Shown here piece after piece: positions 1-42,664 of a stretch of 42,664 bases of DNA. This DNA comes from an uncultured Spirochaetales bacterium (GTDB lineage Bacteria; Spirochaetota; Spirochaetia; DTKZ01): NCBI GenBank assembly GCA_937991975.1, contig CALKLC010000120.1:1-42664 (forward strand), read 5' to 3'. Both the position numbers and the translations under genes were made by a program. How positions within the stretch are numbered: position 1 is the first letter of the stretch; every line of letters begins with the position of its first letter. The notes under the pieces were generated by a model. The model saw nothing but the letters and a program-made list of their open reading frames with translations. It made no database searches and was not told where the DNA came from.

Positions 1-271
1 GATACAGTGCCGTTCGCTCGGATTGGAAATAAGGGCCGTAGGGGCCTCCCACACGGGGCCCTTCGTCCCACTGGATACCCAGCCAATCGAAGGTATCGTA
101 GATATCCTGCAAGGCTCGGGGATCGTACCGTTCACGGTCCGTATCCTCTATCCTCAAGACGAAAACGCCACTGGATGATCGGGCAAAAAAGTAGTTGAAT
201 AGGGCAGTCCTAACTCCCCCTATGTGCTGCAACCCTGTGGGTGAGGGTGCATAGCGAACTCGAACGCTCAT
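1..271 (-). CDS. gltX: Glutamyl-tRNA synthetase, N-terminal fragment
   Basis: This is the first 90 codons of a class I aminoacyl-tRNA synthetase that charges tRNA-Glu; the rest lies beyond the window edge. It is missing from the ORF track because it runs off the end. The translation starts [19 protein letters not shown], which holds the class I HIGH-type signature as HIGG, followed by [11 protein letters not shown] and [11 protein letters not shown], typical of the GluRS Rossmann domain. The ATG at 271 has AAAGGA about 8 nt upstream and a good sigma70 promoter further up. Members are usually 470-500 residues, so about four fifths is missing. A non-discriminating Glu/Gln form cannot be excluded from this fragment. 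Confidence 0.95.
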
Positions 272-304
272 GAAAAGTCCTTTTGTGCAGGAAATGTTTT
301 GCGC

Positions 305-333
305 ATTATAAACTAATGACGGAGTCGGTTCAA
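305..333 (-). promoter_or_regulatory. Sigma70-type promoter of gltX
   Basis: Read on the minus strand, TTGAAC is followed by a 17-nt spacer and a perfect TATAAT. The expected transcription start leaves a leader of about 25 nt before the gltX ATG. The -35 half lies inside the last codons of the upstream membrane-protein gene, so gltX probably has its own promoter in a region packed with genes. Read by eye only. Confidence 0.7.
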
Positions 334-1092
334 GAGATAGAGAAAAACCATCGAGAAGAGGTATACAATCAGATAGGTAAGGTTCAACCCTATTACGGGA
401 AGAAGGAGAGCAAGGAAAAGGTAGAATAGTAAGAGATTCATTACACTGTAGGCAAATCCTGTAATGATCCCCGGATACACTTTTGGCCCTTCCTCTACAT
501 GGAGAAAGACCAGCACTTGAAACAGAATCACAGGGAAAGCGGTCAATATCCCTGACCATGCAGGGCCAATGATACGGGCGATTCCTGTAATCGTCGCAAT
601 GGTGAAGGCAGTGATGAGCCCTCGTAGAAGAATAAGCCTAAGACTAGTCCCGGTTTTAGGAGGCTTGATCGAGGGAGGTACGAGCCATCGAACCAACCCC
701 AGGTTCAAAAAGATCATCCCACTGGTAACCAAAAGGGCTACCCCCAGCCGTAAGGGAAGGAGCCGTAATACGAGAGATACAACCCCATACATGAATATAG
801 CTCCGCTCGATGACCGGAAAGCAGAGATAATCCGTATCGGATGCGGGAAGAATCGATCGACAAGATAGTAGGAAAGAGAGAAAACAAGGGATGAGCTCAA
901 TCCTAAAATCCCCCAGGGAATCGCTTGCAGTAGAAAGGGGATCCCCTGCTCATAAGCTAAAAAATAAGTGGACAATCCAGCCCCTAGAGGCAACCCCATC
1001 AATATACCTCCAACCGCAGGACGGACTTTCCGGGAGATCTCTGTCAAGAGAATAACCAGTACTAATGTGATGAGAATCTTTACGAAAAACAT
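313..1092 (-). CDS. Polytopic membrane protein with internal repeat, unknown function
   Basis: I do not recognise a characterised family. The 259 residues form about seven or eight hydrophobic segments, so this is an inner-membrane protein. Two similar motifs occur about 150 residues apart: [16 protein letters not shown] near residue 24 and [16 protein letters not shown] near residue 178. This G/P-x(2)-G-I-L-x(2)-[LF]-P repeat suggests an internally duplicated transporter-like fold. The ATG start has no clear Shine-Dalgarno sequence. It lies 50 nt downstream of tRNA-Leu on the same strand and could be cotranscribed with it. A small-molecule permease is a guess. Confidence 0.7.
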
Positions 1093-1142
1093 ACATTTAG
1101 AAGATAAAAGAGGATAGTAAAACTGCCCCCGGACGAAAAATA

Positions 1143-1228
1143 TGCCGAAGACGGGACTTGAACCCGTACAGCCGGTTAGGGCCGGGGGATTTTAAGTCCC
1201 CTGTGTCTACCAATTCCACCACTTCGGC
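1143..1228 (-). tRNA. tRNA-Leu (anticodon UAA)
   Basis: The minus strand gives an 86-nt cloverleaf with acceptor arms GCCGAAG and CTTCGGC and discriminator A. The D-loop contains TGGTAGACAC, the long variable arm is typical of class II tRNAs, and the T-arm is GGGTTCAAGTCCC. The anticodon loop CTTAAAA on a GGGGA/TCCCC stem reads UAA, decoding UUA and UUG. The CCA end is not encoded, since TA follows the discriminator, so a CCA-adding enzyme must complete it. Confidence 0.96.
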
Positions 1229-1237
1229 CTCCCATGC

Positions 1238-1266
1238 ATAGTACAATCTGAGTTTTTTTGCGTCAA
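1238..1266 (-). promoter_or_regulatory. Promoter of tRNA-Leu
   Basis: On the minus strand TTGACG, a 17-nt spacer and TACTAT place the transcription start only a few bases before the tRNA 5' end at 1228. It lies between the stop of the histidine kinase gene and the tRNA. Confidence 0.6.
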
Positions 1267-1272
1267 GCGGAT

Positions 1273-2454
1273 CTATATTCTCCGAGGGATACGGATTTCC
1301 ACCCGCGTTCCCCTTTTGATTCGGCTTTGCACCTGAATCGTACCCTCATGGGCCTCGATGATATTCTTTACGATCACCAGTCCTAGCCCTGTGCCTCCCT
1401 TACTGAAAGAGTAGAAAGGCACGAAGAGGTGGGAAAGCATTTCTTTCGTCATACCCTGTCCAGTATCCTCTACGATGAACTGTACATGGGCATCATTGGT
1501 AACTGCATGGATCCGTAACGCCCCCCCCTGGGGCATCGCTTTGCGGGAGTTGTCGGTAAGGTTCAAGAATACCCTTAGCATCCGTTCTTCATCCATCAGA
1601 ACTGGGTCCTGCACCTTGTTCTGAATTTCCAGCTCAATTCCAGCGCTTTCCAAACCTGAGGCTATGTAGGATTTCAGTTTTTCGAAGAATTGATGAAGGC
1701 TCACAATGGAGAGATTCAACCGGATTTCGCCTCGACTATAATCCAGCAGTTCTCCAACGAGGAGATTCAATCGTTCAGTTTCTTTCAGTATGCTCGTGGT
1801 GTATTTTTTTACCTTGTCTGTATTTTCTGCGTTGAGGAGGATCATCTCTCCATAACTTCGGATCACGGAAACGGGATTGCGGATATCGTGAAGTACCATG
1901 GAAGAGAACTTCCCCAGGCTGGTCAGTCTTTCGTTCTTTAAAAGCTCTTCCTGGGCCAGCCGTAGTTCCTCATTGGCCTGCTGCAGTTCCAGGTTCCGCT
2001 GCCTGAGTCCTCCGACAAAGTACTCATTGCTCTTCCGAATCATCGCAGAGAGGGACTTTAGTATGGAAATGGCAATCCGTCCATTTTTCTCTAGAATTGC
2101 ATGAAAATCATCAAGGAAAATCCGCAATACTTCGAGGTCTGTCCTGGCTACCACTGTAGCACTTCGGGGCAACTCATCCACCAGGGCCATCTCTCCAAAC
2201 AGATGACCATCCGTATGCACGGCCAATAAATCAGGCTGGGTATCAAAGTAGTCTTTCCAGACTTCTGCAGACCCATGAATGATGATGAAGAAATAGTCTG
2301 CTTTATCTCCCTCTTGAAATACGATATCTCCCTGAGAGTAGTGTTTTCGTTCGCACACGAGGGATAGGGCATCTATCTCTTCATCCCTCAAATCTCGAAA
2401 GAAGTATACACTTCTTAGAAGGTCCCTTACTTCTGGATCCACTTTTTTTTCCAT
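1273..2454 (-). CDS. Orphan sensor histidine kinase with cyclic-nucleotide-binding domain
   Basis: This predicted soluble signalling kinase has an N-terminal cNMP-binding domain at about residues 15-130, with FGEMALVDELPRSAT matching the phosphate-binding cassette including its Arg. A coiled coil follows (about 150-178). The HisKA H-box VLHDIRN carries the phospho-acceptor His at about 189. The HATPase has N-box NLTDNSRKAM (about 298), G1 DTGQGM (330) and G2 GGTGLGL (353). There is no transmembrane segment, so the input should be a cytoplasmic ligand. No response regulator lies next to it. The ATG at 2454 follows AGGAAG closely. The ligand could be cAMP, cGMP or another effector; the sequence does not say which. 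Confidence 0.9.
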   Translation of the reverse strand: MEKKVDPEVRDLLRSVYFFRDLRDEEIDALSLVCERKHYSQGDIVFQEGDKADYFFIIIHGSAEVWKDYFDTQPDLLAVHTDGHLFGEMALVDELPRSATVVARTDLEVLRIFLDDFHAILEKNGRIAISILKSLSAMIRKSNEYFVGGLRQRNLELQQANEELRLAQEELLKNERLTSLGKFSSMVLHDIRNPVSVIRSYGEMILLNAENTDKVKKYTTSILKETERLNLLVGELLDYSRGEIRLNLSIVSLHQFFEKLKSYIASGLESAGIELEIQNKVQDPVLMDEERMLRVFLNLTDNSRKAMPQGGALRIHAVTNDAHVQFIVEDTGQGMTKEMLSHLFVPFYSFSKGGTGLGLVIVKNIIEAHEGTIQVQSRIKRGTRVEIRIPRRI

Positions 2455-2482
2455 TCTTCCTGCACCCCTGTCCAGGGGGAAT

Positions 2483-2514
2483 AAAAAACCCCGCTACCCT
2501 TTAGCAGCGAGGTT
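2483..2514 (-). terminator. Intrinsic terminator after the flaA pair
   Basis: On the minus strand AACCTCGCT pairs with AGCGGGGTT across a 10-nt loop (nine pairs, one G-U), followed directly by TTTTATT. It lies 46 nt after the stop of the second flaA gene and before the histidine kinase gene, so it should end the flaA transcript. Confidence 0.8.
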
Positions 2515-2559
2515 ATGGCAACAGGTTTAGACTCTTTCCTCTAATCCCTCTCGAAAATC

Positions 2560-3288
2560 TCACCATGCATCCAGCATATCGTCTGGATCACGGTTTTCTT
2601 CTGCGAAAAGATCCGTTACAGCCCGTAAATCATCAAGGTAGATATAGTAATTCCCATACGTTTCCCTCATATCGCATTCGACGGCAAATCCGAGAAATTT
2701 AATGCCTGTCTGGGTGCTATAATGGGGATTCCGCTGTTCTATGGTGGGAGGTATTGCCACTACGAGTTGTTTCCAACCAGAGAAGTTCAGTTTACCCATG
2801 GTAAGTTCGAAGGGCCTACCCGAGAAATCCTCCAGGAGAACCTTCAATGTATGGTTGTAGTTTCGTCCAGCTACCCATACAGAAATAGTTTTCACGATTC
2901 CCGCGATCCCTAAGGGTCTGGAAGGTTTAATGGTAATGGTCGCAGCTCCTCGACGGAAAAACTCTGTCTTTACCCCCAGCACGTATTTATCTTCCTCTTT
3001 GATACCTATCTGCTGTTCATCGGGGATTGGTTTTTTTGCCGCTGGAGCACCTTCCAGCCTCCGGGCTGAAATGATTCCCTGGTCACTCGAGAAGGCCACT
3101 CTCCAGAACCCCGCATCCTCGAACTTGGAAAGGGAAATCTCTTTCAACTTCTGCTGGGCCGTGTCAACTCCGATATTCTGGGCAACTGGCTGTCCTGGCC
3201 CCGGAGTGGTGCCTGCCCGTTCGGTTTGAGCAACGAGGGTGGGTACCGCCAGAATAACGATCAAACAAAGGATACTTAGTTTCTTCAT
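2560..3288 (-). CDS. flaA: FlaA-family flagellar filament outer-layer protein (second copy)
   Basis: Spirochaete periplasmic flagella have a FlaB core sheathed by FlaA; this looks like one such sheath protein of 242 residues. The ORF track begins 27 residues too early. The real ATG at 3288 has AGGAGT upstream and gives a classic signal peptide, MKKLSILCLIVILAVPTLVAQ, for export to the periplasm. The C-terminal half has the jelly-roll-like pattern shared with its neighbour, ending NYYIYLDDLRAVTDLF against VYLDQVKIFSDMF in the upstream paralogue. The gap between the two genes is 10 nt, so they form one transcription unit. Which FlaA subtype it is cannot be decided by eye. Confidence 0.85.
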   Translation of the reverse strand: MKKLSILCLIVILAVPTLVAQTERAGTTPGPGQPVAQNIGVDTAQQKLKEISLSKFEDAGFWRVAFSSDQGIISARRLEGAPAAKKPIPDEQQIGIKEEDKYVLGVKTEFFRRGAATITIKPSRPLGIAGIVKTISVWVAGRNYNHTLKVLLEDFSGRPFELTMGKLNFSGWKQLVVAIPPTIEQRNPHYSTQTGIKFLGFAVECDMRETYGNYYIYLDDLRAVTDLFAEENRDPDDMLDAW

Positions 3289-3298
3289 GGTATGACTC

Positions 3299-4057
3299 CT
3301 ATTTTTTCCCTTGTGCTTCGGACCAGAGTTTCTGTACTTGCTCTGGATTGGCAAGTACATCTCCATCAAAGGGGGTTTCGAACATGTCGCTGAAAATCTT
3401 TACCTGATCTAAATACACGAAGAAATCATCCACCCTTTCATGTGGCTTGGTCCAAAGAACGAACTTCACCAGCTGGAGACCTTTGTACCGGGGAGCGTAG
3501 CTCACTGCCTGGGGAATATAATTGGGAATGTTGACCCAGATATTCTTCCAACCCGTATGTTTGATATCGCCAAAGTTCAATACATGGGTAATTCCTCTAT
3601 AGTCCATCAGATGTACTTCCAGATAATAATCCAGGTTGGAACCCCACACCCAGAGATCCATGTTCTTTACCCGGCCGGGGAGAGGAATTAGACGGGGGAT
3701 TAGCTTTCCATCCGACCCCTTCTGCCCGGGAATGATTTCGATGAAGTTGTACCCCTTCCGATCGAACTTTCCGTGAATCCCCAGCACCTTCAGTTCCTTT
3801 CCCTCTGGAGGACGCCGATGGAGAGCTTCAGGCCATGCCTTTACAAAGGCCATCTTGGGATACACATCCTCTCCTGCATCGGTTTTTATGATAGAGGAAA
3901 ATTTGCTTCCCAGGATGAACCAGGGGCTGGCATCGGGATTATCAAAGTCCTCCACAATGACCGACTGCAGATTGGTGGTAACCTCATCGGAAACGACAAA
4001 AGAAACAGCAAAAGGAAACAATAAAAGGCAAATAAGGAGCCTACCAGTTCTGTTCAT
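3299..4057 (-). CDS. flaA: FlaA-family flagellar filament outer-layer protein (first copy)
   Basis: This 252-residue exported protein is the first gene of the flaA pair. It has an N-terminal signal peptide (MNRTGRLLICLLLFPFAVSF). The FlaA hallmarks are VEDFDNPDASPWFILGSKFSS early and a YLDQVKIFSD segment near the end. The ATG has AAAGGAG at good spacing. A perfect sigma70 promoter lies just upstream and a terminator follows the second gene, so the pair forms its own operon. In Treponema species flaA is described as sigma70-dependent while flaB is sigma28-dependent, and the promoters here agree. Confidence 0.88.
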   Translation of the reverse strand: MNRTGRLLICLLLFPFAVSFVVSDEVTTNLQSVIVEDFDNPDASPWFILGSKFSSIIKTDAGEDVYPKMAFVKAWPEALHRRPPEGKELKVLGIHGKFDRKGYNFIEIIPGQKGSDGKLIPRLIPLPGRVKNMDLWVWGSNLDYYLEVHLMDYRGITHVLNFGDIKHTGWKNIWVNIPNYIPQAVSYAPRYKGLQLVKFVLWTKPHERVDDFFVYLDQVKIFSDMFETPFDGDVLANPEQVQKLWSEAQGKK

Positions 4058-4079
4058 GTCCTAACTCCTTTAGTAAAAC

Positions 4080-4096
4080 TAGCTTAGTTTAAGCTA
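4080..4096 (-). promoter_or_regulatory. Perfect dyad in the flaA leader
   Basis: TAGCTTA and TAAGCTA are separated by 3 nt (loop AAC on the transcript strand). The dyad falls between the promoter and the AAAGGAG ribosome-binding site. It may form a short stem-loop in the 5' UTR or be a protein-binding site. The loop has no GGA, so it is not like the flaB leader hairpins. Confidence 0.55.
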
Positions 4097-4102
4097 TTAA
4101 GG

Positions 4103-4131
4103 ATTATATTTCTTACATCTTCCTTTGTCAA
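4103..4131 (-). promoter_or_regulatory. Perfect-consensus sigma70 promoter of the flaA operon
   Basis: The minus strand reads TTGACA, 17 nt, TATAAT: a perfect match in both hexamers at optimal spacing. The -35 box begins six bases after the stop codon of the lipoprotein gene. I see no terminator between that stop and this promoter, so the sugar operon may read through into flaA. Confidence 0.85.
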
Positions 4132-4137
4132 ATAGAA

Positions 4138-5022
4138 TCACGGAGGGAATATACTGTATGGAAAGCGGGATGGCATGGAACTGCCTGTAGTGAGAACCTG
4201 TGACAAAGCCCCTGCGTAATCTTTTCGCAGGCTCACGATAAAGGGATACTCCTTGATTCTAGGGAATCGCTCAATATTCTGCCCTATAATCCCCATATTT
4301 CTTCGGGTTCCGGGCCCTGATAGAAGTTCCAAAACGATAGATCCCGCTTTTCCTGCCCAGACCACTAATAGATCCACAGGTTCTGCCAATTCCTTTCGAA
4401 GATTCTTTCGTATAGTTTCCTCTGAATCGTACTTAGGAATAAGAACTGTTCGTACTCCAGGGGAAGGTTCTCCGAATCCCAGTTCCCGAAAGAGAGAAAG
4501 ATCCTCCTCACTCAGTATCAATAATTTTTGATCCTTTGGGATGGTCGAGGATCTGTACTGCTCCCAGCGCTTGAGAGCCTCTTTCAGGGCAGGCGCAGGG
4601 TCGAACGTGATTCCCCGCACATTGGGATGAAGGAAAAATCCTTCGGGGGCATCCATACAGAGAAAGGTTACACCTGGGAAACGAATCTCCAACGCTTCCA
4701 GTTCCAGTGCAACATAGGGGCTAACCACTACATACGAGTAGGTGTCTTCTGTCAACAGTTCTTCCAATGCCAGCCGATCCTTTTCACGAAACGCATAGGG
4801 AACCGTCTTGATACGATACCCGGATTCTCGTTCCGTGACAGCCAGTTGGCGGAGAAACTCGTCCCCCAGAATCGGAGAGGTGAGAGAATCCAGCACCCAG
4901 AGCACCTTTGGAGCCGAACAGGATAGAAGAACCATGCAAAGAAGCACCCCCCCTACCCAACGGATGCACCGGTAGATCTTGCGCTGATACAGACTACCCG
5001 GCCACTCTATGGTACGTCTCAA
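4138..5022 (-). CDS. Predicted lipoprotein, periplasmic-binding-protein-like
   Basis: The 294-residue protein has a basic n-region, a hydrophobic stretch and a lipobox LLSC near residue 35, so it should be a lipid-anchored exported protein. The mature part alternates beta strands and helices (KVLWVLDS, YSYVVVSPY, VTFLCMD, LLVVWAGKAG, MGIIGQN), recalling two-lobed type I binding proteins of the BMP/Med class; this is a fold-level impression only. The start is probably TTG, overlapping the preceding SDR stop as TTGA, so the two are translationally coupled and the lipoprotein is the last gene of the sugar operon. It could instead serve the adjacent flagellar genes. No permease or ATPase gene accompanies it. 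Confidence 0.7.
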   Translation of the reverse strand: MRRTIEWPGSLYQRKIYRCIRWVGGVLLCMVLLSCSAPKVLWVLDSLTSPILGDEFLRQLAVTERESGYRIKTVPYAFREKDRLALEELLTEDTYSYVVVSPYVALELEALEIRFPGVTFLCMDAPEGFFLHPNVRGITFDPAPALKEALKRWEQYRSSTIPKDQKLLILSEEDLSLFRELGFGEPSPGVRTVLIPKYDSEETIRKNLRKELAEPVDLLVVWAGKAGSIVLELLSGPGTRRNMGIIGQNIERFPRIKEYPFIVSLRKDYAGALSQVLTTGSSMPSRFPYSIFPP

Positions 5023-5771
5023 TCCCGTAGGGTCCCTCCATTTACCATCATGCTCTCTCCCGTGATGAATTTCGCTCGGGGGCTGGCTAGATAGGAAGCG
5101 GCAAAGGCAACATCCTCTGGGTCTCCCAATCTCTTCAGGATGCTGTTATCGATGAACTTCTGATTCTCCTCTTTAGACACCGCAGTTGCCATGGGAGTGA
5201 CGATCCTTCCTGGGCAGATCGCGTTGGCCGTGATGTTGTCCATTCCAACTTGCTGGGCAAGATTACGGGTAAAGGCAAGGACCCCTCCCTTGGAGGCGGC
5301 GTAATGGCAGGCGGCTACCGTTCCACCATGCTTTCCTGCTTCTGAGCTGATATTGATGATGCGGCCGTACTTCTGTCTGCGCATTCCAGGAAGTACGGCT
5401 TTGCAAAAATAGAACATAGCCCGCAGGTTCACCGCCATCACCAGATCCCACTCCTCTGATGAGATTTCCTCTATCTTGTGTAGCGGATGGATCCCCGCGT
5501 TGTTCACCAGAATCTGAATACTACCAAAAGTATGCTCCACCTCTGCCACAAAAGCGTTCACTTCTCCTTCTTTTGCGATATCCACTACTTTATAAAAAAC
5601 TTTCACCCCTGTTTTCTGCTGGATTTCTTTTGCCGTTTTCTCCAGCTCTTCCTTCTGCACATCGCACAACCCTACATTGGCTCCCAGGGTAGCAAACTCT
5701 AAAGCGATTGCTTTTCCTATCCCTCGGGCAGAACCAGTAACAATAGCACTTTGACCTTTCAACGAATCCAT
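5019..5771 (-). CDS. SDR-family NAD(P)-dependent oxidoreductase
   Basis: This classical short-chain dehydrogenase of 250 residues has the cofactor motif TGSARGIGKAIA at 12-23, NNAG in the middle, a catalytic Ser in INISSEAG, and YAASKGG with the catalytic Tyr and Lys. NAICPGRIVTPM and a C-terminal GESMMVNGG follow. It resembles FabG and sugar/polyol dehydrogenases; the operon favours oxidation or reduction of a sugar or sugar acid over fatty-acid synthesis. It lies 24 nt downstream of the isomerase gene and its stop overlaps the lipoprotein start. The exact substrate cannot be read from sequence. Confidence 0.9.
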   Translation of the reverse strand: MDSLKGQSAIVTGSARGIGKAIALEFATLGANVGLCDVQKEELEKTAKEIQQKTGVKVFYKVVDIAKEGEVNAFVAEVEHTFGSIQILVNNAGIHPLHKIEEISSEEWDLVMAVNLRAMFYFCKAVLPGMRRQKYGRIINISSEAGKHGGTVAACHYAASKGGVLAFTRNLAQQVGMDNITANAICPGRIVTPMATAVSKEENQKFIDNSILKRLGDPEDVAFAASYLASPRAKFITGESMMVNGGTLRD

Positions 5772-5795
5772 CGTTTCTTTCTCCTCTCCATTGGA

Positions 5796-6611
5796 TCAAG
5801 ATATCCGATTCAATACAGGAGCGAGAGTTTCCATGGCCGCCTGTACATCTTCGGCAAAACTCCTTTTCAGATTTCCTTCGATGGCCAGTTTTCCGTTGTA
5901 CCCACACGCATCGAGGATTCCTATGATATGCTTGAAATCGAGAGCCCCATAGCCGGGGAAAAATCGATTATTCTCCGATAGATGGAAACTGATGAAATGA
6001 TCCCGGTGAGTGATGATGGCAGCTTCCATGTTGGATTCTTCGATGTTCATGTGCCATGTATCGGGCAGGATATAGGTAGAACCTTTGTTTCTCCCTTCCA
6101 CCAGCGACCAGGTATCATCAAGGCTGTTCCCCAGAGGGGACTCGAACCGATTGATCGCTTCCACCAGGAAGGGTGTCTTCAACCGGGCTGCTTCTTCAGA
6201 TACTTCCTCGATGGATCGTTTCAAAGCCTCCCGATGGGCTTCGGAACTTTCCCCTGAAGTTCCTTTGAGAAATCCCGCAATGATCCCTGCTCCAAAATGT
6301 TTGGCAAAGGCAAGGAACTCCTTGGCCCGCCTAACCGATAGAGTGCGTTTCTTTTCGTCGGTAGAGGAAAGGGACAACCCTTCTGTTTTAGCAGTGAACC
6401 CCGTTGCGAACATGGATAACTCTAAATCGAAATCTTTGAGAAAAGATTTTAAATCTTCAGGGTCTACCGCATCAGGATTCCGAATGTTCAATTCTACCCC
6501 ATCGAATCTGAAACTCTGTAGAACCTTCATCCGTTCGATGAACTCCCTGTCCTTTCGATAATCGTCGGGTAACAGGGTCTGTAACGCAAGATAGTACCGG
6601 TATCTTCCCAT
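5796..6611 (-). CDS. Sugar phosphate isomerase/epimerase-like TIM barrel (AP-endonuclease-2 fold)
   Basis: The 271 residues fit the xylose-isomerase-like TIM barrel family that includes hydroxypyruvate isomerase, tagatose 3-epimerase and inosose enzymes. Candidate metal ligands are the Glu in FLVEAINRFE, Asp and His in LPDTWHMNIEE, the HLSENNR segment and the final Glu in KLAIEGNL. The N-terminal FDGVELNIRNP is also typical. A ketose or keto-acid epimerisation or isomerisation is the likely job. It sits 16 nt after the URO-D-like gene. Three different predicted isomerases or epimerases in one operon is notable. Confidence 0.85.
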   Translation of the reverse strand: MGRYRYYLALQTLLPDDYRKDREFIERMKVLQSFRFDGVELNIRNPDAVDPEDLKSFLKDFDLELSMFATGFTAKTEGLSLSSTDEKKRTLSVRRAKEFLAFAKHFGAGIIAGFLKGTSGESSEAHREALKRSIEEVSEEAARLKTPFLVEAINRFESPLGNSLDDTWSLVEGRNKGSTYILPDTWHMNIEESNMEAAIITHRDHFISFHLSENNRFFPGYGALDFKHIIGILDACGYNGKLAIEGNLKRSFAEDVQAAMETLAPVLNRIS

Positions 6612-6627
6612 CGATTCTGCTCCTTTC

Positions 6628-7704
6628 CTACATTCCTACAATAGGTCGTAAGGTTTCTACTTCTTTCCAGCTGGTCACCATGATGTAGAGGTATAGCCCT
6701 CTAGGGTCCAGAGAGTCCCTCAACTTCCGTAGCTCATCCGGAGCAAAAGAGCCCCGGATCAAAAGGGGTTTCCCCGCTTCCTGCACTTGCTGCAAGTACG
6801 GAATTAGCCAGTCCAGCGGCGGCCCCCCCACATCGTTGTTTATTTCGTAACACCGAATCTCGGGAATCTGCAGCATCCTATCCAGCACGAACATACTGGT
6901 AGCGTGCAAGTGGATGAAACTACAGGAAAATCGGGCTGCCACCCGCTGATCCACCGGTTTCAGGTACTCCTCATAGAGGGTAGGAGATAGAACAGCCACC
7001 CCGTCTTCCTGCATCCGAATGATCGACCCGGGGGCCCAGAGGCTGTACTGGGCATCGAAGTACCCCCCCTGAAAAAGGGGAATCCCTTTCCAGGCTTCTT
7101 CGGTGATCCAGATGAAGAAATCCCCCATCCGTTCCAGTAACCTGTAGGCCCGCTCCCCTTCCAGCATCAGGTCGATTACAGCCTGTTCATGGCCGCGCAA
7201 GTTAATCACATAATCCAAGGGACCTGTGAGGGTTCCATGGGATACGGGGTACCTTCCCGCCGCATGCTTCACCAGCACATCGATGAACTCCATGTACTTC
7301 TGGTACCAGGGAGATTCGCGGTTCCACTCTACCGCCTCCGCTTCCTCCCAGCTAAGGTTCTGTTCTTCCGCCACTACGTTGCCCGGCAACACCCGCATGG
7401 AACTCCCCAGGATCCCCTCCCCCCAGAACACAGCCTGAGAGGGAGACGCCCCCCGAATAATATCATCCTCCATCTGTTCCCCTTCGGAAAGGAGTCTCTC
7501 CTGATCTTCCAGAAACTCCTCGGGGTGAATCATTTCCGGGGTAAGAGGAGCGTCTTTCTTCCAGGACGCACTGGCCCTGAACTCATCCAGGGGAAACCAA
7601 CTCTTGAAAGAAAACCCGACAAGCGGTCGTTTCACGGCTTCCCGTGCCCAAAACTTACGATACCCCTCGATTTTTTGGGGATCATTCCCGAACGCGTAAC
7701 CCAT
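6628..7704 (-). CDS. Uroporphyrinogen decarboxylase-like (URO-D/MtaA fold) protein
   Basis: This 358-residue protein resembles the broad URO-D superfamily, which includes haem-pathway HemE and corrinoid methyltransferases such as MtaA. Supporting segments are GTLTGPLDYVINLRG, CSFIHLHATSMFVLDRML, CYEINNDVGGPPLDWLIPYL and the closing KPLLIRGSFAPDELRKL. The haem-type N-terminal substrate motif is not evident, so it is unlikely to be HemE. Remote homologues of this kind recur in sugar-utilisation operons without known chemistry. It is separated by 8 nt from the upstream SDR. The family call is moderately firm; the reaction is unknown. Confidence 0.65.
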   Translation of the reverse strand: MGYAFGNDPQKIEGYRKFWAREAVKRPLVGFSFKSWFPLDEFRASASWKKDAPLTPEMIHPEEFLEDQERLLSEGEQMEDDIIRGASPSQAVFWGEGILGSSMRVLPGNVVAEEQNLSWEEAEAVEWNRESPWYQKYMEFIDVLVKHAAGRYPVSHGTLTGPLDYVINLRGHEQAVIDLMLEGERAYRLLERMGDFFIWITEEAWKGIPLFQGGYFDAQYSLWAPGSIIRMQEDGVAVLSPTLYEEYLKPVDQRVAARFSCSFIHLHATSMFVLDRMLQIPEIRCYEINNDVGGPPLDWLIPYLQQVQEAGKPLLIRGSFAPDELRKLRDSLDPRGLYLYIMVTSWKEVETLRPIVGM

Positions 7705-7712
7705 TCAACCTC

Positions 7713-8534
7713 CTAGTTCATCTCGAACCCACCATCCACATTCAGCGTCTGCCCTGTAATATAATCCGATTCGGAAGAACAGAGGAACAAGGCCGCGGCC
7801 GCCATATCATCAACCGTTCCGGGTCTCTTCAGGGGGATCCGGGCAATGAACTCTTCGCTCGTTTTCTGGGCATCCACTCCAAAGGCTTTCTGTTTGAGTC
7901 GATTGTTCTCGTCCCACATAGGGGTAAGCACAACACTGGGGGCTATGGCATTTACATTGATGTTATAGGGTGCAAAGGCCAGGGCAGCTGACTGGGTGAT
8001 ACTGATCACTGCAGCTTTACTAGCCGCATAGGCCAGCTGGTACGCACGCCCTCTTCGACCAGAAATGGAGGTGAAATTGACGATCTTACCGTAGGATCTT
8101 TCCGCCTTCCCTGCTCGCTTTACCTCGTCGGGAATCAGCTGGATCATAGCCCTCGCTACAGCCTGGGTAGCGAAGGCTGTTCCCTTCTGGTTGATGTCGA
8201 TCACCCGGTCCCATTCCTCCTCCGTTACATCGAGGAAGTTGTTGCTCTGCACTACACCGGCAGTATTTACGAAGATATGCAATGCCCCAAAGTCCAGCAT
8301 AATTTGATCCACCACCTGTTGAGTCTCCCTGGGTTTGGAAATATCCAATCGGTAGGTTCTTGCCTCTGTCCCATTCTTTTTCAATTGGGCACTCAATTCC
8401 TCAAGAAGGTTTTCCTGAATATCCGCCAAGGCTAATCTTGCCCCCTCGCGGGAGAAGCGAAGGGCAATTCCCCTTCCAATACCCGAGGCCGCCCCTGCAA
8501 TAAAAGCTACTTTACCTTCTAGTTGTCCTTTCAT
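7713..8534 (-). CDS. SDR-family oxidoreductase, sorbitol-dehydrogenase-like
   Basis: This is the second short-chain dehydrogenase of the operon, 273 residues. It shows GAASGIGRGIA at 16-26, NTAG in place of the usual NNAG, a catalytic Ser in NFTSISGRRG, YAASKAA with Tyr and Lys, and the C-terminal GQTLNVDGG. ADIQ after the second strand carries an acidic residue that usually favours NAD over NADP. NAIAPSVVLTPMWDE resembles bacterial polyol (sorbitol-type) dehydrogenases. It lies 12 nt after the UxaE-family gene, a pairing also seen in Thermotoga, where uxaE has SDR neighbours. Confidence 0.88.
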   Translation of the reverse strand: MKGQLEGKVAFIAGAASGIGRGIALRFSREGARLALADIQENLLEELSAQLKKNGTEARTYRLDISKPRETQQVVDQIMLDFGALHIFVNTAGVVQSNNFLDVTEEEWDRVIDINQKGTAFATQAVARAMIQLIPDEVKRAGKAERSYGKIVNFTSISGRRGRAYQLAYAASKAAVISITQSAALAFAPYNINVNAIAPSVVLTPMWDENNRLKQKAFGVDAQKTSEEFIARIPLKRPGTVDDMAAAALFLCSSESDYITGQTLNVDGGFEMN

Positions 8535-8546
8535 AGGTTATCCTCC

Positions 8547-10289
8547 CTATAAGTCATATAAGTCATGCGCTATCTCGAGAAACCAGCGTTTCAGCCGTTC
8601 TGTGTATTCCTTCCTGCATACGGGTGAGACATCGTACAATTTATCCCGAAGGACAAACCGGTTCTGTGGATCCCGCCTCCCAACGGAGACAAAGCAATAG
8701 TAATGGAAGAGTTTCTTCGCCGGATGAGGGGTGGGATCCTTTGCCAGTTCCTCCAGACATTCCTTTGCAAAACTGGATCCTTTCTGGGCCTCTCCTTTTA
8801 CGAAGTTATACACATCCTCCCACCATTCCAGGAATCGTTCCCGCTGCACGTCGTAGAGGGTCTCGGCAAAGATCAACTGAAGCATGGGGGAGATCTTGAA
8901 ATTGATCCTTCCACGGGTGGCTCTCCCAAAGACCTTCCGTGTATCCTTCGATAGATCGTCCCCCGAATGGCAGTCGAGCATCAGGTTGTATAGAGAGGCG
9001 ATGTCAGAAATAACCTTTACCCGATGTTCCAGCCCGGACAGTCCGTCAGGGCAACGGTAATCTGTGCTTTTCTCTACCCCAAAATTCGGTGCCAGGTGGG
9101 TAACGGGCAGCCCCCGTCGTTCGATCTCGATTGCAAGGAAAACCACTTCTTCCGGTCGGGTGATACAATTACAGGTAGAGACTTCTGGGGGATTCTCGTC
9201 GATGGAAAGCTCCAGATCAAAAGGTTGGTTTCCCTTCAAGGATTTCAAATGAGCCGAGAGTTGTTCCAGAGCATCAAGAGCCTTCCAGTACTTTCCCACC
9301 AGTCTTCCGATCTCTTCTTCGGAGAAAGCGTACTTCCTACCGCCAATGGTTCTGGTCCGTTTATGGTAGAGAAGGACGTCTCTCCGTTCCCCTTCGTCGG
9401 GAATCTGCTGCGTTAGGTACTCCCACCCCATACCGCTGGATGAGTCCAAAAGGGCCGAATATCCAAGGATATCGGACACATCAACGGTAAAGAAAGTGTA
9501 ATACCTCGCGGCTCGCATCACCTTCTTGGCCCTTTTCAATCCTTCAGGGCCTCGTTTCACCTGAATGTGATCTGCATCCGCCCCATATTTGGGGAAACTT
9601 GGATCCTTCAGAATGGCAAGGATCCCCGCATGGAGGAGTCCCTCGAAGGTACTTCCCGTGTGTCCTTCAGCAATGGTACCAAAACTGAATAGGTAGTTTT
9701 CATGAGGAGCCTTTCCCTCTTTGAGATCATCCAGCAGGTTCAGTTCTCGGAGGGAATTCTGTATCGCATTCGCCGCAAACATTCCCTCTTCCATCGCCCG
9801 GATGGCTGCCGGCCAGACAAGGACCGTGTGCCGATCCCCTACTCCCAAGCGGGGGGTAGAACCCAACGCCCGAGGAGCCTTTTCAGGATTCAGTTCCATA
9901 AGGTACGTTTCCAGCACTTCCATGTCGGTAGGATAGAGAGAGAGGTTCTGTCCTCCCGGAAGAGGCTTGGTAGCCATGGGGTATCCCAGTTTTGAAGAAC
10001 CTTGCATGGGACCTATTCGCACAAAAAGGTGCTGTCCATCCGGCAAAGAGCCCAGAAACACATCAGCCCCTTGATCAGGTGCATGGGAAGCCGGATACAC
10101 CGTCAGATAGTTTCCCGAAAGGGGAGATTCTTGATTCTTCCCTGCCAGAGCTTGTAAGCGATGCCAGAATCGGTCATCCTCCTGAAACACCAGGGAAATG
10201 GCAGAATCCCGATCCCACGTGGCGGTATCCAGTACTCCAGGATTCCGTGCAGGGTCTATCTCCAGTTTGCCGAACGAGTAAGTCCCCAT
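8547..10289 (-). CDS. UxaE-family ketouronate (tagaturonate/fructuronate) epimerase-like protein
   Basis: Thermotoga maritima UxaE interconverts D-tagaturonate and D-fructuronate. From memory of that family this protein shares its landmarks in order: GVGDRH near 150, YGADADHI near 236, FTVDVSDIL near 267, LSIDE near 360, HLAPNFGVEKSTDYRCPD near 400 and LDCHSGDDLSKD near 437. At 580 residues it is clearly longer than the roughly 480 I recall for UxaE, with extra sequence at the N-terminus and in the middle. The HSG motif also differs after the Gly. It may therefore epimerise another ketose acid. It lies between the LarA-like epimerase and an SDR, 12 nt from each. Confidence 0.78.
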   Translation of the reverse strand: MGTYSFGKLEIDPARNPGVLDTATWDRDSAISLVFQEDDRFWHRLQALAGKNQESPLSGNYLTVYPASHAPDQGADVFLGSLPDGQHLFVRIGPMQGSSKLGYPMATKPLPGGQNLSLYPTDMEVLETYLMELNPEKAPRALGSTPRLGVGDRHTVLVWPAAIRAMEEGMFAANAIQNSLRELNLLDDLKEGKAPHENYLFSFGTIAEGHTGSTFEGLLHAGILAILKDPSFPKYGADADHIQVKRGPEGLKRAKKVMRAARYYTFFTVDVSDILGYSALLDSSSGMGWEYLTQQIPDEGERRDVLLYHKRTRTIGGRKYAFSEEEIGRLVGKYWKALDALEQLSAHLKSLKGNQPFDLELSIDENPPEVSTCNCITRPEEVVFLAIEIERRGLPVTHLAPNFGVEKSTDYRCPDGLSGLEHRVKVISDIASLYNLMLDCHSGDDLSKDTRKVFGRATRGRINFKISPMLQLIFAETLYDVQRERFLEWWEDVYNFVKGEAQKGSSFAKECLEELAKDPTPHPAKKLFHYYCFVSVGRRDPQNRFVLRDKLYDVSPVCRKEYTERLKRWFLEIAHDLYDL

Positions 10290-10301
10290 GGGTATCCCTC
10301 C

Positions 10302-11579
10302 TTAGGGTTCATAGTATGGGATCGTAAGGGGCCCTTCGGGCAACACACATATCTTGATGGCAGGGCCCAGTTCCCGAATTTTTTCCTCCACAAGCTTTTC
10401 GATGGAAGGACAGTATTCCAGATGGCATTTGCGCACCGTCTCTTTCGACAGATGGGTGGTATAAAGATAAATCCGAGCTTTCTTGACCAAAAGAGCAAGA
10501 ATATGCGCCTGCCATTGATCATCCATTCTGAATCCTTCTGAACGGATCCGTGTCAATAACGCATCCGGATCTTTCGCTTCCTGTAAGAGCCGTCCAAAGG
10601 AGCCATGTTCGGGTACCCCATCCCAACACTCAGCTGCCACCACAATCGTTCCCCCTGGTTTGGTAATCTTGGCAGCAGCACTCATCCCCTTCACTGCCTG
10701 GTACAGGTTTAAATCCAGAGGGTATCCTGCGTTGGAGGTAATTACCAGATCATACAGCGTATCGGTTCGTACCATGGAAGTGCTTCGTACAAACTCGGTC
10801 CCCTTCCGGTAGGCATGGATCCAATCCCCGGCAAAGGATGCGGTTATGTGCTTTTCCTTGTTCAAAGTCACGTTTACCAGAAAATTTGGTTTCACAAGGG
10901 AAGCTGCCTCATCGATCTCCTCTCGTAGTGGGTTCCCCTCGAGGATCCCCCAGTTTGCGGCTGGAGAATCGATATTCCGAGCATCATGATTCCGCATCAC
11001 TGTGTCCAGATGGGCAAGGCCAGGCATCACAGCCTTTCCCCCACCGGAGAACCCCGCAAAAAAGTGGGGTTCGATGAATCCTGTAAGGATTTTGAAAGAA
11101 CAGTGGAGAAACTCCCGATGGATCTTCACGATCGTTCCTCTCCGGGTTGTTCCCACCCCCTCGTGCTGATCCACGGCCCGGGCATCGTTCTGCACGATCC
11201 GATAGGTTCGGACGATATCCGCTCCCAGCATGGACTCCAGTTCTTCCCGGGTATTCAACCTGTGAGTTCCGGTAGAATTGAACAGGGTGATCCGATGGGT
11301 GGGAACGCCTGAACGTTCCAGTTCCTGGAGAATGGCTGGAATAAGGATATGGTTGGGAGTAGGTCTCGTGATATCGCTGAACACGATTCCCACCGAATCG
11401 GTGGCTCCCACAAGCTCCCGAAGGGGTTTTGTTCCGATCGGATTTCTCAAAGAACCGATAATCGTCCCATGAGGATCTTTAGCAGCAGACACATAGGAGG
11501 GCTCGATGATTCGAACAGGGAGATCATCCGGTAGCGTAAGGGGTAGCCCCTCTTTCCCATAGGCTAAATGTACTACCAT
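10302..11579 (-). CDS. LarA-family nickel-pincer hydroxyacid racemase/epimerase
   Basis: LarA enzymes use a nickel pincer nucleotide tethered to a lysine to racemise or epimerise 2-hydroxyacids. All key residues of the Lactobacillus enzyme appear here, offset by two: GTHRLNT (His106), FIEPHFF (His172), GGGKAVMPG (Lys182) and RNHDA (His198), plus the FSDITRP substrate/cofactor loop near 68. Length (425) is normal. The superfamily includes lactate, malate and phenyllactate racemases and a D-gluconate 2-epimerase; a sugar-acid epimerase suits this operon best. The cofactor genes larB, larC and larE are not in the window. It lies 25 nt after the transaldolase gene. Confidence 0.88.
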   Translation of the reverse strand: MVVHLAYGKEGLPLTLPDDLPVRIIEPSYVSAAKDPHGTIIGSLRNPIGTKPLRELVGATDSVGIVFSDITRPTPNHILIPAILQELERSGVPTHRITLFNSTGTHRLNTREELESMLGADIVRTYRIVQNDARAVDQHEGVGTTRRGTIVKIHREFLHCSFKILTGFIEPHFFAGFSGGGKAVMPGLAHLDTVMRNHDARNIDSPAANWGILEGNPLREEIDEAASLVKPNFLVNVTLNKEKHITASFAGDWIHAYRKGTEFVRSTSMVRTDTLYDLVITSNAGYPLDLNLYQAVKGMSAAAKITKPGGTIVVAAECWDGVPEHGSFGRLLQEAKDPDALLTRIRSEGFRMDDQWQAHILALLVKKARIYLYTTHLSKETVRKCHLEYCPSIEKLVEEKIRELGPAIKICVLPEGPLTIPYYEP

Positions 11580-11604
11580 CTATCTTTCCTTTTTCCTGTC
11601 TGTT

Positions 11605-13326
11605 TCAACCTTCTGCCACACCTTTCATCCGTTCCCGTACCATCTGGCTCATCTCCTGGTACATACCAATGAATTGTGTCAATGTTTCATGAACGGGTTT
11701 CCATGCTGCCACCGCCTCTGCATCTTTCTTATCCAGGGTAAGCACCCTCTCCGGTTTTCCCATCGAACTATTTTCTGGAACCCACCAGGCTTGCCGGAAG
11801 ATCTCGCTCTTCAAGAGGATCTCCACCTCCTTGTCAGGGGTTTTCCCATGGAGGGCATCGATCACGAGGGGTCTTGGATGAACATCGTACGCTCTTCGGA
11901 CGTTGGGGAAAATCGTAATGAGGGGGATCCCCCAGAGTTCCGAAATATCAGGGATCCAATCATCATAGATCCGCAGGGAGGCAATCATAATTTTTACCTT
12001 GTCCGGATCAACTCCCAGCCCTCCTTTTTCCGGGGCGGAATAAAGCCGGTACGCTGCTTTTCGAGCCACCTCCACTCCCGCCCACCGAGCAGCCTCCACC
12101 CCTCCCTCTACCCCTTTTGCCTTCAACTCATCCCGCACAGGGAACGCCAGCCTTCCGTTCATAATAGCAATGTAGGAAACAAGAGCATTCCCTTTCTGTA
12201 ATACTTCGGCAAAGGGGATGGATTGGAACAGACTGAAGGTAAGAGTCACAGTTACCCCGATCCCCTTAGAGGTGAGTTTTTTGGCTGCCTCCAGTCCTGC
12301 CGCTGTGGAAGGCACCTTGATCACCACATTAGGTACCCCTCCCAGCCGTTTCTCCAACTCTCTGTAGATGAAGACTGCCTCCTTCACCATTTTCTCGCTA
12401 TCCAGGTGGGCTTTTGGATTCACCTGCAGACTCACGTACCCCTGTTTTCCCTCACTCCAGAGGAAGATCGGCCGCAGTAACCGACAGTTCCTCTCTACTA
12501 CCGAGGTAGTAACCAATGCATTGATCCGCTCGATTGCCTCGGAAAGACTTTGTTCCGGCCCTTCCAGGATGGATGCAAGTTTTTTCTTTGAATAAGTCGA
12601 ACGAATCACTTCCTCCACCCGCTTGTTCCAGTATACCGGATCTATGTCCCATGCAAGTTTGATTAGAACTGGATTGGTAGTCACGAAGGTCCCGCCAATC
12701 CGCATCATAGAATCGAGAAACTCTGCATAATCGTTCCCGATTTCGGTATGGAGACTCCCCGCCAATGCAGATCTGGCCGCAATGCGAAGGTTCGATTTGT
12801 TATACTCATGGATGAGATTTTCAATATATTCTTGAATCCCTTTGCCCCACAGAGAGTTAACCATCCGGGTGACTTCCTCATCCGCCGCAATTCCCTCTGC
12901 CTTCAATCGGGCACGGGTTGTCTTTTTGATTTCTTCCTCGAATGCAACGGCCTCATCCGGAAAGGCCTCTAAAAGGGATCCGAGAGTCTCTAAGGTTCGT
13001 ACTGTATAGGATTGTATTCCTTCTTCTCCCAGCATAGGCAAGAGTTTCCGCTCTGCAGGGAAAGAACGAAGATCCAATGAGAGGTTCAGGAGGAAGCGGA
13101 GAATGATCGATCGATCGACTTCGGAACTCTTTACGGCTTTCCCCGTAAATTTCTTCTCTAGAAACGCGAACCGTTTCTTGAAGGTATCACTGGTAGAGAA
13201 GTATAGGAGTGCCCCTCGGACAGCCTCCTCATGTCCCTGCACAAGGGAATCCCACAAGTTTTCCAGTGTGGCCTTCTCCCACCTCTTCTTCTCTTCTCGA
13301 ATTCGTTCCTTCAGTTTCAGATTCAT
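11605..13326 (-). CDS. Divergent transaldolase with extra N-terminal helical domain
   Basis: The C-terminal two thirds is a transaldolase-type barrel: FVTTNPVLIK (about 213), VSLQVNP, then NVVIKVPST with the Schiff-base Lys at about 337, GVTVTLTFSLFQ, and KIMIASLRIYDDW where ordinary enzymes have ASFR. The usual VGR is NGR. The first 200 or so residues are charged, mostly helical and of no recognised family; typical transaldolases are 215-320 residues against 573 here. The start is the ATG at 13326, because GGAGGAG lies inside the longer ORF of the track. These changes suggest a non-standard acceptor or donor sugar. It follows the GntR gene by 18 nt. Confidence 0.85.
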   Translation of the reverse strand: MNLKLKERIREEKKRWEKATLENLWDSLVQGHEEAVRGALLYFSTSDTFKKRFAFLEKKFTGKAVKSSEVDRSIILRFLLNLSLDLRSFPAERKLLPMLGEEGIQSYTVRTLETLGSLLEAFPDEAVAFEEEIKKTTRARLKAEGIAADEEVTRMVNSLWGKGIQEYIENLIHEYNKSNLRIAARSALAGSLHTEIGNDYAEFLDSMMRIGGTFVTTNPVLIKLAWDIDPVYWNKRVEEVIRSTYSKKKLASILEGPEQSLSEAIERINALVTTSVVERNCRLLRPIFLWSEGKQGYVSLQVNPKAHLDSEKMVKEAVFIYRELEKRLGGVPNVVIKVPSTAAGLEAAKKLTSKGIGVTVTLTFSLFQSIPFAEVLQKGNALVSYIAIMNGRLAFPVRDELKAKGVEGGVEAARWAGVEVARKAAYRLYSAPEKGGLGVDPDKVKIMIASLRIYDDWIPDISELWGIPLITIFPNVRRAYDVHPRPLVIDALHGKTPDKEVEILLKSEIFRQAWWVPENSSMGKPERVLTLDKKDAEAVAAWKPVHETLTQFIGMYQEMSQMVRERMKGVAEG

Positions 13327-13344
13327 AGGTTTCTCCTCCATTCA

Positions 13345-14016
13345 TTACTCATGAATAAACCCTTCCAGCTTCAGTACTGCATCCCGGGAGGCCAGGATAT
13401 GGGCAGACATGACCTGCTCGATTCTTTCCTCATCCTGGGACAGAAAGGCCTGGATGATGGCAATATGTTCCTGATTGGTAGATTCTATCCGTTTCGGAAG
13501 CCTCCCTGCAAGGATACGCATACGCTGGTTCTGGTCCATTACCACCCGGTACATTTCTATTAGATGTTTATTCTGAGTACACTCCACGATGTAATCGTGC
13601 AGATCCCGATCATACTGGAACCAATCTTTGAACGATATAGAACCCATATCCATCGTGGTGAACAGCTTCAGGAATTGTTCCAGGACTCCTCGATCCATCC
13701 TCCGACTGGAAATGCGGGCGATCTTGGGCTCTAAAAGAAGTCGGATCTGGTAGATCTCGTAGATGTCCTGTACAGAAATAGGTGAGACAAAGGTACCTTG
13801 CCTGGGATAGATATCGATAAGATGTTCCCGTTGGAGACGGAGCAAGGCCTCCCGAATGGGGGTTCGAGACGTACCGAACTCCGAAGCCAATGAATCCTCT
13901 GAAACTACCGATCCCGGAAGCATTTCACAGGAAATGATCCGTTCCTTGATTCTTCGGTAGACCTGTTCCTGCAGAGCTTCCTTCTTCATGCTCGAAGTCC
14001 CGATCGGTGTTTTCAT
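13345..14016 (-). CDS. GntR-family transcriptional regulator, FCD (FadR) subfamily
   Basis: This 223-residue regulator has an N-terminal winged helix (QEQVYRRIKERI, then SEDSLASEFGTSRTPIREALLRLQREHLI) and a C-terminal FCD ligand domain. The FCD metal ligands are visible as Asp and His in YDRDLHDYI, His in QEHIAIIQAF and His in MSAHILASRD, so it probably senses a metal-chelated carboxylate such as a sugar acid. The track ORF starts far too early; the ATG at 14016 overlaps the stop of the dehydrogenase gene as TAATG with AAGGA before it. In Thermotoga an FCD regulator (TM0439) sits beside uxaE. It probably controls this operon. Confidence 0.92.
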   Translation of the reverse strand: MKTPIGTSSMKKEALQEQVYRRIKERIISCEMLPGSVVSEDSLASEFGTSRTPIREALLRLQREHLIDIYPRQGTFVSPISVQDIYEIYQIRLLLEPKIARISSRRMDRGVLEQFLKLFTTMDMGSISFKDWFQYDRDLHDYIVECTQNKHLIEMYRVVMDQNQRMRILAGRLPKRIESTNQEHIAIIQAFLSQDEERIEQVMSAHILASRDAVLKLEGFIHE

Positions 14017-15053
14017 TATTCCTTCGGATCCAGCACGATTTTCAATCCGCGTTTTGCTTCGAATAGATCGAAGGCCTTCTTCCATTCTGCCAGGGGAAGG
14101 ATATCGGATACGAGAGGTTTCAACTGTACCTGCCCCTCGGCCACCATATGCAACGCCCGTTCCCAGGAAGTCCATCGGGATCCAAGAGATCCGGTAACCT
14201 TCACCTCTTTATAGCAGATCCGTTCGAAATCTAAGGATATGGGCTTTCCGAATAGTCCAATTTGTGTCAACTGTCCCCGTTTCCTCACAGAAAGAAGGGC
14301 GTCCTGCAGGGCCTTCTCGCTTCCCGAACACTCCAATACAACGTCTACCCCAACGCCCCGCGTGATCTCTTCCACCAATTCCCCCAGACTTTGCTTCGTG
14401 ACATCCACCGTCCACTCTGCACCGAGGGCTTTTGCTTTTTCAAGCCTTTCCGAATCTACAGGAGTACCCGTGACCAGTACGCGGGCTCCATGCGCTTTCG
14501 CTACCTGGAGGGTAGCCAAACCGATGGCTCCCGGCCCCGATACAAGGACTGTATCCCCCGCCTGGATATGGGTAAGTTCCACCACAGCATGCACAATACA
14601 GGCAAGAGGTTCCATCAGAGCGCCTTCAAGGAAGGAAATAGAATCTGGCAGCGGATGGAGGCGAGCTGCAGGAACGATCGTGTAGGGAGCGAAAGCACCG
14701 TTGTACCAGTAGCCGAGAGTCTTACGCTGGTTACAGAGGTTGTAGTACCCTTCCCTGCAATGGATACAGACTCCACAGTATGAGTACGCTGTTTCTGAGA
14801 CCACCCGATCCCCTGGCTTCCAGTGTTCCACACCAAGTCCAACCTCTACGATTGTTCCGCTGAACTCATGTCCCGTGATTACGGGCGGACGCACAGGAAT
14901 GGCAATGTCACTATGGTAGATATGAAGGTCTGAACCGCAGATTCCTGTGTACTGGACTGCGATCTTTACCTCTCCCGGGCCTGGTTTTGGTTCCGGAACT
15001 TCCCGCAGTTCCATATTCCCGGGCCCAGCCGCATACTTCACTAACCCCTTCAT
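14016..15053 (-). CDS. Zinc-dependent alcohol dehydrogenase (polyol dehydrogenase-like, MDR family)
   Basis: This 345-residue medium-chain dehydrogenase has the catalytic zinc ligands GICGSDLH and GHEFSG, structural-zinc cysteines CGVCIHCREGYYNLC, and the Rossmann motif VSGPGAIGLATLQ. It resembles sorbitol, threonine and galactitol dehydrogenases that oxidise a secondary alcohol with NAD(P). The track ORF begins 80 residues too early. The ATG at 15053 overlaps the transketolase stop as TAATG, preceded by AAAGGAGG. It probably makes or consumes the keto form of the operon substrate. Confidence 0.93.
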   Translation of the reverse strand: MKGLVKYAAGPGNMELREVPEPKPGPGEVKIAVQYTGICGSDLHIYHSDIAIPVRPPVITGHEFSGTIVEVGLGVEHWKPGDRVVSETAYSYCGVCIHCREGYYNLCNQRKTLGYWYNGAFAPYTIVPAARLHPLPDSISFLEGALMEPLACIVHAVVELTHIQAGDTVLVSGPGAIGLATLQVAKAHGARVLVTGTPVDSERLEKAKALGAEWTVDVTKQSLGELVEEITRGVGVDVVLECSGSEKALQDALLSVRKRGQLTQIGLFGKPISLDFERICYKEVKVTGSLGSRWTSWERALHMVAEGQVQLKPLVSDILPLAEWKKAFDLFEAKRGLKIVLDPKE

Positions 15054-16009
15054 TACAACCCTCCTTTCTTTTTCAGAACCTCCTCCGCAGCCTTCACGAT
15101 ATGCTGGGAAGTCAACCCATACTTTTCTAGAAGAGCCTGATAATCCCCTGACTCGGCAAAGGTGTCCCGTACTCCCACGAACTCGATGGGTACTGGATAA
15201 AGACGTCCTACTGCCTCGGCTGCCGCACCTCCCAGGCCTCCGTGGATAGAATGCTCTTCTGCCACCACAATTCCGCCCGTTTCTTTCGCACATCTCTCGA
15301 GGAGTTCCGTGTCCAGGGGTTTGATGGTATGGATGTTTACCACTCTCGCGGACACTCCCTGTGCCTCGAGTATCTGAGCAGCCTCCATTGCTCGGTGTAC
15401 CATGTAGCCAGTTGCTACGAGGGTAATGTCTTTTCCGCTTCGAAGGAGTTTCCCTTTCCCCAGGACAAAAGGCTGGCTATCATTTTCTGGAATGTCCGGG
15501 CACTCGTTTCTGTGGATCCTAATGTATACCGGGCCTTTATACTGCACCGCCGCTTCTGTAGCCGCCTTGACTTCAGCCCCATCAGCCGGGCAAATGACCA
15601 GCATGTTGGGAAGGGCACGCATAAAAGCGATATCCAGGATGGAATGATGACTCGCTCCATCGTAGGAGTCGGAAAGCCCTGCATAGGTTCCTGCCAGTTT
15701 CACATTCAGTTTCGTATACGCTATAAGACTACGAATGGGATCTCCACATCGGAGGACCATGAAACAGGCAAAGGTGTTCACGAAGGGAATCAGCCCTGTG
15801 GTTGAAATACCCGCTGCCATGGCTGCCATATTCATTTCTGCAATCCCCACATTGAAGAAACGCTCAGGGAACGCTTCCCCAAACAGGATGGTCCTTGTGG
15901 AGGTTGCCACATCCGCATCGAATACAACGATATGGGGGTTGGTCTTTCCCAGTTCCACTAGAGTTTCACCATACACTTGCCTCATGGCCTTCCCTGTTGC
16001 TCCTGCCAT
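15053..16009 (-). CDS. Transketolase, C-terminal subunit
   Basis: This half of a split transketolase holds the pyrimidine-binding and C-terminal domains: VFDADVATSTRT, FFNVGIAEMNMAAMAAG with the TPP-activating Glu, LAGTYAGLSDSYDGASHHSILDIAFMRALPNM, and later VVAEEHSIHGGLGGAAAEAV. The subunit is 318 residues. The ATG at 16009 overlaps the stop of the N-terminal subunit as TAATG, so both halves are made together. Split transketolases are common in dedicated sugar pathways (for example apulose-phosphate and sulfo-sugar routes). Two-carbon unit transfer from a ketose is expected; the donor is not known. Confidence 0.93.
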   Translation of the reverse strand: MAGATGKAMRQVYGETLVELGKTNPHIVVFDADVATSTRTILFGEAFPERFFNVGIAEMNMAAMAAGISTTGLIPFVNTFACFMVLRCGDPIRSLIAYTKLNVKLAGTYAGLSDSYDGASHHSILDIAFMRALPNMLVICPADGAEVKAATEAAVQYKGPVYIRIHRNECPDIPENDSQPFVLGKGKLLRSGKDITLVATGYMVHRAMEAAQILEAQGVSARVVNIHTIKPLDTELLERCAKETGGIVVAEEHSIHGGLGGAAAEAVGRLYPVPIEFVGVRDTFAESGDYQALLEKYGLTSQHIVKAAEEVLKKKGGL

Positions 16010-16842
16010 TACCTTCCCCCTTCCAGTTCCTGAATCGCAGCTTCGTATTCCGCCTTGCTGATGGGTTTTCCATGCCACGTATGTTTCCCTTCCATGAAAG
16101 AAACCCCCTTCCCTTTTACTGTATGGGCAATAATGAGGGTGGGTTTCCCTTTCACCTGATGAGCCTCCTGAATAGCATCGTAAATTTCTTCCACCTTATG
16201 ACCGTTTACCTCGAAGGTATTCCAGCCAAAGGAACTCCACTTTCCTTTTACATCCCCCAAAGGCATGATTTGATCCACTGTCCCATCCAGTTGCACCCCA
16301 TTCTTGTCGAGAATCGCAACTACATTATCCACACCATACTTAGCCCCGGCCATGGCCGCTTCCCATACGATCCCTTCCTGAATCTCCCCATCCCCTAAGA
16401 GAACATACGTATAGAAAGGTTTCCTTTGGAGTCTGGCTCCAAGACCCATCCCTAAAGCGGCAGAAAGCCCCAGACCCAGAGGGCCTGTGGAGAGTTCTAC
16501 CCCCGGGGTCTTCAGCGCGCAGGGATGACCCTGCAGCCTGCTGTTGAGTTGCCTCAGGGTTTTAAGCTCTTCCTTTGGAAAGAACCCCTTTTCAGCCAGA
16601 GCGATATAGAGCATAGGAGCTGCGTGTCCTTTGGCCAGGACGAACCTGTCCCTCTCTTCCCAGTAAGGATTCTTCGGATCCACCTTCATTACTTCAAAAT
16701 ATAGGGTGGTTATGATCTCGGTGGCGGATAAAGACCCTCCTGGATGTCCTGTTTGCACAGAATAAAGAGTGTCGAGGAGAGTTCTACGGAACTGTTTGCA
16801 GAGCCCCTCCAGGACGGCTTTCCGTTCCTTGGATAATCCCAT
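16009..16842 (-). CDS. Transketolase, N-terminal (TPP-binding) subunit
   Basis: First gene of the operon, 277 residues. It has the TPP diphosphate motif starting LGDGEIQEG and closing at LDKNGVQLDG, GHPGGSLSATEI near the N-terminus, KGHAAPMLYIALAEKG, and STGPLGLGLSAALGMGLG. These are the standard transketolase substrate and cofactor residues. It pairs with the next gene to form the active enzyme. The ATG follows GGAGG at good spacing. A strong promoter and a dyad lie in the 120 nt before it. Confidence 0.94.
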   Translation of the reverse strand: MGLSKERKAVLEGLCKQFRRTLLDTLYSVQTGHPGGSLSATEIITTLYFEVMKVDPKNPYWEERDRFVLAKGHAAPMLYIALAEKGFFPKEELKTLRQLNSRLQGHPCALKTPGVELSTGPLGLGLSAALGMGLGARLQRKPFYTYVLLGDGEIQEGIVWEAAMAGAKYGVDNVVAILDKNGVQLDGTVDQIMPLGDVKGKWSSFGWNTFEVNGHKVEEIYDAIQEAHQVKGKPTLIIAHTVKGKGVSFMEGKHTWHGKPISKAEYEAAIQELEGGR

Positions 16843-16860
16843 GGTGCCTCCTGCAGTATG

Positions 16861-16881
16861 TTGACTTCTATTTTAAGTCAA
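16861..16881 (-). promoter_or_regulatory. Inverted repeat before the transketolase operon (possible operator)
   Basis: TTGACTT and AAGTCAA form a perfect 7-bp dyad with a 7-nt centre. It lies between the predicted promoter and the ribosome-binding site of the first transketolase gene. It could be the site of the FCD regulator encoded in the operon or a leader hairpin. A longer-range pair, AGATGCT at 16882 and AGCATCT at 16958, brackets the rest of the leader. Confidence 0.5.
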
Positions 16882-16947
16882 AGATGCTCGAAACAATGAT
16901 GATTACTCAATGGGGCCCGAACATCTTGTATAAAATAGATATATCAG

Positions 16948-16976
16948 ATTCTATCGAAGCATCTACCCCCTGTCAA
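16948..16976 (-). promoter_or_regulatory. Promoter of the twelve-gene sugar operon
   Basis: The minus strand shows TTGACA, 17 nt, TAGAAT: a near-perfect sigma70 promoter. Its upstream half overlaps the last codons of the PLP-enzyme gene. The expected leader is about 100 nt, unusually long for this window and containing the TTGACTT/AAGTCAA dyad. Confidence 0.8.
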
Positions 16977-18246
16977 GTAAGACACGCGGTGAAAAGATAG
17001 GCTTCCCGCTGCCAGGGTTTTGCACAGCGAGATTATGCATGGAAAGAGCCTTCAGGGCCGATTCCACATCCTTCAGGCCGTTCCCTGTAAGTAGTACTAC
17101 TTCTGGACCTTGAGGGTCCTTCCTCGACCCCCGAAGGTCCTTTCCTGCAACCAGAAGATCCTTGAGATACCCTGCAAAGGCTGTGGCGCCAGCAGGTTCA
17201 GAGAAGAGGCCTGTCCAGGAAGCGAGATTCTTCTGTGCTTCCAGGATCTCGCTGTCCGAAACAATGATTATACGCCCGCCGTAAGCTTTTAATTTTTGGA
17301 CTGCAAGATATCCGTTTCGGGGGATTTCTACAGAGATGGAATCTGCCACTGTATGGGCCCCCATCCCTCTGTCGAAAAGCCCCCTCTCTAAGGCCCGCGC
17401 AATTGCCGATGAACCCTCCGCCTGCACCCCAATGACTTCTGGTATTTCCTCTATTAATCCCAATCTTAAAAGATCCTCAAACCCGCGATAGACACCAGCA
17501 AGGATCACTCCATCCCCCACAGAAAGGTATACCCGTTTCGGCGCCCTTCCCAGGTCGCGAAAAATCTCCAGCGCAACGGTTTTCTTCCCTTCGATCGTAA
17601 GGGGTTGCTGGGCAGTATTCCGAGAAAGAACCTCTTTGTGGGACCTGCAGTACTCTAAGGATGCATCATACGCATCATCGTAGGTACCCTCTACCAGGGT
17701 CACTTCTGCTCCATACAGGAGGGACTGTACCCGTTTGGCCAGAGGAGCAGATGCAGGCATAAAGATCCGGACCGATAATCCTGCCGCGGCTCCCACCCCT
17801 GCCATGGAGGAAGCTGCATTACCCGTGGATGCTACCGCAATGGCTGAACGTCCATGCTTTTTTGCAAAGGCAGCTACTAGAAACGAAGCCCGGTCCTTCA
17901 ATGACCCTGTAGGGTTCGCTCCATCGTCCTTCAGGTATACCTCCTCGATTCCCGTCTGTTTCCACAACCTCGCAGGTTTCCAGAGGGGGGTATTCCCTAC
18001 CGGAATAGAAGGAAAGAACTCTCGTTCAACAGGAAGGAGGTCGAACACATCCCACTTTCCTGCCTTAGAATCGATCCATTCCCGCAGGAGAGGGTAGTTC
18101 CAATCAACCTCTAAGACTCCACGTAGAGGCTCTTTCGGATCCTGGGCAGCATGGCAGGCGGTACACACAAGCATCTCAGGGGAAGGATCATACTCCTTTC
18201 CACAGAGGCTGCACCGGTAGTGGAAGAGGGGCTCTTTCCTACCCAT
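16963..18246 (-). CDS. PLP-dependent fold-type II enzyme, threonine-synthase-like
   Basis: This 427-residue protein has an N-terminal zinc-ribbon-like part (CSLCGKEY, then CTACH), PVGNTPLWKP, the PLP lysine in NPTGSLKDRAS (about residue 119), the phosphate-region ASTGNAASS and a SVGDGVILAG loop. Threonine synthases usually read GSFKDRG and have a different glycine loop, so the classical reaction (O-phosphohomoserine to threonine) is not assured. The start overlaps the YgeY-type gene by 8 nt. In E. coli ygeY sits beside ygeX, another fold-type II enzyme (diaminopropionate ammonia-lyase), so this one may fill that place. Ammonia-lyase on a diamino or ureido acid is an inference. Confidence 0.8.
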   Translation of the reverse strand: MGRKEPLFHYRCSLCGKEYDPSPEMLVCTACHAAQDPKEPLRGVLEVDWNYPLLREWIDSKAGKWDVFDLLPVEREFFPSIPVGNTPLWKPARLWKQTGIEEVYLKDDGANPTGSLKDRASFLVAAFAKKHGRSAIAVASTGNAASSMAGVGAAAGLSVRIFMPASAPLAKRVQSLLYGAEVTLVEGTYDDAYDASLEYCRSHKEVLSRNTAQQPLTIEGKKTVALEIFRDLGRAPKRVYLSVGDGVILAGVYRGFEDLLRLGLIEEIPEVIGVQAEGSSAIARALERGLFDRGMGAHTVADSISVEIPRNGYLAVQKLKAYGGRIIIVSDSEILEAQKNLASWTGLFSEPAGATAFAGYLKDLLVAGKDLRGSRKDPQGPEVVLLTGNGLKDVESALKALSMHNLAVQNPGSGKPIFSPRVLLDRG

Positions 18247-19459
18247 GGGTTTGACCCAGCCTGTGGGATTCGTCTAGCACATAAGGAAGGTACGCGTAGA
18301 AAGCACTGGCTATTTCCAGATCCTTCACACGGGTGACTTCGTTGGGGGCATGGGCCTGCGCCTCGTCCCCCGGCCCGAAACCGATGGTGGGAATCCGATA
18401 CCTTCCACACACAGCGGTTCCGTTGGTGGAAAACGTCCACTTATCCACCACAGGCTCTGTACCAAAAAGCCCCTTGTACGCGTGCCTACCGGCTTGCACA
18501 AAAGGATGATCCGACGGAAGTTTCCAGGTGGGGAAGTAAAGTTCCTGGCCATAGGGAGTCTTTTTCCATCCAGGTTTGTCATAGTATGGAACGACTACCT
18601 CTTCAGCCAGACTTCCAAGGGCATCCTTCACCTGCTGCACTGCCAGTTCCATCGTTTCTCCCCAGGTAAGTCTGCGATCGATATAGAGGGAAGCCACATC
18701 GGGTACTGCACATTGGGAAGGTCCAAATGCTTTCAGCTGGGATACTACGATCGTTCCCTTCCCTAGAAACCGATCCTCATCGGGTTGCAATTCTTCATTC
18801 AACCCTTCGAGGGCCAGGGCAGCCCTGGCTGCTTTGTAAGCTGCATTTTCTCCCCGTTCCGGTGCCGAACCATGGGCAGAGACTCCTTTGATATGAACCT
18901 CCATCTCCATCCGGCCCCGGTGCCCCCGATACAACCGACAACTGGTAGGCTCGGTACTGATAAAGTAATCGGGAATAAACTGTTCTTCCTCGATCAGGTA
19001 CTTCCAGCACATTCCATCGCAATCTTCCTCAAGGACGGTAAAGGTAAAATACACGGAGTACTTCCCCCGGTAATCAAGATCTTTCAATATCCGACCCGCA
19101 GTCAGCATGGCCGCTGCTCCCCCCTTCTGGTCCGAGGCTCCCCGGCCGTAAACCAACCCATCCCGGATGGCCCCCGAAAAGGGATCGTCCTTCCATTGAC
19201 TGCGGTCTCCCACCCCAACAGTATCGATATGGGCGTCGATGACGAGTTTCTTTTGCCCTGACCCTATGCGAGCAACTAGACTCCCTAACCCGTCGATCCG
19301 CACCTCATCGAACTCGAGAGTTCTACATATGTGCTCCAGTTCCCGAATAACCCCTTCCTCTGCCCCTGAAAAGGAGGGGATACGGATGATTCGGGAAAGG
19401 TTCTCTGCTGTCATGGATGCATACGTATTTGCCAGTTTTTTAATTCTAACCGGATCCAT
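18239..19459 (-). CDS. ygeY: YgeY-type M20 hydrolase (selenium-metabolism-linked family)
   Basis: This 406-residue M20-family dinuclear zinc hydrolase aligns from memory along its whole length with E. coli YgeY: DAHIDTVGVGD (metal ligands), YGRGASDQKGG, TVLEEDCDGMCWKYL (catalytic and metal Glu), STEPTSCRLYRGHRGRMEM, GSAPERGENA, IDRRLTWGET, DKWTFSTNGT and GFGPGDEAQAHAPNE with the final His. It should hydrolyse an amide or ureido bond of a small amino-acid derivative. AGGAG lies inside the preceding gene, whose stop is 2 nt upstream of this ATG. YgeY homologues travel with YgeW and YgeX in anaerobic purine-related clusters. Confidence 0.92.
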   Translation of the reverse strand: MDPVRIKKLANTYASMTAENLSRIIRIPSFSGAEEGVIRELEHICRTLEFDEVRIDGLGSLVARIGSGQKKLVIDAHIDTVGVGDRSQWKDDPFSGAIRDGLVYGRGASDQKGGAAAMLTAGRILKDLDYRGKYSVYFTFTVLEEDCDGMCWKYLIEEEQFIPDYFISTEPTSCRLYRGHRGRMEMEVHIKGVSAHGSAPERGENAAYKAARAALALEGLNEELQPDEDRFLGKGTIVVSQLKAFGPSQCAVPDVASLYIDRRLTWGETMELAVQQVKDALGSLAEEVVVPYYDKPGWKKTPYGQELYFPTWKLPSDHPFVQAGRHAYKGLFGTEPVVDKWTFSTNGTAVCGRYRIPTIGFGPGDEAQAHAPNEVTRVKDLEIASAFYAYLPYVLDESHRLGQTHG

Positions 19460-19461
19460 CT

Positions 19462-20028
19462 TTATACTCCTGCATTAGGTATAGAATATTGATCTGCCCA
19501 CCGGGCTAGAACGTACAGATAATCGGACATGCGATTCAAATACCGCTGACACGGAGCCAGTTCCTGCAACCCCCTGCTTCGAATAAGAGCTACGAGAGAT
19601 CGTTCCGCTCTGCGGCAGATGGTTCTACAGATATCCAGTCGGGCAGATAGGGCACAGCCTCCCGGCAATACGAACCGTTTGGGAACTTCAATCGATTCCA
19701 GCACTCTCTTTTCTACGGTTTCCAGAACTGTAATATCCTGATCCGTCAAAAGATCGAGGGCATGGAAGCGGGGGTCGGTTGGAGGAGTGGCAACCTCGGC
19801 CCCGATCCGAAAGAGGTTCAACTGAAGGGATTCCAGTTCGTCCTTGAAGAAGAGTCCCTTCCCTTCTGCTTTTACCCATCCGAGAAAAGAGTTCAGTTCA
19901 TCCAGGTCCCCCAGGACTTGGAATACAAGATCGTCTTTGGGCCTGCGTTCTCCATTGTATAGGGTGGACAATCCCTCATCTCCTCCCCGCGTGGTAATTT
20001 GATCGAAGGGAATTTTTCTACGTATCAT
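19462..20028 (-). CDS. Cob(I)alamin adenosyltransferase, PduO type
   Basis: This enzyme transfers the adenosyl group of ATP to cob(I)alamin, making adenosylcobalamin. The 188 residues show the PduO/MMAB ATP-binding start TTRGGDEGLSTLYNGERRPK, DLDELNSFLGW, and the C-terminal CRTICRRAERSLVAL and YLNRMSDYLYVLARW. It is the first gene of an operon with ygeY and the PLP enzyme. No B12-dependent enzyme is visible nearby, so its place in this cluster is odd. An adenosylcobalamin-dependent mutase or eliminase elsewhere in the genome could be its client. Confidence 0.93.
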   Translation of the reverse strand: MIRRKIPFDQITTRGGDEGLSTLYNGERRPKDDLVFQVLGDLDELNSFLGWVKAEGKGLFFKDELESLQLNLFRIGAEVATPPTDPRFHALDLLTDQDITVLETVEKRVLESIEVPKRFVLPGGCALSARLDICRTICRRAERSLVALIRSRGLQELAPCQRYLNRMSDYLYVLARWADQYSIPNAGV

Positions 20029-20153
20029 ATCGAACCTTCATCCCACAGTACTCTAAAACAGTGAAAAAAGCAATTTCCTTCCTCTTTACTCAGCTTCCCA
20101 TTCCATATTACAAATGAAGAATTAAATCCTGAGGAAAAAATGAGGGTAGTTGT

Positions 20154-21347
20154 ATGAGCGAGACGATCATCCCCAAGCTGCTTAAAGATCTGGAGACTAT
20201 TCCCTTCGACATGCACGAGAAGGATTTTCTTCTTACCTGGGAATTGAGCAAGGAAAACCTCCTTGCCATCCTGAAAACAGGACTCCTGTTGAAAGAGCTC
20301 CACCGAACAGGCTGTTCCATGCGGATTTTCGACACCGGGTTGGCTGTTTCCATCTTTAGGGACAACTCCACCCGGACCCGATTCAGCTTTGCCTCGGCAG
20401 TCAATGCCCTGGGCCTCACCCTCCAGGAACTGGATGAACGAACCTCCCAGATTGCCCATGGAGAGACCGAACGGGAAACCGCAGTGATGATATCCTTTCT
20501 GACGCAGGCAGTTGGGATTCGGGACGATATCTTCCTGGGGGAAGGGGACCGGTACCAGAGGAACTTCATCCAGGCCATTAAGGAGGCCTATCTGGAAGGA
20601 ATTCTCCATCAACGACCTGTCCTGGTAAATCTTCAGTCCGACATCGACCATCCTACCCAGAGCATGTCAGACCTGGCCAAACTGATAGACTATTTCGGAG
20701 GGGTAGAAAACCTCAAAGGTAAGAAGATTGCCGTTACCTGGGCGTATTCTCCTTCCTATGGGAAACCCCTCTCAGTGCCTCAGGGAGTAATAGGTCTTTT
20801 AACCCGATTCGGAATGGAGGTCACCCTTGCTCACCCAGAAGGGTACGAGTTATTACCCGATGTGGTTGCTCTGGCCAAAAAGCAAGCGGAGGCCAGTGGG
20901 GGGGCTTTTTCTATAACGAATAGAATGGATGAAGCTTTTACCAATGCTGATGCCGTGTACCCCAAATCCTGGGCTCCCTACCAGGTGATGGTGCGTCGAA
21001 CAGAGCTTTTAAAATCGGGGAATACGACTTCGCTGAAGGATCTGGAAAAAGAATGTCTCGCCAATAATGCAAAGTACAAGGAATGGGAATGTACGGAAGA
21101 CAAAATGAAGCTCACCAGGAACGGAAAGGGTCTATACATGCATTGTCTCCCAGCAGATATCAGTGGGGTGAGTTGTAAAGAAGGGGAAGTGGCGGCCTCT
21201 GTGTTCGACGCGTACCGAAAGGATCTATACCATCAGGCAAGTTTCAAGCCATTCCTCATCGCTGCTATCATTCTCCTATCACGCACAAAGGATCCACTCT
21301 CTACCCTGAAGAGGCTCTCGAACGAAGATAAACGGTTGCTCTTTTGA
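20154..21347 (+). CDS. ygeW: Knotted carbamoyltransferase YgeW
   Basis: The 397 residues match remembered E. coli YgeW nearly end to end: HEKDFLLTWE, FRDNSTRTRFSFASA (carbamoyl-phosphate loop STRTR), SQIAHGETERETA, NLQSDIDHPTQSM, TWAYSPSYGKPLSVPQG, YPKSWAPYQVM, and YMHCLPADISGVSCKEGEV. This aspartate/ornithine-carbamoyltransferase-like family has a knotted fold and probably forms or phosphorolyses a ureido bond (carbamoyl phosphate exchange); its true substrate is not settled. It is divergent from the pduO-ygeY-PLP operon across 125 nt. The ATG has a GAGG-containing leader. A strong terminator follows. Confidence 0.94.
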   Translation: MSETIIPKLLKDLETIPFDMHEKDFLLTWELSKENLLAILKTGLLLKELHRTGCSMRIFDTGLAVSIFRDNSTRTRFSFASAVNALGLTLQELDERTSQIAHGETERETAVMISFLTQAVGIRDDIFLGEGDRYQRNFIQAIKEAYLEGILHQRPVLVNLQSDIDHPTQSMSDLAKLIDYFGGVENLKGKKIAVTWAYSPSYGKPLSVPQGVIGLLTRFGMEVTLAHPEGYELLPDVVALAKKQAEASGGAFSITNRMDEAFTNADAVYPKSWAPYQVMVRRTELLKSGNTTSLKDLEKECLANNAKYKEWECTEDKMKLTRNGKGLYMHCLPADISGVSCKEGEVAASVFDAYRKDLYHQASFKPFLIAAIILLSRTKDPLSTLKRLSNEDKRLLF

Positions 21348-21433
21348 GGTTTTCCCTCGTTACAACCCTGCCTGCCCACGGGCCAATAAACTAGCAATAA
21401 ACTAGCATAGGTAAGAAGCGCACCTTTTTGGTT

Positions 21434-21463
21434 AAAAAAAGGGGGCCTTTTGGCCCCCTTTTT
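21434..21463. terminator. Bidirectional intrinsic terminator between ygeW and hsp20
   Basis: GGGGGCC and GGCCCCC pair perfectly around a TTTT loop, with seven A before and five T after. It therefore works on both strands and ends the convergent ygeW and hsp20 transcripts. A short direct repeat (AATAAACTAGC, twice) lies about 50 nt before it and has no evident role. Confidence 0.93.
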
Positions 21464-21496
21464 CTCTACATGTTTTCTTCCCTCAGGGAAAAGGGC

Positions 21497-21928
21497 TTAA
21501 CCTTCCCGGATAGGGATAGATTTCGGTTGCGCGGAGGCGAGTTTCTTCATCTCCAGAGTCAGTAGCCCGTTCTTGAACTGAGCGGAAATATTCTCCTTAT
21601 CCACCTCGTTGGGCAGCACGAAGCTCCTCTGGAAGGAAGAAGACCTCCGTTCCCGGATAAGATACCCGTTCCGTTTTTCCTCCCGACTCTCATCCTTTCT
21701 GGAAGATATAGTCAGGAGATTGTCCTCTACCTTTACCTCCACATCCTTGTCCGTCAGCCCGGGTAACTCAGCCTCCAGCACGTACCGATCCTTTTCCTCC
21801 CGTACATCTACCGCGGGAATCCGTGCTTCCCAAACGGGAGTATCGGAAAAGATCCGGTCGATCATGCGGTCGAAATCGCCCCACACATCCCCAAGGGTGA
21901 AAGGTTTGTACGTTACTAGGCTTTTCAT
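21497..21928 (-). CDS. hsp20: Small heat-shock protein, Hsp20/alpha-crystallin family
   Basis: This 143-residue ATP-independent chaperone holds unfolding proteins. The alpha-crystallin domain spans about 35-125: PAVDVREEKDRYVLEAELPG at the start, a central NLLTISSRK strand, RSFVLPNEVD, and the family signature AQFKNGLLTLEM. The last residues keep an I-x-I anchor as SIPIREG. I place the start at the ATG at 21928, because GGAGGAGG lies 5 nt before it and overlaps the GTG used by the track. Upstream is a sigma54-type promoter rather than a CIRCE element. Confidence 0.94.
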   Translation of the reverse strand: MKSLVTYKPFTLGDVWGDFDRMIDRIFSDTPVWEARIPAVDVREEKDRYVLEAELPGLTDKDVEVKVEDNLLTISSRKDESREEKRNGYLIRERRSSSFQRSFVLPNEVDKENISAQFKNGLLTLEMKKLASAQPKSIPIREG

Positions 21929-21978
21929 AGGCACCTCCTCCTGTATAAATGATTCAATTTACTTTTTCACTAATTATT

Positions 21979-21996
21979 AAGCAATTAATGTGCCAA
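21979..21996 (-). promoter_or_regulatory. Sigma54 (RpoN)-type promoter of hsp20
   Basis: The minus strand reads TTGGCACATTAATTGCTT. The GG and GC dinucleotides are 12 nt apart, exactly the -24/-12 arrangement, and both halves match TTGGCAC-N5-TTGCT. The expected start is about 40 nt before the hsp20 ATG. The AT-rich 100 nt upstream has palindromes (TTGAATTCAA at 22068) that could bind an enhancer protein. No CIRCE repeat is present. Confidence 0.7.
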
Positions 21997-22175
21997 CTTA
22001 TCCATTAAAGCTTACTACTTAACAGTGGCCGATAATATTATTAATTCATTATTTTAAAAAGAGTTATTTGAATTCAATTCTCGATGCCGGGTCTGGAAGG
22101 GTTTTTCGAACGGATAGAACCGATAGAAGTATGGTTCAAATTAACACACCGAAACAGAAATTATGCTACAATATG

Positions 22176-22613
22176 TCATTTTGATACAGAAAGAGAAAGG
22201 ACACAGAGCAATTTCGTACTGTCCGAACCAATGAAAAGGAGGGAGCCGATTCTAGAGAGGGTAATCGCCCCTTCCTTATCACCTATCGCCGAACTATTCC
22301 CATCCCTCGGTAGTACCAGAGCTTCCAATTCTTTGATCAAGTTCAATGCTACAGGTTCCCCTTTGGGATCTGGATACGCGGTGTATAAGTATGAATACAG
22401 TTGAGAGCGCTCTACAGTAAAATTCTTTCCCTCTTCCCACTTTCCGCTAAACTGATACGCATACTGCCCAGGAGCCTTAAAAGCGATCGAATAAGTACCC
22501 AAAACCTTTGTCTCCTGGACCAGTACAACCTGTACCCCTTCCCTGGAGGGAGGTACTAAATGAAGAATCAGGAGTAGGATCCTAAGCACGAGGGGATTCA
22601 TGAAAGGATTCAT
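22176..22613 (-). CDS. Hypothetical protein with N-terminal hydrophobic segment
   Basis: I do not recognise this 145-residue protein. The start MNPFMNPLVLRILLLILHLV looks like an uncleaved signal or membrane anchor. A soluble middle (VVLVQETKVLGTYSIAFKAPGQY) suggests a small beta-rich exported domain. The C-terminus is hydrophobic again. No Shine-Dalgarno sequence is seen; a TATACT box lies 8 nt before the ATG, so the transcript may be nearly leaderless. It is divergent from the aldolase gene. The opposite-strand ORF at 22084 is probably a shadow. Confidence 0.5.
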   Translation of the reverse strand: MNPFMNPLVLRILLLILHLVPPSREGVQVVLVQETKVLGTYSIAFKAPGQYAYQFSGKWEEGKNFTVERSQLYSYLYTAYPDPKGEPVALNLIKELEALVLPRDGNSSAIGDKEGAITLSRIGSLLFIGSDSTKLLCVLSLSVSK

Positions 22614-22654
22614 ACCAGGTTAGTATACCTTTTCTTTCCTTTCAGGGGAATCCC

Positions 22655-22684
22655 TTGACAGGCTCTTCCCCTGCTGCATAGTAT
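22655..22684 (+). promoter_or_regulatory. Promoter of the fructose-bisphosphate aldolase gene
   Basis: TTGACA, an 18-nt spacer and TAGTAT precede the ATG by about 30 nt, leaving room for the AGGAG ribosome-binding site. The same -10 variant occurs in the metX promoter. Confidence 0.7.
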
Positions 22685-22714
22685 GCAATGTAACGCTATA
22701 TTTAGGAGTGACAT

Positions 22715-23707
22715 ATGATTTCCTATAAAGAATTAGGGCTGGTGAACACGAAAGAACTGTTCGCCAAAGCAGTGAAGGGCGGATACGCCATACCTGCATA
22801 CAACTTCAATAACATGGAACAACTGCAGGCTATCATCACCGCCTGTGTCGAAACCAGGTCTCCCGTCATTCTGCAAGTCTCCTCAGGAGCACGAAAATAC
22901 GCCAATTCTACTCTTTTACGGTATATGGCGCAGGGTGCCGTGGCACTGGCGAAGGATCTGGGATATCCCATTCCCATCGTTCTCCACCTGGATCATGGGG
23001 ACAGTTTCGAGCTTTGTAAATCCTGCGTAGAGAATGGATTTTCCTCTGTGATGATCGATGGTTCACACCTGCCCTATGAGGAAAACGTTGCTCTCACCAA
23101 AAAGGTAGTAGATTTTGCTCACCAGTACGATGTCTCTGTAGAAGGGGAACTGGGGGTGCTTGCAGGAATCGAGGACGAGGTGTCGGCAGAGAAATCCCAC
23201 TACACGAAACCAGAAGAAGTGGAAGACTTCGTCTCAAAGACAGGGGTAGATTCTCTGGCGATCTCCATCGGAACTTCCCATGGAGCAACGAAGTTCAAAC
23301 CCGAACAATGTACCCGCACACCGGACGGGGTACTCATTCCGCCTCCTCTTCGGTTCGATATCCTTGAAGAAATCGAAAAGAAGCTTCCCGGTTTCCCCAT
23401 TGTTCTCCACGGTTCATCCTCTGTTCCCATCGAATACGTACGGATGATCAACCAATATGGGGGAAACATCAAAGATGCAGTAGGGATTCCAGAGGATCAA
23501 CTACGACGGGCAGCCCGCTCTGCAGTGTGCAAAATCAACATAGACTCCGATGGAAGGCTCGCAATGACTGCAATGATTCGGAAAGTACTGGCAGAAAAGC
23601 CCTCCGAATTCGATCCACGGAAGTACCTGGGGCCTGCACGGGATGCATTGAAAGAATTGTATAAACATAAGAATATCAATGTACTGGGATCGGCGAATCA
23701 AGCCTAG
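22715..23707 (+). CDS. fba: Class II fructose-bisphosphate aldolase
   Basis: This glycolytic zinc aldolase of 330 residues splits fructose 1,6-bisphosphate into dihydroxyacetone phosphate and glyceraldehyde 3-phosphate. It has AYNFNNMEQ near 28, the HLDHGDSFE metal/catalytic motif near 89, VEGELGVLAGIEDEV near 141, GTSHGATKF near 187, the HGSSSVP phosphate loop near 234 and KINIDSDGRLAMT near 270. The ATG has AGGAG upstream. It has its own promoter and terminator, so it stands alone. Tagatose-bisphosphate aldolases are close relatives, but the long insert and overall shape fit Fba. Confidence 0.95.
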   Translation: MISYKELGLVNTKELFAKAVKGGYAIPAYNFNNMEQLQAIITACVETRSPVILQVSSGARKYANSTLLRYMAQGAVALAKDLGYPIPIVLHLDHGDSFELCKSCVENGFSSVMIDGSHLPYEENVALTKKVVDFAHQYDVSVEGELGVLAGIEDEVSAEKSHYTKPEEVEDFVSKTGVDSLAISIGTSHGATKFKPEQCTRTPDGVLIPPPLRFDILEEIEKKLPGFPIVLHGSSSVPIEYVRMINQYGGNIKDAVGIPEDQLRRAARSAVCKINIDSDGRLAMTAMIRKVLAEKPSEFDPRKYLGPARDALKELYKHKNINVLGSANQA

Positions 23708-23732
23708 AATGTAGAATCAACCATGTGTTGTA

Positions 23733-23761
23733 AAGGGCTCCCTGTAAGGGGGAGTCCTTTT
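23733..23761 (+). terminator. Intrinsic terminator after fba
   Basis: GGGCTCCC pairs with GGGAGTCC (eight pairs, one G-U) around a short loop and is followed by TTTT. It lies about 25 nt after the fba stop and touches the end of the convergent membrane-protein gene. Confidence 0.8.
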
Positions 23762-24401
23762 ATAGATATTTTACTTTATCGATTAACTTTGGGAAAATGA
23801 TCGTTGTAGCCACAAAACTCCCCAGTATAAGCAGCGAAGAAATAAAACGAATGTTCACCCGATACAGGTAACTAAACCATCCCATAAGAAAAATCAGCAA
23901 CATTCCACCCCCTATCACAAGGAATCGTTCCCACCGAACAGTGGAAAACCAAACCCCTAAAGAGAGGCAGCCCACGTAGAGTAGCTGGATCCATAGAAAT
24001 GGGATCAAGAGGTATTGAAACCCTTCTTCCCATCCCCGAAAGGAGATATGAGCTTGCAAAGCGATAGGGAAAAAGCCCCCAGCACCGAAAGCAAGGAACC
24101 TTCTTCCCTGCTCCAGGATGGAAACCACGAGTCGTTTGCGATGCCACAACACGTAGCTGGCCAGTATGTAGAAAAGCGGAAGAACCAGATCAAGGAAAAA
24201 TCCCTTCGCGAACAGTTTCCATCCCTCGACGGAAAGAGAAAACATGCTCCCAAAGGTCCCATAAACGAGAAAGAAAGGTAAGGCAAGCAGGGCACCCCAA
24301 AGGAAGGTGTGAAGCCCCTCTTTTCTATCCCAGGAAGGCATATGGGTTTCCATGTAGTACCAGACGAAGAGGGTCGGACCGAACAATAAAAACACCGCCA
24401 T
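23760..24401 (-). CDS. Polytopic membrane protein, unknown function
   Basis: The 213 residues contain about six hydrophobic stretches (for example LWGALLALPFFLVYG, FLDLVLPLFYILASYVLW, FLVIGGGMLLIFLMGWF). I recognise no family motif. The ATG at 24401 has a weak AGGG about 8 nt upstream and follows a poor promoter-like sequence. It is convergent with fba and divergent from metX, so it appears to be a single-gene unit. It could be a small lipid or envelope protein; the sequence does not say. Confidence 0.65.
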   Translation of the reverse strand: MAVFLLFGPTLFVWYYMETHMPSWDRKEGLHTFLWGALLALPFFLVYGTFGSMFSLSVEGWKLFAKGFFLDLVLPLFYILASYVLWHRKRLVVSILEQGRRFLAFGAGGFFPIALQAHISFRGWEEGFQYLLIPFLWIQLLYVGCLSLGVWFSTVRWERFLVIGGGMLLIFLMGWFSYLYRVNIRFISSLLILGSFVATTIIFPKLIDKVKYL

Positions 24402-24464
24402 ACTTACACCCTACCACAGAGCATCCTTCGAACGCAAGGTGACTTACTTTTTGCTCCTTTTCTA

Positions 24465-24478
24465 TTGATAACGATCAA
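24465..24478 (+). promoter_or_regulatory. Short dyad upstream of the metX promoter
   Basis: TTGAT and ATCAA flank AACG, centred about 20 bp before the -35 box of metX. It could be an operator for a methionine regulator, but the arms are only 5 bp, so chance is possible. Confidence 0.25.
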
Positions 24479-24490
24479 GACACCATCTCC

Positions 24491-24519
24491 TTGACAGGGC
24501 AGGATGGAATCCTTAGTAT
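24491..24519 (+). promoter_or_regulatory. Promoter of metX-metW
   Basis: TTGACA, 17 nt and TAGTAT. The TTG of the -35 box is the start codon proposed by the ORF track, which therefore cannot be the real start. The leader to the ATG at 24539 would be only about 13 nt, too short for a SAM riboswitch. Confidence 0.75.
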
Positions 24520-24538
24520 CCTCCTAGGGATTCACGGA

Positions 24539-25696
24539 ATGAAAGATATGGGAACCAAAACAAACGTAGAGGGTTCTGTAGGAATTGTTACCCCCAAAGA
24601 GTACACCTTTGGTACTTCAACCACTCCCCTAACCCTTGAAAGCGGGAGAACCCTTTATCCTGTAACCATACGGTATGAAACGTATGGAACCCTCAATAGG
24701 GACAAATCCAACGCTGTTCTAATTCTTCATGCCTTTTCAGGGGATGCCCACGTGGCAGGGTACAGAACAGAGCAGGATCGTTATCCCGGTTGGTGGGACC
24801 CCATGGTGGGTCCTGGCAAACCTTTCGATACAAATAGATACTTTGTCATTTGCTCCAATGTCCTTGGTGGATGCCAGGGAACCACAGGCCCCAGCTCTAT
24901 AGATCCGTCTACAGGAAAACCCTACGGTCTTTCATTCCCCCTCATCACTATTGGCGACATGGTACATGTCCAGCGCCACTTGATCGATCACCTGGGAATC
25001 GAACGCCTTCTCACGGTGGTAGGGGGATCGATGGGAGGGATGCAGGCGCTGGAATGGGCCATTATGTATCCTGAACGGGTACGTTCTGCCATTGTCATCG
25101 CTGCTACACCACGGCTCACAGCCCAGGGGATTGCCTTTAATGCCGTGGGAAGGAATGCCATCACTTCCGATCCAAACTGGAACGGGGGTGACTACTACGA
25201 GAAAGACATCCCATCCCGAGGGCTGGCCATTGCCCGGATGATCGGTCACATTACCTATCTCTCCGAAGAATCCATGCATCACAAGTTCGGGAGGCGACTC
25301 CAGAATCGGGAACAGTACGGTTTTGACTTCAACGATCAGTTTGCTGTGGAAAGTTACCTGGAGTACCAGGGGGACAAGTTCGTGGAAAGGTTCGATGCCA
25401 ATTCCTACATCTACATCTCCCGTGCGATGGATTACTTCAACCTGGATGAAAAGTATGGTTCCCTGGAAGCTGCATTCCGCAGGACAAAGGCGAAGTTCTT
25501 GATCGTTTCTTTCACATCAGATTGGCTGTATCCTCCCAAACAATCAAAGGAAATGGTGTTCGCTCTGATGAAAGAGGGGAAAGATGTTTCCTATGCAGAG
25601 CTGGATTGTCCCTTTGGGCACGATTCCTTCTTAATAGAGACAGAACGACAGGGAAAATTGTTTTCATCCTTTTTGGAGAATCTCTATGCACACTAA
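24539..25696 (+). CDS. metX: Homoserine O-acetyltransferase
   Basis: MetX acetylates homoserine with acetyl-CoA, the committed step to methionine by this route. The alpha/beta-hydrolase fold shows NAVLILHAFSGDAHVAGY, DTNRYFVICSNVLGGCQGTTGP, the nucleophile elbow GGSMGGMQALEWA, and the C-terminal Asp/His pair around SFTSDWLYPP and GHDSFLIE. I start at the ATG at 24539 (MKDMGTKTN) because the track start is part of the promoter; this gives 385 residues. It overlaps metW by 11 nt, so they are coupled. Acyl choice (acetyl or succinyl) cannot be proven from motifs. Confidence 0.93.
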   Translation: MKDMGTKTNVEGSVGIVTPKEYTFGTSTTPLTLESGRTLYPVTIRYETYGTLNRDKSNAVLILHAFSGDAHVAGYRTEQDRYPGWWDPMVGPGKPFDTNRYFVICSNVLGGCQGTTGPSSIDPSTGKPYGLSFPLITIGDMVHVQRHLIDHLGIERLLTVVGGSMGGMQALEWAIMYPERVRSAIVIAATPRLTAQGIAFNAVGRNAITSDPNWNGGDYYEKDIPSRGLAIARMIGHITYLSEESMHHKFGRRLQNREQYGFDFNDQFAVESYLEYQGDKFVERFDANSYIYISRAMDYFNLDEKYGSLEAAFRRTKAKFLIVSFTSDWLYPPKQSKEMVFALMKEGKDVSYAELDCPFGHDSFLIETERQGKLFSSFLENLYAH

Positions 25697-26339
25697 CCTA
25701 TCAAAACATGTGTTTCAGGAAATTGCCCAATTGATCCCCGAAGGCAGCAGAGTGCTTGACCTTGGTTGCGCCGATGGTGACCTATTAGAGTTCCTTTCCC
25801 GGACCAAGCAGGTAAAGGGCATGGGAGTCGATATCGATGAGAAAATGGTTCTTCAATGCATTGCCCGGGGAATTTCTGTCTTTCAAGGGAACCTCGATGA
25901 GGGGTTACGGGATTACCAGACAGCCAGTTACGATTATGTGATTCTCAGCAGGACACTTCAGGTAGTGCATAAACCAGTCCTCATTCTCAAAGAGATGGTG
26001 CGAGTGGGAAAACACGCAATCGTAACCTTTCCCAACTTTGGATACCTCCCTATCCGTCTTCAACTTCTCCTGAAGGGGCAAATGCCTGTCACCTCATCCC
26101 TCCCTTTTCAATGGTACGATACTCCCAATATCCATCTCTGTACCAAGAAGGACTTCCGAAACCTTTGCAGAGCATTGGGGATCCCCATTCTAAAAGAGAT
26201 CGATCTGTGGAACAGGAAGCGTATCCCCCCTTTTCTGGGGAATGCCTGTGCCATGGAAGTGTGCTTTTTGTTGCAGGGCAGTAGTAATGAGGAATCCCTA
26301 ATTGGAGAGCATCGATTCCAGATCCAAACGATCCTGTAG
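25686..26339 (+). CDS. metW: Methionine biosynthesis protein MetW
   Basis: MetW is a small methyltransferase-fold protein that accompanies MetX in many bacteria and is thought to assist homoserine acylation. The SAM-binding-type motif VLDLGCADGDLLEFL lies near residue 22, followed by GVDIDEKMV, YDYVILSRTLQVVHKP, VTFPNFGYLPIRLQLL and FQWYDTPNIHLCTKKDF, all characteristic. The 217-residue length is usual. Its ATG lies inside the end of metX. Its own end overlaps the convergent hypothetical gene by about 42 nt. Confidence 0.94.
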   Translation: MHTNLSKHVFQEIAQLIPEGSRVLDLGCADGDLLEFLSRTKQVKGMGVDIDEKMVLQCIARGISVFQGNLDEGLRDYQTASYDYVILSRTLQVVHKPVLILKEMVRVGKHAIVTFPNFGYLPIRLQLLLKGQMPVTSSLPFQWYDTPNIHLCTKKDFRNLCRALGIPILKEIDLWNRKRIPPFLGNACAMEVCFLLQGSSNEESLIGEHRFQIQTIL

Positions 26340-26747
26340 AATCTGGATATGACGCCTTGTTTGGTCTACCAGGGAATTCAATTGAATGGTTTCGGCTTCT
26401 TTTTGGGACGAATGTAAGAGAAGCTCAAGCAATTTATGCATCAATCGCTCCCTCTGCAGGATGGTCCTAAGAGAGTCGCAGAAAGAAGTGTATCCATCAA
26501 AGGAAAGAGTTAAATCAAAGCTGGAGGTATCCAGTCCAACAGAAGGTTTGAACCTTTCTTCAAGGGGAGTTGGGTCTGCCTCGATGGTTTCGATTACCCG
26601 TCCGATTTCCCTGGTCTTTTCCACATAGCTTTCAAGTATCTTTCGCATACCTACATGTGATTGCATATGGAGGTATACATCGTAGAGAAGGAGGTTATCT
26701 TTCAAAACATGATGTATTACCTGGAGGATCCGATGAATATCGTCCAC
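26298..26747 (-). CDS. Hypothetical all-helical protein
   Basis: Not recognised. The 149 residues look almost entirely helical with regular hydrophobic spacing (HHVLKDNLLLYDVYLHMQ, ILQRERLMHKLLELLLHSS, QTRRHIQILQDRLDLESML), which would fit a four-helix bundle. The start is GTG. No Shine-Dalgarno sequence is visible, and a TTGACA-17-TATCCT promoter would place the transcript start at the GTG itself. The 3' end overlaps metW. Membrane segments and cofactor motifs are absent. Confidence 0.6.
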   Translation of the reverse strand: MDDIHRILQVIHHVLKDNLLLYDVYLHMQSHVGMRKILESYVEKTREIGRVIETIEADPTPLEERFKPSVGLDTSSFDLTLSFDGYTSFCDSLRTILQRERLMHKLLELLLHSSQKEAETIQLNSLVDQTRRHIQILQDRLDLESMLSN

Positions 26748-26754
26748 ACTCTAA

Positions 26755-26783
26755 GGATACCATACTTGCAAGGGATCTGTCAA
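26755..26783 (-). promoter_or_regulatory. Possible promoter of the helical hypothetical gene
   Basis: TTGACA, 17 nt, TATCCT on the minus strand. The expected start falls at the GTG codon at 26747, suggesting a leaderless transcript. The -10 box is only four of six. Confidence 0.4.
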
Positions 26784-26797
26784 AACCAATAGGGATC

Positions 26798-26826
26798 TGG
26801 ACATACAGGGTCGTTCTTGGTATAGT
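26798..26826 (+). promoter_or_regulatory. Promoter of the infC operon
   Basis: TGGACA, 17 nt and TATAGT lie 48 nt before the infC start, giving a leader of roughly 40 nt that ends in AAGGAGG. Confidence 0.6.
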
Positions 26827-26874
26827 TTGAATGTAACTTTCTATATAGACTAAGGCAAAAACCAAGGAGGTCGA

Positions 26875-27393
26875 TTGTCTTCAAAAGATTTACGGATCAA
26901 CGAAGGGATCCGAGTTCGTGAAGTTCGGTTAATCGATGGAAACGGCGAGCAGCGAGGAATTGTACCTACCATCGAAGCTATCCGCCTTGCGAAAGAGGCG
27001 GGAATGGATCTGGTAGAAGTTGCTCCTCAGGCGAATCCACCGGTATGCAAGATTCTCGACTATGGGAAATACAAATTCGAATTGGAGAAAAAGAGCAGAG
27101 AATCGAAGAAAAAACAGAAGCTAATAAAGATCAAAGAAATACGGATGCAGCCTAAAATCGAGGAGCACGATCTTCAGTTCAAGAGCAAACATATTCAGGA
27201 GTTCCTTGAAGAAGGAAACAAAGTGAAGATTACCGTTCGATTCCGGGGTCGAGAGTTGGCCCATACGGATCGGGGGTTGCTGGTATTGAACAAAGTGCTG
27301 GAACTCCTTGGGGACACCTACGTACTGGAAAAAGAACCAAGTATGGAAGGAAGATTCATGTCTATGGTCATTGCCCCCAAGGGGAAAAAATAA
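26875..27393 (+). CDS. infC: Translation initiation factor IF-3
   Basis: IF-3 binds the 30S subunit, prevents premature 50S joining and checks the start codon. The 172 residues have the N-terminal domain [22 protein letters not shown] and LDLVEV-type [26 protein letters not shown], then the C-terminal domain with [41 protein letters not shown] and the closing MVIAPKGKK. The start is TTG, with a perfect AAGGAGG 4 nt upstream. Non-standard starts on infC are known to allow autoregulation, since IF-3 rejects them. It leads rpmI, rplT, a zapB-like gene and zapA. Confidence 0.97.
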
Positions 27394-27417
27394 ATCGTAG
27401 AATACAGAGAGGACGCT

Positions 27418-27615
27418 ATGCCAAAGATGAAAACGCGAAAATCGGCCGCGAAACGGTATTCGATTACGAAGAACGGAAAAGTAAAGTATAAAAAACAGGG
27501 GTTGCGGCATATCCTTACGAAGAAGTCCAGTAAACGAAAACGGCATCTTCGGAAGAGCGGAATTCTCAGCAAGGTAGAAGTGAAACGAATTCGGACACTT
27601 CTTCCCTATGCCTAA
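27418..27615 (+). CDS. rpmI: 50S ribosomal protein L35
   Basis: This basic 65-residue protein matches L35: [28 protein letters not shown] followed by [18 protein letters not shown]. The ATG has AGAGGA upstream and follows infC by 24 nt, the usual infC-rpmI-rplT order. It is a late-assembling component of the large ribosomal subunit. Confidence 0.98.
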
Positions 27616-27652
27616 CCCTATCAAGATCACTTAAGGAAGAAGGAGAATATGC

Positions 27653-28012
27653 ATGCCTAGAGCAGTAGATGGGACTCGGAGAAAAGACAGACGAAAGAAA
27701 ATTTTAGAGCTGGCAAAAGGGTATTGGGGCAAGAGAAGCAAACTCTTTCGCACTGCCAAAGACCAGGTAATGAAATCCCTCGTGTATGCCTATCGGGATC
27801 GGCGGAGAAAGAAGAGGGATTTCCGTTCCCTCTGGATTGCCAGGATTTCGGCTGCTTGCAGAGCGGAAGGAATCACCTACTCGAGGTTTATAAATGGACT
27901 TCAGCAAGCCAATATCCTCATAAATAGAAAAGCCCTATCCAACCTTGCTATCCAGGATCCTTCTGCTTTCAAAGTCCTGGTATCCAAGGCCAAAGAAGCG
28001 CTGAAGGTATAG
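27653..28012 (+). CDS. rplT: 50S ribosomal protein L20
   Basis: The 119 residues match L20, an early 23S rRNA-binding assembly protein: [43 protein letters not shown], then [26 protein letters not shown] and [30 protein letters not shown] is well placed before the ATG. In several bacteria L20 represses its own operon; no obvious L20 leader structure could be recognised here. Confidence 0.98.
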
Positions 28013-28016
28013 TTCC

Positions 28017-28397
28017 ATGGTTAGCCTCGAGCAGATTCGAAAACTCGAAGCCCGGGTGTCTCAGGCTGTTTCCACAATCCTGGAACTACGGGAAGAGAAC
28101 ACCACCCTCAGGCAAAAGCTGGAAAAGTACCAGGAAAAGATCGATCAGCTGGAACTTCTCATCGCCCAGTATCGAGACAGTCAAAAGGAAATCGAGGAAG
28201 GGATTCTCAATGCTCTTCGTCAGCTGGACCATCTGGAGGACGATGCTCTGCGCGCATCATCCTCTACCCTTTCCTCGGTTCCGAAGGAACCCCTTTCAGA
28301 AGAGTCCGAGGGGGAAGATATCGAAGGAAAACCAGTTGTTCCCCTTCAAGAAAAGGGTGATGAAGTAAAAAAGTCTGGAGAGCTGGATATTTTCTAA
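28017..28397 (+). CDS. ZapB-like coiled-coil protein
   Basis: The first 75 residues form a continuous coiled coil (LEARVSQAVSTILELREENTTLRQKLEKYQEKIDQLELLIAQY), followed by an acidic low-complexity tail. ZapB is a coiled-coil partner of ZapA at the FtsZ ring, and the next gene is zapA, so a division role is likely. Length is 126 against about 80 for E. coli ZapB. The gap to rplT is 4 nt; the ATG has AAGG about 9 nt upstream. Coiled coils match many families by chance, so the call rests largely on context. Confidence 0.65.
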   Translation: MVSLEQIRKLEARVSQAVSTILELREENTTLRQKLEKYQEKIDQLELLIAQYRDSQKEIEEGILNALRQLDHLEDDALRASSSTLSSVPKEPLSEESEGEDIEGKPVVPLQEKGDEVKKSGELDIF

Positions 28398-28413
28398 AAA
28401 GGGAGATCGGTCT

Positions 28414-28758
28414 ATTCCTAAACAACGTTCTGAACTGAGAATCGAGATTCTCGGAACAACCTTTACCATTCAAACCGATGAGAGCCCTCAGTACGTGTCT
28501 ACCCTGCTGGAATACTATAAAAAAAAGATAGGGGAAGTTCGTTCTTCTGCTCCAACAGCGGATGCATTGAAAACAGCCGTTCTTGCAGGACTCCTATTGG
28601 CAGACGAGGCTCTACGGAAAAAAGACACGGTCTTACCCCATCAGGATGAAACAGAAATTGTTCTCCTGACAGAAAAACTCATTCAAACATTGGATGAGTG
28701 CCTGGTACCCCATTCAAAAGAGTCCCCCAGCACTTCAGAGACTTCCAGTTTCGAATAA
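28414..28758 (+). CDS. zapA: Cell division protein ZapA, apparently with an ATT start codon
   Basis: ZapA tetramers cross-link FtsZ filaments. The track begins at a GTG that would remove the first beta-hairpin; in frame upstream lies SELRIEILGTTFTIQTDESPQYV, the conserved ZapA start. From the in-frame stop at 28366 to the GTG at 28495 there is no ATG, GTG or TTG. The best choice is ATT at 28414, giving PKQRSELRIEILG, with GGGAG 8 nt upstream; CTG at 28375 or 28435 is a poorer option. The C-terminal part AVLAGLLLADEAL is also ZapA-like. The last 76 nt overlap the convergent PfkB gene. Protein of 114 residues if ATT is right. Confidence 0.8.
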   Translation: MPKQRSELRIEILGTTFTIQTDESPQYVSTLLEYYKKKIGEVRSSAPTADALKTAVLAGLLLADEALRKKDTVLPHQDETEIVLLTEKLIQTLDECLVPHSKESPSTSETSSFE

Positions 28759-29705
28759 TCACATCCGAATACTGATACGATCCCTCCGGCCAATCGGTTG
28801 GCCAGTTCTCCGCACTTGAATGGAGGGTTCCCTCGAAGGGAGGCAAAGAGGTATCCTGCCGCAAAGGCATCCCCCGCACCTGTTGTGTCTTTCACTCGTG
28901 CCTTTGCAGCAGGCACCTGAACAACCTCACCTCGAGCACTAATTAAACACCCCTCTTTCCCTGTTTTCATCACTACAACAGGAGCAAGGCTGGCCGCTTT
29001 TTTGAGGATTTCTCTGTCCCCCTCAGTCTCGGTCAACGCTGCCAGTTCGTCCCGATTCCCGAATAGGAGGTCTACCCAACGGGGAATCCATTGCAGTAAC
29101 TGATCCCGGTACCGATGCACCAGGAAAGGATCTGAAACATCGAGACAGATCATCCTTCCCGCCCCCCTCGCTATTCCGGCCGCCCGGTTCACCACTTCTC
29201 GCTGGTTTGGAGTGTCCCAATTATAACCTGTCACATAGAGCATATCCGCCTGTTTAACAGTTGCCTCGGGTACATCTTCTGCTCGCAGTTCCCTGCATGC
29301 TCCAAGATACGTACACATGGTTCGCTCATGATCGGGAGTTACGAGGACTAAAGATGTGCCCGTTCTGCTCCCATTCTTTCTGGCCAATAGGGGGTGAACG
29401 CCTGCATCCTTCAAAAGATGGTCCAGGGTTTCGCCTTCTTGGTCGTTTCCCACCGCACCGAGGAAGTACACATCTACTGGATGAGCCGTTTTCATGGCTA
29501 ACCATCCGATTCCTCTAGCTGTATTCGCACCGCTACCCCCTGGAGCAACCGCCCATATCGTACCCTCTTTCTCGATACGTTCGATGAAAGAAGACTCTAC
29601 GAGATTCATACTTCCCGGAATAATTCCCCATTTTTCAATCTGTGCATACTCGGAAGGGACGATCGTGTCACGCAAGGGATTGCAAATGATGAACACACTG
29701 GGCAT
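28683..29705 (-). CDS. PfkB-family carbohydrate or nucleoside kinase
   Basis: This ribokinase/PfkB-fold kinase of 340 residues has the N-terminal GGSGANTARGIGWL, a central FLGAVGNDQEGETL, GNRDELAALT, and the ATP-binding and catalytic signature DTTGAGDAFAAGYLF with the base Asp. The glycine motif and length recall adenosine kinase-like members, but the substrate cannot be assigned. The track start is too early; the ATG at 29705 has GAGAGG upstream and a TAGACA-17-TATGAT promoter. Its tail overlaps zapA. The sugar operon lacks a kinase, but nothing links the two. Confidence 0.88.
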   Translation of the reverse strand: MPSVFIICNPLRDTIVPSEYAQIEKWGIIPGSMNLVESSFIERIEKEGTIWAVAPGGSGANTARGIGWLAMKTAHPVDVYFLGAVGNDQEGETLDHLLKDAGVHPLLARKNGSRTGTSLVLVTPDHERTMCTYLGACRELRAEDVPEATVKQADMLYVTGYNWDTPNQREVVNRAAGIARGAGRMICLDVSDPFLVHRYRDQLLQWIPRWVDLLFGNRDELAALTETEGDREILKKAASLAPVVVMKTGKEGCLISARGEVVQVPAAKARVKDTTGAGDAFAAGYLFASLRGNPPFKCGELANRLAGGIVSVFGCDYSKLEVSEVLGDSFEWGTRHSSNV

Positions 29706-29722
29706 CCTGTACCTCTCTTTAG

Positions 29723-29752
29723 TTGACTTTTCCTTGAATCCCATCATACTAT
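29723..29752 (+). promoter_or_regulatory. Promoter of the first PilZ gene
   Basis: TTGACT, 18 nt and TACTAT. The expected start is about 6 nt before the ATG at 29765, which has no ribosome-binding site, so translation may be leaderless. It overlaps the divergent pfkB promoter. Confidence 0.5.
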
Positions 29753-29771
29753 GGTGCCACTGCCATGTCTA
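29743..29771 (-). promoter_or_regulatory. Promoter of the PfkB kinase gene
   Basis: TAGACA, 17 nt and TATGAT on the minus strand, about 40 nt before the ATG at 29705. It is embedded in the PilZ promoter and start codon on the other strand, so the two should compete for polymerase. Confidence 0.55.
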
Positions 29772-30589
29772 TCATTACGAGTCAACAGATACTCCATTAC
29801 TACGAAACCTACGGAAAGATAGAGGTAACATTCACGAAAGAGGTGATTCAAGCCACCCAGCTAATACCTAGAAATGTATTCTTGAAATGCCTCGGGTTTC
29901 AGTATCCCTGCATCCTCTACTCCAGTTCTATGGTAGGGGCCAAGATCCTCTTGAATATCTCCCCTTCGCTCCAGCAAGCCCTACGAAAAGCGAACAATGT
30001 CGTGTACCTGCGGTACTGTTTTCAAAAGAATCAAAAAGGGGATCCATTGACCTTTTTCGTTCCCGCGAAAGTCGCGGGCTCCTCTCCGTACGACAAGAAT
30101 GGTGGGAATCTTTATTTTTTCTCTCTCACCTTTACTCAAAAACCCGCGGATACATTGATCGAGATCCTCGGCACCCTGCTGGATGCCACCCTCACTTCAC
30201 AAAAGAGAAAGGAGGAAAGGATTCTCATCACTACAGAAACCCTTAAAAAGTTGGGAATCTCCAACAAGGAATTGGCTATCCTGATCCAGGGGGTTCCTCG
30301 AAAAGGGATCCTCCGGGACCTGTCCTTTGGAGGCGCCAAAGTAATCCTCCTGGGGTTGGCCAAATTCATCATGAACAAAGAGGCAGTGCTGCGTCTTGAG
30401 ATCGAAGAACCTCGACAGATCATAGAAATTCCCGGTACCATTATCCGTCATGAACCCGTTGAGGGGCGGAGGGACATTTCTGCGTTTGCCATCAAATTCC
30501 ACGAAGGCAAGGTCCCCATCACATACAAGCTTCTTCTCAGTGATTACCTGAAACAGCAAGAAAAGAGAAAAGAAATCCCTGCCCTCTAA
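29765..30589 (+). CDS. PilZ-domain protein (probable cyclic-di-GMP receptor)
   Basis: The C-terminal half has a PilZ pattern: VPRKGILRDLSFGGAKVI supplies the D-x-S-x-x-G motif near residue 188, and basic residues before it (PRKG) may replace the classical RxxxR. The N-terminal 140 residues look like a second, degenerate beta domain, as in the spirochaete PlzA architecture. Its position immediately before flaB suggests a role in motility. The ATG at 29765 has no Shine-Dalgarno sequence. The stop codon TAA is the first part of the sigma28 -35 box of flaB. The weak RxxxR leaves c-di-GMP binding uncertain. Confidence 0.75.
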   Translation: MSIITSQQILHYYETYGKIEVTFTKEVIQATQLIPRNVFLKCLGFQYPCILYSSSMVGAKILLNISPSLQQALRKANNVVYLRYCFQKNQKGDPLTFFVPAKVAGSSPYDKNGGNLYFFSLTFTQKPADTLIEILGTLLDATLTSQKRKEERILITTETLKKLGISNKELAILIQGVPRKGILRDLSFGGAKVILLGLAKFIMNKEAVLRLEIEEPRQIIEIPGTIIRHEPVEGRRDISAFAIKFHEGKVPITYKLLLSDYLKQQEKRKEIPAL

Positions 30590-30613
30590 AGTTTATAGGA
30601 CTCCTGTCGATAA
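30587..30613 (+). promoter_or_regulatory. Sigma28 (FliA) promoter of the first flaB
   Basis: TAAAGTTT, an 11-nt spacer and GTCGATAA differ from the flagellar consensus TAAAGTTT-N11-GCCGATAA at one base. The TAA stop of the PilZ gene is the start of the -35 box. The leader would be about 130 nt and contains two stem-loops. Confidence 0.88.
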
Positions 30614-30681
30614 AAAGAACGGGGGAAATGGAAATTTTGAGCATGCCAAAGTTTTCTTCTCTCCCCTTTCACTCTAAATAT

Positions 30682-30698
30682 CGGAATAGTTTATTCCG
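30682..30698 (+). promoter_or_regulatory. Upper stem-loop in the flaB leader
   Basis: CGGAATA and TATTCCG pair perfectly around GTT. It lies 13 nt before the GGA-loop hairpin. It could stabilise the transcript or position the second hairpin. Confidence 0.6.
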
Positions 30699-30711
30699 GG
30701 TTTAGGAAAAC

Positions 30712-30745
30712 TTTCGGCAAGGATGCCGAAATACCACATCAGGGA
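30712..30745 (+). promoter_or_regulatory. CsrA-type leader element of the first flaB
   Basis: TTTCGGCA and TGCCGAAA form an 8-bp stem whose loop is AGGA, so CAAGGATG matches the CsrA core with GGA in the loop. A second site, CAGGGA, forms part of the ribosome-binding site. The two GGA triplets are 22 nt apart. CsrA bound at both would block translation, as described for flagellin leaders in Bacillus and Borrelia. Confidence 0.75.
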
Positions 30746-30752
30746 GGAGTGT

Positions 30753-31613
30753 ATGATTATCAACCACAACCTAAGTGCCATGTTCGCCCAAAGAACACGG
30801 GGAGTCACGGAAATAAGCCTTACCAAGAACATGGAAAAGCTTTCTTCCGGACTACGAATCAATCGGGCCGGTGACGATGCGTCTGGACTGGCTGTGTCGG
30901 AAAAAATGCGGTCTCAGATTCGAGGGCTCCGGCAGGCTTCGGCTAATGCGATGAATGGTATTTCCTTCATCCAGACTACAGAAGGGTACTTACAGGAAAC
31001 GCAGGATATTCTTCAGAGGCTCCGGGAACTGGCGGTACAATCTGCGAATGGGATTTACACGCAAGAAGATCGGATGCAGATCCAGGTGGAAGTATCCCAG
31101 TTGATCGACGAAATCGACCGGATCGCGTCCCATGCTCAGTTCAACGGTATGAATCTACTGACAGGCAGATTTGCCCGCGCCGCAGGAGAAAATGTGGTAA
31201 CCGCTTCCATGTACTTCCAGATTGGTGCCAACATGGATCAACGGGAACGGGTGTATATCGGAACAATGACAGCCGCAGCCCTCGGAGTGCGGCAGGTAGG
31301 AAGCGGAAAACTCCTTTCCCTCTCCACGCCGGATGATGCCAACCGCTCTATTGGTGTACTGGACGTGGCACTGCGAACTGTCAACAAGCAGAGGGCTGAT
31401 CTGGGTGCATATCAGAACCGTCTAGAGCATGCCATAAGAGGAATCGATATTGGCGCAGAGAACCTGCAGGCAGCTGAATCGAGAATTCGGGATGTAGATA
31501 TGGCAGCGGAGATGGTGGAATATACGAAGAACCAGATTCTGCTGCAATCAGGTACTGCCATGCTCGCACAGGCCAACACAAAGACACAATCTGTATTGCA
31601 ACTCCTGCAATAG
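30753..31613 (+). CDS. flaB: Flagellin FlaB, periplasmic flagellar core (first copy)
   Basis: This 286-residue core flagellin assembles the filament in the periplasm. It has the conserved N-terminal helix [79 protein letters not shown], a very short central domain (as in spirochaetes) and the C-terminal [20 protein letters not shown] with QSVLQLLQ. There is no signal peptide, since export is by the flagellar type III apparatus. The track start is too early; GGGAGGAG precedes the ATG at 30753. It is transcribed from a sigma28 promoter and probably regulated by CsrA. Confidence 0.97.
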
Positions 31614-31671
31614 AGTAGTATCATATAGGAGTAGTAAAAGCTTCGTTCTTTGACAAACACCCTCCGTATGC

Positions 31672-31721
31672 AGCAGCAAGGAGAGGTTTCGGTCCAAATC
31701 CGAAGCCCTCTCTTTGTTGCT
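31672..31721 (+). promoter_or_regulatory. Long hairpin between the two flaB genes
   Basis: A 15-bp stem with two G-U pairs (AGCAGCAAGGAGAGG against CCTCTCTTTGTTGCT) is extended by six pairs across a one-base bulge and closed by a 7-nt loop. The T-rich side is inside the stem, with only TAGGGGG after it, so it is not a clear terminator. An RNA-stability or processing element, or partial attenuation before the second flaB, is plausible. Confidence 0.7.
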
Positions 31722-31787
31722 TAGGGGGAGCGGAACGGCAGGGAAGCGCGATGTGGCCCTGAAAAATTCCCCTGCAGGCATACAAAA

Positions 31788-31822
31788 CGAAGGCGAGGGA
31801 TGCCTTCGGTATATTTCAAGGA
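31788..31822 (+). promoter_or_regulatory. CsrA-type leader element of the second flaB
   Basis: CGAAGGC and GCCTTCG pair around a loop containing AGGGA, followed by CAAGGA overlapping the ribosome-binding site. The GGA triplets are 22 nt apart, exactly as before the first flaB, although the stem sequence differs. No convincing sigma28 promoter is seen for this gene. Confidence 0.75.
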
Positions 31823-31834
31823 GGGTTATCCAAT

Positions 31835-32689
31835 ATGATCATTAATCACAACATCAGTGCCATGTACGCCAACCGGGAACTTAGTTTCCGAAACGTGGAT
31901 GTATCCAAAAACATCGAAAAGCTGAGTTCCGGGATGCGGATTAACCGCGCAGGCGACGATGCTTCCGGATTGGCGGTCTCGGAAAAACTTCGCAGCCAGA
32001 TTCGGGGTTTGAACCAGGCAACCCGTAACATTCAAAACGGGATCTCTTTCATTCAAACAACAGAAGGGTTCCTGCAAGAAACGCAAGACATTCTTCACAG
32101 GATTCGGGAATTGGCCGTACAATCCGCGAACGGTATCTACACTCAGGAAGACCGACTCCAGATCCAAGTGGAAGTGTCCCAGTTGGTGGATGAAATCAAC
32201 CGGATTGCGTCCCATGCCCAGTTCAACGGTATGAACATCCTAACCGGTGCCTTTGCCAGAAACTCGGCAACCGGCGCAGTGATGAGATTCCAGATCGGGG
32301 CAAATATGGACCAATCCGAACAGGTTTACATCGGGACCATGACCGCTCAGGCCCTCGGTCTTCAGGCAGCTCAGGGTGGACAGGGAATGATCTCTATTTC
32401 CACGGTAGAAAACGCTAACCAGGCGATCGGAATCCTAGATGTGGCTTTAAAGACAGTTAGCAAGCAGAGAGCCGATCTGGGTGCATACCAGAACCGTTTT
32501 GAAATGGCCAGCAAGGGAGTGGCGATCGCAGCTGAAAACCTACAGGCTTCCGAGTCCAGAATTCGCGATGTGGACATGGCAAGTGAAATGGTTTCTTTCG
32601 TTAAGAACCAGATCCTTACCCAGGCTAACACCGCAATGCTGGCTCAGGCCAACATGCAAACCCGGTCCGTGCTTCAACTCCTCGGCTAA
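31835..32689 (+). CDS. flaB: Flagellin FlaB, periplasmic flagellar core (second copy)
   Basis: This 284-residue paralogue of the preceding gene shares [44 protein letters not shown] and the [20 protein letters not shown] ending with RSVLQLLG. Differences cluster in the middle ([29 protein letters not shown] and the AAQGGQG loop), as expected for distinct filament isoforms. The ATG has AAGGAGG upstream. It lies 221 nt after the first flaB across a long hairpin, so transcription probably continues from the upstream sigma28 promoter, perhaps attenuated. Confidence 0.97.
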
Positions 32690-32718
32690 CACAACAACAG
32701 TACTCCGTTCCGTCATCA

Positions 32719-32787
32719 TCGAGAGATTGCTGGACGTCATCTCTCGAACACATTCCTGGAAGGAAGGGTTCGCGCTCCCTTCCTTTC
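32719..32787 (+). promoter_or_regulatory. Two consecutive hairpins after the second flaB
   Basis: TCGAGAGAT/ATCTCTCGA (32719-32747, 9 bp) is followed by an 11-pair stem of GGAAGGAAGGG against CCCTTCCTTTC (32758-32787, one G-U) with an 8-nt loop. Neither has a clean downstream T-tract. They probably protect the abundant flagellin mRNA or cut read-through into flaG and fliD. Confidence 0.65.
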
Positions 32788-32811
32788 AGCCCTTTACAGG
32801 GAGGTAATTGT

Positions 32812-33171
32812 ATGTCTCTGGAAGTGACCCCTTACCGAAACATCGAAAACTCGCACTTGATCCCCTCGCTTGCCTCTACCGGTAACTTGTCCACAGAACA
32901 ACGGAGCTCGAATAGCGAAGAAGCAAACCAGTCCCAGGGAAAGGTTCCTTTTCTCATCGTAGAACAGAACCTGAAAGAACTGGACGGTTTTACCAGGTTT
33001 CTCAACCGCAGACTTAAGTTTTCCTTCAACGAAGAGTTACAGCAGGTGGTGGTCAAGATCGTTGAAGGAGACACCGATAAAGTAATTAAGGTACTTCCCC
33101 CGGAAGAAATACAAAAACTTCATCTACGGATCCGGGAAACTCTCGGTATCCTGTTCGATCAACTCATTTGA
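32812..33171 (+). CDS. flaG: Flagellar protein FlaG
   Basis: The C-terminal half matches FlaG: LNRRLKFSFNEELQQVVVKIVEGDTDKVIKVLPPEEIQKLHLRIRE. The first 45 residues are Ser/Asn-rich and probably disordered. FlaG lies between flagellin and fliD genes in many bacteria and affects filament length. The ATG has CAGGGAGG upstream, partly complementary to a preceding CCCT. The gap to fliD is 27 nt, so they are cotranscribed. Its 119 residues are normal. Confidence 0.92.
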   Translation: MSLEVTPYRNIENSHLIPSLASTGNLSTEQRSSNSEEANQSQGKVPFLIVEQNLKELDGFTRFLNRRLKFSFNEELQQVVVKIVEGDTDKVIKVLPPEEIQKLHLRIRETLGILFDQLI

Positions 33172-33198
33172 ATCTGATTGGGGGAAACAGGGGTACGC

Positions 33199-35226
33199 GT
33201 GGCCGACATATCCATACCAGGGATCTCAAGTAAATACAAAAGCGAGGAATTGATCAAGAAACTCGTCGAAGTGGAAAAGATCCCTCTGAAACGGATGGAA
33301 GAGTCGGTAACGAACCTCAAGACCCAACAATCCACCTGGCGAGAGCTTCAGCAAGGGATGACCCAATTAAGGGAGCGCGCTAGAAGTCTTTTCGGATTCC
33401 AATCTCCCTTCAACGAACGAACGGCCAAATCGGAAGACCCCTCTATTCTAACAGCCACAGCAACCCGGGATGCTGTAGAAGGCTCCTACGAAGTAGAAGT
33501 CAGAAAGATGGCTCTGGCAGATAAGTTTCTATCCGATTCCCTCCCATTAGATCTTGAAATCCAAGCAGGTCGATACGGTTTCAAAGTGGGAAATCAGGAA
33601 GTATCCTTCCAATTTCGAGGGGGCAGGCTATCCGCTTTCGTAGAGCTACTGAAGGAAAAGGGTAGGGACATCCTTACGGCCGGGGTCGTAAAAGATACGG
33701 CCCAAACGCAGGTGATGTACATCGAATCCCTCAAACCTGGTAAGGAAAACCAGATAACCTTCACAGAAGCTTCCACCGAACTGGGGGAACGTCTGGGCCT
33801 ATTGAAAAAAGATTCTTCTACCTCAAGAGTTATCAAAATCGATCAGACACTTCTAACCACAGCGAAGATCCTCAAAAATCCTTCTGCCATACGAATCGAG
33901 GGAAATACTCTCCACCTTGGTACGGGTGGGGAACTGGAAATTCCCCTCCAACCCCCTTTTACCATCACCCCTTCTATGGTGTTGGAGGCAGAGCTTCGGT
34001 TAAGAAAAACTGCCGAGGGTCCTCCTCCCCCTCCCGCTCCGCCACCCGGTCCTTCCATTCCAGAAAGAGGAGGGGTCACCCTTTCCGATGTGACTGTTCT
34101 CAATAGTCCTTCGAAAGTGGTACTTCCAGAATGGAAACCACCACCTCCTCCCGAAATCGTCGATGATTTCAATATTCTATCTCTCCAAACCGATGGGCGT
34201 GTAACCTCTCTTCCACCAGTAGAAGAAACGATACAGTTCAGGACAGTTCAAGTACCTTTGGACACCCTGGGAAACAGGGTGGAATCGATCCTTCTGAAGA
34301 ATAGGAATACCCTTCGAGAATTGGAAATTAAGAGTATACGATTATACGATCCCTCTACGAGAGGAGAGTATCGTCCATTACACCCCATCTCCACTGCTCA
34401 GGATGCGGAAATCCTTGTCAACGGGATTCCTTTGACACGAAGTTCCAATACCATAGACGATGCCATCCCCGGAGTTACCCTTTCCCTAAAAAAACCTGGT
34501 CAAGGGAATATCAAACTTTCCATCGAGCCAGATAGGGAAAAAGTAAAGGACTCCATCATTGCTTTTGTAGGAACCTATAACAGACAGATGGCGCAGATAA
34601 ATATCCTCACCCGCAAGGATGAAGCTGTGCTGAACGAAATCACCTATCTGAAGGAAGAGGAACGAGAAAAAGCCAAAGAAAGACTGGGCCTCTTGCAGGG
34701 AGATGTAGGGCTGATGCAGCTGAAGAATACGTTTCAATCCATCCTGATGAACCCCTATCCTACCCGCCTGGGACAGGATCTCTCCCTCCTTTCCCAAATT
34801 GGGATATCTACCAATGCCCAAGCAGGGGGCTTACGGGGGATCGATGTGTCGAAACTTCGGGGATACCTGGAAATCAACGAACAACTTCTGGATACATCAT
34901 TACAAAAAAATTTTCAGGCAGTGAAGGATCTCTTCGGCTATGACTCGGATGGGGATCTGGTTCCCGATTCAGGGGTCGGAGTTTCCATGGATACCTTCCT
35001 CCGGCCGTACGTGCAGACAGGAGGAATCATTTCCATGAAACTGAGCACCCTGGATACGCAGATTTCTTCTACCAACCGAAGGATTGAGTCGTACAATCAG
35101 TATTTAAACCGGTACGAACAGGATCTGAAACGAAAATACGGGGCCATGGAAAGCACACTTAACTCTCTAGAGAAAAGTTCTTCTGCCCTAGAAAGGTTTA
35201 ACAACAGTAACCAAAACGCTCGATAA
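33199..35226 (+). CDS. fliD: Flagellar filament cap protein FliD
   Basis: FliD caps the filament and helps flagellin fold at the tip. The N-terminus ADISIPGISSKYKSEELIKKLVEVEKIPLKRME is typical of spirochaete FliD, as is the C-terminal coiled coil (YNQYLNRYEQDLKRKYGAMESTLNSLEKSSSALE). The start is the GTG at 33199 with AGGGG upstream, seven codons after the TTG chosen in the track, giving 675 residues. Two proline-rich stretches (GPPPPPAPPPGPSIPE and WKPPPPPEI) at about residues 275-320 interrupt the central domains and are unusual. Low-complexity linkers of this kind may be lineage-specific. Confidence 0.93.
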   Translation: MADISIPGISSKYKSEELIKKLVEVEKIPLKRMEESVTNLKTQQSTWRELQQGMTQLRERARSLFGFQSPFNERTAKSEDPSILTATATRDAVEGSYEVEVRKMALADKFLSDSLPLDLEIQAGRYGFKVGNQEVSFQFRGGRLSAFVELLKEKGRDILTAGVVKDTAQTQVMYIESLKPGKENQITFTEASTELGERLGLLKKDSSTSRVIKIDQTLLTTAKILKNPSAIRIEGNTLHLGTGGELEIPLQPPFTITPSMVLEAELRLRKTAEGPPPPPAPPPGPSIPERGGVTLSDVTVLNSPSKVVLPEWKPPPPPEIVDDFNILSLQTDGRVTSLPPVEETIQFRTVQVPLDTLGNRVESILLKNRNTLRELEIKSIRLYDPSTRGEYRPLHPISTAQDAEILVNGIPLTRSSNTIDDAIPGVTLSLKKPGQGNIKLSIEPDREKVKDSIIAFVGTYNRQMAQINILTRKDEAVLNEITYLKEEEREKAKERLGLLQGDVGLMQLKNTFQSILMNPYPTRLGQDLSLLSQIGISTNAQAGGLRGIDVSKLRGYLEINEQLLDTSLQKNFQAVKDLFGYDSDGDLVPDSGVGVSMDTFLRPYVQTGGIISMKLSTLDTQISSTNRRIESYNQYLNRYEQDLKRKYGAMESTLNSLEKSSSALERFNNSNQNAR

Positions 35227-35245
35227 TGAAAATAAGGAGCTGTCT

Positions 35246-36103
35246 GTGAAGATTAAGCTGGATGGTCAACCTTTGAGCTATACCCTCGAAGGAGAGCAAA
35301 ACCTTTATCAAATTCTTACCAGTATTGCCCAATGGCTTAGCCCGCAAAAAGCGATAATAACTCAACTTTCATTGAATGGTACCCCGATTGACCACTGGGA
35401 TCGAAAGAAAATTGAAAACATCTCCCTTGAAGAAATCGACCAACTGGATATTACCACAACTACAGAGAGTGAGCAGGAATTGAATGAACTGGAAATACTC
35501 CTAGAGTATTTTCATCTACTAAAAGGTGCTCTGGAAAAAAGGCAGAACAATTCCTTACTGGAAATCCTTAAGGAGTATCCCCACGTCCAACCCACGCTCG
35601 AGTATTATCTTCACAATCTCTTTCTTGCCGAGGGAAGCGCGCGGTTTCCCATGGATGGGGCTTCTTCGAGTGAAGAAGAATGGACAAAAGCAGAACAGTT
35701 CGTGCAAGCAGTCATTCCCTTATTGGAAGCTCGTCTTTCCGAACTCCTCCATCCATACGAGGCATGCGAAGCTCTGATTCCTATCCTGGATCAAACGAAA
35801 CAAGAGATCGAACATACTTCCGTACTCCTGCAAACAGGGAGAGACCGGGAAGCTATTCGAAACGTTCTCGCATTCATAGAAATCGTATCAAAGGTCCTTC
35901 GGATTCTTGCTCGTCTGAAACCATCCGATCCTCAGGTGCAGGATGTACATAGAACCTTCTCAGAGCCCCTGAAGGAACTGAATGATGCGTTTCTCCATAG
36001 AGACTCTGTCCTCATCGGAGACCTACTAGAGTATGAGATTGCCCCTAAAGTAGAAGATCTACGCAGTTTACTATTGAAAACACTTACGGAACGATCGAAA
36101 TGA
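35246..36103 (+). CDS. Hypothetical helical protein in the flagellar operon
   Basis: Not recognised with confidence. The 285 residues begin with a small beta part (KIKLDGQPLSYTLEG, AIITQLSLNGTPID), then are helical and acidic (ELNELEILLEYFHLLKGALEK, ARLSELLHPYEACEALIPILDQTKQEIEHT). The start is GTG with AAGGAG 6 nt upstream. It lies 19 nt after fliD and overlaps the next PilZ gene as ATGA, so it belongs to the filament operon. A flagellar chaperone or regulatory role is possible, but no motif proves it. Confidence 0.75.
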   Translation: MKIKLDGQPLSYTLEGEQNLYQILTSIAQWLSPQKAIITQLSLNGTPIDHWDRKKIENISLEEIDQLDITTTTESEQELNELEILLEYFHLLKGALEKRQNNSLLEILKEYPHVQPTLEYYLHNLFLAEGSARFPMDGASSSEEEWTKAEQFVQAVIPLLEARLSELLHPYEACEALIPILDQTKQEIEHTSVLLQTGRDREAIRNVLAFIEIVSKVLRILARLKPSDPQVQDVHRTFSEPLKELNDAFLHRDSVLIGDLLEYEIAPKVEDLRSLLLKTLTERSK

Positions 36104-37203
36104 TCCTTTTACAAACCCAATATCAGTTCTTTGCCAAACCGGATCCGACTCAGAGTCTTATCGCTATCATCATTCTGGGGATCCTGATGGGGACCTTCTT
36201 TCTTTGGGCGATCCTAACCTCCCGTACCAGTAACAAACCTGGCGCATTTAGCAAAAGAGCTTTTCGAAAACGTGCGAAGAAGCTGGGATTATCCAGGGCT
36301 CTGATTCATCAATTGGAGTACTATTTAAAGGCGACAAAACACTTAAGCCCTTTACGAGTGCTGGAAAATAGTAAAGCTCTCGATGGTTTCCTCCGCAAAT
36401 CTCTTGCGTGGATCGATGCACAGAACCTAACGGAAGAAGAGAAGGAGAAACGGAAATTTATCCTCTACCAGATTCGTCAGACCATTGAAGCAAATACCCG
36501 CGAAGAAAAGATTCTTTCCTCTACCTTGAGCTTACCCCTAAATACCGAGGTTACCATCAAAACTCCATCGGGAGAATCGTATCCCAGTTATATTACCTCC
36601 AACATGCAAAGCATGCTGGGACTGGAATGTCCGATCGCAGAAGAAAAAGGGAAAGGGTATCCCTGGAAAAAAGATGAAGAACTGGGGATCGTGATCGTCA
36701 GAGGTGGGACAGAAGTATATGCCTTCAAAACAAAAGTTCTCGGATACAAACGCGTTAGGGGGGTGTTATCGGTTTTTGTTGCACATGGCCGTAATCTGAA
36801 ACAGATACAGAAACGCAAATATCGACGGAAAGAAATTTCGAGACCTGCGATTTTCTATCCTGTAGAAGTCGTCCAGACCTCCAAGGGAAAGGAGATCGAA
36901 AAACAGGCGGTTGTAAACAGGAACCGCAGAGGACTCGGAACTCTGCAGGATATTTCGGCGGGAGGCTGTGCTATCCTTACCCGGGGGCCCCTCCCCCCAG
37001 GAAGTTTGATCCGCATAGAGTTCGAAACCGAACGGGGAAAACCGATTCTGGGGTACGGGAAGGTAAAAGGAGTAACGAAAATACCTCGAGGTGGAATTAT
37101 GCATGTCCAGTTTACCAATCTATCCCGGCAACATCTAACCAAGATTCTAGACTATATCTATGAATACACAACCTTGACAGCTAGGGCAGGAAAGTCGGCT
37201 TAA
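36100..37203 (+). CDS. Membrane-anchored PilZ-domain protein (YcgR-like)
   Basis: This predicted cyclic-di-GMP receptor has an N-terminal transmembrane segment (LIAIIILGILMGTFFLWAIL), a helical linker, a first beta domain at about 145-235 and a C-terminal PilZ domain. The PilZ motifs are clear: RKYRRKE (RxxxR) near 248 and LQDISAGGCAI (DxSxxG) near 287. The arrangement resembles YcgR-like brakes with an N-terminal flagellar-facing domain. It overlaps the preceding gene by ATGA. Both binding motifs are intact here, unlike in the PilZ gene before flaB. Confidence 0.85.
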   Translation: MILLQTQYQFFAKPDPTQSLIAIIILGILMGTFFLWAILTSRTSNKPGAFSKRAFRKRAKKLGLSRALIHQLEYYLKATKHLSPLRVLENSKALDGFLRKSLAWIDAQNLTEEEKEKRKFILYQIRQTIEANTREEKILSSTLSLPLNTEVTIKTPSGESYPSYITSNMQSMLGLECPIAEEKGKGYPWKKDEELGIVIVRGGTEVYAFKTKVLGYKRVRGVLSVFVAHGRNLKQIQKRKYRRKEISRPAIFYPVEVVQTSKGKEIEKQAVVNRNRRGLGTLQDISAGGCAILTRGPLPPGSLIRIEFETERGKPILGYGKVKGVTKIPRGGIMHVQFTNLSRQHLTKILDYIYEYTTLTARAGKSA

Positions 37204-37265
37204 CGTTTATGAGTTCTAAAAACACACGGCTTGACGTTTATCTCTTTTTCTCGTAAAAAAATTCC

Positions 37266-37526
37266 ATGAAAATAGTAGAGCTGAAAGAGCTGGAAAGAAA
37301 GAATGGAGAACTTCACTATAGAAAAATCTATACGGCAAAAGCGGTTCTTGAATTCCCCCAAGAAACGATCGAACGTCCCATCGAAATCGTGATCGAACAT
37401 ACAGCATTAGGACAGGTACATGCGAAGGTGACTCTGAAAGAACCCATCGGTTACCCATTACTCCCTGTTCTCAAAGATCTTTCTTCCTACGCTTCTGAAC
37501 TGTACAGAAAGGGGCAGCTACCCTGA
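37266..37526 (+). CDS. Small conserved-looking hypothetical protein
   Basis: The 86-residue soluble protein has beta-rich sequence (VELKELERKNGELHYRKIYTAKAVLEF, PIEIVIEHTALGQVHAKVTL). I recognise no family. Its stop overlaps the tsaE CTG start, so the two are coupled. There is no ribosome-binding site before the ATG; a weak TTGACG-17-TAAAAA lies just upstream. Two copies of GGCTTRACGTTTAT lie in the 70 nt before it. Confidence 0.7.
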   Translation: MKIVELKELERKNGELHYRKIYTAKAVLEFPQETIERPIEIVIEHTALGQVHAKVTLKEPIGYPLLPVLKDLSSYASELYRKGQLP

Positions 37527-37945
37527 TCCAGTATCTTTCATCATCTCCCGAAACAACCCGTGAAATCGGGAGGAACATTGCTTCTACTATCCAAGGCGGA
37601 TCTATCCTCCTTCTAGAAGGCAGTCTGGGGAGCGGGAAAACTACCTTTGCCCAAGGGGTAGCGGAAGGTTTGGGGATTATCGAACCCCTCAGGAGTCCCA
37701 CGTACTTATATGTGATCGAATACGAAGGTAGAATACCCCTGTACCATATAGATCTCTACAGGGTGGAAGAGGAGGAGTTCCTGGAAGAACTAGGGCTTCG
37801 AGAGCTGCTCTATGGAAGTGGAGTCTCTGTCGTAGAATGGTGGACAAAATTTTCTGCCTTTTTTCCCGAACAGGCGATCCGTGTGTCTTTTAGGATTCTC
37901 CCTGGAGGGGATCGATCCATTACCGTGGAAGGTTGGTATCCATGA
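37523..37945 (+). CDS. tsaE: tRNA threonylcarbamoyladenosine ATPase TsaE, apparently with a CTG start
   Basis: TsaE is the ATPase that drives turnover of the TsaB-TsaD complex making t6A in tRNA. The track shows only the last 91 residues. In frame upstream is SSSPETTREIGRNIAS, then Walker A EGSLGSGKTTF, SPTYLYVIEY, LYHIDLYRVE and VVEWW. Between the in-frame stop at 37496 and Walker A there is no ATG, GTG or TTG; CTG at 37523 overlaps the previous stop as CTGA with AAGGGG upstream. That gives a normal 140-residue protein. A sequencing error is the alternative. Its end overlaps tsaB by ATGA. Confidence 0.88.
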   Translation: MIQYLSSSPETTREIGRNIASTIQGGSILLLEGSLGSGKTTFAQGVAEGLGIIEPLRSPTYLYVIEYEGRIPLYHIDLYRVEEEEFLEELGLRELLYGSGVSVVEWWTKFSAFFPEQAIRVSFRILPGGDRSITVEGWYP

Positions 37946-38607
37946 ACCTACTGGCTATCGATACTTCCACTGAAATTCTTTCCATCTACGGTTCTGCTGG
38001 ATCGAAGACGATGGAGCTTACCCGGGACATCGATCTACGGCACTCTGAACAACTCATTCCTCTTACCGATTGGGTTCTTGGCCAACTATCCTTAAGACCA
38101 AAGGACCTCGAACTAATCGTGACAGCGGGCGGACCGGGCTCTTTTACGGGACTACGAATCGGGATGGCCTTTGCCAAAGGACTTTCAGGAGGGATTGGTT
38201 GCCCCTACGTCAGTGTTCCTACTCTGGATGCCTACGCTCACCGTTTCATCAAGGTGTGCGATTCGTTTATAGCTCCTGTTATCGATGCGAAAAAGAATAG
38301 ATTCTACACGGCTCTATGGAAAGGAATGCAACGGATCACTGAATACCTGGATATCACGTCCGAAGAATTTCTCCATTTGATACCAGAAGGGACCCCTTGC
38401 ATCCTTACCGGACCACACGCTCATGTAATGAAAACCCTCCTTCCCAATGACAGATACATTCTGGATCCCTCACATCGGTGTGGAGTAGCCCTTCTTTTGG
38501 CCAGACTCGGACTGGAAAAATACCAATCGGAAGGACCCGCGAGGGATGATGAAGGGCCCCTCTACATTCGAAAAAGCGATGCGGAAATAGCAAAGGATCT
38601 TCTATGA
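37942..38607 (+). CDS. tsaB: tRNA threonylcarbamoyladenosine biosynthesis protein TsaB
   Basis: TsaB is the catalytically inactive ASKHA partner of TsaD in t6A synthesis. The 221 residues show MNLLAIDTSTEILSIYGSAG, HSEQLIPLTDWVL and the characteristic GGPGSFTGLRIGMAFAKGLSGG. The ATG at 37942 overlaps the tsaE stop as ATGA; the track start nine bases earlier is a TTG. It overlaps the HD-GYP gene by 4 nt. TsaD itself is not in the window. Confidence 0.95.
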   Translation: MNLLAIDTSTEILSIYGSAGSKTMELTRDIDLRHSEQLIPLTDWVLGQLSLRPKDLELIVTAGGPGSFTGLRIGMAFAKGLSGGIGCPYVSVPTLDAYAHRFIKVCDSFIAPVIDAKKNRFYTALWKGMQRITEYLDITSEEFLHLIPEGTPCILTGPHAHVMKTLLPNDRYILDPSHRCGVALLLARLGLEKYQSEGPARDDEGPLYIRKSDAEIAKDLL

Positions 38608-39707
38608 CCGAAGAACATACAAACGACGTGGAAGGATTGATAGAACTGGAAGAAATCCTTCCAGAAGAAAATGAAGAATCCAGCACTGTAGACATGGCTC
38701 CGGGTGAAGAAAAGGTATTTTTGCTAGAGAACCCCTGCACACAGAGGTTGATCCATTCATTCACAACCCACAGGATGCCATGGGTTTTGCTGGACAAGAA
38801 GTTGAATCTTCTCTGGCGAAACGATGCCCATGCGACTGTATATCCAGAGTTCAAACCAGGGGACAACTTTATCGCCTATTTTTATAAATACCTGGGAGAA
38901 GAAGAAGTCGGCCACATCTATCGCTCCATCCTTTCGAAAGAGCAAGGGTATAGCTATCAAGGCAAACTGGAGTACAAGACAGTCGAACGGGCGAAGATCA
39001 TTGCGAATATCACCCTCTCTCCCCTCTTTTTCGATCCAGACGGGAAGGATACCCCTACGGGATTTGTCTGCCATTTCGATGATGTGACTTCCGATATCCA
39101 GAACATCCTTCAGCAAACCTTCAAGAGTCTGCTGGAAGCCTCTAAACTGAAGGATAACGATACAGGGAACCATATCGAACGGGTAAATGCGTACTCTGCC
39201 CTACTGGCTGAATTTTTCTTTCGAAAACGATCCTTTCCGCAGATCGACCAGGATTTCATCAACGATATCAGGTTCCTAGCAGCCATGCATGATGTGGGGA
39301 AGATCGGTACTCCGGATGATATCCTCAACAAAAAAGGCCCCCTGGAACCCTGGGAATGGGACATCATGAAGGAACATACGAAGAACGGAGCCTTCCTCCT
39401 CAGCACCTACCCAAACCCTATGGCTAAAGAGATCGCTCTTTCCCACCACGAAAAATGGGATGGGACCGGGTACCCCTATGGGCTTGCTGAAGAAATGATT
39501 CCCCTCTCTGCCCGTATCGTGGCTCTATCGGATGTGTACGATGCCCTTCGTTCCAAGCGAAGCTACAAGGACTCTATCCAACATGAAGGGGCACGCGCCA
39601 TTATTGAAAAGGGCATCGGTTCTCATTTCGATCCGCGAATTGGAAAGGCTTTCTTAGAACTAGACAAGGAATTCGACAATATTTATTCCAGATTGGCCGA
39701 CTCTTGA
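38604..39707 (+). CDS. PAS-HD-GYP protein, probable cyclic-di-GMP phosphodiesterase
   Basis: The 367 residues have an acidic N-terminus, a PAS-like sensor domain at about 45-165 (WVLLDKKLNLLWRNDAHATVYPEF), then an HD-GYP domain: NHIERVNAYSALLAE, AAMHDVGKIGTPDDILNKKG with the HD pair near 228, SHHEKWDGTGYPYGL (the GYP motif) and LSARIVALSDVYDALRSKRSYK. HD-GYP enzymes hydrolyse c-di-GMP, which would oppose PilZ signalling. The gene overlaps tsaB by ATGA. No receiver domain is present; the PAS ligand is unknown. Confidence 0.92.
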   Translation: MTEEHTNDVEGLIELEEILPEENEESSTVDMAPGEEKVFLLENPCTQRLIHSFTTHRMPWVLLDKKLNLLWRNDAHATVYPEFKPGDNFIAYFYKYLGEEEVGHIYRSILSKEQGYSYQGKLEYKTVERAKIIANITLSPLFFDPDGKDTPTGFVCHFDDVTSDIQNILQQTFKSLLEASKLKDNDTGNHIERVNAYSALLAEFFFRKRSFPQIDQDFINDIRFLAAMHDVGKIGTPDDILNKKGPLEPWEWDIMKEHTKNGAFLLSTYPNPMAKEIALSHHEKWDGTGYPYGLAEEMIPLSARIVALSDVYDALRSKRSYKDSIQHEGARAIIEKGIGSHFDPRIGKAFLELDKEFDNIYSRLADS

Positions 39708-39740
39708 TCACACCTCATTGAGGATACTTTTTCTACTCAG

Positions 39741-39986
39741 CTATGTTTCATCCTTTTTTTTCTTCTGGTCCAATAATGGTTCAATGGAAGGCAAAGCTCC
39801 CGTACTCTGGAGGGCTTCGCGGTTCTCCCTCTGGATATTCTCATACACCTCTTTCCGATAGACCTTTACTTTCTTGGGGGCCTTGATTCCTAATTTGACC
39901 TGATCTCCTTTTATATCCACCACAGAGATTTCGATGGAATCCCCGATCATGATACTCTCATTGGCCCGTCTGGATAGAATCAACAT
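39741..39986 (-). CDS. csrA: Carbon storage regulator CsrA
   Basis: CsrA is an RNA-binding translational repressor. The 81 residues carry [51 protein letters not shown], a full match including the RNA-contacting LSRR and the later Arg. A charged Lys-rich tail extends it beyond the usual 60-70. The ATG at 39986 has AAGGA 6 nt upstream; a TTG two codons earlier would overlap fliW. It follows fliW, its protein antagonist, and its likely targets are the two flaB leaders. Confidence 0.96.
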
Positions 39987-39988
39987 AC

Positions 39989-40429
39989 TCAATCCTTCAA
40001 TGCCGCCAATTCATCCAGGATCACATGCTTTACCCTCCAGTTGGGATTAAGAGAGATGGATTGCCTGCCGATTTTCCTCTTCCGGTTGATCAAGACCGGC
40101 CCCTGAAGGTTGGCTGTCATCCGATTCTGGTTCTCTGGTATGGTTACAATAGAAAAAACTAGTAGATCATCCGGGTGGTCCAGCTGGAGGTCTTCTAAAT
40201 CTTCCTCGGCAACATCGGGTGTATAATCCGGACGAAAAAGGAGAGGGTTGATTAGGACAAAGGCAATTTCGGGCACATCGAGGGATTGTAACCAGTAGAA
40301 GGGCTGCTGGCTGGCATCCAGAAGAGCAAACATTTTGAATTGTTCGAAACCGATCAGCCCATGGGGGAATTGGATCACCTGCCTCTCGTCGATTTCCAGA
40401 GGGCCATAGGCTTTTGTAACAATCTTCAT
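39989..40429 (-). CDS. fliW: Flagellar assembly factor FliW
   Basis: FliW binds both flagellin and CsrA; free flagellin titrates FliW and lets CsrA repress flagellin translation. The 146 residues show the family pattern [85 protein letters not shown]. It lies between flgL (1 nt gap) and csrA (2 nt gap), the usual arrangement. Confidence 0.96.
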
Positions 40430-40430
40430 A

Positions 40431-41678
40431 TCACCTCAAGAAATCCAGAAGGGTAGGTTGCAGGATCCGGGCAGCGGTAGACAAAGCCGCCTTGTGGGTG
40501 TTTTCCATCAATTTCAGGTCGATTATTGCTGCAGTCATATCGAGATCCTTCGTTTTAGAATACATCTCTTTCATGTCAGGAATTTCGGTTTGTAACCGCG
40601 CATATGTATACTCGAGCCTTTTTCCCTGGGCACCGATATCTCCCAAAGTGGCAAGAAGACTGTGTAGAGCATTATCGATCCCCCGCAGCCCTCGTCCTCC
40701 CACTTCACTGTTGTTTCCTTTCAATAGATCATCACGCAGCTTGATCACCATATCGAAAACAGAGCCCCCAAATGTTCGGACAGTGGGATCCAGATTCGCG
40801 GGAGGAGGAGAAGATCCATCCCGCAAAAGCCCGAGTTCCTGTAATACCTTTCCATTGGGAGGATCCTGGAGCCAGATCTGATGGGGAGTGGTCGATTCCA
40901 GTACGAGGCTTCCTCGTACGGGGTCTAGTCTTGCTTTTACCGGTGCTTCCGAATCGTTGATCTTTGAAATGATGGCGTGGATCGAATCTCCCGCTTTCAG
41001 ATCTATTTCCACTCCATCGATGAAGATCTTGGCATCCTCCCTGAGAACATACTCGGAGGCCTCCTTAGCAGAATAGAGTTGCTGATTCTCTGCCCAGAAG
41101 ACCCTGTTTCCTGGATAGTTCAACCGGATGTAAGCTCCATCGGAAACTTCTGCCCGGTTCTCCGTGATAGTTCCGATGTATTCCACCTGAGTGACTACAC
41201 TTTCCCCCATACCCCCAACATGACCTAATACTGGCCGAAAAGGTAATGCACCAGTCTTGTCTCCTGAAAATAGGGTAGTGCCATCTCCATTACGAGCATT
41301 GGCTATTTCTACCAGCTGATTCAACAGCTGATTTACTTCCATCCCCATTGCTTTCAGGTCATCCTTTCCATAGGTTCCATGCGCTCCCTGGACGGAAATC
41401 TCTCTCACCCTCTGAAGAATCTCGACTGCTTCTCGCACTTTGTCCTCGGTGATCTTCAGGTTTCCTTGCGCATACTCCACATTCTTACTGAACTGCTCCA
41501 ACCGGTGGATCCCCGACTGGTACCTTACGGCATGGGCAGCAGCAGTGGGGTCATCCCGTAGGTTCAAAATCCTGGTCTGTCCTGCCATTTTATTCTGTAC
41601 CGAGTTCATCCGATATTCCCGCTCTCGCATATAAAACTGCATATCGGTATTGGGCATGTTGGTGCTGATTCGTTTCAT
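40431..41678 (-). CDS. flgL: Flagellar hook-associated protein 3 FlgL
   Basis: FlgL forms the second hook-filament junction layer. The 415 residues begin MKRISTNMPNTDMQFYMREREYRMNSVQNKMAGQTRILNLRDDPTAAA and end with flagellin-like helices (LEYTYARLQTEIPDMKEMYSKTKDLDMTAAIIDLKL). The middle has NGDGTTLFSGDKTGALPF, shared with flagellins. It is 7 nt downstream of flgK and 1 nt before fliW. Confidence 0.95.
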   Translation of the reverse strand: MKRISTNMPNTDMQFYMREREYRMNSVQNKMAGQTRILNLRDDPTAAAHAVRYQSGIHRLEQFSKNVEYAQGNLKITEDKVREAVEILQRVREISVQGAHGTYGKDDLKAMGMEVNQLLNQLVEIANARNGDGTTLFSGDKTGALPFRPVLGHVGGMGESVVTQVEYIGTITENRAEVSDGAYIRLNYPGNRVFWAENQQLYSAKEASEYVLREDAKIFIDGVEIDLKAGDSIHAIISKINDSEAPVKARLDPVRGSLVLESTTPHQIWLQDPPNGKVLQELGLLRDGSSPPPANLDPTVRTFGGSVFDMVIKLRDDLLKGNNSEVGGRGLRGIDNALHSLLATLGDIGAQGKRLEYTYARLQTEIPDMKEMYSKTKDLDMTAAIIDLKLMENTHKAALSTAARILQPTLLDFLR

Positions 41679-41685
41679 TCTTCCT

Positions 41686-42664
41686 CTATGCTCCTATTCT
41701 GTTGATGATGGTATCCAGCATCCGGGTAAACTCGGTGATGAATCTGGCTACCGCAGCATACCCGTGCTGGAACTTGATCATCTCCGCAATTTCTTCGTCG
41801 ATATTTACCCCGGATAGGGATTCCCGCATGTCTCGTAGATCTTTCATGATCTGCTGCTGGGTTCGGAGCATGATCTCCGCTTGCTCCCCCTTGAGCCCGA
41901 TCGATGCAGTCGCATCGGCAAAGTAGTCGTCGAAGGTAGTCTTCTTCCCGATCATTACAGGATGGTTGCGCAAGGAGGCGATGGCCAGAGCAGCTGCCCC
42001 ATCCCCTGGCTGACCGGGCCTACCAGCTGATCCAAAGGAGGCCACGATAGATGCAGGTTCCAGAACCAGTTGCCGGTTTACCTCGATCCATCCGCTAGGA
42101 TGGGATAGGGGCGCCACCGCATAGGAGAGACCTCCTCCCTGGAGGGAAAATACCGCATCTGCCCTTTCCCAGTCGAAAGATCCCTCAGGCCCCGACTGTC
42201 TCAAGATCCCTGTGTATCCTACAAGAAACTGTCCCGTATCTTCCAGATGACGGATTACAAAATCCGGGAACGCCACATCCGAGGAAGGAGTCCCTTTCAA
42301 AGAAAGTCTTCCCTCCCGATCCAGCCGGGCTGTGATCTCTGCTCCAGAGGTATTGATTCGCTGGATCACATCCCCCACTGTATCCGTTGCATAGTAGGGT
42401 ACACGTATGTTCCCTTTTGGGCCTGGTAGAATCATTTCCCCCGAAATTCCCAGGATATCCTGCGGATTCAGAGGATGGGAACCCGAAATCCGGAAAATGT
42501 AACTCGCATCGTACACCCCATCCCCGTTCCTATCGTAATTGCCTGCAAGATTATTGATGGAAGGATACTCGGTAAAAAAATCATTTCCTGTTTTCTGGTT
42601 CAATCCATAGCCGGCCCTGTGGATTTCGTTCACCAGATCGATGAAATTGAGGGTAAAGGTATCC
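41686..42664 (-). CDS. flgK: Flagellar hook-associated protein 1 FlgK, C-terminal fragment
   Basis: The reading frame is open to the window edge, so this is the last 325 or so residues of FlgK; the track's start at 42633 is only an internal GTG. The segment TFTLNFIDLVNEIHRAGYGLN is a FlgK hallmark, and the C-terminus GVNIDEEIAEMIKFQHGYAAVARFITEFTRMLDTIINRIG is the conserved terminal helix. FlgK joins hook to filament. It is the upstream gene of flgK-flgL-fliW-csrA. Confidence 0.94.
   Translation of the reverse strand, partial: DTFTLNFIDLVNEIHRAGYGLNQKTGNDFFTEYPSINNLAGNYDRNGDGVYDASYIFRISGSHPLNPQDILGISGEMILPGPKGNIRVPYYATDTVGDVIQRINTSGAEITARLDREGRLSLKGTPSSDVAFPDFVIRHLEDTGQFLVGYTGILRQSGPEGSFDWERADAVFSLQGGGLSYAVAPLSHPSGWIEVNRQLVLEPASIVASFGSAGRPGQPGDGAAALAIASLRNHPVMIGKKTTFDDYFADATASIGLKGEQAEIMLRTQQQIMKDLRDMRESLSGVNIDEEIAEMIKFQHGYAAVARFITEFTRMLDTIINRIGA

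Follow-up and report, generated by a model that had tools for sequence, protein, structure and literature searches.

By sequence and gene neighbourhood, the 580-residue UxaE-like protein (UxaEL) encoded in the window, a stretch of 42,664 nucleotides of spirochaete DNA analysed as a whole, is a member of a separate long clade of the UxaE superfamily, and its conserved partner is a transaldolase-family gene, not the adjacent larA. The operon around it is read, at a probability of about 0.45, as a non-phosphorylated breakdown route for a six-carbon ketose or 6-oxidised ketose, leading from UxaEL through the large transaldolase-family protein TAL578 and dehydrogenases to LarA.

Gene content of the operon

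UxaEL and LarA are encoded in a minus-strand gene run from 16842 to about 5019 (Table 1), in a genome assembly (G000) of 222 contigs that is 79% complete. The starts of three genes are estimates from orthologues, giving 246 residues for the GntR/FCD regulator, 345 for the Zn-dependent alcohol dehydrogenase and 319 for the C-terminal half of the transketolase. The ORF ends leave a gap of 12 nt between the LarA and UxaEL genes (10290-10301), as described in the original prediction. This gene order is repeated in G330, G393, G394 and G395, from the same genus and family, and in locus L053 the two genes form a divergent pair, so the pairing is not due to chance. The 273-residue SDR is the next gene after UxaEL in most spirochaete loci. 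No transporter was identified within the window operon.

Table 1. Genes of the operon in the window.
Product	Coordinates	Strand	Evidence and remarks
Split transketolase, N-terminal half	16009..16842	-	PF00456 1.9e-61
Split transketolase, C-terminal half	15053..16012	-	PF02779, PF02780; ORF reaches 16078
Zn-dependent alcohol dehydrogenase, threonine-DH/IolM-like	14016..15053	-	PF08240, PF00107; ORF reaches 15293
GntR/FCD regulator	13345..14085	-	PF07729, PF00392; ORF reaches 14175
TAL578, large transaldolase-family protein	11605..13341	-	PF00923 1.2e-30; Schiff-base Lys342
LarA, 425 aa, lactate/glycerate-type	10302..11579	-	NCBIfam LarA (NF033504) 483 bits, cut-off 460; active-site residues
UxaEL, UxaE-superfamily long-clade protein, 580 aa, predicted metal-dependent C4 ketose epimerase	8547..10289	-	PF16257 3e-24
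SDR oxidoreductase, 273 aa	7713..8534	-	Best NCBIfam match L-iditol 2-dehydrogenase, under cut-off
358-aa protein, weakly URO-D-like	6628..7704	-	PF01208 E=0.0018, under cut-off
Sugar isomerase/epimerase TIM barrel, IolO-like	5796..6611	-	PF01261 2.8e-27; NF041099 169 bits, cut-off 300
SDR oxidoreductase, 250 aa	5019..5771	-	PF13561 7.3e-65

Flagellar genes neighbour the operon in the window; they and the named relatives assign the window to a spirochaete. Beside it, at 16963-21347, lie genes for a PALP enzyme, an M20 peptidase and a cobalamin adenosyltransferase, together with a carbamoyltransferase-family gene on the plus strand.

UxaEL and its transaldolase partner

UxaEL matched PF16257 with 86 bits (curated cut-off 27.1) over residues 211-467, corresponding to positions 120-357 only of the 475 in the profile, and none of the NCBIfam profiles. 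Solved UxaE chains count 490-507 residues and spirochaete UxaE ORFs about 470-548, which makes UxaEL roughly 70-90 residues longer, close to the 100 originally predicted. Twenty-two relatives, 44-88% identical, were found in genome contigs from spirochaetes, Chloroflexota, Planctomycetota, Verrucomicrobiota, Kiritimatiellota and Omnitrophota, and one contig labelled Accumulibacter; loci on the same contigs as named genomes (L049 = G393, L050 = G330, L051 = G395, L054 = G394) were counted once. In the tree, 24 long proteins from several phyla formed one side of a branch with an SH-aLRT of 99. Since this long clade is sister to the UxaE clade, UxaEL was not filed as UxaE proper; by this topology it is a superfamily member in a separate, monophyletic clade. 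The earlier suggestion that larger UxaE members form a group of their own is thereby borne out, with fixed residues of its own as well. The relative on the contig labelled Accumulibacter (Pseudomonadota; L052) is 63% identical to UxaEL and has spirochaetes as its kin in the tree; mis-binning or transfer may explain the label, and the contig is possibly misplaced.

The long members were compared with 23 ordinary spirochaete UxaE proteins. Both groups share a core of G149, G151, R153, Q177, R181, D240, H241, T268, D270, E360, D364, E365, K407, H441 and K465. Fixed or nearly fixed differences were located at positions 178, 213, 266, 402, 404, 406, 439, 444, 467, 468 and 471, among them S213/R, N402/R and D444/S (UxaEL/UxaE). 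The predicted alteration after the HSG motif was confirmed as HSGDD in UxaEL against HSGSD in UxaE, with D in all long members and S in the UxaE rows. At the basic positions R213, K243 and R402 of UxaE, nearly all long members carry S, Q and N (Q243 in most), which hints that a carboxylate is perhaps no longer bound.

The AlphaFold2 model of UxaEL (pLDDT 91.1, pTM 0.91) gave UxaE and tagatose 4-epimerase structures as top Foldseek matches. UxaE, the tagaturonate-fructuronate epimerase (PF16257; PDB 6il9, 9lhw), has the same fold and conserved core; UxaEL differs from it in its length, its clade, about a dozen fixed switches and its coupling to transaldolase genes rather than UxaC. The best PDB match by sequence (7.9e-21) was 9kcs from a Thermoprotei archaeon, named 'tagatose 4-epimerase' by its depositors, which also had the best TM-score against the model (0.77 by target, rmsd 3.2). 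Both proteins contain HTG(S/T) and APN-x-G-x-EK and lack the basic residues of UxaE, with T, T and N at these places in 9kcs. Unlike UxaEL, 9kcs is about 80 residues shorter, has HSGS instead of HSGD, and is only about 24% identical. It was placed on the long-clade side of the tree, a position that is unsure because its row is partial and its branch long.

A transaldolase-family gene adjoins the UxaEL gene or lies within two genes of it in 18 of the 23 loci. In all ten of L061-L070, from Planctomycetota, Verrucomicrobiota, Kiritimatiellota, Omnitrophota, Chloroflexota and one spirochaete, it is a 224-residue transaldolase/FSA-family gene directly downstream. In L011, L049, L050, L051 and L056-L059 a larger transaldolase is found just before UxaEL or one to two genes off, and UxaEL is thus linked with two different transaldolase types. 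No neighbouring transaldolase was present in L013, L052, L053, L055 and L060; a split transketolase is present in two of these (L053 and L055). TAL578 scored 107 bits against PF00923 (cut-off 27), its Schiff-base lysine K342 is invariant in the family alignment (A2), and its model (pLDDT 79.5) matched transaldolases in all top Foldseek hits. In the small type the alignment showed the Schiff-base lysine to be kept, with the Arg of the GR(L/M)DD motif replaced by Pro. Judged by these neighbourhoods, the conserved partner of UxaEL is the transaldolase-family gene.

The original prediction had made two epimerases in series the core of the system, and gene content contradicts this. The operon of the sister genus g169 contains LarA, transketolase, SDR and IolO-like genes; UxaEL and transaldolase are missing from the locus, and UxaEL from all four genomes, so LarA is not tied to UxaEL. 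Conversely, most UxaEL loci are without LarA. LarA was accordingly rejected as a necessary partner.

Ldh_2-family dehydrogenase and fused E1-type 2-oxoacid dehydrogenase genes were also seen near UxaEL in L055, L067, L069 and L070, and E2 genes in L055, L067 and L070, which belong to different phyla.

A proposed pathway

Transaldolases and transketolases use (3S,4R) ketoses, and UxaE-type enzymes invert C4; a C4-epimerase ahead of such enzymes is therefore chemically sensible. We infer the direction, the substrates and the order of the steps as follows. UxaEL would invert C4 to give a (3S,4R) ketose accepted by transaldolases or transketolases. TAL578, perhaps together with the split transketolase, would cleave off or transfer a C3 (or C2) unit, leaving a three-carbon aldehyde such as glyceraldehyde, lactaldehyde or tartronate semialdehyde. 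The dehydrogenases would turn this aldehyde into a 2-hydroxy acid, and LarA would interconvert D- and L-glycerate or lactate for entry into central metabolism, with its nickel-pincer cofactor (NPN) either imported or obtained by some unrecognised means. The presence in the genome of a MOFRL glycerate kinase-family gene was counted in favour of the pathway. The broader generalisation, by which several phyla share an undescribed non-phosphorylated ketose pathway with a dedicated long C4-epimerase feeding a transaldolase, ending in some spirochaetes in an NPN racemase with foreign cofactor, is unlikely.

The proposed logic resembles the breakdown of sulfosugars by sulfo-TAL, in which a ketose is set up before a transaldolase removes a C3 unit, and both transaldolase types had BmSF-TAL among their matches in the PDB. 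Membership of that system is not claimed: there is no sign of a sulfonate substrate here, and a C4 epimerase is added. LguG is a 5-keto-L-gluconate 4-epimerase, from a system without a transaldolase (PMC12632266).

Alternatively, the substrate of UxaEL may be a ketouronate, either tagaturonate/fructuronate or a 5-keto-hexonate isomer; the transaldolase would then free tartronate semialdehyde, to be reduced to glycerate and racemised by LarA. UxaB-like genes (tagaturonate reductase family) stand beside UxaEL in the spirochaete loci L056, L057, L059, L060 and L013; they fit a ketouronate better than a neutral ketose and speak against our main reading. An MR/MLE dehydratase family gene, a DHDPS-family aldolase and a TRAP transporter in spirochaete loci point the same way, as do the IolO-like and IolM-like genes of the window operon. 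Against it stands the loss of the three basic residues in the long members and in 9kcs. A second PF16257 protein also argues against it: on contig C38 of the same genome (L105, 11259-13946), a UxaC glucuronate isomerase gene is followed by one for a short (415 residues), divergent protein scoring 193.6 bits, which suggests that a gene other than that of UxaEL performs the usual tagaturonate function. On balance, a ketouronate substrate appears rather doubtful. Simple redundancy of UxaEL with UxaE was rejected given the protein on C38, though that protein is itself divergent. Contig C38 also carries a weak LarA-family gene at 4151-5440. A literature search on 9kcs, on a transaldolase/tartronate semialdehyde route for uronates and on the carboxylate residues of UxaE returned nothing useful.

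LarA, the nickel-pincer cofactor and implications

LarA contains the Lar_N (2.4e-62) and LarA_C (1.4e-29) domains. The catalytic residues His106, His172, Lys182 and His198 are all present, as originally noted, along with Arg72, Gln294 and Lys297, so that the complete LarA1 reference set (R75, H108, H174, K184, H200, Q295, K298) is matched. The tested catalytic and NPN-binding residues are kept in every full-length orthologue. At the specificity positions (F173, F174, W356 and Q357 in the window LarA) all full-length orthologues have F,F,W,Q. In the residue code for positions 175, 176, 358 and 359, lactate racemases carry F,F,W,E/Q and gluconate epimerases E,V,A,H, and the Q at the fourth place was proposed to explain the glycerate preference of LarAH43 (PMC11770544). 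By this four-residue code the window LarA is one of the lactate/glycerate racemase group (LarA1, LarAH43, LarAH2/SAR), with which it also shares the catalytic residues and the NF033504 match over cut-off. It is unlike them in its place in a sugar-degradation operon and in the lack of larB, larC and larE from the genome as assembled.

No LarC was found in G000 (79% complete), G330 (98%), G393 (97%), G394, G395 or G396 (93%), and searches for LarB and LarE gave sub-threshold matches only. The genus and its nearest kin carry three to six LarA-family genes per genome. In G397, of the same family, larB, larC and larE were detected in one cluster, which shows that the search works. LarA could thus be present as apoenzyme, and it might not serve as an NPN racemase in this organism at all, being a relic or having another role because the cofactor cannot be made. 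This is quite improbable, since the conserved catalytic and NPN-binding residues would not be expected of a relic. Furthermore, 31 of 60 relatives matched Lar_N strongly (E < 1e-40); 17 of these had no LarC match, as did 12 of the 23 that were at least 90% complete. One of these LarC-negative genomes, G350, is a one-contig assembly with a strong LarA. Since LarC is missing from roughly half of the spirochaetes examined that have a strong LarA match, absence of the genes does not on its own show the enzyme to be inactive; it is as much a pointer to cofactor uptake or an unrecognised route as to loss of function. Uptake of NPN from outside the cell is a guess. The original prediction had named a search for larB, larC and larE as a point on which it could fail, and none was found in the window's genus; as the tally shows, absence of LarC is common among LarA-bearing spirochaetes.

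An aldonate 2-epimerase role for LarA, in series with UxaEL within a single pathway for hydroxy and keto acids, is very improbable: adjacency is kept in genus g1 and G395 and the LarA superfamily does include gluconate 2-epimerases (PMC7583248), but the signature is not E,V,A,H, for which reason the assignment as D-gluconate 2-epimerase (GntE) was rejected, and the two genes occur apart. Overall, the interpretation first given to this DNA was partly supported.

The operon looks like a route that sets the shape of a sugar, cuts it and tidies up a three-carbon acid, in a genome that apparently lacks the means to produce its own nickel cofactor. If true, the coupling of a C4-epimerase clade to an aldol-cleaving enzyme would provide a biological role for relatives of tagatose 4-epimerase, and C4-epimerases of this kind are sought for rare-sugar production. 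NPN racemase genes without cofactor-synthesis genes in near-complete genomes would make the sharing of cofactors between microbes testable.
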